Part shown: positions 1 through 64,000 of the stretch, one piece after another
Position numbering within the stretch: position 1 is the stretch's first letter
Layout of the letters: the number at the start of each line of letters is the position of its first letter
From: Halomicronema sp. CCY15110
Lineage (GTDB): Bacteria > Cyanobacteriota > Cyanobacteriia > Phormidesmidales > Phormidesmidaceae
NCBI RefSeq assembly: GCF_016888165.1
Contig: NZ_JACSWC010000371.1
Span: 1 to 64,000 of the forward strand
Reading direction: 5' to 3'
DNA length: 64,000 nucleotides
Notes under the pieces: generated by a model
The model's input: only the letters and a program-made list of their open reading frames with translations
The model's database searches: none
Told to the model about the DNA's origin: nothing
Position numbers and translations under genes: made by a program

Positions 1-186
1 ACCGTGGGTATACCAGGAAGTTACAAAAGTGGTACCGGTCAGCCAGCCCCCAATCGCCATGTAGGCGCAGGGGAACAACAACAGACCAGACCAGCCGACG
101 AAGACGAATCGGTCGCGCTTTAGCCAGTCGTCGAGGACGTCGAACCATCCTCGCTGGGCTTGCGCTCGTCCCATTGCTATGGTCAT
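1..186 (-). CDS. psbD: Photosystem II D2 protein, N-terminal fragment (runs off the left edge)
   Basis: Only the first 62 codons are present; the gene continues beyond position 1. The protein starts [17 protein letters not shown] and continues with the D2 signature [18 protein letters not shown], entering the first membrane helix. D2 is the reaction-centre subunit that binds P680 chlorophyll, pheophytin and plastoquinone QA in the thylakoid membrane. The ATG at 184-186 follows a GAGGG ribosome site. psbC, the usual partner overlapping its 3' end, would lie outside the window. It diverges from ycf4. The identification is secure from sequence alone. Confidence 0.97.
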
Positions 187-423
187 TTCAAACCCTCTTA
201 TCTATAGCTAGAAATCCAGCATGTCTAGCATGCAAGACTTTGCAGGTTTATTGCAAAGCTGCGATCGCATTAACGGAAACCCTGTACTCTGTGAAACGAG
301 TCTCAGCCCCGTCAATGCATCCTATTGAGAGCCACATAGAGCTCATAACTAGGAAATGCAGGTTTCTAATTATGATAGGGAGAGATCTAATTTTTTACAA
401 TCTGATACTTAAACTCTCAGAAC

Positions 424-990
424 ATGACTGCATCAATTCAGACCAGTACCGATCGCGTTTTGAAATACTCCGTTCTGGGAGCCCGCCGCTTCAGCAACTA
501 TTGGTGGGCAACGATTGTGACCCTTGGAGCTACCGGTTTTTTCTTGGCTAGCTTGTCCAGTTACTTGCAAATTAATCTGTTGCCGTTTGCTGATCCCACT
601 TCGCTGATTTTTATTCCTCAGGGCGTGGCCATGGGTTTCTACGGGATCGCTGGCATCACGCTCGCGAGCTATCTCTGGGTGATTATCGCCTTAGATGTCG
701 GGGGCGGCTACAACGAGTTCAATAAAGAAACCAGTCAGGTGCGGATTTTTCGCGCAGGCTTTTTGGGAAAAAATCGGAAAATTGAAATTGAGTATCCTCT
801 CGACAACGTGCAGGCGATTCGGGTGGATATTCGTGAAGGCTTGAATCCGAAGCGGGCGCTTTATCTGAGGGTAAAGGGTCGACCTGATATCCCCCTGACG
901 CGGGTCGGTCAGCCTTTACCCTTGTCTGATTTAGAGAATCAGGGGGCAGAGCTCGCCCGGTTTTTGCAAGTGCCATTAGAAGGGCTATAG
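424..990 (+). CDS. ycf4: Photosystem I assembly protein Ycf4
   Basis: 188 residues, the usual Ycf4 length. Two membrane helices lie at about residues 25-45 and 62-85, followed by a soluble domain containing the family pattern VRIFRAGFLGKNRKIEIEY and DNVQAIRVDI. Ycf4 is a thylakoid protein that helps assemble or stabilise photosystem I. The gene diverges from psbD across a 237-bp spacer, so the two probably share an upstream control region. No frame disruption is seen. Confidence 0.95.
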   Translation: MTASIQTSTDRVLKYSVLGARRFSNYWWATIVTLGATGFFLASLSSYLQINLLPFADPTSLIFIPQGVAMGFYGIAGITLASYLWVIIALDVGGGYNEFNKETSQVRIFRAGFLGKNRKIEIEYPLDNVQAIRVDIREGLNPKRALYLRVKGRPDIPLTRVGQPLPLSDLENQGAELARFLQVPLEGL

Positions 991-1011
991 GCAAATGAGC
1001 CATTTAGTGCT

Positions 1012-1037
1012 GGGATAGCCAAGCGCATTGCTATCCC
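1012..1037. repeat. Perfect hairpin between ycf4 and the cyclophilin gene
   Basis: GGGATAGC at 1012-1019 pairs with GCTATCCC at 1030-1037 around a 10-nt loop. No T-run follows, so it is not a classical intrinsic terminator; it could be a processing or mRNA 3'-end stabilising element after ycf4. It lies immediately before the upstream of two possible cyclophilin start codons, which is a reason to prefer the later start. Confidence 0.5.
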
Positions 1038-1070
1038 GGCTCGATGATAAGAAATTGGAAATTCGGCAAT

Positions 1071-1829
1071 ATGATGCAGCAACTGCGTAAATGGAGCTGG
1101 ACGCTCTGCCTAGTCGTTATAGTCGTGGGCCTGACTGCCTGCACCAATACGGAAAATCCGAGTGCGACCGCCGAGTCGATGGACGAAGCCACGGCACTGG
1201 ATGCCCCCGCAGAGGGGGCCACGGTGCCGACTGGGCTACCTGTTTTAACCGGTGTGGCGACCGTTGAAATGCAAATCAATGGCGGCACTGTCGTTATTGA
1301 GGTGGATGGTAACAGTGCACCGATCACGGCAGGTAATTTCGTTGATCTGGTGCAGCGCGGCGTTTACGACGGCGTATCTTTCCATCGGGTGGTCAAAACA
1401 CCGGAACCCTTTGTTGTGCAGGGCGGCGATCCCCAGAGCAAAGATCCCTCGGTATCGCCTCAGATGTTGGGCACTGGCAGCTTTGTCGACCCTGACACCA
1501 ATGAGCCCCGGTACATTCCGTTGGAAATTCAGCCCAGCGGTGCTGACACGCCTATCTACAGCCGGACCTTTGATGAGGCTCGGATCAGTGAGCCCCCAGC
1601 GTTGACTCATATGCGGGGAGCGGTGGCGATGGCGCGATCGCAACTGCCTGATTCAGCGTCGGCACAGTTTTACTTTGCGCTGGCTGATCTCCCCTTTTTG
1701 GATGGTAGCTACGCGGTGTTTGGTTACGTCACCGAAGGCATGGATGTCGTTGATAGCGTCGAACAGGGCGACATCGTCGACTCGGCAACGGTGGTGTCAG
1801 GAATTGAAAATCTCCAGCAGCCTGAATAG
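1071..1829 (+). CDS. Cyclophilin-type peptidyl-prolyl isomerase, lipoprotein
   Basis: About 252 residues. A short hydrophobic signal ends in a lipobox (GLTAC), so the mature protein should be lipid-anchored and face the periplasm or thylakoid lumen. An acidic Ala/Thr/Glu linker follows, then a cyclophilin domain with the family patterns NFVDLVQRGVYDGVSFHRVV, QGGDPQ, AMARSQLPDSASAQFYF and YAVFGYV. Cyclophilins catalyse cis-trans isomerisation of X-Pro bonds. The ATG at 1071 is chosen because it gives a compact signal peptide; an in-frame ATG at 1044 lies just behind a hairpin and would add nine residues. The next gene starts 10 bp downstream, so co-transcription is likely. Confidence 0.9.
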   Translation: MMQQLRKWSWTLCLVVIVVGLTACTNTENPSATAESMDEATALDAPAEGATVPTGLPVLTGVATVEMQINGGTVVIEVDGNSAPITAGNFVDLVQRGVYDGVSFHRVVKTPEPFVVQGGDPQSKDPSVSPQMLGTGSFVDPDTNEPRYIPLEIQPSGADTPIYSRTFDEARISEPPALTHMRGAVAMARSQLPDSASAQFYFALADLPFLDGSYAVFGYVTEGMDVVDSVEQGDIVDSATVVSGIENLQQPE

Positions 1830-1838
1830 AAACTTTCA

Positions 1839-2957
1839 ATGTCGGTGGTCGTGACGGGCATCGGTTTGGTGTCGGCGCTGGGGGCAAATGCCGGTCAAAC
1901 TTGGCAACGTTTGCTCAGCGGCGAAAGTGCGATCGCTTTGCGGCAGCCGTTTTCTGACCTGGGGCCACGACCGCTCGCCATGCTCGGCAAGCAGTCCGCA
2001 GATTTAGACCCGCTGTTAATCACGGCGGCTCAAGCGGCAATTCAAGATGCGGGGTTGCCCGGTAAGTTGTCTGACTGTGGTGTCGTCATTGGCAGCAGTC
2101 GGGGCCACCAGGCGCAGTGGGAAAGGTTTCTGACCACTGGCATGATTGAGGGTTGGGAGTCCAGCTTGCCCCACATGGGGGCGATCGCGGTAGCGCGGCA
2201 ACTGGGATCTCAAGGCCCGGTGCTGTCGCCCATGGCGGCCTGCGCCACGGGGGTGTGGGCGATCGCCCAGGGGGCGGACTTAATTCGCTCAGGACAATGC
2301 GATCGCGTCCTCGTCGGGGCCGGAGAAGCCGCCATTACGCCGTTAACGTTGGCCGGATTTGCACAAATGCGGGCCATGGCCACGACGGGTTGCTACCCCT
2401 TTGACCAGCGGCGCGAGGGCTTAGTGCTGGGGGAGGGGGCGGCGGTGCTGCTGCTGGAATCAGCCGCCGCTGCCCGCGATCGCTCAGCTCATATCTATGC
2501 CCGCCTGTTAGGGGCCGGTCTCACCGCTGACGCCAATCATGTCAGTGCGCCGGATGTGGCCAGTCACCAAGGTGGATTGGCCGCGATCCGGGTTTGCCTA
2601 GAACGCAGTCAGCTAACGCCGGATGCGGTGGATCTCATCCACGCCCACGGCACCAGCACGCGGTTGAATGATGCCTATGAGGGCGAGTTGATCCAGACCA
2701 TTTTTCCGCCCTCGGTTTGGGTGACGGGGACCAAAGGCGCAACGGGGCATACCTTGGGCGCATCGGGCGCGATCGGCGCAGTGATGTGTGTACTGGCGCT
2801 ACAGCAACAAACGGTGCCGCCTTGTGTGGGTCTGAGCAAACCCGCATTTGAGCTGCGGTTGCCTCAGACAGCGGTGCGAACGTCACTGACCACAGCCCTC
2901 TGCTTCAGTTTTGGCTTTGGCGGGCAAAATGCGGTGATCGCGCTGAGTACGCCTTAA
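1839..2957 (+). CDS. Beta-ketoacyl-ACP synthase family protein (KAS II/FabF-like, short)
   Basis: 372 residues, shorter than typical FabF (about 410). The thiolase-fold Cys-His-His triad is visible: Cys135 in PMAACATG, His270 in HAHGTST and His304 in GATGHTLGASGA, with Lys299 just before. Such enzymes condense acyl groups with malonyl-ACP in fatty acid or related lipid synthesis. Cyanobacteria often carry a second, shorter KAS gene beside the main fabF; this fits that class, but its substrate cannot be read from sequence. It starts 10 bp after the cyclophilin gene, probably in one operon. Confidence 0.85.
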   Translation: MSVVVTGIGLVSALGANAGQTWQRLLSGESAIALRQPFSDLGPRPLAMLGKQSADLDPLLITAAQAAIQDAGLPGKLSDCGVVIGSSRGHQAQWERFLTTGMIEGWESSLPHMGAIAVARQLGSQGPVLSPMAACATGVWAIAQGADLIRSGQCDRVLVGAGEAAITPLTLAGFAQMRAMATTGCYPFDQRREGLVLGEGAAVLLLESAAAARDRSAHIYARLLGAGLTADANHVSAPDVASHQGGLAAIRVCLERSQLTPDAVDLIHAHGTSTRLNDAYEGELIQTIFPPSVWVTGTKGATGHTLGASGAIGAVMCVLALQQQTVPPCVGLSKPAFELRLPQTAVRTSLTTALCFSFGFGGQNAVIALSTP

Positions 2958-3090
2958 CGGTGGGATCAAAGCAGGCCCAGTGACCCGCGCTAATTTTGGG
3001 TGACGGCTTCTGGCGATCGCAGCCAAATCGGGGAGAGCTTTTCGCTATAGTGATGCTTGCGCTGATTTGCACGTTCTCAAAGGTATTGCC

Positions 3091-5766
3091 GTGGCTGTTG
3101 CCGTCGAATCGCTGCTCAACACTGGTATCAACAAACCCGCTCGCTATTTGGGTAACGAACTCGGAGCGGTTCACAAGCCCTGGCACGAGGTCGATGTCCG
3201 TTGGGTGCTCACCTACCCCGAAGTCTATGAAGTGGGGGCGTCGAACCTGGGGCACATCATTCTTTACAGCATTTTGAATGCTCAGCCCCGGCAGCTGTGC
3301 GATCGCGCCTACTTGCCCGCCGCCGATCTCACCACCAAGCTGGCCGAGGCCGACCTGCCCCTGTTTGCGGTGGAATCGCGGCGATCGCTGCCCGACTTCG
3401 ACATTTTGGGCTTTAGCCTCGCCTATGAGCTGGGGGCGACCAACATTCTGGAAATGCTGACCCTGGCCCGCGTGCCCCTGACGGCCAAAGAACGGGAGGC
3501 GGACGGCCCTTGGAACGTGGAGACGGGCAGTTGGCCGCTCATTTTCGCCGGGGGACAGACCGCAACCTCTAATCCCGAGCCCTACGCGGAATTCCTGGAT
3601 TTTGTGGCGATGGGCGATGGCGAGGAACTGCTGCCCGAAATCGGCCTCATTATCGAAGAGGGCAAGGCGGCTGGTCTTTCCCGCAAGGAATTGCTGCTGG
3701 ATCTCGCCCAGGTGCCTGGGGTTTACGTGCCCCGGTTCTACGACATGGTGGCAGATGGCTCGGTGCATCCCAATCGGCCCGATGTGCCTGTCCGAGTGCT
3801 GCGACGGGTCGCCACGCCGATGCCTCATTACGCGATCGGGTTGGTGCCTTATGTGGAAACCGTGCACGATCGCCTGACGGTGGAAATTCGTCGCGGCTGT
3901 ACGCGCGGCTGTCGCTTTTGCCAGCCGGGGATGCTCACTCGCCCGGCTCGTGATGTGGATACCACCGAAGTGGTGGACGCGATCGAAAAAGGGATGCGGG
4001 CGACCGGCTATAACGAGTTTTCGCTATTGTCCTTGAGCTGCTCCGACTATCTGGCACTCCCTGCTGTTGGGCTGGAAGTCAAAAATCGTCTGAAGGACGA
4101 CAATATTTCCCTCTCATTGCCGAGCCAGCGGGTCGATCGCTTTGACGAAAATATCGCCAACATCCTCGGCGGGACGCGCCAAACCGGCCTGACCTTTGCC
4201 CCCGAAGCGGGCACCCAGCGCATGCGCGACATCATTAACAAAGGCTTGACCAACGAAGAACTGCTGCGCGGCGTAAAAACGGCCTATGAACAGGGGTGGG
4301 ATCGGGTCAAGCTGTATTTCATGATTGGCCTACCAGGGGAAACCGATGCCGACGTGCTGGGCATTGCCGAAACGGTGCGCTGGCTGCAACAGGAATGCCG
4401 CCAACAAGGCCGTAAACCCCTGAAGGTGAATCTCACCATTTCCAATTTCACGCCCAAGCCGCATACGCCCTTCCAGTGGCACAGCGTTTCAACGAGCGAA
4501 TTTTTGCGCAAGCAGAGACTGCTGGGGGATGAATTTCACCAGATGCGGGGCATTAAGTCTAATTTCACCGACGTGCGCATTTCCGCCATGGAAGATTTCG
4601 TCGGGCGGGGCGATCGCCGTCTCTCCGCCGTTGTTCGCCGCGCTTGGGAGCTAGGCGCGGGCATGGATTCTTGGTGGGAGAGTCTGAGTCGGGCCTTTGG
4701 GGCCTGGACGCAAGCGATCGACGAAGCGGGCCTGTCGTGGAAATATCGTCAGGTAGAGACGGGGGAATGGAACCTGATGGACACCCACGCGGCGGATCAG
4801 GCTAGCAATCTCGACAGTCCCCTCCCGTGGGATCACCTCGATACGGGCATTGACAAGCAGTGGCTCAAAGATGACCTCCAACGCGCTTTAGAAGCGGCTA
4901 CGGTGCCGGACTGTTCCTTTGAAGGGTGCTCTCACTGCGGTATTTGTGGGCCAGACTTCGGCCATAACGTGGTCGTGCCGCCCCCCCCAATTCCTGAGTT
5001 CACTGGACATTTTCAGCCCAACAAAGACCGGGCGCAGCGGCTGCGCGTGTGGCTGGGTAAGCTGGGGGAATTATCCTTGCTCGGTCATCTCGATCTGGTA
5101 CGACTGCTCGATCGCGCTGTGCGACGGGCGGCATTACCCGTGTCTTTTACCGGGGGCTACCATCCCGGACCGCGCATCTCTCCCGCCAATGCGTTGCCGT
5201 TAGGCGCGACCAGCACCGGTGAGATCATTGACTTTGAACTGACGCAACCCCTGGATTTAGAAGAGTTTCGGGCACGGTTGGCGGCGCAGTTGCCAGCCGA
5301 TATGCCAATCTATGAGGTCGCCGACGTTGCGCTCAAGGATCCCTCAGCGACTAAATCGTTGGATCAAGCGGAATATGTCTTGGCCGTTGCCCTCGAAACA
5401 GAGGTGGATTCCCTGAATGCCCCCGACTGGCAGAGCTGGCTGGAGGACATTCTGCGCCACGAGGCGATCGCCTGGGAACACACCACCAAATCGGGCAAAA
5501 AGAAGCAAGTCAATTTGCGCGATCGCCTCTTTGAGTTGACGCTAGCTACCGCCGCCGAAGTAGCCCTCATGCCCGCCCGCATCCAAGGGAACAAAACGAC
5601 GGCTCAAGCTATCATTCGATATAGAGGTAGCTGCCGTAATGACGGTACCCTGCTGCGTCCTGAGCATGTGGCTTACATGCTAGAACAGGCGGCAGGAGCG
5701 CCCATTCAGCTACTCCATGCCCATCGTTTGCGGCTCATTTTGCAGGCGGTCTCCATCGCTGCCTAA
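3091..5766 (+). CDS. B12-binding-type radical SAM protein with C-terminal DUF2344 domain
   Basis: About 891 residues from the GTG at 3091, which follows AAGG; a TTG 24 bp upstream is also in frame but the family starts near MAVAVE. The N-terminal third resembles a cobalamin-binding Rossmann domain. The radical SAM cluster motif CxxxCxxC is Cys270, Cys274 and Cys277. A second cysteine group (608, 613, 616, 619) follows, then a DUF2344 domain at about 645-870 with the pattern GKLGELSLLGHLDLVR. In many bacteria the radical SAM and DUF2344 parts are separate genes; cyanobacteria typically fuse them. Function is unknown; RNA modification has been suggested for DUF2344 context but is not shown here. 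Confidence 0.9.
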   Translation: MAVAVESLLNTGINKPARYLGNELGAVHKPWHEVDVRWVLTYPEVYEVGASNLGHIILYSILNAQPRQLCDRAYLPAADLTTKLAEADLPLFAVESRRSLPDFDILGFSLAYELGATNILEMLTLARVPLTAKEREADGPWNVETGSWPLIFAGGQTATSNPEPYAEFLDFVAMGDGEELLPEIGLIIEEGKAAGLSRKELLLDLAQVPGVYVPRFYDMVADGSVHPNRPDVPVRVLRRVATPMPHYAIGLVPYVETVHDRLTVEIRRGCTRGCRFCQPGMLTRPARDVDTTEVVDAIEKGMRATGYNEFSLLSLSCSDYLALPAVGLEVKNRLKDDNISLSLPSQRVDRFDENIANILGGTRQTGLTFAPEAGTQRMRDIINKGLTNEELLRGVKTAYEQGWDRVKLYFMIGLPGETDADVLGIAETVRWLQQECRQQGRKPLKVNLTISNFTPKPHTPFQWHSVSTSEFLRKQRLLGDEFHQMRGIKSNFTDVRISAMEDFVGRGDRRLSAVVRRAWELGAGMDSWWESLSRAFGAWTQAIDEAGLSWKYRQVETGEWNLMDTHAADQASNLDSPLPWDHLDTGIDKQWLKDDLQRALEAATVPDCSFEGCSHCGICGPDFGHNVVVPPPPIPEFTGHFQPNKDRAQRLRVWLGKLGELSLLGHLDLVRLLDRAVRRAALPVSFTGGYHPGPRISPANALPLGATSTGEIIDFELTQPLDLEEFRARLAAQLPADMPIYEVADVALKDPSATKSLDQAEYVLAVALETEVDSLNAPDWQSWLEDILRHEAIAWEHTTKSGKKKQVNLRDRLFELTLATAAEVALMPARIQGNKTTAQAIIRYRGSCRNDGTLLRPEHVAYMLEQAAGAPIQLLHAHRLRLILQAVSIAA

Positions 5767-5851
5767 GGCCAATGAGAGGCGGTTTCCAGGTCAAGGAGTC
5801 ACCGGAGACGGGCATTATTAACGTCATGCCGCGATCGCGGCGGTTTCGCCC

Positions 5852-6574
5852 ATGCCATCTTTTGTCCAACTTTTTCTCACAGCGTGTTTACCACGGCTTG
5901 CTTGGGGGGGACTCCTGAGTGGCACTGTTCTGATTAGCAGCGGCCTCGGCAGTCGTGCGGTGGCCCAATCGCCAGCCCCGCCCCCGACTTCTGCAGCATT
6001 ACCGGCTGAAGAGACGATGCTGCAACTCTTGATCGATATTCCGTCTAACTACGGCACTGATTTGGGCTTCTTGGATGAAGCTGCGGAAAGCTGGCCCATT
6101 GTATCCCAGGATTCGGTGTCGCTCTACCGGCCCACTTTGCCCAGCTTTTGGTGGAGTCGCGATCAATTACCGACCCTCTGGCGCGTCTCTAACGATACGA
6201 CCGTGCGAGTGGAAGGGTATCGTTTGATCCGAGGATGGACGGCATTTTTCAGTCAAACTGCCGCCGCCCCTGTCATCGACGTGCAGGTGGATCCGCAATA
6301 TTGGAACCGATTTAACGACTTTCAGCAATTTGCGGTATTGCGGCAACTTGGCACCGCTGGCATGAACTACGGGCACCACGTCAGAATCTATAACTCGATT
6401 GACTTGGCGGGAATCTATGCCTGTGACTTTAGCGATATTCCGGGCATTGGTGACACACCGACCCTGGAAGTGCCGCCATCTCAACTCCGGGATGTGAATT
6501 GTTCAGCCGAAGTCGGGGCGTTGGTAAACTATGCAATTCCTAATTTTGGCGACGACCTATTCGCGCCCCCGTAA
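5852..6574 (+). CDS. Secreted protein of unknown function
   Basis: 240 residues with an N-terminal hydrophobic signal and a likely cleavage after AVAQ (near residue 39), then a Pro-rich spacer. The mature part is rich in aromatic residues (PTLPSFWWSRDQLP, PQYWNRFNDFQQFAVLRQLG) and contains only two cysteines, which could form a disulfide. I recognise no domain; it looks like a periplasmic or luminal cyanobacterial protein. Its last 18 bp overlap the end of the convergent solute-binding protein gene. Confidence 0.7.
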   Translation: MPSFVQLFLTACLPRLAWGGLLSGTVLISSGLGSRAVAQSPAPPPTSAALPAEETMLQLLIDIPSNYGTDLGFLDEAAESWPIVSQDSVSLYRPTLPSFWWSRDQLPTLWRVSNDTTVRVEGYRLIRGWTAFFSQTAAAPVIDVQVDPQYWNRFNDFQQFAVLRQLGTAGMNYGHHVRIYNSIDLAGIYACDFSDIPGIGDTPTLEVPPSQLRDVNCSAEVGALVNYAIPNFGDDLFAPP

Positions 6575-7705
6575 TTGCTGCCATAGCTGGTTGTAGTTAG
6601 CGATCGCGGCCTCCTCTAGCGGCTCCACAAATTCACTGTTTTGTAGTTGTTGGGGGGTGGGCATCACCGTGTTCGCCGCTAACTCAAAGTCGAAATCCAC
6701 AGGTTGATCGGCTAATAATAGGGGCGACAGTCCCTGGGCTAATAAACTTAAAGACGTCACCACTTCGGGTTGCCACCAATAGCTGAGCCACGCTTGATCA
6801 ACGTCAGAAAGCGGGGTGACATCCGGCGTTGTCGCCTGCAAATTGGGTTTAGTCCAAACATCTGCCGATAGCAGCGTGCCTGGTTCGGGGGCAACGGCTT
6901 GTAAATAGCGATAGCGCGACAGCAACAGCTGAATATCGCCCGACCACCCCACGGCTAAAGGCACGTCACCGATCACGAGCGACTGCAAATAGGTCGTAGT
7001 GTCATAGGCTTTGACCTGGGTGCGTAAGGTCTCCAGGGCCGACACCACATCGGCATGGCTGGCGGGGGCAGGATCATTCACGGAATGGTTGAACGCCTTG
7101 AGCATAAGCCCCAGCACCAGGCGCGGATGATCAGGCAAAATGATGCGCTCTTGGAGCTCTGGCCGCAAGAGATCAGCCCACGTCGCGGGCTCCCAGCCCA
7201 ACGGCTGAAAAAAGCGACGGTCATACACCACCATGAGGTGGTTCCAACGGTAGGGCGTGCCCCACGTCGAGCCAGTCTCTGACAACAATCCTTGTGGATT
7301 ACGCTGGAGTAAACGCGGCCAAATATCCGGCAGCGACTCCCATCCCGTCAAGGCGTCAGCATTGTCCAGCGGCCTAATGACCCCCTGTTGAATGGCCGGC
7401 CAGAGCCAATAATCACTGAGCAGTGCCCAGTCGACCCCCCGAGGCTGATTCCCCATCGTGGCTGACTGGGTGGTCTCTTGCCAAACCTGCAACTGCTGAA
7501 ATAACGCCACCCCACTCTCTTGGGTTTTGAGACGGAGAGCGATCGCCTCCGATAGGCGGTTCTGCTGTATGTCTCGGAGCATTTGAGGCGACAACACCCC
7601 GGCAATGGCCGCTAATAACAACGTATTGTCTGAGCTACCTTGGCAAGCGGTCATAGGGGTCGCCAGAATGGCCATGAGCCCAATCAGCAAACTTCGTCGA
7701 TCCAT
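6557..7705 (-). CDS. Extracellular solute-binding lipoprotein (spermidine/putrescine-type fold)
   Basis: 382 residues. The signal peptide ends in a lipobox (TPMTAC) near residue 21, indicating a lipid-anchored periplasmic protein. The pattern WGTPYRWNHLMVVYDRR followed by WADLLRPELQERIILPDHPR is typical of PotD/ferric-type periplasmic binding proteins of ABC importers. No permease or ATPase gene is adjacent, although an FbpC/PotA-like ATPase lies at 33.1 kb in the same window. The ligand is not predictable; polyamine or ferric iron are the main options. Confidence 0.8.
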   Translation of the reverse strand: MDRRSLLIGLMAILATPMTACQGSSDNTLLLAAIAGVLSPQMLRDIQQNRLSEAIALRLKTQESGVALFQQLQVWQETTQSATMGNQPRGVDWALLSDYWLWPAIQQGVIRPLDNADALTGWESLPDIWPRLLQRNPQGLLSETGSTWGTPYRWNHLMVVYDRRFFQPLGWEPATWADLLRPELQERIILPDHPRLVLGLMLKAFNHSVNDPAPASHADVVSALETLRTQVKAYDTTTYLQSLVIGDVPLAVGWSGDIQLLLSRYRYLQAVAPEPGTLLSADVWTKPNLQATTPDVTPLSDVDQAWLSYWWQPEVVTSLSLLAQGLSPLLLADQPVDFDFELAANTVMPTPQQLQNSEFVEPLEEAAIANYNQLWQQLRGRE

Positions 7706-8723
7706 ACAGTCCTAACCGTCATTCCAGAGAACGCAAAATCATGGCCAGTAGCTCTAGGCCAAAGTTCTACAAGCCTATCAAACCGATCGCCCTCACAGTT
7801 AATGGGGGAGGGTTGATCGGCTGCAGGCATGGGGGCCTGAAACGCTGTTGAGATCGGGCCGGATCAGGCGCACTCGCGCTGGACTGAGCTGAACGCCGCC
7901 GATTCAATCTCTGCTCTGGCTGCTGCTGCCGTGCCGCGATCGCCGATCAAGTCACCCCGAACTGTCTTACCGCGTACAATGACCGCCGTCAGTGCTAACC
8001 CCAATGCCTCACTCTGTGCTTCCCGTTCACTCATCAAAAGGGCTCAACCGCCCTAAAGACGGTAAAAACAACCTAAGGAAAAAAATGATATTTCCGCTCT
8101 GACAATTATCGCAGAATAACGCTATTTACTAACCGAAAAGCACTGAAAAACAGCGTCAAAATATCAAAATATCTGAATGCTAGAGGGCGATCGCCAGAGG
8201 CCATATTTTCCTGCATCATGCCCCATGCCGTAACCGCCTAATCACTTCAGGGTGGACACGATGACTATCGCCGATTTCACAGCGTTTTTGACTCAGTATC
8301 CTCAGTAGCATCTGACAGAGAATACCTTTAAGTCAGCCCCGAAATCCTTGAATCTAATAGAGTTTCAGTCAATACCAGCCAAGTCATCGCATTCACAGAC
8401 CGACAATCCTGATCCATCAACGTCTTGAGCCTGACCGTTCGTGGATAATCAGCATGTCAATGGCCTGTGTCTTTATCTTTAAAAAGCAAGGAATCAGTCT
8501 CAAATTTGTGACCACTCAATTCATGCGATGTGCATTTTCCCAAAAAAGAGTTTACAAAAGAACACAGAACATCGATCGGTCCTGAGAGAGACCACTGTGC
8601 CTATTGCTAAAACCTGAAATTGACATGGAATATCTACAAACTTTAAATCCCTCTATAAAAATAGGGAATTGAAAAATACTGGCTATACGATGTGGATAAT
8701 TCTATTCAGAGCTTTAGCGTCAT
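7706..8723. other. Long intergenic gap, no convincing gene
   Basis: About 1 kb, AT-richer than its surroundings after 8040. The only open frame of note is a 56-codon minus-strand frame at 7864-8034 (starts MSEREAQSEALGL), without a clear ribosome site and unlike any family I know. A small CCCT/AGGG hairpin lies near 8650-8667, upstream of the next gene. I see no tRNA, riboswitch or insertion sequence. Confidence 0.5.
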
Positions 8724-9098
8724 ATGCAACCAATCGAGTCACAGGTCACTTTGCTGACCCAGAAAGTTGACGCACTTCATCAGCTAATTGATCAAATCAA
8801 TTATCGAGTCACAGAGATTTTGTCCTCTTCTCAGTCTCGCTCAGAAGCAGGTGTACTGCTCGATGATCGTTCTGCCACCTCAATGCCGCCAGTGGGTCAC
8901 ATCCACCGAGGCGAAGCCTTGCTCATGCATAAAGACATCCTGATGGATTCGGTCTATTTAGAATCTGATCGCACCAGCGAAGAAAGTACCGTATCACCGG
9001 AAATTCAAATTCAGCGGTTGACGGCTCAGCTCACCGCTGCCTATAACCGCATCGCCACTCTCGAAGAGCAGTTGTTGGCCAGCCGGGTGCATCACTAA
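8724..9098 (+). CDS. Small coiled-coil protein of unknown function
   Basis: 124 residues. Heptad-like patterns occur at both ends (residues 5-35, QVTLLTQKVDALHQLIDQI, and about 92-120, IQRLTAQLTAAYNRIATLEE), separated by an acidic, Ser-rich linker. No membrane segment or signal peptide. It stands alone downstream of the long gap, with HIP1-poor sequence upstream. I do not recognise the family; a scaffold or regulatory partner role is only a guess. Confidence 0.6.
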   Translation: MQPIESQVTLLTQKVDALHQLIDQINYRVTEILSSSQSRSEAGVLLDDRSATSMPPVGHIHRGEALLMHKDILMDSVYLESDRTSEESTVSPEIQIQRLTAQLTAAYNRIATLEEQLLASRVHH

Positions 9099-9306
9099 AC
9101 GGCGCAAACGCCTATGCAAATCAAGCCCCATAGCTAAAGCCCCGCCCAGCAGCAAGCTGCCGCTGAGCAAGTAGTATTCCTGACGGTTGAGCAATTCGGA
9201 TCCGGCGTCGCAGTCCTCGCGATCGCATACAAGATTATCCTTGAGATGCCCCGCAAGCAGCCGGGCACCTGCTGGCAATCGCTCCACTTCGTTTCTCGCT
9301 TGGCGA

Positions 9307-10395
9307 TCAAGCGCTAGGCTTTCGTGCAATCCAATATTTGCTAAAAAAGTGAATCTCCGTGTCAATCTCCGTGAAGCCCGATTGAGTCAGGCGATCGCTC
9401 AAATTGTCATGGGTGTAATCCCGATAAAACGGTTCGTGGAATAGCTCTGGAAAGTTGATCATCATCGGTTCTAGCTCCGGCGTATCAACCATCTGGATGG
9501 AATCGCAAATGATGAACGTGCCCCCTGGCTGAGTCACGCGATAAGCCTCATCAATCACCTGTTGCCGCACAGGTCCCGGTAACTCATGGAACAAGAAAAC
9601 ACACACCAGCGCATCAAAAAAGTCGTCACGGTAAGGCATATCTTCCGCCTGTCCCTGGACGAGTTGCGGCAGCGTACCGGGGGCTTCCGACAACAGCTGG
9701 TTGGCTTTGCGCAAATAGGCTGGCGATAGGTCAATCCCAAAGAGAGACACATCAGGGCAGACCGCGCGCACCATATTGAGCGTGCGAGCTGTCCCACAGG
9801 CCACATCTAGCACCTTGGGAAGCCGCCGATTAGCCGACGACTTATCGGCGACCTGAGTAGAGGTCACATCACCCGATAAGGCGGCTTTAAGCGGTTTCAA
9901 AATTCGTCGTCGCATGGGGTCTGCCGTGCCACCAAACAGCAGCTCAACCTGAGTGTCGTATAGATTGGCTGAGAGGTCGCTCAAATAGCCATTGGTTTGG
10001 TTATGAAAATTACGGCGGTAATAGCTGGGATAAAGAGTTGGGTCAATGTCTGAGTCAAACGCCGCAGTATCTGAAGATTCCATGCGATCCCAAAGGCCAG
10101 GGAGATCGAACCAGATCGCCGGATAATACTCGAAAAAATCCTGCCATGGATTATCGAACAACAAAGACTTGTCATAGAGGCCCGCTTCGGCATCTTGCCA
10201 ATCAGTGTCGAGCAAGACTTGGCGGCGACGAGACACTTCGTCTAAAAATTCGGGCGTGATTGATTTCAATTCAAACTTGATACTGGGGCGCAGCCATGTC
10301 CGCAACTGAGTTGCGATCGCTTTATGACCCAGGCCAAAGTAGTTTTTACCATCTTGGAAGGCTTGATAAGCCAGCTTCGTTAAAGTGTCAGGCAT
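9307..10395 (-). CDS. Class I SAM-dependent methyltransferase
   Basis: 362 residues from the ATG at 10395 (MPDTLTKLAYQAFQDGK). The C-terminal half is a Rossmann methyltransferase with motif I VLDVACGTARTL, motif II acidic loop LFGIDLSP, and a FDALVCVFLFHELP segment typical of the UbiE/Methyltransf_11 group. The N-terminal 150 residues are specific to the cyanobacterial/plastid branch. The substrate is unknown. A longer in-frame start 48 codons upstream would run through the glnA terminator, so the shorter start is preferred. It follows glnA on the same strand but is separated by that terminator. Confidence 0.85.
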   Translation of the reverse strand: MPDTLTKLAYQAFQDGKNYFGLGHKAIATQLRTWLRPSIKFELKSITPEFLDEVSRRRQVLLDTDWQDAEAGLYDKSLLFDNPWQDFFEYYPAIWFDLPGLWDRMESSDTAAFDSDIDPTLYPSYYRRNFHNQTNGYLSDLSANLYDTQVELLFGGTADPMRRRILKPLKAALSGDVTSTQVADKSSANRRLPKVLDVACGTARTLNMVRAVCPDVSLFGIDLSPAYLRKANQLLSEAPGTLPQLVQGQAEDMPYRDDFFDALVCVFLFHELPGPVRQQVIDEAYRVTQPGGTFIICDSIQMVDTPELEPMMINFPELFHEPFYRDYTHDNLSDRLTQSGFTEIDTEIHFFSKYWIARKPSA

Positions 10396-10494
10396 TGCAA
10401 GTAACGCAGGAGTGGAATTCGAAAAATTGACAATTATTATGAATTGTAACGAATACCTCTTGCCGCTACCGAGATAGAAAGTATTTTTGCCCAA

Positions 10495-10525
10495 AAAAGA
10501 AAAAGCCGCCCGAAGGCGGCTTTTT
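10495..10525 (-). terminator. Intrinsic terminator of glnA
   Basis: GCCGCC (10505-10510) pairs with GGCGGC (10515-10520) around a CGAA tetraloop, flanked by A-tracts on one side and T5 on the other. Read on the minus strand it gives a GC stem with a TTCG loop followed by a T-rich tract, 54 bp after the glnA stop. It is symmetrical enough to work in both directions. Confidence 0.9.
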
Positions 10526-10579
10526 AACCACAGATTCACAGAGGGAGTTGAACGCGCTGCTCAGGTCTAGCTGGCGACC

Positions 10580-11998
10580 TTAGCAATCGTAGTAGAGAGC
10601 CAACTCGTAAGGGTGAGGCCGTAACCGCATAGGGTTAACTTCGTTATCGAGCTTGTACTCAATCCAGTTTTGGATGAAATCTTCAGTAAAGACACCGCCT
10701 GAAATCAAAAACTCGTGATCTTCTTCCAGCGCCTTCAGCGCATCCAACAAAGACCCCGGCGTCGAAGGAATCTTCGCTAACTCTTCCGGGCTCAGGTCGT
10801 AGATGTCCACATCCAACGGATCACCGGGATCAATCTGATTCTTGATCCCATCAATGCCCGCACAGAGCATGGCAGCGAAGGCCAAGTAGGGGTTAGAGGT
10901 TGCATCTGGGCAGCGGAATTCTAGACGCTTCGCCTTCGGATTGTCACCCGACAGCGGAATCCGCACCGACGCGGAGCGGTTGCCCTGGGAGTACGCCAGG
11001 TTCACCGGTGCCTCAAAACCAGGCACCAAGCGCTTGTAAGAGTTGGTCGTCGGGTTGGTAAGGGCCAACAGTGCCGGAGCGTGCTTCAGAATGCCGCCGA
11101 TGTACCACAGGGCCGTCTGACTCAGGCCCGCATACTTGTCGCCTGCCATCATGGGCTGTCCATCTTTCCAGATGGACTGGTGGGTGTGCATACCAGAGCC
11201 GTTGTCGTTAAACAAAGGCTTGGGCATAAAGGTGACGGTTTTACCGTACTTCTTAGCCACGTTCTTGATGCAGTACTTGTAAATCATTAACCAGTCAGCG
11301 GCCTGAATCAGCTCACCAAACTTGATCCCGAGTTCGCACTGACCACCGGTAGCAACCTCGTGGTGATGCTTCTCAATCGGCACGCCTAGGCTGGCCATCG
11401 TCAAAAGCATTTCGCTACGCATGTCTTGCGAAGTATCGGTCGGCGCAACGGGAAAGTAACCTTCTTTGTAGCGAGGTTTGTAAGCCAGGTTGCCGCCTTC
11501 TTCTTCGCGACCAGTGTTCCAGCGACCTTCCACGCTATCCACGTAGTAATAAGCAGAGTGCTCGTTTTGATCAAAACGAACGTCATCAAAAATGAAGAAC
11601 TCAGCTTCTGGGCCAAAAAATGCAGTATCACCAATGCCACTCGACTTCAAATAGTCAAGGGCTTTCGTTGCCACCGCTCGAGGACACCGCTCGTACAACG
11701 CCCCAGTTCGCGGCTCCTTAATGGTGCAAATCATGCTCAAGGTTGGTTCCGCGTAGAAGGGATCGATCCAAGCCGTGTCTGGATCGGGCACCATCATCAT
11801 GTCGGATTCGTTAATGGCCTTCCAACCCCGAATACTGGAACCATCGAAAGCAACACCATCAGTAAAACTGTCAGCATCAATCTGGCTGACGTGTAGGGTC
11901 AAGTGCTGCCAAATGCCCGGCAAATCGATGAATTTCAGATCGACTAATTGGATATTTTCATCCTGAATCTTTTTCAAGATGTCTTCAGCGGTCGCCAT
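10580..11998 (-). CDS. glnA: Glutamine synthetase, type I
   Basis: 472 residues, the standard length of dodecameric GSI. Catalytic and substrate patterns are intact: the beta-grasp N-terminus, [17 protein letters not shown], the ATP/metal segment [13 protein letters not shown], the [12 protein letters not shown] block, [13 protein letters not shown] and [13 protein letters not shown]. It makes glutamine from glutamate, ammonia and ATP in the cytoplasm and is the entry point of ammonium assimilation. Upstream lies a canonical NtcA-activated promoter (12187-12228), so expression should rise under nitrogen limitation. In cyanobacteria GSI is also controlled by gif-encoded inactivating factors; none are seen in this window. 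Confidence 0.98.
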
Positions 11999-12186
11999 GT
12001 ATTACTCCTTATTCTGTCCAAGTCCGCAAGGCAACTCGTATTTATTGGCTAGTACAGTAGACACCACGTTCAAGAAGTGACAAGGACTGCTGATCTCAAG
12101 AATGCAGTCGCTGTTGATCCTCTCAATGGTCAATGCACTTAAATTTTCAAGATGTCCGCGAACCGATTCTTAAAGTTATCTGATTC

Positions 12187-12228
12187 ATCCTATGGATAGG
12201 GATTCGCGTCTTTTGTATCAGTTTTTAC
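12187..12228 (-). promoter_or_regulatory. NtcA-dependent class II promoter of glnA
   Basis: On the minus strand GTA-N8-TAC occupies 12228 down to 12215, followed after exactly 22 nt by TAGGAT (12192-12187), which fits the -10 form TAN3T. This is the established architecture of NtcA-activated promoters, where the NtcA site replaces the -35 box. The promoter lies about 190 bp upstream of the glnA ATG, leaving a long 5' leader. Confidence 0.88.
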
Positions 12229-12656
12229 GAAAGCTCAAACCCGTTGTGCAGCCGACCATCCAATTCAGGACTCAGCCTGTCATCGGCTAGCAAATGGCGC
12301 ACATTGGAGCAGCAAGATCGCTAGGACAAGCCTTGACAGCAATATTTTTGGATAAAACTCCCCTGGCTAGTGCGCGGCAACATGTTGCGAAACGTATCCG
12401 AATGTAACAATCAATGGGAGGTTTCTTTGTCTTTCTCATTGCAGTCACCTGTGCTCTCAGGTCGCGTGATAGACTGGCTTCTGGATTGCTCAAAAGTCGA
12501 TGAGCCAAGCTTTTCGGTGATTTTTAGCTGAGTAGTTCAAGGGAAGTGATTCCCTGAAAATGCTGGTTTGAATTTGGCATTTTTTCTCATACGCGCGATC
12601 GCAATTCCGGTGCGACTGGGCTGGAATTTTTAAGACTGATTGGGAGAGGAACGTAC

Positions 12657-13166
12657 ATGCGGGATGCCGTAACGACATTAATCCGAAACTACGATTCGAG
12701 AGGCCGCTACTTGGATCAGCTGGCCCTCGATTCTCTGAAAGGCTATTTTGATACGGGCTTGGCGCGGGTGCAGGTGGCGACGATGATCAGCGGCAACGCG
12801 GCTGAAATTGTGAAGTCGGCCGCGAGTCAACTATTTGAGACGGTGCCGGAACTGATTCGTCCCGGTGGCAATGCCTATACCACCCGTCGCTATGCCGCCT
12901 GTCTGCGCGACATGGATTACTATCTGCGCTACAGCAGCTATGCCCTGGTGGCTGGCAACGACAACGTGCTGGATGAGCGGGTACTGCAAGGGCTGCGAGA
13001 AACTTACAATTCTCTAGGTGTGCCCATTGCCCCGACGGTGGTCGGCATTCAAATTATGAAGGATATGGTGAAAGCGAAGGCGGCAGCAGCGGGCATGGAA
13101 GACACTCGCTTTGTGGATCAGCCGTTTGACCACATTCTGCGCGAACTGAGTGAAGTGAGCGTTTGA
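12657..13166 (+). CDS. apcF: Allophycocyanin beta-18 subunit (phycobilisome core)
   Basis: 169 residues starting MRDAVTTLIRNYDSRG, which matches ApcF rather than ApcB (161 residues). The chromophore site Cys82 (RRYAACLRDMDYYLRY) and the methylated-Asn position Asn72 (PGGN) are present. ApcF sits in the terminal-emitter trimers of the phycobilisome core with ApcE and helps pass excitation to photosystem II. A ribosome site (GGGAGAGGA) precedes the ATG, and an intrinsic terminator follows, so it is probably monocistronic. It diverges from glnA. Confidence 0.95.
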   Translation: MRDAVTTLIRNYDSRGRYLDQLALDSLKGYFDTGLARVQVATMISGNAAEIVKSAASQLFETVPELIRPGGNAYTTRRYAACLRDMDYYLRYSSYALVAGNDNVLDERVLQGLRETYNSLGVPIAPTVVGIQIMKDMVKAKAAAAGMEDTRFVDQPFDHILRELSEVSV

Positions 13167-13205
13167 TCGGTAATTTTTTCTATTCCACTTGAGAAACTGG
13201 AATGT

Positions 13206-13232
13206 GGGGTGCCTAACGGTGCCCCTTTTTTT
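13206..13232 (+). terminator. Intrinsic terminator after apcF
   Basis: GGGGTGCC (13206-13213) pairs with GGTGCCCC (13218-13225), with two G-U pairs and a TAAC loop, followed by seven T residues. Confidence 0.85.
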
Positions 13233-13254
13233 GTGCTGCTGATGGGAGTTGGAC

Positions 13255-14580
13255 ATGGTTTACGTTGCGGGGCTGGATTTTGGCACCTCTGGCGCGCGTC
13301 TAGTGGTCATGGATCAGGCTCAGCAGATTCTTGCCGAGGCGCGGGTCGGGTTTACTTCGACGGAGCGGTCGGGGGCTGACGTGTGGATACAAGCATTAGA
13401 GGCGTTGTTGAAGCAGGTGGAGCCGGGGGTGCGATCGCAGCTCTCGGCGATCGCGATCAACGGCACCTCGGCGACGGTCTTGCTCTGTGATGACCGGGGG
13501 CAGTCGGTAACCGAGCCCTTGCTATACAACGACGATCGCGGCCAAGCTTATTGCCCTCCGATAGCAGAAATCGCGCCTCCCGGCAGTCCCGCCCGCAGTG
13601 CCACCTCTAGCCTGGTGAAGCTGTTGTGGTGGCACGCGCATTTGTCGCCAGAGACGCGGCCACAAGCTCGATATTTTCTGCATCAGGCGGATTGGTTGGC
13701 AGCTCAACTACATGGCGATTTTGGGCGCAGCGACTATCACAATGCGTTGAAGCTGGGGTACGACGTGGGCACGTTGACTTACCCTGATTGGCTGTGGCAA
13801 TTATTAGAAGCCGCCGGTGCAGAGCGCTGGCTGCCTCAGGTGCAGGCTCCGGGTACGTCGTTTGGACGGGTTACCGCAGCGGCCAGCGATCGCTACGGCC
13901 TCTCCCGCGACTGCATTGTGGTAGCGGGCACCACGGACAGTATTGCCGCCTTTTTGGCGAGCGGGGCGCAGGCTCCAGGCGATGCCGTCACGTCCCTCGG
14001 TTCGACCCTGGTGATCAAGCTCTTGAGCCACCAGCGGGTCGAAGACAGTCGCTATGGCATTTACAGTCACCGCTTAGGCGATTTGTGGCTGGTGGGAGGC
14101 GCGTCGAATACGGGGGGGGCGGTGTTGCGGCAGTACTTTACCGATGACGAATTGCAGATCTTAAGCCAGCAAATTGACGGCGATCGCCCTTCTAAACTGG
14201 ACTACTATCCGCTGCCCCGTCCGGGAGAGCGTTTTCCCATCAATGACCCAAAACTGCCGCCGCGCTTGGCCCCGCGCCCCAGCGACCCAGCCGACTTTTT
14301 GCAGGGGCTGTTGGAAGGCATGGCCCGCATTGAAGCGCTGGGATACGAGCGACTCATCGCGTTAGGAGCCACGCCACCAACTCGCATTTTTACTGCGGGG
14401 GGCGGGGCGCAAAATTCCACCTGGGCCAAGATTCGTCAACGGTGGCTACCCGCCCCGGTCGTGACAGCAGGCTCCACAGAAGCCGCGATCGGGACGGCAA
14501 AATTAGCCCTGCAAGGCTTTGCCCACTCCCAAACAACGTCAGCGGAGAGTCAACTCAAACTGAGGTTGGGGCCAAAGTAA
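13255..14580 (+). CDS. FGGY-family carbohydrate kinase (xylulose/ribulose kinase-like)
   Basis: 441 residues. The ATPase-fold phosphate loop LDFGTSGARLVVMD opens the protein, with INGTSATVLLCD and the C-terminal FGGY pattern FTAGGGAQNSTWAKIRQ; the adenosine segment GTTDSIAAFLASGA is also present. FGGY kinases phosphorylate sugars such as xylulose, ribulose or glycerol. Plant and cyanobacterial members close to this one act on D-ribulose or have unclear substrates, so the sugar is not assigned. The ATG at 13255 has GGGAG six bases upstream; a TTG two codons earlier is ignored. Confidence 0.88.
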   Translation: MVYVAGLDFGTSGARLVVMDQAQQILAEARVGFTSTERSGADVWIQALEALLKQVEPGVRSQLSAIAINGTSATVLLCDDRGQSVTEPLLYNDDRGQAYCPPIAEIAPPGSPARSATSSLVKLLWWHAHLSPETRPQARYFLHQADWLAAQLHGDFGRSDYHNALKLGYDVGTLTYPDWLWQLLEAAGAERWLPQVQAPGTSFGRVTAAASDRYGLSRDCIVVAGTTDSIAAFLASGAQAPGDAVTSLGSTLVIKLLSHQRVEDSRYGIYSHRLGDLWLVGGASNTGGAVLRQYFTDDELQILSQQIDGDRPSKLDYYPLPRPGERFPINDPKLPPRLAPRPSDPADFLQGLLEGMARIEALGYERLIALGATPPTRIFTAGGGAQNSTWAKIRQRWLPAPVVTAGSTEAAIGTAKLALQGFAHSQTTSAESQLKLRLGPK

Positions 14581-14660
14581 AGATCGACGCTGCGCAACCC
14601 CACCAACGATGGGTGGCCGCAATTTTCAGCAACGCGTTAGTAGGACAAGCACCCCCATAC

Positions 14661-14699
14661 AAAAAGCCCCTCTGTTGACCTTGGAGCCAATAGAGGGGC
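14661..14699 (-). terminator. Terminator of petG
   Basis: GCCCCTCT (14666-14673) pairs with AGAGGGGC (14692-14699); read on the minus strand the 8-bp stem is followed by T5. It lies about 70 bp beyond the petG stop. Confidence 0.85.
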
Positions 14700-14769
14700 G
14701 ATCGCTCACAAGGAGCGAAAGGAAAAGTTGTCGGGCCACCCGCAGTGGCAGCCCCAAATGCGGGCCAGC

Positions 14770-14886
14770 TTAATCTAAGTCAAGCTGGTTGCCACGGCGA
14801 TATTGCAGGTAAGCAGCCACAAACAAGCCACCCAACGTGACTGGGATGAGGCCTAACACAATTCCACTCAATAGAGGTTCAACCAC
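14770..14886 (-). CDS. petG: Cytochrome b6f complex subunit 5 (PetG)
   Basis: A 38-residue single-helix protein starting with [21 protein letters not shown], then [14 protein letters not shown] and the tail NQLDLD. This is the standard PetG sequence and length. PetG is a small hydrophobic subunit needed for assembly and stability of the thylakoid b6f complex. AAGGAG lies nine bases upstream of the GTG. It diverges from cytM across about 175 bp. The gene is short enough to be missed by length-limited gene finding. Confidence 0.97.
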
Positions 14887-15062
14887 GCCAAACGGCTCCT
14901 TACTAATGACAAGCAATCAGATTTTGGTGAGATTTTATTATCCCATCCCTGCCGAAAAGTACCCAGACCACAGCCCGAATCCCAGTCCACAGCTTAATTT
15001 TTCGCAACACAGAAACCTTAAAGGAAGCTGATTGTGCCTGCTTTCTGAGATATCTTTAAGCT

Positions 15063-15485
15063 ATGTTAATAACGAAACGTAATTCTTCAGACGCTTTGGC
15101 TGATAACGCAATTAACCAGGATTTCTCTAAGTCACCGGCAGATGCTCAGCGCTGGCTGCTGTGGGCGGGCGTAGCGATCGCGTTCATATTGGCCGTGTTC
15201 TTCGTGGTGCGCCACGTCCAAGCTGCTGATCCTTACGTTCAAGAAGTTTTGGCGTTACAAGGCGATCGCGATCGCGGTCAAGAAATTTTTCAGATGAATT
15301 GCGCAGTTTGCCACGGGATGGAAGCCCACGGCGAAGTTGGCCCCAGTCTTTTGAGCGTTTCGGCCCGTAAATCGAAATCCAAATTGATTCAACAAGTAGT
15401 CAGCGGTAACACTCCGCCGATGCCTCAGTTTCAGCCCGAAGCCAAGGACATGGCAGACCTGTTGAAATATTTAGAACAGCTTTGA
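15063..15485 (+). CDS. cytM: Cytochrome c-M-like membrane-anchored monohaem cytochrome
   Basis: 140 residues. One membrane anchor at about residues 31-50 leads to a small class I cytochrome c domain with haem motif CAVCH (Cys80, Cys83, His84) and likely axial Met120 in TPPMPQF. The uncleaved anchor and size fit cytochrome c-M, a cyanobacterial electron carrier thought to work near the terminal oxidases or in dark/stress electron flow. The N-terminal 30 residues are hydrophilic and longer than in some homologues. It is divergent from petG. Confidence 0.85.
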   Translation: MLITKRNSSDALADNAINQDFSKSPADAQRWLLWAGVAIAFILAVFFVVRHVQAADPYVQEVLALQGDRDRGQEIFQMNCAVCHGMEAHGEVGPSLLSVSARKSKSKLIQQVVSGNTPPMPQFQPEAKDMADLLKYLEQL

Positions 15486-15883
15486 TGTAGCCTCAACGGC
15501 TGCGCTGTCGGCAATTCATGAGTACGCTAAAAGGCCCGCGCAAAAATCAGGTGACTGTAGATTGAGTCTCGACTCCGCTCACCCTTCGAGCATTGAGCAA
15601 AATCGAGCCCCGATTAATCAAGTCCATTCTTTAGTATTTGTTTAACGTCAGCTCGGGTTAAGCCAAAACCGGTTACGTTCGCCTCTTGGTAGGGGCTAAT
15701 GGGGTGGGTAAACCGCTGACCGACCCACCCCGTCCTGCGGACACCCCTCCATTGGAGGGGATTGAGGCTGCGGATAACTCTGAAAGTTCCTCTGCATCCT
15801 TTTTTATCCCGAACTCAGGTTATTTAACGTGCTTGGAAGATCCCCCGCCTTCATAGCTCTCAGGCCGGCGGATGAGGACGACG
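15486..15883. other. Intergenic region with two adjacent palindromic repeats
   Basis: No gene is visible. GGGGTGGGT (15701-15709) and ACCCACCCC (15723-15731) form a 9-bp hairpin; directly after it CCCCTCCA (15744-15751) and TGGAGGGG (15753-15760) form a near-perfect palindrome. The pair looks like a small dispersed, non-coding repeat element rather than a terminator, since no T-run follows. Confidence 0.5.
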
Positions 15884-16339
15884 CTAGTTATATTCGCTGC
15901 CGAGCACATCGGATTGGGTATTCTCCGGCACAGGCCAGTCTTCGTTTTCGCCGCCGACAATGACCTGTTCAATCGCCACATAGTCATTACTGAACTGCTT
16001 CAGCGCATTGAGCAGCACATCCAGGGCCAATGCGTCCGAGGTGCCGAGGTCAAACCAGCAACGTGCCCAGAGCCCCTCATATTCCACGGCGCTCATGTTG
16101 TGCATCAGCGACACCAACGTGTCATCCGCTGGGGCATCGTCATAATGCATGTAGCTGATTTCGAGCCCGGTATCTTGCACTTGCAAGTTTTCGGCATTGA
16201 AGCCGCCGAGCTTGCCCAAGAAGAACCAGGAATTCAAAATCTCATCAATATATTGCTGCTCCATCGTGGAGGGCACAGTCCCAAACTGAATCCAAATCCA
16301 AAGATTGAAAAAGTCACACTCGCGAAATTGGATTTGCAT
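15884..16339 (-). CDS. DUF3531 family protein
   Basis: 151 residues beginning MQIQFRECDFFNLWIWIQF, with the conserved block ILNSWFFLGKLGGFNAENLQVQ and an acidic C-terminus. This matches the DUF3531 family, found in cyanobacteria and plastid-bearing plants. No signal peptide or membrane segment; the function is not known. It lies 56 bp downstream of ispE on the same strand and may be read with rsmA-ispE. Confidence 0.85.
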   Translation of the reverse strand: MQIQFRECDFFNLWIWIQFGTVPSTMEQQYIDEILNSWFFLGKLGGFNAENLQVQDTGLEISYMHYDDAPADDTLVSLMHNMSAVEYEGLWARCWFDLGTSDALALDVLLNALKQFSNDYVAIEQVIVGGENEDWPVPENTQSDVLGSEYN

Positions 16340-16395
16340 ACTAAGCTCTCACTTTTTCATCAACAGTAGGGGAGTGGTGCGCGGGAGGCACCCGT

Positions 16396-17343
16396 TTAAG
16401 GTTCGATCAACTGCAAGCTGCTGGGCAGTAAGGGGGCCACCCAGAGCCCTAACTCAGATTCTGAGTAGCGCGATCGCATCTGCTGCACGATCCCTGCCGC
16501 GGCGGCCTGGCTCGCGGTTAGGGTAAATAGGGTGGGGCCAGACCCCGACATCAAGGTGCCCAGCCCCCCGCAACTGGCTAGCGCCGCTTTCACCGCTTTG
16601 ACCTCGGGGTGGGCAGGCAGCACGACTTTTTCCAGATCGTTATAGAGATGTTGGCCAATGGCGGGGCCATCTTGTTGGCCGATCGCCGCCATCATGGGGC
16701 TGGCATGGAGCTGATCTTGGCGTGTTGGGCCGACGGTGGCGACATCTAAATAGGTGTCGGCAAAGGCTTGGCGATAACTTTTATAGGCCCAGGGAGTGGA
16801 AACTGACAGCGCGGGCGCTTTGGCTAAGACCACATACAGCCCGTCCAAACCGTGCAGAGTATCGATTTGCTCACCCCGTCCGGTGGCGATCGCCGTGCCC
16901 CCGGCAATGCAAAAAGGAATGTCAGATCCGAGCTCGGCGGCCAGGGTTTGCAGTTCAATTTGGGTAAGGCCCAGTTGCCACAGCAGGTCTAGCCCCACGA
17001 GGACGGCGGCAGCATTGGTGGATCCCCCGGCGAGGCCAGCCCCGACCGGGATATTTTTCTCAATCGTAATTTCGACCCCACCCTGCTGCCCCATGATTTT
17101 TGGGAACCGCTGCTGGAGTAGCGCTGCCGCCTGATAAGCCAGGTTGGTGGCATCACTGGGCACCGCAGGATGATCGCACCGGAGGCGGATTTCATGGGGG
17201 AGAATGCGGCGCACGGTGACCCGGTCGGCCAACCCCACGCTTTGCATGACCATGACGAGTTCGTGGTAGCCGTCGGGGCGATCGCCCACCACCTCTAAAT
17301 ACAAGTTAATCTTGGCCGCGGCTGATAGGGAATAAGAATCCAT
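16396..17343 (-). CDS. ispE: 4-diphosphocytidyl-2-C-methyl-D-erythritol kinase
   Basis: 315 residues from the ATG at 17343, which has GGAG upstream; a longer frame exists but lacks homology. GHMP-kinase motifs are present: SAAAKINLYLEVVGDRPDGYHEL, the ATP loop PVGAGLAGGSTNAAA and LMSGSGPTLF. IspE phosphorylates CDP-methylerythritol in the MEP isoprenoid pathway, which feeds carotenoids, phytol and quinones. It follows rsmA by 61 bp, a pairing common in bacteria. Confidence 0.96.
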   Translation of the reverse strand: MDSYSLSAAAKINLYLEVVGDRPDGYHELVMVMQSVGLADRVTVRRILPHEIRLRCDHPAVPSDATNLAYQAAALLQQRFPKIMGQQGGVEITIEKNIPVGAGLAGGSTNAAAVLVGLDLLWQLGLTQIELQTLAAELGSDIPFCIAGGTAIATGRGEQIDTLHGLDGLYVVLAKAPALSVSTPWAYKSYRQAFADTYLDVATVGPTRQDQLHASPMMAAIGQQDGPAIGQHLYNDLEKVVLPAHPEVKAVKAALASCGGLGTLMSGSGPTLFTLTASQAAAAGIVQQMRSRYSESELGLWVAPLLPSSLQLIEP

Positions 17344-17404
17344 AGCTCCTTCCGTAAACCAGGCCGCGCGTTCTGGCAGTTTCTCAATGCCAGAGCGGTG
17401 ACCC

Positions 17405-18238
17405 TTAGGATGAATATCCTTCCTCAAGCATCTTATTACTCAACGCCACCCAATCGGTCACACTCAGGTCTTCGGCCCGCACATTCTCCGCAATCTCTAA
17501 GGTCGCTAGCAACGCCAAGAGCGGCGATCGCTCAATCAACGCCGATAAATTATTGCGCAACATTTTGCGCTTGCTGCCAAAGCCCAACTTCAGCAAACGT
17601 TCTAACAAATCGGGATCGGTCGCCACTTGGGGAAAGGGACGTGGCCGCAGACGAATCACTGCCGACATCACTTTGGGCGGCGGCTGAAAGGCCTTGGGCG
17701 GCACGGGACAAATAATTTCGCAGTCCGCCAGGTATTGCACTTTGACGGTCAAACTGCCGGTGGCTCTGGATCCCGGCGCGGCGCAGAGGCGATCGGCAAT
17801 TTCTTGCTGCACCAGCAGCACAATTGAGTCAAACGGCTGCGGATTGGGGGCCGCGATCGTGCCCAGCAGTTTTTCCAGAATGGGGCCGGTAATGTAATAC
17901 GGGATATTTGCGACGACTTTGTTAGGGAAATCCCCAGACATGGCAGCGGCAACTTGCGGCCAACCGAGTTGCAAAATATCCCCCTCAATCAATTGGAAGT
18001 TGGCGGCATCAGCAAATTGGGGGCGTAACCGGCGAGACAAATCGCGGTCAATCTCGATCGCTAGCAGCTCGGCGACCTGGGGCAACATCCGCTGGGTCAA
18101 AATCCCGGTGCCAGGGCCAATTTCGAGGATGCGATCGCTGGCTTGCAGTTCTGCCGCCGCAATGATGTTGGCCAGCACCGATTCGCTCTTCAACCAGTGC
18201 TGACCAAAACGTTTTCGGGTTTTTGCAGAAAAGGTCAT
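17405..18238 (-). CDS. rsmA: 16S rRNA (adenine1518/1519-N6) dimethyltransferase
   Basis: 277 residues. Family motifs are FGQHWLKSESVLANI, the SAM loop ILEIGPGTGILT, and the catalytic NIPYYITGPI. RsmA (KsgA) dimethylates two adenines in the 3' hairpin of 16S rRNA during small-subunit maturation. First gene of the rsmA-ispE(-DUF3531) cluster. Confidence 0.96.
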   Translation of the reverse strand: MTFSAKTRKRFGQHWLKSESVLANIIAAAELQASDRILEIGPGTGILTQRMLPQVAELLAIEIDRDLSRRLRPQFADAANFQLIEGDILQLGWPQVAAAMSGDFPNKVVANIPYYITGPILEKLLGTIAAPNPQPFDSIVLLVQQEIADRLCAAPGSRATGSLTVKVQYLADCEIICPVPPKAFQPPPKVMSAVIRLRPRPFPQVATDPDLLERLLKLGFGSKRKMLRNNLSALIERSPLLALLATLEIAENVRAEDLSVTDWVALSNKMLEEGYSS

Positions 18239-18554
18239 GCTGCCGCTCAGATCCAGAATTAGTAGGGCTTTATCCTACCTTATGCCTGAAAGACAGCCCC
18301 CTGATGTGCCAGGCCGACGGCGGCGCTGCCTCCCTCACCCTCCTATACTGTGGAAGCACTACGAACGTCAGCTGAACAGGCTATCGATAAACTGCTCTGA
18401 CCGAGCCAGCAGGTTCTCCAAGGAGTCCGCGTTTTCGCAAAGAAATGTCTCACAGACGACAAGTGTGGTGTAGTAAACAACATTTTCTGGGGCTGCTTGT
18501 TACAGTAAATACCCATCTTTAGGAACTGATCGCTTCTCGCCGTGTGTATCCGCT
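18239..18554. other. Intergenic region between rsmA and the coiled-coil gene
   Basis: 316 bp holding the divergent promoters of rsmA and the next gene. A relaxed NtcA-type sequence (GT-N10-AC) lies at 18499-18512 but lacks a correctly spaced -10 box. No gene or RNA is seen. Confidence 0.4.
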
Positions 18555-19562
18555 ATGCAACAGAGCCATTCTCTTGATTTCAAGCTCGTTCAGCGGGTGT
18601 GTCTACTTCAGCAAGCCCTCGACCAAGCCTTAGAGTCCTTAGACGAACTGACCGCACAAGTCCAGGATAAGTACTGGATTGAGACTCAGCTCGCCAGCAC
18701 TGAGAAGTACGCCAACGTTCAGCAGCAAGCGATTAATCATCTCAAGCAGCAGTTGACACAATTCACCGATATTCAGGATCACCTGTTAGGGGTGATGGGG
18801 TTTCGGTTGAATGAATTGATCGACCAGCAGCAGCAGGGATTTGACCAGCTCAATCTGCAATTTCAACAAAGCCACACAGAGTTGCAAACCTATCTGCAAT
18901 ACCTCACCCAGCAACAGCAAACCGGCTCACTGGCGGCTCAGGATACGAGCGCTCATTATCGGGCGCTGGCAGAAGAGGTGATGGTGGCGAGATCGATGGC
19001 GGTGCATTTGAGCCAGTATTTGGGACTGGCGAAGCAGCATCTGGGCCAGCTTAATGCCGAGTTGGCCAATCACCACCTCAATCTGAGCCAGATCATCCAG
19101 ACCATTCAAGCGATGATTGCGGAACTGGGGAAGTTTGATCAACATGCGACTACTCGGGCGGCTCCGTCGTCCCCCTCACCCCCCGCCGTGGTGCCGGTAA
19201 CAGAGGCGCGATCGCCGGTTGCCCTCCACACCCCGGAAACCCCGGATGTTGAGACGCTGCAAGGGACAGTGCGGCGACAAGAAGCGCGGATTCAAGAGCT
19301 ACAAAGTGCTTTGGCCCAGCACGTCGCTCAGGAAACTCGACTACGCCAACGGTGCCAACAAGTTGCCGCCGAGCGCGATTATTACCGCCGACAGCTACAG
19401 CAACAACCTTTCTCCCTGACCGAACTCAGGCGTGAACAACCATCATCGGTTCCGGCCTCGCCATCATCTCAACCTTCGGCCAACAGCCCACTGCCAGTGC
19501 CTCCGCCTTTGCTCAAGCGATCGCAGCCGATTCAGCCCTTGCGATTGCCCGAAGAGTCGTGA
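18555..19562 (+). CDS. Gln-rich coiled-coil protein of unknown function
   Basis: 335 residues. Residues 1-200 are dominated by Gln-rich coiled coil (for example ELIDQQQQGFDQLNLQFQ and TYLQYLTQQQQTGS); a Pro/Ser/Thr-rich hinge follows near 205-230, a short second coil (TVRRQEARIQELQSALAQ) and a disordered Ser/Pro tail. No signal peptide. It resembles cyanobacterial structural or cell-organisation proteins, but I cannot name a family. Confidence 0.7.
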   Translation: MQQSHSLDFKLVQRVCLLQQALDQALESLDELTAQVQDKYWIETQLASTEKYANVQQQAINHLKQQLTQFTDIQDHLLGVMGFRLNELIDQQQQGFDQLNLQFQQSHTELQTYLQYLTQQQQTGSLAAQDTSAHYRALAEEVMVARSMAVHLSQYLGLAKQHLGQLNAELANHHLNLSQIIQTIQAMIAELGKFDQHATTRAAPSSPSPPAVVPVTEARSPVALHTPETPDVETLQGTVRRQEARIQELQSALAQHVAQETRLRQRCQQVAAERDYYRRQLQQQPFSLTELRREQPSSVPASPSSQPSANSPLPVPPPLLKRSQPIQPLRLPEES

Positions 19563-19925
19563 GCCGAGCCCAGAACAAGCCGTCTTGATCGTGGCTCAAA
19601 AACCACTTTCAGCTCTGACCAACGGCTGGAGTTTTCGCGATCGTGGATCGGGATAATTTCGCTATCAACAACATGGGCACCGTTGCATTGACACCCGCAG
19701 CAGTCGCGTTCGGGGATATCCCGAGCCTGAATAATTGTCCTTAAAGTTGGCCCGTCCGCTCAGAGAGCGATCGCTGACCCTCACTCAACTGCCCTGAGCA
19801 CCTTGGCGGGGCCACCCTTTACCGAAACCCCACGGTTCTCTCGTATCTGAGCGACCCAGATACCAGGACACTGGCAGGTTAGGATCACTCCAGTGACGGC
19901 TGTTGTTAATTCTGTGTGACCCATC
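19563..19925. other. Intergenic region, nothing recognised
   Basis: 363 bp with several HIP1-type sites. Minus-strand open frames here are shadows of the following gene. No hairpin with a T-run, tRNA or mobile element is visible. Confidence 0.4.
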
Positions 19926-20258
19926 ATGAAACGACTCCATATCGCGATCGCCACCCACGATATTGCCGCCACCGTTCGAGACTACACCCAGCGCTTGAGG
20001 GCAGAACCAGTCGTCGTAGTGCCGGGAGAATATGCCCTGTGGCGCACCGAGACCCTGAATGTTTCCGTTCGCCAGGACTCCACTTGCGAACCGGGAGTGC
20101 TGCGACATCTCGGTTGGGAAGACGATGAAGCCCCTACATTGACCACCGACACCGACTGCAATGGCCTGCTGTGGGAGCACTTTGCCGCCCACCACCAAGC
20201 GGCAGAAATCCACGAAATTTGGCCTAATACCCACTATGTCGCCGAGTCTGCACTCTGA
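19926..20258 (+). CDS. Small VOC-like (glyoxalase-fold) protein
   Basis: 110 residues. The start MKRLHIAIATHDIAATVRDY and the body GEYALWRTETLNVSVRQD fit half of a vicinal-oxygen-chelate fold. It is related to cyanobacterial proteins of unknown function; metal ligands cannot be assigned with confidence. It precedes the cysQ-like gene by 121 bp on the same strand. Confidence 0.65.
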   Translation: MKRLHIAIATHDIAATVRDYTQRLRAEPVVVVPGEYALWRTETLNVSVRQDSTCEPGVLRHLGWEDDEAPTLTTDTDCNGLLWEHFAAHHQAAEIHEIWPNTHYVAESAL

Positions 20259-20379
20259 TGTACTGCCTACCCCTCCGGCGCGGCAAACTGCTGGACAACA
20301 TAGAGGAGAGAGGCGCTTTGGCCCTGGGGGGTGGGTAAACTAAGTCTGAATTTTTGCAAACTGGGACGAGGATACTTGC

Positions 20380-21345
20380 ATGGCTTACGAAAACGAGTTG
20401 GCGATCGCGCAAAAAGCCGTCATAGCCGCCGCGCAACTTTGCGAAACGGTGCGTCGCGACATGGTGCCCGAAGCGATGGAAAAACAGGACAAAAGCCCCG
20501 TCACTGTCGCCGACTACGGCTCTCAAGCCATTATTTGTAAGGCGCTGAGCGAGGCGTTTCCCAATGATCCAGTCGTGGGTGAAGAAGACGCTGCTGAGTT
20601 GAAGCAGCCAGAGATGCGCGATCGCCTTCAGCAAGTCACCCAGTTCGTCGAGGGCGTGATTGGCACCGTCATGCCTGAGGACGTGACCCGGTGGATTGAC
20701 CACGGCAACGGGGCGGCTGCCAAACGCTTTTGGACGCTTGACCCGATCGACGGCACCAAAGGATTTTTGCGCGGCGACCAGTATGCGATCGCCCTGGCGC
20801 TGATCGAAGACGGCGACCTGAAAGTCGGCATCCTGGGCTGTCCGGCGCTGGATCTGGGCCAGGGCACCACTGGCTTGCTCTTTACGGCTGTGCGCGGCGA
20901 GGGTACCTATATGCAACCCATCGCAGGCGGCGAAGCCCAGCAAGTCAAAGTCGTGCAACCCGGTGACAGCGCGCGGCTACGCTTTGTCGAGAGTGTGGAA
21001 GCCAGCCACGGCAACCAGTCCGAGCAAGAAGCGGTAGCCAAAGCCGTCGGCATCACCCAAGCCTCTGTGCGCATGGATAGCCAAGCCAAGTATGGGGCCG
21101 TCGCTGCCGGAGAAGCCGCCTTATACCTGCGCCTGCCATCGCCCAAATATCCCGACTATCGCGAAAAGATTTGGGATCATGCGGCGGGGGCGATCGTGGT
21201 GGAAGAAGCGGGGGGCAAGGTGACGGACATGTACGGTAAGCCGCTTGATTTTTACTCGGCGGCCAAGATGAACGATAACCGAGGGGTGGTTGTGAGCAAC
21301 GGCATCATTCACACCGATGTGATGTCGGCTTTACAGACCGGCTAG
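20380..21345 (+). CDS. cysQ: 3'(2'),5'-bisphosphate nucleotidase (CysQ/HAL2-type)
   Basis: 321 residues of the FIG superfamily. Metal-binding motifs are VVGEEDA (Glu68, Glu69) and DPIDGTKGF (Asp121 onward), and the C-terminal WDHAAGAIVVEEAGGKVTD is intact. The TLDPIDGTKGFLRGDQYAIALALIEDG segment is typical of the plant/cyanobacterial HAL2 type. It dephosphorylates phosphoadenosine phosphate from sulfate assimilation and is often sodium-sensitive. The next gene converges on it across a long inverted repeat. Confidence 0.9.
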   Translation: MAYENELAIAQKAVIAAAQLCETVRRDMVPEAMEKQDKSPVTVADYGSQAIICKALSEAFPNDPVVGEEDAAELKQPEMRDRLQQVTQFVEGVIGTVMPEDVTRWIDHGNGAAAKRFWTLDPIDGTKGFLRGDQYAIALALIEDGDLKVGILGCPALDLGQGTTGLLFTAVRGEGTYMQPIAGGEAQQVKVVQPGDSARLRFVESVEASHGNQSEQEAVAKAVGITQASVRMDSQAKYGAVAAGEAALYLRLPSPKYPDYREKIWDHAAGAIVVEEAGGKVTDMYGKPLDFYSAAKMNDNRGVVVSNGIIHTDVMSALQTG

Positions 21346-21396
21346 GGATGGGCAAACAAATGACACCCCAGTTGAGGCGGGTGGATGAGTAAAGGA

Positions 21397-21456
21397 GGGG
21401 ACGGTTCCCTATCGGAGTCACCAATATTTTAGGGAGCAGGTGAGGGAACCGTCCCC
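21397..21456. repeat. 60-bp element with 14-bp perfect inverted repeats
   Basis: GGGGACGGTTCCCT (21397-21410) is exactly complementary to AGGGAACCGTCCCC (21443-21456), leaving a 32-nt AT-richer loop. It sits between two convergent genes, so it could end transcripts from both sides, but there is no T-run. The form suits a small dispersed repeat. Confidence 0.75.
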
Positions 21457-21483
21457 TGAATGCAGCATCATGGTCGAGGGCAC

Positions 21484-22179
21484 TTACTGGGCCACAATGT
21501 CGGCTCGCGATCGCGGCATCACCTCATCATTCTTATCAAACTGGCTGCTAAACCCCGTCACCTCGATCCGTTGGCCCACGGTTAAATACTCCAATTCCTC
21601 AGGGGCAATGCCCGTCGTCTTGGCGATGTAAATTTGAATTTCACCCGTCTCATCCCGAATCCACAGGCGATCGCCATAGGGCGCGTCGGCCTTGAGCGGT
21701 TGGCTAATCTGCCCCCGCACCGTCACCATCTGACCATCCAACACTTGGCCCGCCTGCGCCGTTGAAGTCACCCGTGGCGAAATCGGTAACAGTGGTCGCC
21801 GACTGCGAACCCAATCCGTTAAGCGCAACATTTGCTGACCGTGACCATCATTGATCAGTTCACCCGTCACCTGGATTATGTCGCCTACCCGTAGCGATAA
21901 AGGCTCCTGCGTGGTTACGTAAATACCGCCTGTCACATCTTGCAGGGCAAAGCCCGCGTCCAGATTGGCGGACTCAAATGCGCCGCTGGGCACTGTGACC
22001 CGGCCCGTCACCGTCACCGCTGCCCCCTCGGGCAGATGACGGGCCGAATGAATAAAACAGGTTTGCGGAAAGGCGATCGCGCCATCGGGCATCGTCAGCC
22101 ATACCGCTACGACTAGCAGCCCAGCCACCATCAGACGTTGTCCTGCTGTTGCCATCTCAACCAGTTGCTGTGCTGCCAT
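21484..22179 (-). CDS. Exported protein with two OB-fold-like domains
   Basis: 231 residues with an N-terminal hydrophobic signal (cleavage likely near AIAF). Two repeats follow, each with OB-fold features: VTVTGRVTVPSG...GGIYVTTQEP at about 55-105 and VTVRGQISQPLK...GEIQIYIAKTTG at about 150-200, ending in GQRIEVTGFSSQFD. Such pairs occur in nucleic-acid-binding and nuclease-associated exported proteins; no catalytic domain is present. Location should be periplasmic or outer-membrane. Confidence 0.7.
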   Translation of the reverse strand: MAAQQLVEMATAGQRLMVAGLLVVAVWLTMPDGAIAFPQTCFIHSARHLPEGAAVTVTGRVTVPSGAFESANLDAGFALQDVTGGIYVTTQEPLSLRVGDIIQVTGELINDGHGQQMLRLTDWVRSRRPLLPISPRVTSTAQAGQVLDGQMVTVRGQISQPLKADAPYGDRLWIRDETGEIQIYIAKTTGIAPEELEYLTVGQRIEVTGFSSQFDKNDEVMPRSRADIVAQ

Positions 22180-22260
22180 GACTCACTCATGAGTAAACTC
22201 TGTGATCAGAATCACTGTATACCGAGGAGGCAGATCAGCCTGGCAGCGTTGAGAAAGTCC

Positions 22261-22506
22261 TTAACAATAAAACTGGCTGCGATGGAGCACGATTTCACCA
22301 TGGCTGGGGAGGCTCGCGATCCAAGTCGTGGCCGATTCGGACAACAGCAGCTGGGCTTTGCGCAGTTGGGGACCGACAGGCGATTGGATTAACGTGACCC
22401 AATCGCCTCGGTGCGGGGCCAGTAAACAGTGAGGGGGTCGGTGTGGGCGATCGCTCTCTAGCTGCGGTTGCAGCACACAACCCGGAAATTTAGTCAGAGG
22501 AGACAT
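22261..22506 (-). CDS. Small hypothetical protein
   Basis: About 81 residues ending WIASLPSHGEIVLHRSQFYC. The body (PHRPPHCLLAPHRGDWVTLI) looks protein-like and the C-terminus is composed like a small conserved beta-rich domain, but I recognise no family. An in-frame ATG at 22518 adds four residues; neither start has a strong ribosome site. It lies 75 bp upstream of the OB-fold gene on the same strand. Confidence 0.4.
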   Translation of the reverse strand: MSPLTKFPGCVLQPQLESDRPHRPPHCLLAPHRGDWVTLIQSPVGPQLRKAQLLLSESATTWIASLPSHGEIVLHRSQFYC

Positions 22507-22758
22507 GGCAGTCACCATCGAGTGGGGCGGGGCAGTCGTTGAGCGTTCCTGAAACGTGTCGAAGGATACAAAACGCTTGCTTGTATGCAACTTTACATCA
22601 CAATGTCCCCCTCCACTGACGCCGGCCAACATTTGCTCACCAATCCTTATGGCAACATGCCTGCGGCCCTGTCCCACATCGCCGCCATTACTATCGTCAT
22701 CCCCACCCCAGCCAGACCATTAATCGTGATAATGGAGGCGCTACTCATCCCGGATGCC

Positions 22759-23631
22759 ATGTCTTCTACACCTACGCCCCGTCAAATTTTGGCCACGCTG
22801 CTGCCGCCCTTGCGCTTGGCGGCAGGCTATGCGAATCATATTCAAACCAAAATCGCCGCTCAGCCCGCCAAAGCTGGGCCGAATCAATTTTCCATGGCCC
22901 TCACCGATGCCGACCTGTCGGTGCAAACGTTTGTGGAAGTGGCGCTGCTCGGCACTTTTCCCGATATCCGCTTTTATGGCGAAGAGTTTGAACAGTCTTA
23001 CAACACCAAATACTTTCGGGCGATTGACTTGGGGCCAGCGGGCGACTATCTGGTGACGCTGGATCCCATCGACGGCACGCTGTTCTATATGGATGGGTTC
23101 ACCAACTACCAGATTATTTTGACCGTGCTCAATGCCGATGGATTTGAGGCGGTGCTGGCGGTGAGTCCGGCGGAAGATCAATATTTCTATGCCCTGCGCG
23201 GCCAAGGTACGCGAGTGGGTCACCTGGCCCAAGCTTTGGAAGACTGCGAACCGCTGAGCCTGCCGTCGAGTCAAACGGTGTTTTTGGGCACCCGTATGGC
23301 CCCGCTCAAGGCCCAACTGAGCGATCTCTACCCCGTCATCAATGTTTCTGAAGACTATTCTGCCGAACAGCAAATCCCCAATGTGAATGGCGTGCTCAAG
23401 GGGCAGCTTGGGGGCGTGATTTTGGCCGCCGGTAAATTTATTGACGGTGCGGCACTGGCATTTCTGGCGCAGGAAGCGGGCTGCATTGTGACCGACCACC
23501 AGGTCCAACCGCTGCCCCGCCTCGATGAATGTGAAAATTATGCGTGGCCGGGGGTGGCGATCGCCACCTCTCCCACCATGCACCATGACCTACTCCAAGC
23601 TCTCGAAGGCTTTCAAATTGCCCCGGTCTAG
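22759..23631 (+). CDS. Inositol monophosphatase/FIG-superfamily phosphatase
   Basis: 290 residues from the ATG at 22759; an ATG at 22732 is also possible. Metal-binding motifs YGEEFEQ and TLDPIDGTLFYMDGF are present, as is the C-terminal GAALAFLAQEAGCIVTDH. Unlike typical IMPases the Asp-containing motif carries LFY after DGT. The substrate is unknown; inositol phosphate, histidinol phosphate or sugar phosphates are possible. It is a distant relative of the cysQ-type gene 1.4 kb upstream. Confidence 0.82.
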   Translation: MSSTPTPRQILATLLPPLRLAAGYANHIQTKIAAQPAKAGPNQFSMALTDADLSVQTFVEVALLGTFPDIRFYGEEFEQSYNTKYFRAIDLGPAGDYLVTLDPIDGTLFYMDGFTNYQIILTVLNADGFEAVLAVSPAEDQYFYALRGQGTRVGHLAQALEDCEPLSLPSSQTVFLGTRMAPLKAQLSDLYPVINVSEDYSAEQQIPNVNGVLKGQLGGVILAAGKFIDGAALAFLAQEAGCIVTDHQVQPLPRLDECENYAWPGVAIATSPTMHHDLLQALEGFQIAPV

Positions 23632-23692
23632 TTCATCCCGATCAGACTTAGCGATAAGCTAGAAAATGCATTGTTAAGGTTGCCCCATTGCC

Positions 23693-24091
23693 ATGATTCA
23701 TCTGAGTCAAAGTGCCATTCGTGAACTCAAACGCCTGGAGGCCAGGGATCCCTACGGCAGTGGTGTGGTGCGGTTAGCTGTGCTGCCAGGGGGCTGTTCG
23801 GGACTGGTGTATGACCTCCAGTTTCGCCAAGCGACCAAAGCTACCGATCAAGTGCTGAAAATTGAGTCGCTCAAATTTGTCATCGCCGCCGAGCATTTAG
23901 CCAGTTGTGACGGGCTCGCGATCGACTACTCCGAAGACTTGATGGGCGGCAACTTTCGCTTCACCAATCCCCTCGCACAGCAGATTTGTGGCTGTGGGGT
24001 GTCCTTTAGCTTAGACGCCGCCACGCCTGGAGATGCGATCGCTGATTGCACCCACGCCGAGGTTTCGCCATTTCCCACTGGCTCCCTGTAG
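23693..24091 (+). CDS. HesB/IscA/SufA-type iron-sulfur cluster assembly protein
   Basis: 132 residues. The three conserved cysteines are Cys35 (PGGCSG), Cys99 and Cys101 (ICGCGVSF), the standard A-type carrier pattern. A-type proteins hold and pass iron or Fe-S clusters to targets. The protein has an extra 20-residue C-terminal tail rich in Ala/Thr. No other suf/isc genes are nearby, as is usual for this stand-alone cyanobacterial copy. Confidence 0.9.
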   Translation: MIHLSQSAIRELKRLEARDPYGSGVVRLAVLPGGCSGLVYDLQFRQATKATDQVLKIESLKFVIAAEHLASCDGLAIDYSEDLMGGNFRFTNPLAQQICGCGVSFSLDAATPGDAIADCTHAEVSPFPTGSL

Positions 24092-24395
24092 CGCAACAAA
24101 AACCAGATGTCTAGTCCTGTGCGCCAGCCGTTCTCCAATTTTTTCCGACTGGGGACAAGGACGCAAGGGGGCGAACGGCATCCTTCACCCGATTAGGCAA
24201 GGGGTACAAGGGGATGATTGATTGATGCCGACCAGTATGAGTTGGGGGGAATCAACTGTGCTCAGTGAGTATCCGTATAGTGGCCGTAGCGTCTAGCGTG
24301 ATGCAAGCCCGCAATTGTCGTGATGGGCAGGCTTATGAGTCTGTGGTAGCTTGACGCTTAAACCCGCTTACGCGATCGCTGAAATTCCCGTCTCC
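24092..24395. other. Intergenic region, nothing recognised
   Basis: About 300 bp. Loosely repeated AAGGGG-type words (near 24160-24210) are visible but no gene, hairpin terminator or RNA. Confidence 0.35.
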
Positions 24396-25127
24396 ATGTC
24401 GTTTCTTCAAGGCTTTGTCATGTTTCTACCAAAGAGCCAATCGTCAATCGTGCTGAGCCTCACCTTGGGGCTATTAACCACTGCCGGGCTCTCCGCTGAA
24501 GCGCAGGTGCGCTCCGTCGATGACGTGGCCCCAGAGCCAGAAAGGTCAACTGAAGCGGCCGCTTTGACGACGGTCACCGAATCGTCCACCACAGTCCCCA
24601 GCAACGTCATAGAAGCCGCCAATCTTGTTGCCACTACAGATGTCGCACCAGCTGAAGCCAGTGACGCCGACGATGCGCTGGTAGCCCAGCAAACCGACGA
24701 TGACACTACCGAGCGAATTAATTACGCATTTGGCCCTGGTGGCGCTATTGGCCTCACTGATGATGGCGAGACCGCGTTGGGAGAAGGGGGATTTGCGCTC
24801 GTGGGTCGCTTTTCGCTCACCGACAATCTTTCAGTGCATACAGCATCCGTCATTGGGAACAACTCATTGTTCACCGCAGCGCTGACTGGGGGCGCACCCA
24901 TTCGCAATGCCGACGACGATCGCACGCTGGTCTTCCCATTTGCTGGGGCCGGAGTCTCGGTCGAAACAAATGAATTTGACGTCAATCCTTTTATCTCCGC
25001 CGGGGTCGATGTACCGATTATCGACAGGCTCACCGGCACCGCCCGCATCAACGCGAGCTTTGATCAAAATGGCACCGATGTCGGTGTGGTCTTGGGCGTC
25101 GGCTATGACATCTTTTCGCTGTTTTAG
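24396..25127 (+). CDS. Secreted protein with probable outer-membrane beta-rich C-terminus
   Basis: 243 residues from the ATG at 24396 (MSFLQGFVMFLP); ATGs at 24351 and 24420 are alternatives. A signal peptide is followed by a low-complexity Ala/Glu/Thr/Asp linker (about 35-105), then a Gly-rich domain with alternating hydrophobic strands (FALVGRFSLTDNLSVHTA, FPFAGAGVSVETNEFDVNPFIS, GVVLGVGYDIFSLF) ending in an aromatic residue, as in outer-membrane barrels. The barrel would be small, and I cannot name the family. Confidence 0.6.
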   Translation: MSFLQGFVMFLPKSQSSIVLSLTLGLLTTAGLSAEAQVRSVDDVAPEPERSTEAAALTTVTESSTTVPSNVIEAANLVATTDVAPAEASDADDALVAQQTDDDTTERINYAFGPGGAIGLTDDGETALGEGGFALVGRFSLTDNLSVHTASVIGNNSLFTAALTGGAPIRNADDDRTLVFPFAGAGVSVETNEFDVNPFISAGVDVPIIDRLTGTARINASFDQNGTDVGVVLGVGYDIFSLF

Positions 25128-25187
25128 GCTCGCGAGGGGGCCATGGGCGATCGCTGCAGTCAACCAATCAACCAATACGGTTATGCG

Positions 25188-25212
25188 AGGCGATCGCCCC
25201 ACAGGAGCGGTC
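25188..25212. repeat. Partial copy of the toxin-antitoxin flanking repeat
   Basis: GGCGATCGCCCCACAGGAGC here matches the core of the 74-bp repeat found upstream of both MntA genes (25977-26050 and 26782-26855). It lies just beyond the end of the first HepT gene, so each module is bordered on both sides by related sequence. The HIP1 palindrome inside weakens the significance of the match. Confidence 0.45.
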
Positions 25213-25286
25213 CTACCCAAGCACTCCAAGACTCAACAAATTTGAGGGCGCGTGATGCAGCGGTCAGGAATTGGGAGGGCAACGCC

Positions 25287-25625
25287 CTATGGTTGATCAG
25301 GCAGTAGCGGAGCCATCATGGCCATCAACTCTGGAATGTCTTGATGAATCACCTTCCAGACTTTATCTGGATCGACATCGTCATATTGATGCGCCAGAAT
25401 ATTGCGCATTCCAATAATGTTCTTCCAGGGAATGGTGAAGTGCCGCTCACGAAAAGCAGCTGACAGTCGATTGGCAGCTTCGCCAATCACAATGATGTCA
25501 TAGAGGACTGCGGCCTGAGTCCGCCGATCGGCGGCAAAGCTAGCTTGATCCATCCCCAAGGTGAAGCTCAATTTTTCCTGAGCCGCCTGTTGTATATCTT
25601 GGATAGATTGTTGATCACGCAACAT
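25287..25625 (-). CDS. hepT: HepT-like toxin, module 1 (DUF86)
   Basis: 112 residues, all-helical. The HEPN motif Rx4HxY is Arg74-His79-Tyr81 (RNILAHQY), as in HepT. HepT is the HEPN toxin of the HepT-MntA system; its toxicity is blocked when MntA transfers AMP to the Tyr of this motif. It overlaps the 3' end of the mntA gene by 11 bp, the antitoxin coming first. Paralogue of the gene at 26086. Confidence 0.9.
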   Translation of the reverse strand: MLRDQQSIQDIQQAAQEKLSFTLGMDQASFAADRRTQAAVLYDIIVIGEAANRLSAAFRERHFTIPWKNIIGMRNILAHQYDDVDPDKVWKVIHQDIPELMAMMAPLLPDQP

Positions 25626-25953
25626 AAATCGTTTTTGCCGAACCTAAAATCTCTTGACGCCGCAACCGATTATGGCTTTGCTCAATGGCTTTCTTTGTAA
25701 TTACGTCAACGTCTCTACCACAGAGCGCTTCCAGCTCATGTTTGATTTGCACACGGTCCAATAAACTCTTAGTTTTACCCGGAAAATATGAAATCAAAAT
25801 ATCAATGTCGCTGCTAGCCGAGAAATCATCGCGCAGAACCGAGCCAAACAGCAACAGTTCAGCGATATCCCACCGCTGACAAAAAGCCTCTAACTCAGCG
25901 GGGGTGATGCTTAAGCGCTGATAAATGTTGACTGGAGACGTCGAAGGATGCAT
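25615..25953 (-). CDS. mntA: MntA-like nucleotidyltransferase antitoxin, module 1
   Basis: 112 residues from the ATG at 25953 (MHPSTSP). The minimal nucleotidyltransferase motif GSx10DxD is seen as Gly37-Ser38 and Asp49-Asp51 (DID). MntA AMPylates the HepT active-site tyrosine. The protein ends KTIYVA, like its paralogue. The upstream 74 bp are duplicated before module 2. Confidence 0.9.
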   Translation of the reverse strand: MHPSTSPVNIYQRLSITPAELEAFCQRWDIAELLLFGSVLRDDFSASSDIDILISYFPGKTKSLLDRVQIKHELEALCGRDVDVITKKAIEQSHNRLRRQEILGSAKTIYVA

Positions 25954-25976
25954 CTTGCCATGGAAGGATTTGCCCC

Positions 25977-26050
25977 CTAATTGTATCGCTGTAGTCAGAA
26001 GGGGCGATCGCCCCACAGGAGCAGCTCCGCCAGCGCAGTGACATGCTTCA
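25977..26050. repeat. 74-bp direct repeat, copy 1 (upstream of mntA module 1)
   Basis: Begins CTAATTGTATCGCTGTAGTC and ends near ATGCTTCA; it matches 26782-26855 at equal length with scattered substitutions, including the shared words CAGCTCCGCCAGCGCAG. It probably carries the module promoter. Confidence 0.75.
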
Positions 26051-26085
26051 GCAATCTGAGCTATGCAGCTTGGGGCAGAGCGATT

Positions 26086-26427
26086 TTAGAGCGGCTCAGA
26101 TACAACTAAAGGTTCAATGTCAGTCAACAACTGCGGCAGGTCTCTCTGAATGACTCCCCAAACGTCATCGAGATCAACCTCATCGTAGTCGTGAGTGATC
26201 ACATCCCGCATTCCAGCCATTTTCTTCCAGGGAATTTCAGGATGTTGTAAACGAAACCCGTTGGAAAGCCGTTTCGTGGCCTCACCGATAATCATAATCC
26301 GGCGCAAAATGGCATCTTGCTTTTCAACATTGGCAGTCAGCGCATCAAAATCTTGACCTGCCGCATATTGCAAGATGAGCTTAATGGCCTCAAGGATATC
26401 CACCAAAGCTTCCTGGTCACGCGACAT
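26086..26427 (-). CDS. hepT: HepT-like toxin, module 2 (DUF86)
   Basis: 113 residues from the ATG at 26427 (MSRDQEAL); an ATG six codons upstream is possible. The HEPN motif is Arg74-His79-Tyr81 (RDVITHDY), at the same positions as in module 1. It overlaps mntA by 11 bp, exactly like module 1. Sequence is clearly related to but diverged from the first copy, so the duplication is not recent or the copies came in separately. Confidence 0.9.
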   Translation of the reverse strand: MSRDQEALVDILEAIKLILQYAAGQDFDALTANVEKQDAILRRIMIIGEATKRLSNGFRLQHPEIPWKKMAGMRDVITHDYDEVDLDDVWGVIQRDLPQLLTDIEPLVVSEPL

Positions 26428-26758
26428 AGACAACCTGTGCGGCATCCAAAATATGGCGGCGGCGGAGCCAGTTGCGGCTTTGAGCGATCGCTTTTTTACT
26501 CACCAGATCCACCTGACGATGCAGCAACGTCTCTAACTCCTCCTTCATCTGGATTTTTTCAAATAACCCTCGTTGAGCTGTGGGTAGATACGTCACCAGC
26601 ACATCAACGTCGCTATTTTCCGAAAAGTCGTCCCGCAAAACCGAGCCAAACAGCGATAGCTCTGCCACTTGCCACCGCTGACAAAAGGCTGATAAATCAG
26701 CGGGGGTGATCCCTAAGCGCTGATAAATGCTGGCTGATTGAGATGTGGAAGGATGCAT
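26417..26758 (-). CDS. mntA: MntA-like nucleotidyltransferase antitoxin, module 2
   Basis: 113 residues (MHPSTSQSAS...). GSx10DxD is Gly38-Ser39 and Asp50-Asp52 (DVD). It ends QVVYVA. About half of the residues match module 1, the ends best. It is the cognate antitoxin for the overlapping HepT. Confidence 0.9.
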   Translation of the reverse strand: MHPSTSQSASIYQRLGITPADLSAFCQRWQVAELSLFGSVLRDDFSENSDVDVLVTYLPTAQRGLFEKIQMKEELETLLHRQVDLVSKKAIAQSRNWLRRRHILDAAQVVYVA

Positions 26759-26781
26759 TTAGCCATAGAACAACCCGTCTT

Positions 26782-26855
26782 CTAATTGTATCGCTGTAGT
26801 CAGGAGGGACGATCGCCCGACAGAAGCAGCTCCGCCAGCGCAGCGCCATACTTCA
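26782..26855. repeat. 74-bp direct repeat, copy 2 (upstream of mntA module 2)
   Basis: Same start CTAATTGTATCGCTGTAGTC as copy 1 and the same spacing relative to its mntA gene. The repeat shows that the promoter region was duplicated with the coding part. Confidence 0.75.
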
Positions 26856-26927
26856 AGCCATGTTGAAAGCGTGATGATAATGAGCCCTGCAAACGTGGCC
26901 CTCCCAAGGTTTGAGGTGACGGCCCCC

Positions 26928-28442
26928 TCAGCCTTTTAAGCGATCGCACAAATGGTCGCCCACCCGCAAGGCATTCGCCATGATGGTTAGCGCTGGCCCA
27001 ACGGCGGGACAAGAGGGGAAAAAGCTGCCATCGACGACGTACAGATTGTCAATATCGTGGGTGCGGCAGTGAGTATCGAGCACCGAAGTCGCCGGATCGG
27101 TGCCCATGCGGCAGGTGCCGAGCTGATAGCCCACCACGCTAATCGGCGCTTCGCCTCGGGGAAAGATGGAGTTACTTTTGACGGTATCGGTCGTCAGTTC
27201 AACTCGCTTCAGCACCTCAATCCACTGATACACGAGGCGATCGTGGGCCTCAAAGTTATTCGGTTCAAACTCAAACCGGAGTTTGCCCTTTTGCCGCTGC
27301 ACCCGATTGTTGGGGTCCGGCAACATGCCCGTTTGCGCCCACCAGCCAATGGAGTTGATCGCCAAGCCCTTGAGGCGGGCTCCCGGTAAGATTTGGGCCA
27401 ATACCGATAGCAATGGCGGTGATTCAGCAAAGATGACGTCCTGCAGCAGGCCGCCACTGTTTTCAATATGGCCCATCGGGTATTCGTAGTCACGGTTGCC
27501 CCAATAAAAGTCGTTCACGCTGACAGTCCGAGGAAATTCTCCCGAGTTTGTGACGGCGGCTTTTTCGACGATGACGGTGAGCTTTTGCTTCATCAGGTGG
27601 CGGCCCACCAAGTCAGAGCTGTTGGCCAGTCCTTGGGGATGGCGATCGTTGGCCGAATCGAGCAGCAGGATGGCCGAGTTCACCGCCCCGCAGGCCAGCA
27701 CAACAATATCGGCGCTGAAAATAATGGTCTGGCTGCCCACCTCGGCTTGCACGCCTTTGATCGCCTTACCCGACGGATCGGTATGCAGGGCGACGACTTG
27801 GGCTGATGTTTTGAGGGTGACGTTGTCATGCTTTAGCGCCAACTCAATGCCAAACACTTCAGAGTCACCAGTCGGATCATCGTCCTGACGGGTGAGGCTG
27901 AGGGGCAATGGGGTCGGATTCAACCCCTGATGGCTCAGCCCTTTGATAATGGGCTGCATCAGCAGCTCGTGCTCGATCGCGGGAAACGGATACCCATCAC
28001 TGTGCTCCGGTTCTGTAGGATCTCCTTGGGTGTCGCCATGTACCTGATAAAGCTGCTCGGCGGCAGTGTAATACGGCTCCAAGTCAGCGTACTGAAAGGG
28101 CCACTCCGGGGCGATGCCCTCTTGGTGGGGCACGGCGGTAAAGTCGCGATCGCGCATTCGCATCAGGGTCGCCGAGTAGACCTTGGTATTGCCCCCCACC
28201 GCGTAGTTGGTCTGCGGCGAAAACGGCTCGCCCTCCTGGTCGTACCACTGCTCTGGCGCGTGATATCGCTCCTTTTTGAACACGTCCACATCAGCGCGAT
28301 TTTGCTCTGACAGGGCCATGCGATCGCCCCGCTCCAAAATCAAAATCCGCTTGCCCGTCGGGGCTAGCTTTTGCGCCAGCGTACCGCCCCCGGCCCCCGT
28401 GCCCACAATGATGATGTCGTAATGCTGGTCATCAATAATCAT
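26928..28442 (-). CDS. GMC-family FAD-dependent oxidoreductase
   Basis: 504 residues from the ATG at 28442 (MIIDDQHYDIIIVGTGAGGG), which places the FAD-binding GxGxxG loop at the usual spot. The ribityl segment VGGNTKVYSATLMRMR and the C-terminal LGTCRMGTDPATSVLD...NLYVVDGSFFP are typical of gluconate-dehydrogenase/cholesterol-oxidase-type GMC enzymes. At the positions where the catalytic pair is expected, Tyr439 replaces the usual His (YQLGTCRMG) and Gly482 replaces Asn (AVGPALT). No signal peptide. It follows ctaE by 82 bp on the same strand, suggesting that it supplies electrons or shares regulation with the oxidase. The substrate is unknown. Confidence 0.88.
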   Translation of the reverse strand: MIIDDQHYDIIIVGTGAGGGTLAQKLAPTGKRILILERGDRMALSEQNRADVDVFKKERYHAPEQWYDQEGEPFSPQTNYAVGGNTKVYSATLMRMRDRDFTAVPHQEGIAPEWPFQYADLEPYYTAAEQLYQVHGDTQGDPTEPEHSDGYPFPAIEHELLMQPIIKGLSHQGLNPTPLPLSLTRQDDDPTGDSEVFGIELALKHDNVTLKTSAQVVALHTDPSGKAIKGVQAEVGSQTIIFSADIVVLACGAVNSAILLLDSANDRHPQGLANSSDLVGRHLMKQKLTVIVEKAAVTNSGEFPRTVSVNDFYWGNRDYEYPMGHIENSGGLLQDVIFAESPPLLSVLAQILPGARLKGLAINSIGWWAQTGMLPDPNNRVQRQKGKLRFEFEPNNFEAHDRLVYQWIEVLKRVELTTDTVKSNSIFPRGEAPISVVGYQLGTCRMGTDPATSVLDTHCRTHDIDNLYVVDGSFFPSCPAVGPALTIMANALRVGDHLCDRLKG

Positions 28443-28487
28443 AGATATCGTCTCGATACGTTGCCGATGCAATGCCAGAAACCGTAG

Positions 28488-28516
28488 GGTGCGTTAAAGC
28501 GTCAGCACAACGCACC
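28488..28516. repeat. Hairpin of a common dispersed cyanobacterial type, between ctaE and the GMC gene
   Basis: GGTGCGTT (28488-28495) pairs perfectly with AACGCACC (28509-28516), loop 13 nt, preceded by TAG. Sequences of the form AGGGTGCGTTA...AACGCACC are frequent in cyanobacterial intergenic DNA. It lies between the stop of ctaE and the start of the GMC gene and could reduce read-through. Confidence 0.65.
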
Positions 28517-28524
28517 GTCCCCAA

Positions 28525-29130
28525 TCATCGCCAGACATAAATCAAAATGAACAGAATAATCCAGATGACATCAACGAAGTGCCAGAAAATGGACGTGGCA
28601 TTGACGCCATATTCCCCCCCCGCGTAATTATTGGGGATGAACGATCGCCCCAGCATGACGCCCTGCAACAACACCCCCGTCAGCACGTGCAGCCCGTGGA
28701 AGCCCGTCAACAGATAAAACGTGCCGCCAAACAATCCATCCTTAAAGCCAAACGGCAGGTGCAGCCATTCCACCGCCTGCCCAAACAGAAAGAAACTGCC
28801 CATGGCCATGGTCAGCAACCAGAAAATGCGGAAGCCCCACAGATTTTCTTTGTGCAAAAAGCGCTCGGCAAAGTAAATCACAAAACTGCTGGACACCAAC
28901 ACAATCGTATTGATGAGTGGCTCCCGCACTTCCAGCCCCTCAAAGCCCGCCGGATACCACTCTGCTGACGACAGTTTGTAGACGATGTAGCCGACAAAAA
29001 AGCTCAGAAAAATCACGCTCTCCGACAGCAAGAAGACAATAAAGCCAAACATGCGATTGTCTTCTTCTTCATGCTCGCCCGCGTGAACGGTGGCCACTTC
29101 CAGTGATTGATCAACGTTAGTTGTGCTCAC
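28525..29130 (-). CDS. ctaE: Haem-copper oxidase subunit III (alternative terminal oxidase)
   Basis: 201 residues from a GTG at 29130, seven bases after GGAG inside the end of ctaD; the longer upstream frame would overlap ctaD by about 95 bp. Five membrane helices are visible (starting MFGFIVFLLSESVIFLSFF), with FRIFWLLTMAMGSFFLFGQAVEW and the C-terminal HFVDVIWIILFILIY typical of subunit III of the five-helix type. Last oxidase gene of the operon, only 4 bp after ctaD. Confidence 0.92.
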   Translation of the reverse strand: MSTTNVDQSLEVATVHAGEHEEEDNRMFGFIVFLLSESVIFLSFFVGYIVYKLSSAEWYPAGFEGLEVREPLINTIVLVSSSFVIYFAERFLHKENLWGFRIFWLLTMAMGSFFLFGQAVEWLHLPFGFKDGLFGGTFYLLTGFHGLHVLTGVLLQGVMLGRSFIPNNYAGGEYGVNATSIFWHFVDVIWIILFILIYVWR

Positions 29131-29134
29131 GGGG

Positions 29135-30799
29135 TCACTCCTTCTCAGATGCGTTTGCAACCAGCGGTTCGTCGCTGCCATAGCCATAGGGCCGCGACAC
29201 CACCACAGGAATTTCGTCAAAGTTTTCATGGGGCGGCGGCGAAGACACCATCCACTCCAGCCCGATCGCCCGCCAGGGATTGTCCCCCGCTTCTGGCCCC
29301 CGCGCCCAAGAGCTCAGCATATTGAGCAAAAAGGGCAGCGTCGAGACTCCGAGCAAAAATCCCCCCAGACTCGCCAGCACATTCCAAAAGGCAAACTCCG
29401 GGTCATAGGAAGCCACCCGTCGGGGCATCCCCATCAAACCCGCCGGGTGCATGGGGAAAAAGTTCAGATTCGCACCGATAAAAGTCAGGACAAAGTGCAA
29501 CTTGCCCAACCCTTCGTAATACATGCGCCCCGTCATCTTGGGGAACCAGTGGTAAATGGCGGCGTAAAAGCCCATCACCACCGCTCCGTAAATCACGTAA
29601 TGAAAATGGCCCACCACAAAGTAGGTGTTGTTCACGTGAATATCAAACGGGGCCGACGCCAGCATGATGCCGGTAATGCCCGCAAACACCCACATAATCA
29701 AGCCGCCCAGGGCAAAGAGCATCGGCGTATTCAGGCGAATCTTACCGCCCCACACCGTCGCCACCCAGGCAAACACTTTGATCCCCGTCGGCACGGAAAT
29801 GGTCATCGTGGAGAACATGAACAGCATCCGCATCCAGCCGGGGGTACCGCTGGCAAACATATGGTGTACCCAGACAATGCCGCTGAGCCCCGTAATCACC
29901 AACGACGACACCGCGACCACCGGGTAGCCGAATAGCGGCTTCCGCGAGTAGACGGGAAAGATTTCCGAGAACACCCCAAAAATTGGCAGGATAATCACAT
30001 ACACCGCTGGGTGCGAATAGAACCAGAAAAAGTGCTGATACAGCACCGGGTCGCCGCCCAGTTCTGGGTTGAAAAAGCTGGTGCCCACCGTCAGGTCAAA
30101 CAGCAGCATCACCGCCCCCGCCGTCAACGCCGGAAGCCCAAACAGCTGAATCAACTGCGCCGCTAACACCGTCCAGCAAAAGACGGGCATTTTGAACCAG
30201 CCCATGCCCGGTGCCCGCATCCGAAAAATGGTGGTGACGATATTGACCGCCCCCATGATGGAGGAAATGCCCGACAGGGCTACCGCCAAAATCCACATAG
30301 ACTGACCGTTGATCAGGTTACCCGTGGGGTTTTGCAGGCTCACCGGCGGATAGGCCCACCAGCCAGACTGCGACGGGCCACCGGGGATGAAGAAGCTCGC
30401 GGTGAGAATGACGCCAAAGACTGGCACCAGCCAAAACGCCGCCGCATTCAACCGGGGAAAGGCCATGTCGCGGGCACCAATCATCAGCGGCACCAGATAA
30501 TTCGCCAGCCCGTTCAGCATAGGAAACGTCCACATGAACAGCATCAACGTGCCGTGCATAGTGAACAGGCCGTTGTAGACGGTGCGATCGACCAAATCCG
30601 CTTCGGGGGTCAGCAACTCGCCCCGCATCACCATCGCCAGTAAGCCCGCAAATAGGAAGAAAACGAACGCGGTGACGATGTATTGGATGCCAATCACTTT
30701 GTGATCGGTGCTGAAGGTGAAAAAGCGCTTCCAGTTATCTGGCGCACCGGGTTGAGGCTGCAGACTTGGCTGTAGCGCCTCTAAAGATGCGTTACTCAT
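29135..30799 (-). CDS. ctaD: Haem-copper oxidase subunit I, A2-type (alternative terminal oxidase)
   Basis: 554 residues, twelve membrane helices. Ligands are intact: His82 for the low-spin haem (MHGTLMLF), CuB His263 cross-linked to Tyr267 (YSHPAVY), the VHHMF pair, and GHFHYV for the high-spin and low-spin haems. YSHPAVY in place of GHPEVY means the helix VI glutamate is missing, as in the A2 class of oxidases. It reduces O2 to water and pumps protons in the thylakoid or cytoplasmic membrane. It overlaps ctaC by 8 bp. Confidence 0.96.
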   Translation of the reverse strand: MSNASLEALQPSLQPQPGAPDNWKRFFTFSTDHKVIGIQYIVTAFVFFLFAGLLAMVMRGELLTPEADLVDRTVYNGLFTMHGTLMLFMWTFPMLNGLANYLVPLMIGARDMAFPRLNAAAFWLVPVFGVILTASFFIPGGPSQSGWWAYPPVSLQNPTGNLINGQSMWILAVALSGISSIMGAVNIVTTIFRMRAPGMGWFKMPVFCWTVLAAQLIQLFGLPALTAGAVMLLFDLTVGTSFFNPELGGDPVLYQHFFWFYSHPAVYVIILPIFGVFSEIFPVYSRKPLFGYPVVAVSSLVITGLSGIVWVHHMFASGTPGWMRMLFMFSTMTISVPTGIKVFAWVATVWGGKIRLNTPMLFALGGLIMWVFAGITGIMLASAPFDIHVNNTYFVVGHFHYVIYGAVVMGFYAAIYHWFPKMTGRMYYEGLGKLHFVLTFIGANLNFFPMHPAGLMGMPRRVASYDPEFAFWNVLASLGGFLLGVSTLPFLLNMLSSWARGPEAGDNPWRAIGLEWMVSSPPPHENFDEIPVVVSRPYGYGSDEPLVANASEKE

Positions 30800-31724
30800 A
30801 AGATTCCTCGTCTGAACTGGCGTAATTTACGACGGGCGGAGCCGCTGGCTCAACCGTGGCCCAACCCTGGCTGTTGGGGTTTTCGCGCGATCGCTGAAAT
30901 TCGCGATAGGCCCGATTTTGCGCCGGGGTGGGGGACTGGGCCGCCGCCATGGCTAGCCAATCTTGGTACGCGGCTGCAGATTCCACCACGACCGTCGACT
31001 GGTTCGCCGCGAAATAAGTGCCGCTGTAATCGGAGTCGCGCACCCGATAGCGCCCCTCACGAATGGGGGTAAATTCAAAATCGATCTCGCGCCCCGGAAT
31101 GATGTCCTGCTTGATGCGAAAGGCCGGGACAAAAAAGCCGTGCAGCACATCTTCCGACGTCAGCTTGAGGTTAGCGCGCTGGTTGACCGGCAAATGGAGT
31201 TCGGTGCTGCTGACCGCTTGCTCAGGGTAGTAAAATTCCCAGGCCCACTGCCGCGCCCGCACTTCAATCGGGTCGGTTTTAACCACCTCAGCGGTCATGG
31301 GAGCCGCATTGGCCGTCGCCATGCCTAGCGATTTGGGGCCAATGTCGCCCAAAATTTCCATGCGGTCATAGGTCTGATAGCTCGCAAAGGCAATGCCGAC
31401 AATCACGATGGAGGGGATAACCGTCCAGATGACTTCCAGCTTCAAATTCCCTTCGATGGGGGGGCCATCGCTGGTGTCGTATTTGGGTGACCGCTGAAAA
31501 ATCATGGAGTAAACCAGGGTGCCCACCACGCCAAAAAAGATCAGGCTGCCGACGGTGGTCATGAGACAAAACAGATCGTCCACCAATATGGACTCGGCGG
31601 AGGCTTGGGGCGGCACCCACCGATAAGACTGCTGACCAATCCAAATACTGAGCACGGTATCAGCGATCGCTAACCCAATGACGACCAGAATCCAACGTTG
31701 CTTAAACCAGCGTTGATAAAACAT
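30792..31724 (-). CDS. ctaC: Haem-copper oxidase subunit II without a CuA site
   Basis: 310 residues: signal-like first helix, two membrane hairpin helices (about 12-30, 50-75, 95-115) and a C-terminal cupredoxin domain. The Trp-rich WAWEFYYP segment and first CuA ligand His195 (HGFFVPAF) remain, but the CxxxCxxxH..M cluster is replaced by DSDYSGTYFAAN (residues 230-241); no cysteine occurs in the domain. In cyanobacteria this marks the alternative respiratory terminal oxidase (ARTO/Cox2), which probably takes electrons from plastoquinol rather than from cytochrome c or plastocyanin. Its start lies 7 bp after the DUF2231 gene. Confidence 0.93.
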   Translation of the reverse strand: MFYQRWFKQRWILVVIGLAIADTVLSIWIGQQSYRWVPPQASAESILVDDLFCLMTTVGSLIFFGVVGTLVYSMIFQRSPKYDTSDGPPIEGNLKLEVIWTVIPSIVIVGIAFASYQTYDRMEILGDIGPKSLGMATANAAPMTAEVVKTDPIEVRARQWAWEFYYPEQAVSSTELHLPVNQRANLKLTSEDVLHGFFVPAFRIKQDIIPGREIDFEFTPIREGRYRVRDSDYSGTYFAANQSTVVVESAAAYQDWLAMAAAQSPTPAQNRAYREFQRSRENPNSQGWATVEPAAPPVVNYASSDEESYE

Positions 31725-31730
31725 GGTTTC

Positions 31731-32360
31731 CTAAAAATCAAACTTGATCAGAACATTCAGCAGTTGGGTATTCGGGTTGAGACCCTCATACAGTAAGCGA
31801 TCGGCCGTGACATGAACGCCAAAGTCGCCGCCCAAATGAGCGCCCAAAGTGCCTTGCAAAAACATCAGCACAAAAATCCCCAGACCGGCGAGCAGATAGC
31901 TCCATTGCACCTGCCGAGCCCGATCAACTCGCCACACATAGCGCTGAAACCCCCGCCAGATGGTCATACCAACAATCAGGCCGAGCAGCAACACCCCACC
32001 CAAACCGTGCCAGATCATGGTGTCCATCGCGCCCAACCCCCAGGGACTCACCGCATCTAGCGGCGGTGCGGCCAGAATGATTTCATAAAATCCAGCGGCG
32101 ACGGTAAAAAACGTGATGACCGCAGCAGCCACCATGTTGAACCAGCCCACGTCATAGAGGTTGGCACTTTGGACAGGAATCGCCAGGAACTTAAAGATCG
32201 GTTTTTCCAGCGGGTACAGGGCAGCGACGATGTCGAAGGCGATCGCGAGAATGAACAACCCCAGCGTTAAATGCACCAAATTCGGATGAATCGGAATGCT
32301 ATAGGGCAGGCCGTTGGCGGCAGCGACCATGGTTGGTGCGGAGAAGAACAACAATGTCAT
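31731..32360 (-). CDS. DUF2231 membrane protein, oxidase operon (second)
   Basis: 209 residues, four or five membrane helices after a cleavable or anchoring N-terminus. Conserved histidines of DUF2231 are seen in IHPNLVHLTLGLF, WHGLGG and GAHLGGDFGVH. Function is unknown; the conserved membrane histidines could bind haem or metal. It overlaps the upstream DUF2231 gene by 1 bp and precedes ctaC by 6 bp, so it belongs to the oxidase operon. Confidence 0.87.
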   Translation of the reverse strand: MTLLFFSAPTMVAAANGLPYSIPIHPNLVHLTLGLFILAIAFDIVAALYPLEKPIFKFLAIPVQSANLYDVGWFNMVAAAVITFFTVAAGFYEIILAAPPLDAVSPWGLGAMDTMIWHGLGGVLLLGLIVGMTIWRGFQRYVWRVDRARQVQWSYLLAGLGIFVLMFLQGTLGAHLGGDFGVHVTADRLLYEGLNPNTQLLNVLIKFDF

Positions 32361-32860
32361 TACAACACTCCTCCCCGCGTCGCTTCAACTACCGCTTCGG
32401 TGTGCAGTCCGTAAACCCAGACCAACTTGTCGCCTAGATAAACCTGGAACAGGACCAGGGCCAACAAAACGCCGTTGAAGCCGACGTAGGCCACCGGGAG
32501 CGAATCCTTGCTGCGGAGCCGAATAATATAGCGCCAGCCGGTGATGACCGACAAAATGCCAGACAGCGACCAGCCAATCAGCGTATGTAGATTCAAATCG
32601 CTGACCGCCGCTGAATAGGGTAACGCGAGCCCCGCCTCGATCTGACCAAAGATGACGGCCACAAAAATCCAGGTGGTGGCGGCAAAGATGTTCCACCAGC
32701 CGACTTCTAGCAGGCGCGGATTCTTCGTAAAAAAGCCGATCGCGTCACACACTATCGCAAACAGCACCATCGCAATCACAAAATGCACCACGATGGGGTG
32801 AATGGTGTCGGGATAGGGCAGGTTGTGGCTGTTGAGTGATGGGAGTAAATTGTCGAGCAC
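32360..32860 (-). CDS. DUF2231 membrane protein, oxidase operon (first)
   Basis: 166 residues with four membrane helices; DUF2231 patterns include IHPIVVHFVIAMVLFAIV and DLNLHTLIGWSLSG. First gene of the operon, followed by the second DUF2231 gene with a 1-bp overlap. Cyanobacterial ARTO operons often begin with such a pair, suggesting a role in assembly or quinone/haem handling, which is not proven. Confidence 0.87.
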   Translation of the reverse strand: MLDNLLPSLNSHNLPYPDTIHPIVVHFVIAMVLFAIVCDAIGFFTKNPRLLEVGWWNIFAATTWIFVAVIFGQIEAGLALPYSAAVSDLNLHTLIGWSLSGILSVITGWRYIIRLRSKDSLPVAYVGFNGVLLALVLFQVYLGDKLVWVYGLHTEAVVEATRGGVL

Positions 32861-33132
32861 AAACTTCTCCTAAGAGCGCGCATCTGAAGGGAATGACCTG
32901 GCTATGTAATTAAGGTCATCACAACTGCCAGCCTTCACAAGAGATCTAACCGTGACAATTTAGCGAGCCCTGGCATTCCTCAGCAAAAATTAAGGTTCCA
33001 CCGTAAAAAAATGGCGGATGGGCGGAGTTAGGGGGATGGGGAGCCGGGGAGCAACGGTACAAGAGAGCAGTGGGGGGTAGACTTAGGCACTCAGTAGCGA
33101 GAGTTTGTTTCATGCCAACCGGCATTGGCGGC

Positions 33133-34200
33133 TTATGCCGGCTCAAAAATTTGCGGTTGGTCGAGAGCAACTTTGGCGGCGACGGTTGCGCCGACTTCTA
33201 GGCGATCGCGGGTGGCGGTGCGGGCATACAAAACATCGTCGGTGGCGGTGGTGAGGGTGTAGCGATATTCGCGACCGAGAAATTGGCGATCGCGCACCAC
33301 CAGATTCCCAGCGGGGTCGGGCTGCAGATGCAGGTCTTCTTGGCGCACCATTATTTCCGCGATCTCCGCGTCAGGGGCCGCACCGTCAGCGGCAAACGTG
33401 CCCAACACCGTTTTCCAGACATCGCCGTGGCGCTCGGCTCGCAAAAAGTTCGCCTGGGTCACAAATCCCGCAACGAAACGAGAACTGGGCTGGCGATAAA
33501 TCTCCTCTGGCGGGCCGAACTGCTCCACCCGACCCGACCGCATCACCGCCAAACTATCGGAAATGGAAAGCGCTTCTTCTTGATCGTGGGTGACAAAAAT
33601 GCCCGATGCCCCCACCCCTTTAAGAATGTCACGCACTTCTTGCCGCAGATATAACCGCACCTGCACATCCAGATTGCTAAAGGGTTCGTCGAGCAAAATC
33701 AGCGACGGGCGAGGGGCGATCGCTCGGGCTAACGCGACTCGCTGCTGCTGGCCGCCGGACAGTTCATGGGGAAAGCGCTTTTCAAACCCTTGCAGACCCA
33801 CGAGGGCGATCGCCCGTTCCGCTTCTTCGCGGATTTGCCCCGCCGCCAACTTGCCCCGTCGCGCCTGCGTCTTGAGCCCAAAGGCCACATTGTCGAGCAC
33901 ACACAGGTGAGGAAACAGGGCATAGTCCTGAAAAACGACTCCCACGTCCCGTCGCTCGGGGGGCAGCCACACCCGCCCGCCACAAATCGGTTGCCCTGCC
34001 AGCTCTACCGTGCCGCCCTGAGGCCGCTCAAATCCGGCAATCAGGCGCAGCAGCGTCGTTTTGCCACAGCCCGACGGCCCCAGCAGTCCCAGCAGATCTC
34101 CCTGATGCAGCGCGAGACTGACTTGATTCACCGCCGGAGCGGCCTGCCCAGCGAATTGTTTAGTCAGGGCATCCAGCTTCAAAATGACAGGTAAATCCAT
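33133..34200 (-). CDS. ABC transporter ATP-binding protein (FbpC/FutC or PotA type)
   Basis: 355 residues. Walker A GPSGCGKTT, Q-loop FQDYALFP, signature LSGGQQQRVALARAI, Walker B LILLDEPFSNLD and switch His in THDQEEAL are intact. A C-terminal TOBE-like domain (from about residue 240) fits the carbohydrate/ferric/polyamine importer class; the FVTQANFLRAERHG junction is typical of the ferric group. Substrate genes are not adjacent. It diverges from the M48 peptidase gene. Confidence 0.88.
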   Translation of the reverse strand: MDLPVILKLDALTKQFAGQAAPAVNQVSLALHQGDLLGLLGPSGCGKTTLLRLIAGFERPQGGTVELAGQPICGGRVWLPPERRDVGVVFQDYALFPHLCVLDNVAFGLKTQARRGKLAAGQIREEAERAIALVGLQGFEKRFPHELSGGQQQRVALARAIAPRPSLILLDEPFSNLDVQVRLYLRQEVRDILKGVGASGIFVTHDQEEALSISDSLAVMRSGRVEQFGPPEEIYRQPSSRFVAGFVTQANFLRAERHGDVWKTVLGTFAADGAAPDAEIAEIMVRQEDLHLQPDPAGNLVVRDRQFLGREYRYTLTTATDDVLYARTATRDRLEVGATVAAKVALDQPQIFEPA

Positions 34201-34388
34201 GAGGTTGAGACAGCCCTAGTAGCCACTTTATTGCGAATAATATTCAATAAACCACAGGATGTGGTACTGAAGAAACCGATCCCCAAAATTCCTGCCGTCA
34301 GTCTCTGGGTAAGACTCGTCAAGGACCCACCGATCGCCAGTGAATTGATTAGACTAAGTGCAAAGTTTCTCTCAGCGGATGAGTTGCC

Positions 34389-35351
34389 ATGCCCACCTAT
34401 CCCGGAATTAGCCGCGACGCCTTTCGTCATCCCCTCGACCAACAAGCGGAAGCCGCCCTCCGCGCTTTCCCCGGATTCGACCTCGTGGCCCGCAAATTTG
34501 TGGAATTTATGTACGAGCGACCGCAGTATGTGTCGCTGATGGGCAATAACGTGCAGGTGGGGCCGCAGCAATATTCCACGCTGTACCAAATGTTTCGCGA
34601 GTGTGTGCAGGCGCTTGATGTGCAGCCCGAACCGACCCTATTTGTGGCGCAAAATCCCCAGGTGAATGCTCATTCTATTGGTGAGGATAACCCTTGCGTG
34701 GTGGTCAACACCGGGCTACTGGACTTGCTGAGCGACGACGAAATTCGCACCGTTATGGCGCACGAACTCGGCCATGTGAAATGCGGCCACACCACCCTGA
34801 CGCAGATGGCGATTTGGGCGATGAATACGGCGACCATCGTCGGCGAACTCACCTTTGGCATTGGCAATATGGTCGGCACGGGACTGATCTATGCCTTTTA
34901 CGAGTGGCGGCGCATGGCTGAGCTGTCGTGCGATCGCGCGGCCCTCCTCGCCACCGACGACTGGCAGCTGGTGGGCAACACCATGATGAACATCGCTGGG
35001 GGCAGCAACCGCTTTGCCCATGAGCTAAATTTCGCCGCGTTCGAAAAACAGGCCAGCGACTACCAACATCTGGACGAAGATGGGCTCAGCCAGGTCTATA
35101 AGTTTTTGCTCTACAACGGCGGCGGTGCGGGGCCAATGCTCAGTCATCCCTTCCCGGTGGACCGTCTCACTTACCTCAAGTCCTGGGCGCATTCGGAAGA
35201 CTATGCCCGCATCAAAGCGGGGAATTATCAGCGATCGCCCAATCAAGGCACCGTCGATGTGGAGCCCAGTCCCGTCGCTAGCGAAATCGATCGCCTGCGC
35301 CAAGAACTCGCCAACCTCCAAAGCGAGCTCGACCACTTGCGTCGCGCCTAA
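34389..35351 (+). CDS. M48-family zinc metallopeptidase
   Basis: 320 residues. The zinc motif HELGH is His125-Glu126-His129, and the third ligand Glu178 lies in RMAELSCDRAALL. Unlike HtpX there are at most short hydrophobic stretches after the motif (about 137-172), which might form a membrane hairpin. The C-terminal 45 residues form a short coiled coil (IDRLRQELANLQSELDHLRR). Probably acts in membrane or envelope protein quality control. Confidence 0.88.
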   Translation: MPTYPGISRDAFRHPLDQQAEAALRAFPGFDLVARKFVEFMYERPQYVSLMGNNVQVGPQQYSTLYQMFRECVQALDVQPEPTLFVAQNPQVNAHSIGEDNPCVVVNTGLLDLLSDDEIRTVMAHELGHVKCGHTTLTQMAIWAMNTATIVGELTFGIGNMVGTGLIYAFYEWRRMAELSCDRAALLATDDWQLVGNTMMNIAGGSNRFAHELNFAAFEKQASDYQHLDEDGLSQVYKFLLYNGGGAGPMLSHPFPVDRLTYLKSWAHSEDYARIKAGNYQRSPNQGTVDVEPSPVASEIDRLRQELANLQSELDHLRRA

Positions 35352-35393
35352 GAGGGAGCAAGCGGTCAAGCACAGTGCGACTGCCCGAAACGG

Positions 35394-35870
35394 CTATTCT
35401 GGTGAGTTGATCAGGCCGGGGTGGTCGTCGGGGCGCGGCGCAGAAGTATCCCAGAAAAAGCGCCGATCGCGCTCCTCAATCGGGCGATCGTTAATGCTGG
35501 CTTCGCGGCGACGCATCAGCCCCGCCTCGTCAAATTCCCAGTTTTCGTTGCCGTAGGCGCGATACCACTGCCCTGCGTCGTCGTGCCATTCGTATTGAAA
35601 GCGGACGGCAATGCGGTTGTCGCCAAAGGCCCACATTTCTTTGACCAGGCGATAGTCCAATTCTTTATCCCACTTGCGCTGCAAAAACGCTCGAATGGCT
35701 GCCCGTCCTTGAAAGATCTCGGCCCGGTTACGCCAAAAACTGTCTTCGGTGTAAGCCATCGATACGCGATCGGGGTCGCGGCTATTCCAGGCATTTTCCG
35801 CCATGCGCACTTTCGCGATCGCAATCTCCCGCGTGAACGGTGGCACTAATTTCGGAGCCGGGGTCGTCAT
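35394..35870 (-). CDS. DUF1348/NTF2-like protein
   Basis: 158 residues from the ATG at 35870 (AGGA upstream). The pattern [45 protein letters not shown] and [24 protein letters not shown] is that of the DUF1348 nuclear-transport-factor-2-like fold. These small alpha/beta-cone proteins bind small molecules or act as enzymes; no role is assigned here. Confidence 0.87.
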
Positions 35871-35895
35871 CTTAAATCCTCCAAACACAACTCAC

Positions 35896-35926
35896 AAAAA
35901 AGGCTGCCAGCGCCTTGCCGACAGCC
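35896..35926 (-). terminator. Terminator after the hupE/ureJ gene
   Basis: On the minus strand GGCTG (35926-35922) pairs with CAGCC (35906-35902), followed by T6. It lies about 50 bp after the stop of the HupE/UreJ gene and may end the whole cyn transcript. Confidence 0.7.
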
Positions 35927-35976
35927 TATGGTTTAGGAAAAATCTCAACACTCAACACAATGTGGCCGCAGAAAAC

Positions 35977-36642
35977 TTAGCCCAGCACTACGCCAGAGAG
36001 GAAAGCAGCACCGACACCGGCCAGCGCAAAACCCGCAAACCGCAGCGTCAACGTGCTGCCTTCGGCTTTGCCAGTCAACTGCTTAGCCATGCCATAAGCA
36101 CCCACGGCGATCGCCAGTTGAATCACGGCAAATCCAGCTAGATAAGCCAAGATGGTGTCCATCCCCGCGCCTACCACCGCTTCACCATAGGCATAGCCAT
36201 GAAACAAGCCAGCCAGGGCGGCCAAACCGATGACAATGGGCGTTTTGGGCTGTTGCTTCATGGCCAGCAGCACACCAAACAGCAGCACCGAGGCGGAAAT
36301 GATGAACTCAGGTGCGGGTAAATCAATGGCCATCAGATGCAGTCCAGTGCCCGCCATGGACGCCACCACAAAGCCCACGGGAATCAGTAAACCACCCCCC
36401 ATGGCGGCCGCCAGCAAACCAGCCGCAATCACAAACGCCAGGTGATCCAGCCCAATGACCGGGTGCCCCATGCCGGACAAGAATCCCTGGATGGCATTGG
36501 TTGGAGTATCGCCACCAAAAGGATGGTGAGCTAGCGCTGGGGCCGCCGCCAACATGAGTCCAGTCGTTACTACCAGACCTAAAGCCCCCACTCGTGCCAT
36601 GACCGCTGGCGGTGCCGCCTTAATAGACCAAAACTGTCGCAT
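35977..36642 (-). CDS. HupE/UreJ-family membrane protein
   Basis: 221 residues from the ATG at 36642 (GAGGAAAC upstream). A signal-like N-terminus ends ALAHHPFG, then six or so helices with the family patterns GMGHPVIGLDHLAFVIAAGLLA and LFHGYAYGEAVVG. HupE/UreJ proteins are thought to import nickel or cobalt and are often near hydrogenase or urease genes. Here it follows cynS by 54 bp on the same strand, an uncommon context. Confidence 0.88.
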   Translation of the reverse strand: MRQFWSIKAAPPAVMARVGALGLVVTTGLMLAAAPALAHHPFGGDTPTNAIQGFLSGMGHPVIGLDHLAFVIAAGLLAAAMGGGLLIPVGFVVASMAGTGLHLMAIDLPAPEFIISASVLLFGVLLAMKQQPKTPIVIGLAALAGLFHGYAYGEAVVGAGMDTILAYLAGFAVIQLAIAVGAYGMAKQLTGKAEGSTLTLRFAGFALAGVGAAFLSGVVLG

Positions 36643-36696
36643 CTGTTTCCTCTCAGCAAAGTAATGAATAGCAAAAACCGACAAAAATCCAGCGTT

Positions 36697-37140
36697 TTAC
36701 CACTTCTTATAGGGCAAGAATTTACCACACATGATGATTTTCACGCGATCGCCCTTGGGGTCTTCCTCACGTTCCACATCAATGGAAAAATCGATCGCGC
36801 TCATGATCCCGTCGCCAAAGTGTTCATGCACCACTTGCTTCACGGGCACACCGTAAACTTGCATAATTTCGTAAAAGCGATAGATGAAGGGATCAGTCGG
36901 AATGACTGGATCGAGGGAGCCCTTGGTGGGACATTCCGTTAGCAGCTCGATGAAAGCAGCATCAGCCCCGATGGCTTCAACAATGATTTTGGCCTCTTCC
37001 TCAGACGCACTGGCCTGGCGGTAAATGACCGAAGCAATCCACACTTCATCGCGACCGACCTTGGCTTCTAAATCCGCAAAGGTCAAGCCAGACTTTTTCT
37101 TAGCAGCTAACAACTTTTCCGTAATTTCAGGAATTGCCAC
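36697..37140 (-). CDS. cynS: Cyanate hydratase (cyanase)
   Basis: 147 residues, close to the standard cyanase length. The N-terminal helical domain is followed by the catalytic C-terminus with [16 protein letters not shown] (the Arg and Glu of the active site) and [20 protein letters not shown] (the Ser). The decamer converts cyanate and bicarbonate to carbamate and CO2, giving ammonia. It closes the cynABDS operon, about 120 bp after cynD. Confidence 0.97.
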
Positions 37141-37260
37141 GTCTAAATCCTCTTAATACGTCAGTCAAAAATTCAACAGTCAAATGGGTTAAGGCAGAGC
37201 CATCGGAGCAAATGAGACCACCCTACAGGCCAGGCTGCCTCAGCTCGCTTTTGGTGTTAA

Positions 37261-38145
37261 CTAGCCGCTGATGCGCGCTTCTTCCACCGCCCGCGTTTCG
37301 CGGAACAAGTGGCTTTCCATCTCCGCCTTTAGGTCGTGATAGGCCGGATGCTGGTCAATGATTTCGCGATTGCGCGGCCGCGGAAAGGGCACATCAAGCA
37401 CTTCGTCAACGCGGGCGGCAGGGCCACGGGTCATCATGACGATGCGATCGCTCAGCAGCAGCGCCTCTTCAATACTGTGGGTAATCATGATGACCGTCTT
37501 ACGCTGCTGTTCCCAGATGCGCTCGATTTCGTCTTGCAAAAAGCCCCGCGTCAGCGCATCCAAAGCCCCAAAAGGCTCATCCATCAGCAAAATTTGGGGA
37601 CTAAAGGCCAGAGCCCGAGCAATCCCGACCCGCTGGCGCATGCCGCCGGACAACTCATGGGGATGCTTTTTCTCAGCGCCCGTCAAGCCCACCAGCTGAA
37701 TATGCTCAGTAATGGTCCGATTCACCTGCTTGGCCGACCACTTGGGATATACCGTTTCCACCGCAAAGCGGATGTTATCCTCCACCGTCATCCAAGGCAT
37801 GAGGGCATAGTTTTGAAAGACCATGCCGCGATCGGGGCCAGGGCCACTGATCGGGTGATTGTTAAACAGGATCTCGCCAGCCGTAATGTCCGACAGTCCC
37901 GCAATCATGTTCAACAGAGTCGACTTACCACAGCCCGAGGGGCCAATGATGGTCACAAAAGTATTGGGTTCAATGTCCAGACTAATATTCTCAATGGCGA
38001 CGAAGTCCTTGGACTTTTTGCCAGAAAGCTTGCTGAACAAATCCTTTTTGCCCCAAAAAACCTTGGCGACATTGCGAATCGACAGTTGGGCGGTCGGTGA
38101 ATAAGTATCCACCGGAGTTGCTGAATTCACAGGTGCTACACTCAC
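37261..38145 (-). CDS. cynD: Cyanate ABC transporter, ATP-binding protein
   Basis: 294 residues from a GTG at 38145 that overlaps the cynB stop as GTGA; longer frames upstream lack homology. Walker [10 protein letters not shown], signature [15 protein letters not shown], Walker [13 protein letters not shown] and THSIEEAL are present. It belongs to the NrtD/TauB/CynD class for nitrate, sulfonates, bicarbonate or cyanate. The cynS neighbour points to cyanate. Confidence 0.93.
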
Positions 38146-38984
38146 GAATTTCGACCAAATACGACAAATCTTTCGACCGCAGCAAAGATGCTGTCTAAAA
38201 TTAGGCCGACCAGGCCAATGATGAAGATGGCAACCAAAATATTCGGAATATAAAGGTTGTTCCACTCATTCCAGATGAAATAGCCCAGCCCCGTCCCCAA
38301 GAGCATTTCCGCCGCCACAATCACCAGCCAGGCAATGCCCATGCTGATACGCAGCCCCGACACAATGTTCGGGAGCGCCGCAGGAATGATCACCTTAAAG
38401 ATGGTCCGCAAGCGAGAAGCGCCCAGGGTTTGGGCCACATCCAAATACTCTTGATCAACATTGGCCACTCCAAATGCCGTATTAATCAGCGTGGGCCAAA
38501 TGCTGGAGATAAAGATGATGAACACCCCAGTGACCTCCGAGTCCCGAAAGACATAGAGGCCCAAGGGCAACCAAGCGAGGGGCGAAATGGGCTTCAAAAG
38601 CTGGACATAGGGATTGAAGCCTTTGCGGGCGACAGAAGAAATGCCCATCAAGATGCCCAACGGCACCGCGACGATCGACGCGAGAAAATAGCCGATCGCC
38701 ACTCGCCGCAAACTAATCAACAAGTTCCACCCGATCCCCAGATCGTTAGGCCCATTGTTAAAAAAGGGATTGGTCACCCACCACCACAGCTCCTTCAGCG
38801 TTTCAGAAGCAGTCGGCATGCCCGAGGCAAACCACTCAGCTCGGGCACCAATTTCCCAAAACAGCAGAAAGGCAATCAGTGAACCGACAAAGAGCAAAAA
38901 GGCTCGCACCCCCTCTGTAAAAAAGAGTGATTCTTTTTCGCCCCCGTAGTAGGGGATGCTTGTATTCGTGTCGCTAACTGTCAT
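38142..38984 (-). CDS. cynB: Cyanate ABC transporter, permease
   Basis: 280 residues with about six helices. The EAA loop typical of the NrtB/SsuC/TauC class is seen in [36 protein letters not shown]-terminal 25 residues are hydrophilic. It is 25 bp downstream of cynA and overlaps cynD by 4 bp. Confidence 0.93.
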
Positions 38985-39009
38985 ACTCGATACCTCCTAA
39001 CTCGTACGA

Positions 39010-40653
39010 CTAGACGCCGTATTCGTCAATTTGCTGCTGCACGTAGCTGGCGGGATCCGCCGGGTCGAACGTGTCAAACGCCAACTCTTCGGTGCGGTAG
39101 ATCTCCGCTGGCGGTGCTTGCCCTAATTCTTCGGCCAGCTCGCGAGCTAAGTCAGTCAAGAAAATTTCTTGCCCAACGGTGTCATAGCCTTGTTCTGGGA
39201 TGACTTGGCCCGCCACGCCATCACCCTGTAAATCCCAGCGGACGAGCTGTGAAGAAATCCAGTTGGCAAAACTTTGCCAAGGATACGGATCAAAGTCGAT
39301 GCGATCGGGCACGCTCATGGTGTTGCCGTTGCCATCGTCATAGTTACCCGTCAACACGGCCTCGACCACCTCGGTGGGTTGGTTAAGGAAGGCCCGCTCA
39401 GAAATTGCTGCCGCAATCTCGACCCGGTTCGCCGGATCACTTGCATAACCAGTCGCTTCCACGATCGCTTTGTTCAAGGCTCGGAACGTATTGGGGTTGG
39501 CATCAATCCATTCATCGCTGGCGGCAAAGGCACAGCAAGGATGCCCCGGCCACAGATCCTTCGTGATCATGTGGATGAAGCCGACTTCCTCGTACACGGC
39601 CCGCTGGTTAAACGGATCGGGCATGAGATAAGCGTCAATGTCACCCGCGACCATCTGCGCGATGCTATCTGGCGGTGGCACGGGGCGAATCTGCACATCC
39701 ACGTCAGGATCAATGCCGCCCGTCGCTAAGTAATAGCGCAGTAGCAAGTTGTGCATGGAATAGGGGAACGGTACCCCGAAGGTGAAGCCCCGGAAATCAG
39801 CGGGGCCATTGATGTTGCCCCTATGACGGTTCGCGACCGTAATCGCCTGACCGTTGATGTTCTCAATGCTGGCCAGCTTGACGCCAAAAGAAGCGGAGCC
39901 CAAGCCCAGCGTCATCGCGATCGGCATAGGCGCCAGCATGTGATAAGCGTCGAGTTCACCCGCGATCGCAGAGTCACGCACCGCCCCCCAGCTCGGCATC
40001 TTCACCACGGTGGCGTTCAAGCCATGCTTTTCATAGAAACCCAGGGGCTCCGACATGATGATGGGCGACGCGCAGGTAATCGGAATAAAGCCAATTTGCA
40101 GATCGGTCTTTTCCAAACCGGATGTATCAACGGGCTCGGCATCGTCTTCAGCAGCGGGGTCGGTGCCACCGCCGCCACCACAACCAGCCAAGGTCACCAG
40201 GGCAGCCCCCACGGCCATGTTGCGCATAAACTCGCGGCGAGTAGCGCCACTGTTGCGAATGGAGTCGTTGAAAAACAACTCGGCTTGGGGGCCAAAAGCG
40301 GCCGCCAAGGCGTTGTCCAGGCCACCCGCCTGCTCACACAAGCCTAAGATCAGTCGCTCACGGCGCGGATCACCCCGACCCACCCGCTTCAGAAATAAAG
40401 CCTTACGCAACTCATGGGCATTAACGCCTTCTGCGGCCCGGATCTGATTCTGCTTGTAAAGGCCCATTTTGACCAGATCATCTACCATATCCAACGGATC
40501 TTTGGGCATGGTCTGCATGAATTCCCAGTGATCCATGGTGGAGTGCGTGCCGCCGCAAATGATGCACGCCAGTTCTAAATCGGAGAGCTCACCGCGATCG
40601 CAGTTGAGATTGTTCCATCGTCGTGCGGTCTGTGTTGCTGAACCAAAAACCAT
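39010..40653 (-). CDS. cynA: Cyanate ABC transporter, substrate-binding protein with N-terminal extension
   Basis: 547 residues. The C-terminal part (from about 180) is an NrtA/CynA-type periplasmic binding domain (LQIGFIPITCASPIIMSEPLGFYEKHGL, LGLGSASFGV, MVAGDIDAYLMPDPF). A Tat-like signal TRREFM at 138-143 and lipobox LAGC (Cys158) lie unusually far inside. Residues 1-137 form a separate soluble segment with CIICGGTH (Cys30, Cys33), a DHWEFM... motif and an Arg-rich GRGDPRRERLILGLCEQAGG stretch. Either the preprotein keeps this domain in the cytoplasm, or translation also starts at Met143. The region upstream holds an inverted repeat at 40708-40745. Confidence 0.9.
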   Translation of the reverse strand: MVFGSATQTARRWNNLNCDRGELSDLELACIICGGTHSTMDHWEFMQTMPKDPLDMVDDLVKMGLYKQNQIRAAEGVNAHELRKALFLKRVGRGDPRRERLILGLCEQAGGLDNALAAAFGPQAELFFNDSIRNSGATRREFMRNMAVGAALVTLAGCGGGGGTDPAAEDDAEPVDTSGLEKTDLQIGFIPITCASPIIMSEPLGFYEKHGLNATVVKMPSWGAVRDSAIAGELDAYHMLAPMPIAMTLGLGSASFGVKLASIENINGQAITVANRHRGNINGPADFRGFTFGVPFPYSMHNLLLRYYLATGGIDPDVDVQIRPVPPPDSIAQMVAGDIDAYLMPDPFNQRAVYEEVGFIHMITKDLWPGHPCCAFAASDEWIDANPNTFRALNKAIVEATGYASDPANRVEIAAAISERAFLNQPTEVVEAVLTGNYDDGNGNTMSVPDRIDFDPYPWQSFANWISSQLVRWDLQGDGVAGQVIPEQGYDTVGQEIFLTDLARELAEELGQAPPAEIYRTEELAFDTFDPADPASYVQQQIDEYGV

Positions 40654-40707
40654 ATTTGCTGCCTACCTATACCTAATGATCAACTCATCCAAACGTCGAA
40701 AACGCGG

Positions 40708-40745
40708 GAGCTGGCATGCATATTAACTATGAACATTACCAGCTC
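40708..40745. promoter_or_regulatory. Inverted repeat upstream of cynA (possible operator)
   Basis: GAGCTGG (40708-40714) and CCAGCTC (40739-40745) are exact inverted repeats 24 nt apart; an AT-rich TTAATAT stretch that could serve as a -10 box lies between them on the minus strand. It sits 55 bp before the cynA ATG. It could be a binding site for the adjacent response regulator, but only position and symmetry support this. Confidence 0.35.
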
Positions 40746-40887
40746 AATCCCAATCACACACTGGATCTTTTTTGGAACCTGATGGGATTTTCTTTGGGAA
40801 TTTATGAAACACAGAAAAAAGCCTAAAAATAGTCATCATCGATACAGAAGCTGTTAGTTGCATCCTTTATCCGAAAGCTTGAATATC

Positions 40888-41685
40888 TCATTCTGTCACC
40901 GATGCTTGTCGCCAAACTTGGGGAGAGACGCCGTGAAACTGACGAAATTGCCGGGTGAAATAACTGGAGTCGTTATAGCCAACTTGGGCGGCAATTTGCC
41001 TCACGGGTTGATCCGAAGTCTTGAGATAGAGGCGGGCTTGGTTCATGCGACGTTCGATAATCCACCGTTTAATGGTCAAGCCAGTTTCTTCCTGTACGAG
41101 ATTAGTTAAGTAGGCGGGAGAATAGCCCACTTCCTTAGCGACGTCGCTCAGATTGATCGAGTCACAATAGTGATTTTCAATAAATTGAAAAACCCGCGCC
41201 AACTTCGGACAGTCGGGAAAAATGGTGTTGTTTTCGACGGAGTCGAGCGATCGCGGCACGGTCGCCTCGCCATCAGGATGAGAGAGTGGCGGCGACTGGA
41301 TGGCGGTGGCAATCTCGGCGTGACGCTTGAGTCGGGAAGTAATCGCCGACAAAAACTGTTCTATCGTGCAGGGTTTCGTAAGATAGTCATCGGCCCCTAA
41401 TTCCATGCCGCTTCGCAGGTCAGCCATCGTCACTTTGGCGGTCAAGAAAATCAAGGGAATCGCTGCTGTCAGGGGCGATCGCCGCAGCGTCGAGAGCACC
41501 GAATAGCCATCCATATCAGGCATCATGATGTCGCAAACGACTAAGTCAGGATGATATTTTTGGGCGAGTTGAATCCCTTCTGAGCCATTGCCTGCACCGT
41601 AAGCTCTAAAGCCTTCGAAGGTTAAGCATTTCACAAATACGTTGCGAGTTTGCTGCTCATCTTCGATCACGAGTACGGTTTTCAT
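40888..41685 (-). CDS. Response regulator with AraC-type DNA-binding domain
   Basis: 265 residues from the ATG at 41685. Receiver domain 1-120 with phospho-acceptor Asp52 (VVCDIMMPDMDG), Asp9 and Lys104 (YLTKP). After a linker, an AraC/XylS double helix-turn-helix fills about 165-262 (INLSDVAKEVGYSPAYLTNLVQ, QPVRQIAAQVGYNDSSYFTRQF). It diverges from a histidine kinase gene and lies upstream of the cyn operon on the same strand, so it may control cyanate or related nitrogen genes. Confidence 0.92.
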   Translation of the reverse strand: MKTVLVIEDEQQTRNVFVKCLTFEGFRAYGAGNGSEGIQLAQKYHPDLVVCDIMMPDMDGYSVLSTLRRSPLTAAIPLIFLTAKVTMADLRSGMELGADDYLTKPCTIEQFLSAITSRLKRHAEIATAIQSPPLSHPDGEATVPRSLDSVENNTIFPDCPKLARVFQFIENHYCDSINLSDVAKEVGYSPAYLTNLVQEETGLTIKRWIIERRMNQARLYLKTSDQPVRQIAAQVGYNDSSYFTRQFRQFHGVSPQVWRQASVTE

Positions 41686-42019
41686 CGCACTTCCATTCGC
41701 TTGAACTGCCAACCAATTACTAATAGCCTAAAACCCTTTAAAAAATAGACGGTATTCACTTTCCCGGCATCACAGTACAAACATCGCAACGACTACGATG
41801 GTTCCAGGTCAGAAACTATTTATAAAGGAGCAATATTTTCTTTGCTCATAAGAAAACAAAATTTTCGCGGTGGTATTTATATATCTCTTTGGTAATCTTT
41901 AAGTAGACTGGCCGTAGTAGCCTAAGTTACATTTCGAATAGAGGGGCGGGATCTAGGGTGATTGACGATTGGCTGGGGTGACGTCGCCCTGAGTCATGCT
42001 TGCAGTGGGTTGGCCCATG
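41686..42019. other. Divergent promoter region of the two-component system
   Basis: About 330 bp, AT-rich at 41740-41930. It must hold promoters for both the response regulator and the kinase. I find no canonical NtcA site and no small gene. Confidence 0.4.
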
Positions 42020-43246
42020 ATGAATTATGACCACAGTCCGGTATCTGGCGCGGCGCGATCGCCCGCCAATCCGCTGGTGTTGCAGGAATTGGAGCTGTTG
42101 CGTCGCCAGCATCAGTTGATTCTAAATGCAGTGGGTGAAGGGGTGTATGGCCTTGACCTAGACGGCAATGTAACCTTTGTGAACCCCGCGGCGGCGGCCA
42201 TGATTGATTGGCCCGTTGAGGAACTGATTGGCAAATCCATGCACGCGGTACTGCACCATTCCCATGCCGACGGCAACCATTACCAACGAGAAGATTGCCC
42301 GATTTACCAAGCCTTTCAAGACGGCAGCACGCGCCGGGTGGCGAATGAAGTGTTTTGGCGCAAAGACGGCACCAGTTTCCCGGTGGAATATATCAGCACC
42401 CCCATGCACGACGAAGATGGGCAGTTGGTCGGGGCGGTGGTCACCTTTCGCGACATCACACAACGCCGCTGGGCCGAAGCGATTTTGCAGCGCACGAATG
42501 AAGAACTGGAACACAAGGTGCAGCAACGGACGGCCAAGCTGCGGCAGGCCAATCAGCAATTGCGGGAATTGAGTGAAATGCGATCGCGCTTTGTGGCGAT
42601 GGTGTGTCATGAATTTCGCAACCCGCTGAATAACATTGCCCTGTCGGTGTCGTCCCTCAATCGCTATGAGACGCAACTCAGCGAGGCCGAAAAGGCCGAT
42701 TATCTGCTGGCGATCAACGACAACGTCGAGCGCATGACCCAAATGATTGATGACATTTTGGTGATCGGCAAGATTGAGGCCAAAGTCTTAGAAGTATCGC
42801 CGCAACCGCTAGAGTTGGTGACCTTTTGTCGGGGGTTATTGGCGGAGCGCGAGTACCAGCGATCGGCCACTCCGATTGAGTTTAATTGTCGGAGCCGTCA
42901 GCTCAGGGCGCATCTCGACGAGCGGCTGCTGCGGTCAATTCTCAGTAATTTGCTCTCGAACGCGATGCGCTACACGCCGAACGAAAACCGGATCCGTCTG
43001 AAACTGGCGAAGCGCCAAGACACGCTCATTTTGCAGGTCGAGGACGAGGGGATGGGCATTCCTCAGGCAGACAAGCGGCAATTGTTTGAGCCGTTCCATC
43101 GCGGGCGTAATGTGAGCAATATTCCGGGGACTGGGCTCGGACTCAGCATCGTCAAGCAGTTTGTCGATTTGCAGCAGGGAACTTTGAAAGTTGTCAGTAA
43201 GGTCGGGCAAGGCAGCACCTTTACCGTGCGGTTGCCGCTCAATTGA
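42020..43246 (+). CDS. PAS-domain sensor histidine kinase
   Basis: 408 residues from the ATG at 42020 (MNYDHSPVSGA); an adjacent ATG three bases before is equivalent. A PAS domain with PAC end (about 35-155, GVYGLDLDGNVTFVNPAAAAMI...VTFRDITQRR) is followed by a coiled coil, the H-box MVCHEFRNPLNNIALS, and the ATPase boxes LLSNAMRYTP (N), VEDEGMGI (G1) and GTGLGLSIVKQF (G2). No membrane segment, so it senses a cytoplasmic signal. Probable partner of the divergent AraC-type response regulator. Confidence 0.92.
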   Translation: MNYDHSPVSGAARSPANPLVLQELELLRRQHQLILNAVGEGVYGLDLDGNVTFVNPAAAAMIDWPVEELIGKSMHAVLHHSHADGNHYQREDCPIYQAFQDGSTRRVANEVFWRKDGTSFPVEYISTPMHDEDGQLVGAVVTFRDITQRRWAEAILQRTNEELEHKVQQRTAKLRQANQQLRELSEMRSRFVAMVCHEFRNPLNNIALSVSSLNRYETQLSEAEKADYLLAINDNVERMTQMIDDILVIGKIEAKVLEVSPQPLELVTFCRGLLAEREYQRSATPIEFNCRSRQLRAHLDERLLRSILSNLLSNAMRYTPNENRIRLKLAKRQDTLILQVEDEGMGIPQADKRQLFEPFHRGRNVSNIPGTGLGLSIVKQFVDLQQGTLKVVSKVGQGSTFTVRLPLN

Positions 43247-43276
43247 CCGACGCCGTCAGCATCCTAGCGAGAGGAA

Positions 43277-43967
43277 CTATTCCAACTCGCCGTAGCGATC
43301 GCGGTATTGAGCCAACAACGCTTCTGCGACGCGTGCCCGTTCAGTCGCTGCGATCGCCCGCTGTTCTGCTTCTCTGGCCTGTTGTTCCGCTTCCCTGGCC
43401 TGTTGTTCTAGTTCCCCCATGGTGAGAAACTGGCGGCCATCGGGGCGGTAAATTTCCAGTTCCGTTACACCCAAGACAAATCGGATCTGTAACAGCGGAC
43501 TCACCCAGCCATCCATGTCATCCACCGAAATGAGCTTGTGGTCGCGCTGCTGCCAGCCCATGAGTTCAATATCATCAGGATTGTAAAGGTAATATTCCTG
43601 CACGCCGTAGCGTTCGTAAAATTTGAACTTGCGCAGCATGCCGGCGGGTCGATTACCGGGGGACAAAATCTCGAACACGACTTGGGGGGATGTCGGCTTC
43701 TTTCCACTGTTGATAAGAACCGCGATCGCCCTTGGGCCGACCCAACACCACCAGCGCATCGGGGGCTTGGCGTAGGGTGTTGTCTCCCTCCACGGGGTAC
43801 CACAGCAAATCGCCCGCCACAAAAACATCGGGGCGATCGCGAAATAGCAGCTCCAGATTTTCTTTGATCGTGACAATCCAGCGAAACTGCTTGGTGTTGT
43901 CGGCCCTCGGCTGTCCGTCGCTGTCGGGGTAGATGACTGTAGATTGTTCAGGCTTCGTCGAGGTCAT
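43277..43967 (-). pseudogene. Uma2-family endonuclease-like gene broken by a frameshift in a G6/C6 run
   Basis: The N-terminal part (ATG at 43967, MTSTKPEQ) reads through the Uma2 (DUF820) patterns DVFVAGDLLWYPVEGDN, APDALVVLGRPKGDRGSYQQW and ends out of frame after EADIPP. The family continues in another frame as QVVFEILSPGNRPAGMLRKF, YGVQEYYLYNPDD and a coiled tail with EQQAREA repeats. The switch lies at the six-G run at 43684-43689: one base fewer, or two more, restores the frame. Uma2 proteins have a PD-(D/E)XK fold and are very numerous in cyanobacteria. It could be a true pseudogene, slippage-controlled or a base-calling error. Confidence 0.85.
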
Positions 43968-44029
43968 GGGTAAGGGACGTGCTTGCAATAAAAGTACCGG
44001 CTCCTCACTTGAATCTGTCCCACCTACCC

Positions 44030-44073
44030 ACCACCTCATCCACTCACCTACCCTCACCACCGGGATCTTATTT
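44030..44073. repeat. CACC-rich low-complexity repeat, copy A
   Basis: A run of CCACC/CTCACC words ending CTCACCACCGGGATCT. A similar stretch ending CTCACCACCGGGAGCT is at 58393-58438. Both are intergenic, next to gene ends. Confidence 0.4.
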
Positions 44074-44246
44074 TCCCGCTAACCCCTTAGCTGAACTCAG
44101 GGCGTTCTCTCTAGTGTAATGGGCCAGCCATGACTCGTTGACGCGCAGAGATGGGCGGCCCAGCGGCGGCCTCAGACCGTGGCGGCTCATTCCCGAAACG
44201 CGGTGTTATGCTTTGGGTGCCAGTTGAGCTTGCCGCCCCGCCTCGT

Positions 44247-44903
44247 ATGAAACGCCCCTGGACTGTTCAAATTTTGTTGCCGCTGGTGATGCTGATTTTG
44301 TTGGCGGTGAGTTGCGATCGCATCTTGAGAAATCTGCGCAGCAATCCCGACGACGGGGCGGTGCCAACGGCCACCGATAATTCGCCGCCAGCAGGCGAAA
44401 CGACGACTGACAATAATCCCAGCCCTGACTCGCCCAGCCCTGACTCATCCGGCACTGACTTAGTGAACAGTGACGCAGGCATTCAAATCACGTTGCCCGC
44501 CAGTTGGGCCGAAGATAACCGCCTCCATGACTCGGCTGAGCTGCAAGCAGCAGACGCCACCAACGAACTCTTTATGATAGTGGTCGCCGAAGATTCCCCC
44601 GCCCTGATGCGATTTGGCCTGCCCGAAAATGCCGAACGCTACCGCGCTTTGCTGAAAGACCAACTGGCCAGCTATGAAGGGGAAAACCCCACCGAGGTGG
44701 CGTTTATCAACGATCACTTTGCCTCCCAATACGAAATTCGTGGCAGTTTAGCCGACGGTGTTGGGGTGGTGTACTTACACACCACGGTGGTGACCCAGCA
44801 GCGCTACTACCAAATCGTCGTCTGGGCCAGCCCCGAACAATACGAGGCATATCGCTCGGAGCTACAAACGATTACCGAAACTTTTCAAGAAATTGGCTCT
44901 TAG
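44247..44903 (+). CDS. Putative lipoprotein of unknown function
   Basis: 218 residues from the ATG at 44247. The signal ends in LLAVSC (Cys23), then a linker containing the duplicated words PSPDSPSPDS (about 65-80), then a domain beginning IQITLPASWAEDNRL, which resembles PsbP-type or DcrB-like folds (strand-rich, ending TITETFQEIGS). The fold idea is weak. Probably periplasmic or luminal. It precedes the next gene by 66 bp. Confidence 0.65.
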   Translation: MKRPWTVQILLPLVMLILLAVSCDRILRNLRSNPDDGAVPTATDNSPPAGETTTDNNPSPDSPSPDSSGTDLVNSDAGIQITLPASWAEDNRLHDSAELQAADATNELFMIVVAEDSPALMRFGLPENAERYRALLKDQLASYEGENPTEVAFINDHFASQYEIRGSLADGVGVVYLHTTVVTQQRYYQIVVWASPEQYEAYRSELQTITETFQEIGS

Positions 44904-44969
44904 CCGCGCCGCGCCGCCCTAAATGTGGCCTAATAGAAAAGGCGAAAATTAACGGTTGAAGACTGACGC

Positions 44970-45539
44970 ATGATGGTACGGCAACTTTTTCAATGGCGGC
45001 GATGGGTAATGCTGGGGGCAGCGATCGCCTGTTGCTGGTTGCTCAGTACAGCCAATGCTTGGGCGGGCTTAGAAGACGATAAATACGACGGCAACATCTT
45101 CGCCCTCTATGCGGGCAACGGTTCGCTGGTGCCGCCGAAGGTTTCGCTAGCGCAATCCATGCAATACGAAAAGCCCGCGTTGCTGGTGTTTTACGTTGAT
45201 GACAGCACCGACTGCAAGCGTTACACGTCAGTGGTGTCGCAGCTACAAGCCCCCTACGGACGAGCCGCCAATTTTATTCCCGTGGCGGCGGATTCCATTT
45301 CGCCTCAGACCGATTATGACGAAACGGAACCCGGCTATTACTTCGCCGGGGCCGTACCGCAGACCTTGGTATTTGATGCCGAAGGCAACGTGCGCCTCAA
45401 TGAAACGGGGATCATTAGCTACGAGCAGGTGGATGATGTGATGCGTGAAGTCTTTGATCTGCTACCGCGCACGGAGTCTGAAGAACTCCGCCGCCGCCCT
45501 ATCAACGAAGTGAATAGCGAACTGGTGGAAGAGTCATAA
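44970..45539 (+). CDS. Thioredoxin-fold protein related to a photosystem I accumulation factor
   Basis: 189 residues. A signal or anchor (about 12-32, ending ANAWAG) leads to a thioredoxin-like domain with YDGNIFALYAGNGSLVPP, KPALLVFYVDDSTDCKRY and the cis-Pro loop GAVPQTLVFDAEG. The CxxC motif is absent; only Cys82 is near the site. Cyanobacterial homologues are described as thylakoid proteins needed for normal photosystem I level; I assign this by pattern memory, so it is moderate. The C-terminus is charged. Confidence 0.72.
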   Translation: MMVRQLFQWRRWVMLGAAIACCWLLSTANAWAGLEDDKYDGNIFALYAGNGSLVPPKVSLAQSMQYEKPALLVFYVDDSTDCKRYTSVVSQLQAPYGRAANFIPVAADSISPQTDYDETEPGYYFAGAVPQTLVFDAEGNVRLNETGIISYEQVDDVMREVFDLLPRTESEELRRRPINEVNSELVEES

Positions 45540-45629
45540 AGCCCCGGCCCTATTGGCAAGCGTTGGATATCAGCCGGAAGCTGTGCTGAGGCTTCCTACA
45601 ATAGAAGCATGCCATTTGAGTTATGGCCC

Positions 45630-45872
45630 ATGCCCTCGCCTTTCCCTGGGATGGATCCCGATTTGAAACATCCCTGATCATGGCCGAATTTTCATCATCG
45701 GCTGATTACCGCGATCGCCATTTACCTTAGCCCCCAATATCGCATGGTGTTAGAAGAGGCCATGTACCAAACGGCAACGCTAGATTCAGGGCTGGTGAGC
45801 ATTCTTGATGTCGCACTCAAATCTGTAGAACGAGATCGGATAAGGGGGCTAGGCACGCAGCGGTTTACCTGA
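45630..45872 (+). pseudogene. DUF4058 gene remnant
   Basis: The frame starting at the ATG 45630 reads MPSPFPGMDPDLKHP, hits TGA, then continues in the same frame with SWPNFHHRLITAIAIYLSPQ and YRMVLEEAMYQT before ending at 45870-45872. This is the start of a DUF4058 protein (MPSPFPGMNPYLE..., FHxxLIxAIxxxLxPxxR). About 80 codons remain of some 250, with an internal stop and the C-terminal part lost. It fills a 400-bp gap that would otherwise look empty. Confidence 0.8.
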
Positions 45873-45936
45873 TTTTCGGGAATCCTAGAATCAATCCTGT
45901 ATTGATCAAAAGGTCTGAAAATCCTTTGATGACTCC

Positions 45937-46530
45937 ATGAGTCCCTTGTTGGATAAATTACTTCACTTTGCCGTTGGTCTTGCTGTCGGTATGGCCTTTT
46001 GGGGGCTGCTCGAACGCTACACCCGCTCGGCTGCCCGCACCCTCAACCCGATCGCTTTCCTAATCATGGTGGTCTGGGGAGCCAGTGGCCTGTTCTTTTT
46101 CCGCAAACTAGGGGTTCCCATCTTGAGCCATACCTATTTTTATATGGCCTTTCCCGATTGGGATATTCCCCTTTACCAAGCGACGCGGCTGCCTTTTCTG
46201 GTCCATCGCAGCTGGCTCTTTCATTCTGTGCTCATTCCCATGGGGTTGCTAGGTATCTGGCTCTGGTTGAGCCAACAGTCCCCCACTACAAACTTCCAGA
46301 GGGGCATGGTCAACCTATTACGTGACAGTGCGATCGGCCTTTCTGTCGGTATTAGTGCTCATTTGCTTTGGGATGCCCTGCTTTCTTCAACCCGTCGTGG
46401 CTTTTACATCGCCGGTTTTGGTAGTTCGCTCTCGTTGCTGTGGCTGCTGGCAAACCTAGTGATCGGCATCGGGATTCCGTTGCTGATTGCGAAGCAATTT
46501 CGCAGCTTCGAACCGTCTTCTCAGCCTTAA
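45937..46530 (+). CDS. YdjM-like membrane-bound metal-dependent hydrolase
   Basis: 197 residues with about four helices. The family ligands are seen in HFAVGLAVG, FPDWDIPLYQATRLPFLVHRSWLFHSVL and SAHLLWDALL, giving the spaced His and Asp residues of the DUF457/YdjM family. It ends directly before the next gene (TAAATG), so both are probably translated from one mRNA. Confidence 0.75.
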   Translation: MSPLLDKLLHFAVGLAVGMAFWGLLERYTRSAARTLNPIAFLIMVVWGASGLFFFRKLGVPILSHTYFYMAFPDWDIPLYQATRLPFLVHRSWLFHSVLIPMGLLGIWLWLSQQSPTTNFQRGMVNLLRDSAIGLSVGISAHLLWDALLSSTRRGFYIAGFGSSLSLLWLLANLVIGIGIPLLIAKQFRSFEPSSQP

Positions 46531-46581
46531 ATGCGTTGCGCACTTCTTGGATTACGTTACCGTTATCGAGATTTATTTACC

Positions 46582-46926
46582 ATGCGATTATTGGTTCAAT
46601 TAATTGGCCTAGCACTGATGCTCTTAGGCATCTATTTTCTAGGCAAAAATATCCTTTTCACCACCAATGTGAATCCCTATTGGTGGCGCGGGGTCGCTGC
46701 TGATGCCTCGATCTTTTTATTGTGTGGGGGTATCTGTCTATTGGTGTTCATGCCGTTAGGCTTCATGAAGCAACTGGGCTGGGTATTCGTCGCTGGCGGC
46801 ATTGTCTGCATCTTTATCAGCAGTCGCGCTATTCTCAACCCCACCAGCTTGTGGCAGTTTTTTGTATCGATGATTTCAATTACATTTGGCTATCGTCTTT
46901 TGGCGACGGGGCGGTTTCAGATCTGA
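46582..46926 (+). CDS. Small membrane protein of unknown function
   Basis: 114 residues from the ATG at 46582 (MRLLVQLIGLALMLLGI); an ATG at 46531 directly after the previous stop adds 17 residues. Four hydrophobic segments, no conserved motif known to me. Probably co-transcribed with the YdjM-like gene. Confidence 0.6.
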   Translation: MRLLVQLIGLALMLLGIYFLGKNILFTTNVNPYWWRGVAADASIFLLCGGICLLVFMPLGFMKQLGWVFVAGGIVCIFISSRAILNPTSLWQFFVSMISITFGYRLLATGRFQI

Positions 46927-46958
46927 ATCGGGCGATCGCTAACTGCTCACGCACCTGA

Positions 46959-47369
46959 CTAATCGGGGCTGGGGGGTTGACAGAGGCCGAATACTTGGCC
47001 CAAAACGGCCCAGCGCGAGCAGTGCCAGTAGTCAAGGTGAGAGACAATTTGGCCGGCATCATTGAGGCGATATTCCGTCCAGCCCGGAATCGCGATTTGG
47101 GGTCGCCAGGGTAGGGGCGTCGTCCAGCTCAAAGTCCAGTGGGTTTCAAAGGTTTGCGGCCCCGTCTGGTCGAGGCGATGCAGCACCAATTGGGGCGCTT
47201 GAAACCAGCGGGCGATGAAGCCAATCATCTCGCGATATTGCTCAACTCCCGTAAACTCATTCATCGGATCGCGAAAATACACGTCCTCAGCGTACAGGTC
47301 GTAGCTTTGGTCAGCCGGAAAGGTGGCATAGTCCTGACGAATGCGATCGCACACCGCGTCAATGTTCAT
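46959..47369 (-). CDS. DUF2358/NTF2-like protein
   Basis: 136 residues from the ATG at 47369, whose first base overlaps the stop of the preceding gene (TGATG). Patterns DYATFPADQSYDLYAEDVYFRDPMNEFTG and THWTLSWTTPLPWRPQIAIPGWTEYRLN match the DUF2358 group found in cyanobacteria and plants. Translationally coupled to the next gene upstream. Confidence 0.82.
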   Translation of the reverse strand: MNIDAVCDRIRQDYATFPADQSYDLYAEDVYFRDPMNEFTGVEQYREMIGFIARWFQAPQLVLHRLDQTGPQTFETHWTLSWTTPLPWRPQIAIPGWTEYRLNDAGQIVSHLDYWHCSRWAVLGQVFGLCQPPSPD

Positions 47370-47929
47370 CACGCTTCCTCCCACAGCCGTTCGAGCTGTC
47401 GCTGCCACGATGTCAGCACCTGGGCTTTGTCGGCGCTGCTATCGTCCAAATTGCCCATGAGTCCCTCGCTGTAGAGGCGATCGAGGGTTTGCAGGGTGGC
47501 GGTCAACGACTGCCCTTGCTGCTTGGCGGCCACGATAATCTGCCGAATTTGTTGCTCGACTAGAGCATTGAAAAACGGATCGATGCCCTCCTGTTTCATC
47601 CCTAACAGCCGACTAATCGCTGCCTCAAACCGGACTGCGGTCAGGCTGGCGAGTTCGTACTGAAAAACGCCCCACAGCACATTTTGATGCAGCGCATAGC
47701 GCACTTCCTGCGTCAAATCGAAATTGGCTGCTAAAATTTGACCCAAATAAGGCTGGGCCACCTCTCCAGGGACAATCGGCAGCAGCAGCCGTAGCCAACT
47801 CTGGTCAGCGGATAGCAGCACGAGCAACCGATAGTCAGCCGTTTCGACTTGCCAGGCATCCGGCGGTGTCTGTTGCACCGCTCCAGCAAACCGCTGCTGT
47901 AAATGGTTGGTGATGTCTTGATGGTTCAT
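47369..47929 (-). CDS. Conserved cyanobacterial protein of unknown function
   Basis: 186 residues from the ATG at 47929 (MNHQDITNHLQQRF). The N-terminal half has an alpha-beta pattern like CesT/YbjN chaperone folds (ADYRLLVLLSADQSWLRLLLPI); the C-terminal half is helical (ISRLLGMKQEGIDPFFNALV). No signal peptide. Coupled to the DUF2358 gene by a 1-bp overlap. Confidence 0.6.
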   Translation of the reverse strand: MNHQDITNHLQQRFAGAVQQTPPDAWQVETADYRLLVLLSADQSWLRLLLPIVPGEVAQPYLGQILAANFDLTQEVRYALHQNVLWGVFQYELASLTAVRFEAAISRLLGMKQEGIDPFFNALVEQQIRQIIVAAKQQGQSLTATLQTLDRLYSEGLMGNLDDSSADKAQVLTSWQRQLERLWEEA

Positions 47930-47959
47930 AGTTTCACCATAACAGGGCCATTCGACCAT

Positions 47960-47988
47960 AAAAAAGAGCGCTGCAGGGCAACGCTCTC
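47960..47988 (-). terminator. Terminator of the DUF4912 gene
   Basis: On the minus strand GAGCG and CGCTC arms (47986-47982 and 47970-47966) enclose a GC-rich loop and are followed by T6. It lies about 45 bp after the DUF4912 stop. Confidence 0.75.
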
Positions 47989-48033
47989 GGGGAGTTAACT
48001 AACTTATTAGGTCAGCGATCGCTAAGCAACTGG

Positions 48034-49323
48034 CTAGCTCATCCATTCCTGTACCGCGTCTTCCTTGGTATTGGTGCGGCGGTAAGGCGTTTCCCGGTTG
48101 AACTTCATGTGAATCGCCCGGTTCTGCTCACCATCAGCGGCGACGGCAAAGATGGGATAGTCGATCAGGCCATCCTGGAAAGACATCTGGAACCGGAAGG
48201 TGCCGTCGGGGTTGAGCTTAATCGGCTTGCCGCCAATGGTCACCGTGGCATCGGGCTCGGTGGCACCGTACACAATCAGCTCAGCATCCGCCACCAGCCA
48301 GAACTGACGGGGACGAATCGGCGGAGCCGAAGCCGAGAAGCCGACTCCTGACATATTGAGGCCCGACATATTGAGGCCCGACATATTGAGACCGATGCCC
48401 GAAGTGGTGGGTAAGGCAGTGGTCGGCACTTCGCCGCCCCACATGCCCATGCCAGACGCCAACACGTAGGAGCTGGTCGGCAGGGCAAACGAGCTAATCA
48501 TTGAACCGGGCACATGCTGCATGGAGCCAAAGAGAGAACCGGCGACGCGCTGGGCCTCTGCCGACTCGGCCATGCCAAAAATCTCGTCGTAGATCTGGTT
48601 GCCCGCGCCGGTTTCGACCCGACGACTGGGATGGGTCAGGGTAGCAATCTGCTCCCCGCGCAGATCTTGATCCCAACCGACGGTGGCGAAGTGGTCTTCG
48701 ATCCAGTCAGAGGGGTAAACCGGGGGAATGTGGACCGGGGCCGAACGCGCTAAGAGCAACCAGCGGCCATCATTGCAAAGATAGCCAATCTCGATCGCGT
48801 AGTCGCGATCGCTCACGGGAATCGGTAGGTACCACTCCCGCGCCATTTCGTCGCATTCATACTGCTGCAGACTATGGGGGGCTTGGTAGCCCACATCAAT
48901 ATCAGTGACGTCATAGAAGCGCAACGCTAAACGAGCACCTCCCTGGCGGCGGAGATCTTCTTTATGACTGCTGGGAATGTCCCAATACGCATAGGCCCAC
49001 TGCGGGTCACGGGGCATCAACACAATCCGACTCTCGCCATAGCCACTGGGCAAGTCAGGCAACCCTTCATCCACTGACGCCAAAGCCTCAGCCGGAATCG
49101 GCTCCGTCGAGGGCACAAACTTGGAAGCTTCTACCTCAGTCTGGCCTTCTACCGCTGCCGCCGGGGCCGGCATCGAGGTCGTGCGGCGGGTCTGAGCGGC
49201 CATGATCGCTTCGATCAACTCGGACTTACGCATGCGGCTGTAGCGAGATACTTCGTAGTCGCTGGCCACTTTGCGGAGCTGTCGAAGGGTCATTTCCTCA
49301 AGCGTTGGAATCGACTCGGACAT
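48034..49323 (-). CDS. DUF4912 protein with SAP/Rho-N-like N-terminus and short tandem repeat
   Basis: 429 residues from the ATG at 49323, which follows GGAGG; the 34 codons before it look non-coding. Residues 1-45 (LEEMTLRQLRKVASDYEVSR) resemble the helical Rho N-terminal/SAP nucleic-acid-binding fold. The DUF4912 core is around 105-225 (RIVLMPRDPQWAYAYWDIP, REWYLPIPVSDRDYAIEIGY). The pentapeptide LNMSG occurs three times near 310-325. A second beta-rich domain closes the protein. Function is unknown. Confidence 0.87.
   Translation of the reverse strand: MSESIPTLEEMTLRQLRKVASDYEVSRYSRMRKSELIEAIMAAQTRRTTSMPAPAAAVEGQTEVEASKFVPSTEPIPAEALASVDEGLPDLPSGYGESRIVLMPRDPQWAYAYWDIPSSHKEDLRRQGGARLALRFYDVTDIDVGYQAPHSLQQYECDEMAREWYLPIPVSDRDYAIEIGYLCNDGRWLLLARSAPVHIPPVYPSDWIEDHFATVGWDQDLRGEQIATLTHPSRRVETGAGNQIYDEIFGMAESAEAQRVAGSLFGSMQHVPGSMISSFALPTSSYVLASGMGMWGGEVPTTALPTTSGIGLNMSGLNMSGLNMSGVGFSASAPPIRPRQFWLVADAELIVYGATEPDATVTIGGKPIKLNPDGTFRFQMSFQDGLIDYPIFAVAADGEQNRAIHMKFNRETPYRRTNTKEDAVQEWMS
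48351..48395. repeat. 15-bp tandem repeat, three copies, inside the DUF4912 gene
   Basis: The unit ACATATTGAGGCCCG is repeated at 48351, 48366 and (last five bases changed) 48381. It encodes the LNMSG repeat. Copy number could vary by slippage without shifting the frame. Confidence 0.85.
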
Positions 49324-49679
49324 GAGATTCACTCCTCCTAAATTTGCAGGACTGCCGCCTAGATATTGCTGCCAACATTCAGCGGGACTCAAATTCACGA
49401 TTTGGGGATCGGAATTTGGTGACACTATGACAGATCCATCGGAATCGGATCAACCCCTGAAAACCTTGATAAACAGGCTTTCCATGGAAACAAGGTAGTT
49501 TCGGGGATCGCAATGTCATCAAGTCCTGATAATACAGGATCGAGAGAGTAGAAATGTCTGGGTTCTATGACATATTGATCTCGCAGGCCGAGGCGATCGC
49601 CTCGGCTGGACTGTCGCAGCCACCCCAACAACATGCTTGAATGGCGAAAGACCTAGCGTAATAGTGAGGCATCGTAGCG

Positions 49680-50468
49680 GTGGCACCAGCGTCTTCGCCC
49701 CAACCCCGAGGCAGCCGAATAATTAGCCGACTGCTGCCCCCGGCCATTCGATTCTGGCTGTCAACGCAGCTCGACCATGTGGAAAATCTGCAATTTGAAA
49801 TTCAGGGGCGCGATCGCGAAATTCTCTCCGGCCACATTCCCGAAATCGCCCTCTCAGCGCAAAAGGCGATTTATCAAGGCATTCACCTCAGCCAAGCGGC
49901 CGTGACCGCTTCGGCAATTCGCGTCAATTTAGGTCAAGTGGTGCGCCGTCAGCCCTTGCGCTTGTTGGCTCCCTTCCCGATTCAGGGCGCGATCGAGTTG
50001 ACGGAAGCTGATTTCAACAACTCGCTCCAGTCGCCGCTGCTGGGCGAAGGGCTCTACGACTTTTTGCAGCTATTGGCTCGTTCCCAGCCCGAGGCCGCCT
50101 CGCTGCAAGACCTGCTCGACGCGCTGCCCGATCGCACGGTGCATAGCCACTACCAAGCCCAGGCCGCCATCCAGACCGATTACGTCATCTTGCGGTTACG
50201 GCCTAAAGTACCGGCGGTACCGGCGATCGCCATTCGCACGCAACTATCCATTCGCGACGGTCATCGGCTTTGTTTGGATAATCCCCACTGGCTCAAGGAC
50301 GATACCCTCACCGCCCCAACCAGCATTCCCCTATCTGATCTACACGGTTTTGCGATCGACCTGGGGAAGGAAGTGATGCTGACCGATTGCCGAGTGGCGG
50401 ATCAAAAGCTCAGGTTGTCGGGCACTGTCCGAGTCTTACCGACGGCACCAGAAACGACTGGTGAATAA
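49680..50468 (+). CDS. DUF2993 (LmeA-like) protein
   Basis: 262 residues from a GTG at 49680. The pattern FWLSTQLDHVENLQFEIQGRDREILSGHIPEIALSAQKAIYQGIHLS is that of DUF2993, a lipid-binding fold whose actinobacterial member LmeA acts on phospholipid-type substrates. No signal peptide is obvious, unlike in many members. It diverges from the DUF4912 gene and converges on prk. Confidence 0.82.
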   Translation: MAPASSPQPRGSRIISRLLPPAIRFWLSTQLDHVENLQFEIQGRDREILSGHIPEIALSAQKAIYQGIHLSQAAVTASAIRVNLGQVVRRQPLRLLAPFPIQGAIELTEADFNNSLQSPLLGEGLYDFLQLLARSQPEAASLQDLLDALPDRTVHSHYQAQAAIQTDYVILRLRPKVPAVPAIAIRTQLSIRDGHRLCLDNPHWLKDDTLTAPTSIPLSDLHGFAIDLGKEVMLTDCRVADQKLRLSGTVRVLPTAPETTGE

Positions 50469-50596
50469 TGCCACCCAGAAATTTTGCTAGGCCATAAATG
50501 TGAGCCTGTGGAGACGCCTCTTCAGCGACTTGGCTCTCCAGGTTGCCCCCCTCGGCCCAGTGCCCTTGACCAGGGAGTGATTCCTGTCGGCCTAAA

Positions 50597-50632
50597 CAAA
50601 ACGGGCGGTGAGCTATGCCCATCGCCCGTTTC
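50597..50632 (-). terminator. Terminator of prk
   Basis: ACGGGCG (50601-50607) pairs with CGCCCGT (50623-50629); on the minus strand the stem is followed by TTTTGTTT. Confidence 0.8.
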
Positions 50633-50669
50633 TAGTGTGTTGATGGGCGCGATCGCCCCAATGCCGAAC

Positions 50670-51668
50670 TTAACCGACCGCTTGGGGGGTTTTCGCCACG
50701 ATCTTCTCGTAGCTTTCGCGCATCTTCAGACCCACCAAAACTTGGAATAAACCACTGCCATTGTTGGAGCCAGGGTACTCGCGGTGCTTAAGCAGCAGTT
50801 CAGTCATCTCACCGTAATACTTAGTAGACGTATTGCTGAGATGGCTTTCGACATAAATCAGTTCTTCTAAGCGCTCAAACTGACCGTCAATCTCTAGCAC
50901 CGACACTTCATTGCCGTAATAGCTGTCGGGGCCATAGTGCATCCGAATGCCGGGATAGGAACAGGTAAGTTTGCGACCGCAAGGAATCCAGTCGATGGTC
51001 GAACCCTCGTCGAAGAGGTAAACCGGATCAAACCGGGCAACGCCCTCTTTCTGCAAGAGACGGACCCGCAAGATCTTCTTCTCTTCGTCGTTGGGAATCA
51101 GTTGCGTCGGCAGAATCTGAATTACCACATCGGCATACTGCTTTTGGATGTCGATGTAAGCTTCGAAATCGGGGCGACGGGCATTGATCGAAGCCAAAAC
51201 ATCTTCGTAAGTGTGGCCGCGCTCAGCCATGTCACGCTTGATCTTCCAAGCGATTTTGACATCATCGTGAATGTCGAGATAGACGCTGAAGTCTAGAAGT
51301 CCGCGCACCCGCTCGTCATACATGGGGTGCAAACCTTCGACGACCACGATGTGATTCGGATCGACCCGCTCGGGGGGATCAAGTTCACCCGTCTCATGGT
51401 TATAAATCGGCTTATCAATGGAGCTGCCAGCCTTCAACGATTTGATCTGTTCATACATCAAATCAAAATTGTTAGCTTTCGGATTCAAAGCTGTAACACC
51501 AGCCGCTTTGCGCTGCTTTCGATCAAGGCTGTGGTAGTCATCCAAACAGATGACGGTAATAAATTCTTCACCAAACAGGTCGGCAAGTCGTCTCAAAAAC
51601 GTGGACTTACCACATCCAGAGTCGCCAGCAACCCCAATCAAAACCACGCGATCCGGCTTAATTGTCAT
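50670..51668 (-). CDS. prk: Phosphoribulokinase
   Basis: 332 residues. The P-loop GVAGDSGCGKST, the segment ICLDDYHS and HIVVVEGLHPMYDERV are standard. Redox-active pairs Cys19/Cys41 and Cys230/Cys236 are present, so the enzyme should be controlled by thioredoxin and by the GAPDH-CP12 complex. It makes ribulose-1,5-bisphosphate, the acceptor of CO2 in the Calvin cycle. A terminator follows; a long leader region lies upstream. Confidence 0.98.
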   Translation of the reverse strand: MTIKPDRVVLIGVAGDSGCGKSTFLRRLADLFGEEFITVICLDDYHSLDRKQRKAAGVTALNPKANNFDLMYEQIKSLKAGSSIDKPIYNHETGELDPPERVDPNHIVVVEGLHPMYDERVRGLLDFSVYLDIHDDVKIAWKIKRDMAERGHTYEDVLASINARRPDFEAYIDIQKQYADVVIQILPTQLIPNDEEKKILRVRLLQKEGVARFDPVYLFDEGSTIDWIPCGRKLTCSYPGIRMHYGPDSYYGNEVSVLEIDGQFERLEELIYVESHLSNTSTKYYGEMTELLLKHREYPGSNNGSGLFQVLVGLKMRESYEKIVAKTPQAVG

Positions 51669-53832
<2,164 letters not shown>

Positions 53833-53896
53833 GTGCTTAGGTTCGACGGTTTCCTTTGAACAAAGGGGCTGCTAGTCGTTTGACTCTTTTGCTTTG

Positions 53897-53928
53897 ACCG
53901 GAGAGGTTTTTGCACCTCTCCGGTTTTT
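53897..53928 (+). terminator. Terminator after petH
   Basis: ACCGGAGAGG (53897-53906) pairs perfectly with CCTCTCCGGT (53915-53924), followed by T-rich sequence. Confidence 0.92.
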
Positions 53929-53985
53929 GTTCGTAACGGCATCCCCTACCATTGGTAAAGGCTTTCAAAAAGGACTCAGCAAACG

Positions 53986-55305
53986 GTGACGGTAAAAGTA
54001 GGTCTATTGGGATTGGGGACGGTCGGTATCGGCACAGCAAAGATTTTGCTGGATCCGGCAGAACGGCACCCGCTGGTGAAAGCCGTGGAAATTTATCGCG
54101 TGGGGGTGCGATCGCTGGACAAGCCCCGCGATATTGAGTTTCCCAAAGACCGGCTGACCACTGATTTAGACGCGATCGTCACGGATCCCCAGGTGGATGT
54201 GGTGGTGGAATTGATCGGCGGTTTAGAGCCGGCGCGATCGCTGATTTTGAAGGCCATCCAGCAGGGCAAGCACGTGGTGACGGCGAACAAGGCCGTGATT
54301 GCCCGCTACGGCAACGAAATTTTTACAGCGGCGAACGAAGCGGGCGTGTATGTGTTGCTCGAAGCGGCAGTGGGCGGCGGCATTCCCGTCATTCAGCCGT
54401 TGAAACAAGCCCTGGGGGTGAACCGCATCCAGGCCGTCACCGGCATTGTCAATGGCACCACAAACTACATTTTGACCCGGATGCAGGAAGAAGGCGGGGA
54501 CTTTGAGGCGATTCTGGCCGATGCCCAAAAGTTGGGCTACGCCGAGGCTGATCCTACGGCGGATGTGGATGGTTTAGACGCCGCCGACAAAATCGCCATC
54601 TTGGCGTCATTAGCCTTTGGCGGGCGGATTAAGCTGGAGGATGTGTTTTGTGAGGGCATTCGACATGTCAGTGCCGCCGATATTGCCTATGCCGATCGCT
54701 TAGGATTTGTGATTAAGCTGCTGGCGATCGCCCGCCGAGATATTTGTCCAGATTCGAACGAAGCGCTGGAGCAGTTGCAGCTCCGAGTGCATCCTACCCT
54801 GGTCCCCAAGCACCATCCCCTCGCTAGTGTCAACGATGTATATAACGCCATCTTGATCGAAGGCGATCCCATCGGACAGGTCATGTTTTATGGCCCTGGT
54901 GCGGGCGAAGGCCCCACTGCCAGCGCTGTCGTGTCAGACATTTTAAACATTGTGGGGACGCTGCAGTCCCAAAGTGTAGCGGCCCAATCAGAGCCCCAGA
55001 ATCCCCTCTTGGCCTGTACTCACCAGCATTACTGTCAAGTCAGCCCGATGGCGGATATTGTGAGTCGCTTTTATGTGCGGCTCTTGGCCCAAGATCAAGC
55101 GGGGGTCATTGGTCGCATCGGCACCTGCTTTGGGAATCACGATGTCAGCATTGAGTCGGTCGTGCAAATTGATGTCCATGGCGAAACCGCTGAAGTTGTC
55201 GTAGTGACCCATGAAGTTAAGGAAAGCAATTTTCAGGCGGCGTTGGCCGAACTGCGAGAGTTTGCCAATATTCAAAATGTGCCGAGTGTGCTGCGGGTGC
55301 TGTGA
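53986..55305 (+). CDS. hom: Homoserine dehydrogenase
   Basis: 439 residues from a GTG at 53986. The NAD(P) loop LLGLGTVGIGTAK, the catalytic segment VNGTTNYILTRMQEEG and GYAEADPTADVDGLDAADK are clear. A C-terminal ACT domain (about 355-435, DQAGVIGRIGTCFGNHDVSIESVVQ) should confer allosteric control. It reduces aspartate semialdehyde to homoserine for Met and Thr synthesis. prmC starts 13 bp later. Confidence 0.97.
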   Translation: MTVKVGLLGLGTVGIGTAKILLDPAERHPLVKAVEIYRVGVRSLDKPRDIEFPKDRLTTDLDAIVTDPQVDVVVELIGGLEPARSLILKAIQQGKHVVTANKAVIARYGNEIFTAANEAGVYVLLEAAVGGGIPVIQPLKQALGVNRIQAVTGIVNGTTNYILTRMQEEGGDFEAILADAQKLGYAEADPTADVDGLDAADKIAILASLAFGGRIKLEDVFCEGIRHVSAADIAYADRLGFVIKLLAIARRDICPDSNEALEQLQLRVHPTLVPKHHPLASVNDVYNAILIEGDPIGQVMFYGPGAGEGPTASAVVSDILNIVGTLQSQSVAAQSEPQNPLLACTHQHYCQVSPMADIVSRFYVRLLAQDQAGVIGRIGTCFGNHDVSIESVVQIDVHGETAEVVVVTHEVKESNFQAALAELREFANIQNVPSVLRVL

Positions 55306-55317
55306 GGGTGGCAGGGT

Positions 55318-56235
55318 GTGAGGGTGGCCGAGTTTTCCCATCAGTTGAGCGGTCGGGATTTGTGGGCCTGGCGATCGCAGGCCCGGGCTCAAGCTCAAGC
55401 ACACCAAATTGACTTGGCCGAGGTGGATTGGTTGCTGCGAGGCTTGTGTCAGGTGGAGCCGTTATCGCTGCGGTTAGGGACGCTGGCCCAAGCCGTGGCC
55501 GTACCGGCACAAGTGACCGTGGCGGAACTTGCGGCTCGGTGGCAAGCCCGCGTGAGCGATCGCGTCCCCATTCAGCATTTAGTGGGAACGGTTGCCTGGC
55601 GTGATTTCACCTTACAGGTATCGCCTGCGGTCTTGATTCCCCGGCCCGAAACGGAGCTGGTGATTGACCTGGTGATGGCCTGGGTGGCGCAACGTGCCCA
55701 GGCAACGCCGCTCCGACAAGGCACGTGGGTGGATCTGGGGACTGGGAGCGGGGCGATCGCCCTCGGCTTAGCCCAGGCTCTGCCCCAAGCCAAGATTGTC
55801 GCGGTGGATGTGAGTGCGGCGGCGTTAGCGATCGCCCAACAGAATGCGCTGAACAATAGCCTGAGCGATCGCATTCAGTTTCTCCAAGGCTCATGGTTTG
55901 AGCCCTTAACAGTCTGGCGCGGCCAACTGGCCGGGATCGTCTCAAATCCGCCCTACATTCCCACCGCAGTCGTCTCGACGCTGGAGCCCGAAGTCGCCCA
56001 ACATGAACCGCCCTTGGCTTTAGATGGTGGCGACGATGGCTTAGCTGACATTCGACACCTGGTGGCGACCGCCCCGGACTATTTGGTCTCTGGTGGCCTG
56101 TGGCTGGTGGAGCATATGCAAGGGCAAGCCGTCGACATTGAGGAACTGCTGACAGCCACCGACCAGTTTCGCGCTATCCAGTCTGTGCCAGATTTGGCAG
56201 GTTGCGATCGCTTCGTCCAGGCCGTGCGACGTTAA
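55318..56235 (+). CDS. prmC: Release factor glutamine N5-methyltransferase
   Basis: 305 residues from a GTG at 55318. N-terminal helical domain, then PIQHLVGTVAWRDFTLQVSPAVLIPRPETE, SAM loop VDLGTGSGAIALGLA and the catalytic NPPYIPT. PrmC methylates the GGQ glutamine of RF1/RF2. It follows hom directly; the junction contains GTGAGGGTGG-type repeats. Confidence 0.94.
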   Translation: MRVAEFSHQLSGRDLWAWRSQARAQAQAHQIDLAEVDWLLRGLCQVEPLSLRLGTLAQAVAVPAQVTVAELAARWQARVSDRVPIQHLVGTVAWRDFTLQVSPAVLIPRPETELVIDLVMAWVAQRAQATPLRQGTWVDLGTGSGAIALGLAQALPQAKIVAVDVSAAALAIAQQNALNNSLSDRIQFLQGSWFEPLTVWRGQLAGIVSNPPYIPTAVVSTLEPEVAQHEPPLALDGGDDGLADIRHLVATAPDYLVSGGLWLVEHMQGQAVDIEELLTATDQFRAIQSVPDLAGCDRFVQAVRR

Positions 56236-56275
56236 CCGCAGGCGGCGATCCCCGACTGCCGAGTCGCAGTCACGA

Positions 56276-57361
56276 TCAGTCCGCCGCTAAAAACCGCTGT
56301 AGCATCTCTTGATGGATGAGGGCGCGATCAACCCGTGACTGAATCTGATCGGGGGAGGCGGGCAGGCCATTGGCGTAATGCTGCAGCCAGGCTTGAGTCA
56401 TGGCAGCAACGCTGTCGGGCCATGCCTGTAGGGCAAAGTCAGACGGCACGGCCAGGTCAGCCTTGGGAGCCATTTCCCAACCGGGCATTGCGAGGTCTTC
56501 GGCCAGGTAGGTCACTTTGGGGTCATAGCTGAGGGCAAAACAGCGACAGCCTTCCGCCGCCGCCATGATCAGCGCATGGAGCCGCATGGCGATCGCCATT
56601 TCTACCCCGCGAAAGACCCCTTTGAGCTGGCGGGGATCGGTCAGGGACAGGATTTGGTGAGGGCCAGGGAGTTGGGGGGCGATCGCTTCGGCAATGGCCA
56701 AATCTTTGCTGGCTTGAAACGGGACTAACAAAATGCTGGTGCCCGTGGCGGTTTGAAAGTTCGCCAGGGCTTCGCCAAAGTTGGCCAGGCGATCGGGCGT
56801 TAACCAGGGGTGACTCCGCAACGACACCGCCACGCGCGGAGCGGGAAAATCTGCCAGCCCCGGCACTGGCATGGAACTCAACGCCCAGACGGGATCAGGA
56901 GAGAGCCAAGCCCGCACGCCCCAGTTAGCGGCTTGCGCCGCCGAGGCGCGATCGCGCACCGTCACCCCCGTACATTGGTGATACGTTGTGTACGCCAGCC
57001 GCCGCGTCCAGGCTCGCTGCAATGGCCCAATGCCCTGGGCCCAAGCGATCGTTTTCAGGCCGCGCAGTTGTGCCCACCGCATCAACCCCCCGTAGTAAAG
57101 CGGATTCAGGGCGCTAGTGGCATCTTGCATCAGACTGCCGCCTCCCCAAATAAAGCCCTCGGCTCCCTTGAAGGCGGCCCAGAGGCCCGCTAACGACTTG
57201 CGCGGATAAGCTGCGACGCCGTGGTCGCGGGTCGTCGCGGCCGGGTTGCCGGACAGCACCACCGGAGTCACCGGCGGCGGCAGCATTTGTAACAAAGCGG
57301 CCAGGAGCGCTTCATCGCCGCCGTTTCCCATGCCGTAATAGCCACACAGTACAACTCTCAT
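56276..57361 (-). CDS. csaB: Polysaccharide pyruvyl transferase CsaB
   Basis: 361 residues. The start MRVVLCGYYGMGNGGDEALL, FIWGGGSLMQDATSA and MAIAMRLHALIMAAAEG are typical of CsaB. In bacteria with S-layers it adds ketal pyruvate to the cell-wall polysaccharide that holds SLH-domain proteins; cyanobacterial outer-membrane SLH porins use the same kind of anchor. It converges on prmC. Confidence 0.93.
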   Translation of the reverse strand: MRVVLCGYYGMGNGGDEALLAALLQMLPPPVTPVVLSGNPAATTRDHGVAAYPRKSLAGLWAAFKGAEGFIWGGGSLMQDATSALNPLYYGGLMRWAQLRGLKTIAWAQGIGPLQRAWTRRLAYTTYHQCTGVTVRDRASAAQAANWGVRAWLSPDPVWALSSMPVPGLADFPAPRVAVSLRSHPWLTPDRLANFGEALANFQTATGTSILLVPFQASKDLAIAEAIAPQLPGPHQILSLTDPRQLKGVFRGVEMAIAMRLHALIMAAAEGCRCFALSYDPKVTYLAEDLAMPGWEMAPKADLAVPSDFALQAWPDSVAAMTQAWLQHYANGLPASPDQIQSRVDRALIHQEMLQRFLAAD

Positions 57362-57574
57362 CCTGACTCCGTTGACCCAAATGCCCCTCTTACCATACTG
57401 CTGAATCGATCGCTTGCAGGGCTCACCTCATCCGGCCAAAGGGTTGGTAAACCTGGCCGTTTGGGGGATGATGGGCACAGGCGATCGCCCGTTTACTAAC
57501 AGAAGCGGCCCGCCGCCACTCGCGGTCACATCACGCTGGCCCATCCCCCGCTGTCATTTGCTGTTGCGAATTCT

Positions 57575-57910
57575 ATGCATGCCCTCTCAATTCCCACCTG
57601 GATGGTGCACATCACCAGCGTCGTCGAATGGATCGCCGCGATCTGGTTCATTTGGGTGTTTGCGGGGGTGACGGGCCACACCGCCTGGCGCGCCCTGTCC
57701 TTTGGCATGTTGCCCTCGCTCATCAGTGCCATGTGTGCCTGCACTTGGCATTTTTTTGACAATGCCGAGTCGTTGGCTTGGCTGGTGACGCTACAGGCGG
57801 GCATGACGGTCGTGGGCAATACCACCGCTTGCTTGGCGGGCTGGTGGATTTGGCGACAGGCCAAACCAGCGCCAGATTCCGGGACAGAATCATCGCTCAA
57901 GGGCAGCTGA
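57575..57910 (+). CDS. DUF2499 membrane protein
   Basis: 111 residues, three helices. The start MHALSIPTWMVHITSVVEWI and LISAMCACTWHFFDNAESLAWLV match DUF2499, a family of cyanobacteria and plant plastids. It is followed 82 bp later by a DUF3593 gene; the two families are usual neighbours and may form a complex. Confidence 0.9.
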   Translation: MHALSIPTWMVHITSVVEWIAAIWFIWVFAGVTGHTAWRALSFGMLPSLISAMCACTWHFFDNAESLAWLVTLQAGMTVVGNTTACLAGWWIWRQAKPAPDSGTESSLKGS

Positions 57911-57992
57911 ACAGACGCCTCTCAGAGAGTGAGTCCCAACGGATAGTGGGCAAATCCGGTAACGGCGGTAGGCAATAGTGTGGAGAGCAGCG

Positions 57993-58304
57993 ATGGAAGC
58001 GTTATTTGATAAGCAAAATTTGTTCGCGATGTCGCTGTTTCCCTATTTGGGATTTTTGTATTTTGTGACGCGATCGGGGCAGACGCCGCGTTTGGCTCTC
58101 GTCGGGTTTTACTTTTTGCTGGTGTTTGTCGTGGTGACCATTCCCGCTGGCCTTTATGCGCAGCAGGTCTACGGGGCTGAACTTGCCAATATCGACTGGC
58201 TGCATGGCTCCGCTGAGTCGTTTTTGACGATTTCGAATATTTTGGTGGTGCTGGGCTTTCGGCAAGTCGTTGTGCAGCGGCAACGCGAAACTTCAGAAAA
58301 ATAG
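57993..58304 (+). CDS. DUF3593 membrane protein
   Basis: 103 residues from the ATG at 57993 (GGAGAGC upstream); a GTG 15 bp before is in frame. The pattern LFAMSLFPYLGFLYFVTRSGQTPRLAL and GAELANIDWLHGSAESFLTISN matches DUF3593. Membrane protein of unknown function, partner of DUF2499. Confidence 0.9.
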   Translation: MEALFDKQNLFAMSLFPYLGFLYFVTRSGQTPRLALVGFYFLLVFVVVTIPAGLYAQQVYGAELANIDWLHGSAESFLTISNILVVLGFRQVVVQRQRETSEK

Positions 58305-58392
58305 TGCGCGGTTCGATCGCTCACGACCGGCATATCGTCAGTATTTGGGACAGGCTCGCAAGCCAGGTCCCGCCACTGGGCTGGATTCACCC

Positions 58393-58438
58393 CACCGACC
58401 TCTCACCCACTCATCACCCTCTCACCACCGGGAGCTGC
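58393..58438. repeat. CACC-rich low-complexity repeat, copy B
   Basis: CTCACC/CCCACT words ending CTCACCACCGGGAGCT; matches copy A at 44030-44073. Confidence 0.4.
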
Positions 58439-58454
58439 TTGTCTCGCCGATCCT

Positions 58455-58829
58455 TTAGGGCTGCTGATGCAAAATGAGGCGGTTGCCGTCGGGATCGTAG
58501 GCATAGATTTCGCGGCCATGGGAGGCTTGGGTAATGGCTCCCGGAGGCGCATAACCGAGTTGGGTGAGCTGCGCGATCGCCCCCTCCAAATCTGCCACTT
58601 CGAGACACAGACTCATCGCGGCGCGGGCAGGCTGGTCAAATTCGGCTTGGTGGTCGGCTTGGGGTTGAAAGAGGCCAAGCTTGAGGTTAGCGATCGCAAA
58701 CTCGGCGTAGCGATCAGCAATCAATTGGGTGGGCACAGTTTGCAGCAGCGCCTCATAAAATTTTGCCAATTCGTTCAGACGTTTGGTGGCCAGGGCCACA
58801 AAGGCCGCGTGACAAAAAGACTGCGACAT
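58455..58829 (-). CDS. VOC-family (glyoxalase-like) protein
   Basis: 124 residues with a full VOC half-repeat pair: HAAFVALATKRLNELAKFYEALLQ, LKLGLFQPQ, SLCLEVADLEGAIAQLTQLGY and the C-terminal REIYAYDPDGNRLILHQ. His7/8 and the final Glu-type ligand positions are plausible but not certain. Substrate unknown. Confidence 0.82.
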   Translation of the reverse strand: MSQSFCHAAFVALATKRLNELAKFYEALLQTVPTQLIADRYAEFAIANLKLGLFQPQADHQAEFDQPARAAMSLCLEVADLEGAIAQLTQLGYAPPGAITQASHGREIYAYDPDGNRLILHQQP

Positions 58830-59081
58830 CTTACGGATTCCAGGTCAGCTTATTTAGCGTATCGATTGCCGACTGCGGCTGCATCACTAACAGCATGACA
58901 GCGTAGGCCGAGCCGTGACGATCTCTATCATTGGTCATGGGGTGAGATCTGTGGTCTGGAGGAAGCCACGGCTGTCACTGCCCCTTAGCCTGAAGGTGAA
59001 TAGTGAGTTTTGGAATGTGGTCATGCTGGCGCATGTGGGCCGCACTCCAGACTAGCTGAGATGGCATATGGAGATAAAGAA

Positions 59082-60161
59082 ATGGTGGTGACTCCCGTAG
59101 CGCACAAGCTGGGTGACTATTTAGGCGATGAGGCGGACGATTTATTGAATCACACGGCTAAGGTCTCGAAAGCTTTGTTGCACTTGCCAGGCTCTGACTG
59201 GGTGTCGCGAATTTTTGCCCAGAGCGATCGCAACCCCCAAGTCCTTCGCAGCCTCCAGCAACTCTACGGCAGTGGCCGACTTGCGAATACGGGGTACCTG
59301 TCCATTTTGCCGGTGGATCAGGGCATCGAGCATTCTGCCGCTGCGTCTTTTGCACCTAACCCCATTTACTTTGACCCGGAAAACATCATCGAGTTGGCGA
59401 TCGCGGGGGGCTGCAATGCCGTGGCGACCACAGTGGGCGTCTTGGGCAGTGTGTCGCGTCAGTACGCCCACCGCATCCCCTTTATCGCCAAGCTCAACCA
59501 TAGCGAGTTGCTGACCTTTCCCAACACCAATGACCAGGTGATGTATGCCTCAGTCGAGCAAGCTTGGAACCTGGGGGCAGTTGCTGTCGGGGCGACCATT
59601 TACTTTGGGTCAGAGCAGGCCACGCGCCAGTTGCAAGAAGTGCGATCGGCCTTTGCCCGCGCCCATGAACTTGGCATGGCGACGATTTTGTGGTGCTATC
59701 TGCGCAACAGTGCCTTCAAGCAAGATCAGGATTATCACCTGGCGGCAGATTTGACCGGGCAGGCCAACCATTTGGGCACCACCATCGGAGCCGACATCAT
59801 TAAGCAAAAGCTGCCAGAGAACAACGGCGGCTATCGAGCGGTGGCGCAAGCCACGGGACAAAAATTTGGCCGCACGGATGACCGCGTTTATGCCGACCTG
59901 ACGAGTGAGCATCCCATTGACCTGACCCGCTACCAAGTTTTAAATTGCTACGCCGGGCGAGCCGGATTGATTAACTCGGGCGGTGCTTCGGGCAAAAACG
60001 ATTTTGCCGCAGCGATTCGCACCGCTGTGATCAATAAGCGCGCCGGGGGATGTGGGCTCATCTCGGGCCGCAAAACCTTCCAGCGCGACTTTGCCGAGGG
60101 CGTCAAGCTATTTCACCTGATTCAAGATGTGTACTTGTCTGAGGCAATTACGATCGCTTAA
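59082..60161 (+). CDS. Fructose-bisphosphate aldolase, class I (FbaB/DhnA type)
   Basis: 359 residues from the ATG at 59082 (GGAG eight bases upstream). [18 protein letters not shown], the Schiff-base region and [38 protein letters not shown] are typical of the archaeal/FbaB-type class I aldolase in cyanobacteria. It cleaves or forms fructose-1,6-bisphosphate in the Calvin cycle and glycolysis, without a metal. Class II enzyme is usually the main form; this copy may serve stress or dark metabolism. Confidence 0.93.
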
Positions 60162-60294
60162 TAACTGTTCGTTAGGCCTCCAGCTACCGATAGCAAAACC
60201 TTGAAAACTCGCGATCGCTGCCTCTAATTTTCCCGGCGCGATCCCGCGTCTTCGCTGTTAAACAGGGCCGACCGGCAGAGGAAGCCCGACTGCG

Positions 60295-61368
60295 TTAAGA
60301 TTGCGCCCGCCGCCGCCGCGCTCCGCGACGAGAACGAGTAGAAATGGCATTTTCAACCACCGCGCCCAGACCAAAGAAGATGGCGGAAAACGTCCAAAAG
60401 ACTTCCCAAACCGCCCCTTCAATGTAGTCAGCTTGGTAGGCAAAAAACATGTCGGCAATGTAGAGGCAGAAGGCCGCGATCGCAATCAGTTTCCATGACT
60501 GAGAAAAGCGCCCGCCCCAAAAGGCCACCAGCAAGGTAGCTGCCACCACCACCAGTAGCCAATCGCCAAAAATGTACAAATAACCCACGACATCGGCAAA
60601 CGGCTCTAGCAAAGTGTCAATGCTGACGGCCCAAGCAGGCGCAGTAGTCGCGGGCGCTGCTTCGACGGGCACCGCGTCCACTGGCGCGGGCTCAGCGGGG
60701 ACGACTTCTTCAGGCACGGGCTCAACTGGAGCCGGTTCTGCGGGTGCGGGTTCTGTCGGCGCGGGCTCAGCCGGAGCCGTATCCTGTGCCCAGGCGGGCG
60801 CTGCTAAGCTGACCCAAGCGGAGACGGACGGCGGGGCGGGGGGAGCGATCGCCGTTTCGTCGCCGCCAAACTGGGGAAAAATCGCCAGCGCTGCCCCTAA
60901 GACCGCCACGATAAATACCACTGCCCATTGCTTCACATCCAGATTCAAACGGCGAGGCAACACAGCTTTAAACATGCCGATCGCCAAAAAGACATAGGAC
61001 GACAGATAAAAGAAGTCGCCAAATGACACGGATGGATCAAGGCCAAAAACGTTATTCCACAGATAGAAAAAGATATTGCCACCGGCATACAGTAGCAAGC
61101 CAATCCCAATGAATAGCCAAACTCCTCGACCACTCACGATTTGGCTACTTTGCCAATTGCGAAAACATAAAAAGCTCGCAAATAGAAATGCGCCCGTTTC
61201 GATGATGGTAATCGTGTTGAGATACCACGTGGGCCGTGAGTCCGCGCCTTCTGGCAGCACACTGAAAAACAGGAAAACGAAAATCGCGACTAACGCCCAA
61301 GCGATCGAAATGGTGATCAGGGCATTGTTGGACAACAGCGAAGAAGAGGTGGAAGACTGCTTGCTCAA
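60295..61368 (-). CDS. Membrane protein with Pro/Ala/Glu-rich central linker
   Basis: About 357 residues from a TTG at 61368 that has GAGGAG upstream; the start is uncertain. Five helices in the N-terminal half include GVWLFIGIGLLLYAGGNIFFYLWNN and VSFGDFFYLSSYVFLAIGMF, a segment shared with membrane sensor domains of kinases and cyclases. A linker of repeated AEPAP/VEPVP words (about 200-250) follows, then three more helices and an Arg-rich tail (RSRRGARRRR). No enzymatic domain. Function unknown. Confidence 0.7.
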   Translation of the reverse strand: MSKQSSTSSSLLSNNALITISIAWALVAIFVFLFFSVLPEGADSRPTWYLNTITIIETGAFLFASFLCFRNWQSSQIVSGRGVWLFIGIGLLLYAGGNIFFYLWNNVFGLDPSVSFGDFFYLSSYVFLAIGMFKAVLPRRLNLDVKQWAVVFIVAVLGAALAIFPQFGGDETAIAPPAPPSVSAWVSLAAPAWAQDTAPAEPAPTEPAPAEPAPVEPVPEEVVPAEPAPVDAVPVEAAPATTAPAWAVSIDTLLEPFADVVGYLYIFGDWLLVVVAATLLVAFWGGRFSQSWKLIAIAAFCLYIADMFFAYQADYIEGAVWEVFWTFSAIFFGLGAVVENAISTRSRRGARRRRAQS

Positions 61369-61715
61369 TGGAATACGCTCCTCAGAGCACACAACAAGTT
61401 TGGGAAATTTCAACCCGTTGAGGTCGCTTTTGGGGCGCTCAAATCACAGCAGAATAAACCCAGTAGGTCTTGTTGTACCGCAATATCGCTAAACTGACGC
61501 ACTAAATCTAGCCTGGGTTAGCAATATGTAAGGCAGGGTAAGGCAATTTTGGCGGGCTCGCTGCATCCCCCCAGACTTGCCAGCGCATAAAATCCCAGTA
61601 GACCGTGTTTCCACTTTGCACAATGCTTGAAACTAGCCGATTGAGTGCTATCGCGGGCAGGGTTGAACTGGGACATAATGCCGCCGCTCCTCATGTGCAG
61701 AGCAGGCTGGACAGA
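61369..61715. other. Intergenic region, nothing recognised
   Basis: About 350 bp between two minus-strand genes. No terminator hairpin with T-run and no small gene could be supported. Confidence 0.35.
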
Positions 61716-62381
61716 CTAGCGCCACAGCTTGCCGGAGGGTGACATTGAGAGCCATCCCGTGAACTGTTTTTGCTCGCTATTCGAGAGGTCTTCCAAGGCC
61801 TCGAGCGATCGCTCCGTGAAATTAGCATTACCAAAGGCGTCTTTACCCAGTCGATGCATTTCCTCTAGCAACCGCTGCAAATGGTGCTCTTCCCAAGGGG
61901 GCACCTGGGTCGCTAGCGGATCCATCGTCAGTAGGGTTTTGACCGCCTTTTCAGACGGGACTTGTGGAAAGTGCCACTGCATCAACGCACGGCTAATTTC
62001 ACTCTCAAACAAATTGGCTTGCTTCGCCCCAAGCAAATCTTCAATATCTAGAAACAATGCCTGCAAAATCAGCAGGCATCCTTGAATTAAGGCTTGGGCT
62101 GCTGGTTGGTCAGTGCCTTGGCTGGTGTCCTGATCTAACGCATCCAGCCGAATCTTACCCCAAATGCTGAAGCGTTCGGGTTCTTCTAGCAGCACACAAG
62201 CCTTCCCCCGATTGTCAGTCAGGTCGCGCCAGAGAGCCATGGCCTCTTCTTCTTGCGCTGCCGTGAAGACGCTCAGCAGTCGAAAGGTCTGCCCCTGATA
62301 ATACAAAATCGGGATCGGCTGTTCTTTACTGGGATGCTGAACATTTTTAATCTCAACATCCTGGCGCTTAAGAATGAACAT
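61716..62381 (-). CDS. Npun_F0813-type conserved cyanobacterial protein
   Basis: 221 residues starting MFILKRQDVEIKNVQHPSK, with LYYQGQTFRLLSVFTAAQEEEA and LWRDLTDNRGKACVLLEEPERFSIWGKIR. This matches a cyanobacteria-specific family named after Npun_F0813. Soluble, no known function; the C-terminal half is helical. Confidence 0.8.
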   Translation of the reverse strand: MFILKRQDVEIKNVQHPSKEQPIPILYYQGQTFRLLSVFTAAQEEEAMALWRDLTDNRGKACVLLEEPERFSIWGKIRLDALDQDTSQGTDQPAAQALIQGCLLILQALFLDIEDLLGAKQANLFESEISRALMQWHFPQVPSEKAVKTLLTMDPLATQVPPWEEHHLQRLLEEMHRLGKDAFGNANFTERSLEALEDLSNSEQKQFTGWLSMSPSGKLWR

Positions 62382-62806
62382 GATGCAGCGATTCGTGTCG
62401 GTGGAGTCAAGTTCAGAAAACTATCGGTGCGATCGCGCCTGATAGCTCATTCTGATCGGACAGGCAACCCTCTCAATTAAGAGAGCGTAGGGCCTTTCAG
62501 CCCTACGTTATTGATACCTTACATTAGCCCATACAGTTAGTTCGCCAGCATGAATACTGGAAACTTTGCATCAGATGATATTCGCTGATTGGGAGAACCG
62601 TGAGCCCTCTCTATACGCTCGGCTACTAGCCAATTAAGCGAGGCCAGGGCTGATCTAGACTTTCAGGAACCTACATCAGCTGCATGGGGAAGGGCTGAAA
62701 AGCTTGACGAGACTGACTTCTTGTATCATCACCGCTCAGGTAGTTGCTGATTTGTCAGGAGAATAGATAATAGAGTGGAGATCTGTGCAGCGACAAATCT
62801 CGATTG
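62382..62806. other. Intergenic region with two tandem hairpins, upstream of tRNA-Arg
   Basis: CTCTC (62470-62474) pairs with GAGAG (62481-62485), followed by CGTAGGGC (62486-62493) pairing with GCCCTACG (62500-62507) and TTATTG. The second is terminator-like on the plus strand, though no plus-strand gene ends here. The rest should hold the tRNA promoter. Confidence 0.45.
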
Positions 62807-62879
<73 letters not shown>

Positions 62880-62888
62880 TCCTTCAAA

Positions 62889-62903
62889 GTTTCTTATAGA
62901 AAC
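62889..62903. repeat. Short hairpin just after tRNA-Arg
   Basis: GTTTCT (62889-62894) and AGAAAC (62898-62903) are inverted repeats around TAT, ten bases past the tRNA. It could be the tRNA 3' processing/termination signal or part of an attachment site. Confidence 0.4.
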
Positions 62904-62948
62904 GAGTTTCAGTATCAATAGTATGTCTGTATGTCTGGCTATATAGCG

Positions 62949-62996
62949 CGATATAGGCGGAAAATTAGGGCAGATTTAGGGCAAGTTTAGGACAGT
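62949..62996 (+). promoter_or_regulatory. Palindrome and three 11-bp direct repeats directly before the integrase start
   Basis: CTATAT and ATATAG arms flank AGCGCG near 62939-62956. Then TTAGGGCA (62965-62972), TTAGGGCA (62976-62983) and TTAGGACA (62987-62994) recur every 11 bp, the last touching the GTG start at 62995. One-helical-turn spacing suggests protein binding on one DNA face, either for integrase autoregulation or as arm-type recombination sites. Confidence 0.55.
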
Positions 62997-64000
62997 GGGA
63001 CAGCAATCTTTGGAAGCCGTAAACCAGCGGCTAAAGGCTGGTGGGGTAGGGGTATCTGTCCGTCGTCGGGGGAGTCGGCTAGCTTTGCGGGCAACATTGC
63101 CCCCAAAGCCAGGATCAGGAAAAGACCATCCACATCAACAGGACATATCCCTTGGCATTTATGCCAACCCAGCAGGGTTGGAAAGGGCTGAAGCTGAAGC
63201 GAAGAAATTGGGGGCACAGTTGGCCTGCAAAGAGTTTGATTGGGGCAACTGGGGACGGTCAGGGCCACCAGCGCCTAAAACTGCTCGCGATTGGATGGAA
63301 TCGTTCAAAACTCACTATTTCCAGACTCATGAACTGTCAGCGCTTACCTGGCGGAAGCACTGGCAGACCTACTTCGATCGGCTGCCCTTGGAACGACCAT
63401 TGACGAGCACGGTCCTAGTAGCAGTGGCGTTATCCACGTCGGAAAATACCCGTGCCCGCAAGGAATGCTGCAAGAAATTTCAAAAACTCGCAGACTTCGC
63501 TGAAGTAGATTGTGACCTGATCCAGTACCAGGGCCGATACTCAACGGGGCGCAATGCCTGCCCCCGTGAGTTGCCCCTGGATGAAGATATCGCTAGATGG
63601 TTCAGCAAGATTCGGTATCGTCCTTGGGCATGGGTTTATGGAATGTTGGCCGCCTATGGACTACGTCCCCATGAGGCCTGGTTTTGTGAGTTTGTGGAGG
63701 GCGACTATCAGCAGGCATTGCAGGTGACGCAGGGCAAGACTGGCCCGCGTCTGGTGTACCCGTTGTACCCGGAATGGGTACAACGATGGGGGTTAGTGAA
63801 GGTCAGTCGTCCTCAGGTGACGGTGCCCATAAAAGATGATGGGACACGGGACTATGAGGAATATGGACGGCGGGCTTGTCGTCAGTTTACCCGCTACAAA
63901 GTCCCTTTTCTGCCCTACGATTTACGCCATGCCTATGGAGTGCGAGGGTCTGTGAAATTTGGACCCGCTCACGGCCTAACGGTACCAATCATGGCTGCCT
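62995..64000 (+). CDS. Tyrosine recombinase/site-specific integrase (C-terminus beyond the window)
   Basis: 335 codons open from the GTG at 62995 to the right edge with no stop. An N-terminal region (VNQRLKAGGVGVSVRRRGSRLALRATLP) typical of cyanobacterial phage-type integrases precedes the core-binding SAM-like domain (about 100-175). In the catalytic domain the first Arg is in YGLRPHEAW and box II is YDLRHAYGVR; the final His and nucleophile Tyr are not yet reached. It is transcribed away from tRNA-Arg, the normal layout for an element integrated at the tRNA 3' end. AGGA precedes the start. Confidence 0.87.
   Translation, partial: MGQQSLEAVNQRLKAGGVGVSVRRRGSRLALRATLPPKPGSGKDHPHQQDISLGIYANPAGLERAEAEAKKLGAQLACKEFDWGNWGRSGPPAPKTARDWMESFKTHYFQTHELSALTWRKHWQTYFDRLPLERPLTSTVLVAVALSTSENTRARKECCKKFQKLADFAEVDCDLIQYQGRYSTGRNACPRELPLDEDIARWFSKIRYRPWAWVYGMLAAYGLRPHEAWFCEFVEGDYQQALQVTQGKTGPRLVYPLYPEWVQRWGLVKVSRPQVTVPIKDDGTRDYEEYGRRACRQFTRYKVPFLPYDLRHAYGVRGSVKFGPAHGLTVPIMAA

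Follow-up and report, generated by a model that had tools for sequence, protein, structure and literature searches.

A conserved segment ahead of an internal twin-arginine signal in cyanobacterial CynA, possibly a cytosolic metal-binding module

The cyanate substrate-binding protein CynA of Halomicronema sp. CCY15110 carries a conserved segment of 137 residues ahead of its twin-arginine translocation (Tat) signal, an architecture about which hardly any doubt is left. Export signals usually sit at the N-terminus, and a conserved domain preceding an internal Tat signal departs from this rule. As far as the databases and literature searched show, such a pre-signal module in a known protein family is undescribed. 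Predictors that seek the arginine pair near residue 1 would probably overlook CynA-like proteins.

In the window (the whole stretch of 64,000 nucleotides that was analysed), the full cynA reading frame occupies positions 39010..40653 of the minus strand and encodes 547 amino acids plus a stop codon. Translation begins at a single upstream ATG at 40653, and no alternative start lies further upstream in this frame (open frame of 550 aa). The exported substrate-binding domain, residues 159-547 (39013..40179, minus strand), matches PF13379 NMT1_2 at residues 180-418 (E 5.8e-77) and has NrtA, CmpA and CmpC relatives in the PDB. The gene stands first in its cluster and is followed on the same strand by cynB (permease, BPD_transp_1, 38142..38984, in conserved synteny), cynD (ATPase, ABC_tran, 37261..38265) and cynS (cyanase, Cyanate_lyase, 36697..37140). 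By its membership in the NMT1_2/NrtA family and its linkage to cynB, cynD and cynS, the product is classed as a CynA-type cyanate substrate-binding protein and is predicted to bind or transport cyanate. A HupE/UreJ-family membrane protein, present in only some relatives, is encoded downstream of cynS (35977-36684, minus strand). Upstream of cynA lie a receiver-AraC response regulator (40888-41712, minus strand) and a PAS histidine kinase (41996-43246, plus strand), in an order that recurs in many relatives; both are likely regulators of the cyn operon. TatC, LspA and Lgt are all encoded in the same genome.

The sequence-only reading had placed the signal behind a segment with motifs of its own, and translation confirmed these positions. 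The segment (residues 1-137, 40243..40653, minus strand) contains CIICGGTH (30-37), DHWEFMQTMP (41-50) and GRGDPRRERLILGLCEQAGG (92-111). It is followed by the twin-arginine motif TRREFM (138-143, 40225..40242, minus strand), and then by the hydrophobic region of the signal and the lipobox LAGC (155-158), which ends in Cys158 (together 40180..40224, minus strand). The arginine pair, residues 139-140 in CynA and thus far from the N-terminal position of other Tat signals, is present in all 129 members scored; one further row (L113) was left out, in which the motif reads SRKQFL and Lys replaces the second Arg. The S/T-R-R-x-F-L/M consensus and moderately hydrophobic stretch of Tat signals are both found in CynA, and the Pfam TAT_signal model matches 15 family members. 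CynA also has the lipobox with terminal Cys of bacterial lipoproteins; a site of this type occurs in 122/129 members, and AxA-like sites stand in its place in several of the seven that lack the Cys. The hydrophobicity maximum of a 15-residue stretch has a median of 1.12 in the extension (highest 1.59) and 1.55 in the signal (lowest 1.17), with overlap in a few members.

Within the extension, a putative metal site, C30-x2-C33-x3-H37-x4-H42 (40528..40566, minus strand), is invariant in alignment set A1. The four conserved Cys/His ligands expected of a zinc knuckle are found in 124 of the 129 members, in one of three patterns: CxxC-x3-H-x4-H in 80, CxC-x3-H-x4-H in 36 and CxCxxC-x-H in eight. This exchange between Cys and His, with four ligands retained, suggests a metal site; the motif probably binds zinc, and an Fe-S site is also conceivable. 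A resemblance to SEC-C and CDGSH motifs was considered, but their spacing differs. Residues 53-135 (40249..40497, minus strand) are predicted to be helical, two AlphaFold runs agreeing on this at low confidence (pLDDT 46 for the full length, 60 for extension plus signal). The best-conserved stretch of the 129-row alignment is AGG-x3-A-x2-AAFG-x2-A-x2-FF (residues 109-128, 40270..40329, minus strand), in which A109, G110, A118, F120 and G121 occur in every row.

Searched alone, as had been advised, residues 1-137 belong to no Pfam or NCBIfam family, yet find matches throughout cyanobacterial CynA. Pfam searches with 103 diverse members and NCBIfam searches with 32 returned Tat-signal matches and scattered ones at chance level, and no family for the extension. 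A PDB profile search with the extension gave no significant match, and structural comparison (VIA) from its weak model returned helical rows alone (Z at most 5.5). The candidate standalone copies of the domain that were followed up proved to be CynA genes with a frameshift or, in one case, decayed, and none was a separate gene. No paper was found in a literature search on internal Tat signals or the CynA extension.

The extension was matched in 54/65 genomes of the order and 131/390 genomes of the class, and a contig-level genome scan with it gave 56 loci, all cyanobacterial. An SBP-based search set the CynA proteins (at least 499 bits) apart from the next substrate-binding protein match (at most 232 bits). 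The cyanobacterial genomes yielded 132 distinct proteins of the CynA clade, of which 130 matched the extension profile; the two exceptions are L117, whose gene is frameshifted, and L068, a partial sequence at the end of a contig. In CCY15110 itself the complete arrangement occurs twice, the two proteins being 62% identical over residues 4-547. The layout is also present in one Prochlorococcus-sized genome and, in intact form, in PCC 7117 (L092), a relative of the laboratory strain Picosynechococcus PCC 7002. Since essentially every cyanobacterial CynA examined has the same layout, the layout is real. Compared with four close relatives, the extension has a dN/dS of about 0.015-0.07 and its changes are mostly third-position or synonymous, a sign of translation and of purifying selection. 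Its mean identity is lower than that of the substrate-binding domain (0.48 against 0.72), and distances in the two parts are correlated (r 0.77, against at most 0.17 in 200 permutations). A sequencing error that joined two genes, which the sequence-only reading had named as a possible refutation, is excluded by the identical frame in more than 100 independent genomes and the low dN/dS; a fused neighbour gene or an untranslated upstream frame has, on the same evidence, practically no chance of being the explanation.

From these features, CynA is proposed to be a Tat-exported substrate-binding lipoprotein with an internal signal peptide, in which residues 1-137 would form a small cytosolic module made up of a Cys/His metal site and helices that run up to the twin arginines. 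When a Tat signal inserts, its N-terminus stays on the inner side, so that a module of 137 residues should stay cytosolic while the folded substrate-binding domain crosses. CynA would fold, the module would be held in the cytosol during insertion of the signal, and residues 159-547 would pass the membrane via Tat. Cys158 would be lipidated and signal peptidase II would cut ahead of it, leaving the module inside. That the module stays in the cytosol and is parted from the mature lipoprotein is considered likely; the earlier idea of a cytosolic domain separated on export agrees in this respect with the N-in topology of Tat signals, the conserved lipobox, the four-ligand motif and an extension mostly less hydrophobic than the signal. 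The favoured role for the module is one in cis, in which it might act on export or biogenesis of the protein that carries it, as a folding check or a gate before Tat, a tentative suggestion that falls short of an even chance. The whole chain, from a cytosolic metal module through its separation at Cys158 to such an in-cis action, is held about as tentatively.

The second half of the earlier idea, that one gene gives two products through a start at Met143, did not hold up. Met143 and Met146 codons do occur in this cynA, but Met143 sits behind the arginine pair, so that a start there would destroy the Tat motif, and ATG is found at this position in just 16/129 members. The 30 codons up to the arginine pair are without ATG in 102/129 and without ATG, GTG or TTG in 56/129, and a full-length protein accompanied by a shorter one from Met143 or a nearby internal start is thus very unlikely. 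An uncut signal, by which CynA would be anchored as one transmembrane unit with the module inside and the substrate-binding domain outside, is improbable, if somewhat less so. The absence of the lipobox Cys from seven members would accord with it, but the lipobox-type site in 122/129, the AxA-like sites in several others and the LspA and Lgt genes argue for cleavage.

The main rival to an in-cis export role is regulation of uptake. The module would here be a cytosolic regulator of the transporter or of nitrogen control (PII, CynD, CynS) rather than of its own export, similar in role to the C-terminal domain of NrtC/CmpC. Ammonium inhibits the cyanate/nitrite ABC transporter post-translationally and in a PII-dependent manner (PMC4390861), and the analogous ammonium effect on the sister system requires the regulatory domain of NrtC (PMC6603209). 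In CynD, no C-terminal SBP-like domain of the NrtC type was found, ABC_tran being its sole match, and a module on CynA could conceivably take that place. Cleavage, however, would detach such a regulator from the substrate-binding protein. Also, substrate-binding protein copies away from cynBDS, in this genome and elsewhere, retain both the extension and the arginine pair, even where no cynBD adjoins. The extension thus goes with the substrate-binding protein rather than with the transporter genes. This speaks for a role in cis, and a regulator of uptake, for all its precedent, is rather unlikely. A frameshift in the Synechococcus elongatus extension speaks against the regulator as well.

This genome, G093, was recognized as S. 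elongatus by its KaiA (283/284 residues alike). In its cynA (L116/L191) a single-base frameshift falls within the extension, and the frame of the substrate-binding domain is still open. Broken extensions with an open substrate-binding frame were also seen in G009 (L126) and G223 (L189), and L117 (G285) has a frameshift or deletion just after the signal, again with the substrate-binding frame open. Either true loss or sequencing error may lie behind these. According to published work (PMC4390861, PMC6627978), CynABD of S. elongatus functions as a cyanate/nitrite transporter. Should the frameshift be genuine and shared by the strain used in that work, transport would not need the metal module in cis; the metal part of the extension may therefore be dispensable for that function.

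The copies without cynBDS beside them have other neighbours. One in the CCY15110 genome (L114, contig C116) adjoins sll0787 and MSMEG_0567/Sll0786 family genes, another (L123) adjoins nitrile hydratase, formamidase and allophanate hydrolase genes, and the neighbours of a third (L142) resemble, by eye, a nitrilase cluster. Such second copies with the extension suggest that the role extends more widely, to the metabolism of nitriles or cyanide. It is even conceivable, though improbable, that the pre-signal Cys/His site senses cyanate, cyanide or nitrogen status and so gates export, through Tat, of the binding protein that carries it. If so, CynA would be an exported protein that brings along a cytosolic switch, one conserved across two phyla and present also in substrate-binding proteins beside cyanate, nitrile and Nit1C-type gene clusters. 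CynA offers a test system for whether a deep internal Tat signal is usable with a folded domain left inside, and for the control of cyanate uptake, which is important to picocyanobacteria.

Among known systems, the cyanobacterial lipoproteins NrtA and CmpA share with CynA the substrate-binding fold family, a Tat-type arginine-pair signal and a lipobox. Their substrate-binding domains are about 30-40% identical to that of CynA. In contrast to CynA, their arginine pair comes no more than about a dozen residues after the likely start, and they have neither a pre-signal extension nor a Cys/His motif. The extension is therefore general to CynA, as the sequence-only reading had allowed for, but is not a property of all CynA/NrtA homologues, and no simple known role for it was found.

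Proteobacterial CynA of the cynFABDS type and related proteins near nitrilase or aldoxime dehydratase genes belong to the same substrate-binding clade as CynA, and plasmid-borne homologues reach 55% identity in the substrate-binding domain. They share the arginine-pair signal and a pre-signal segment with CxC(G), often with His. Their segment is shorter, 49-81 residues ahead of the arginine pair in eleven homologues with an assigned start against 137 here, and they lack the lipobox. The homologues lie in cynABDS-like operons, with cynS in five of those read; the segments of Methylobacterium (GGCSCGAHASQAAHD) and Bosea (GCTCGRHESQDAHEQAH) are examples. In three loci on proteobacterial plasmids (L206, L207 and L208) the annotated coding sequence starts downstream of the CxC motif, and the database protein would lack the segment. 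In a 49-row IQ-TREE tree, a branch with 100/100 support has all 41 of the substrate-binding proteins that carry the segment on the same side. Compared as profiles, the proteobacterial and cyanobacterial segments align over 12 columns at the motif (probability 33%, P 4e-4), and with the alignment limited to these columns homology beyond the motif is suggested at most. The C-terminal SBP-like regulatory domain of NrtC/CmpC can be likened to the CynA module as a cytosolic add-on of a sister transporter, although it differs from the extension in the protein that carries it, in its position and in its sequence.
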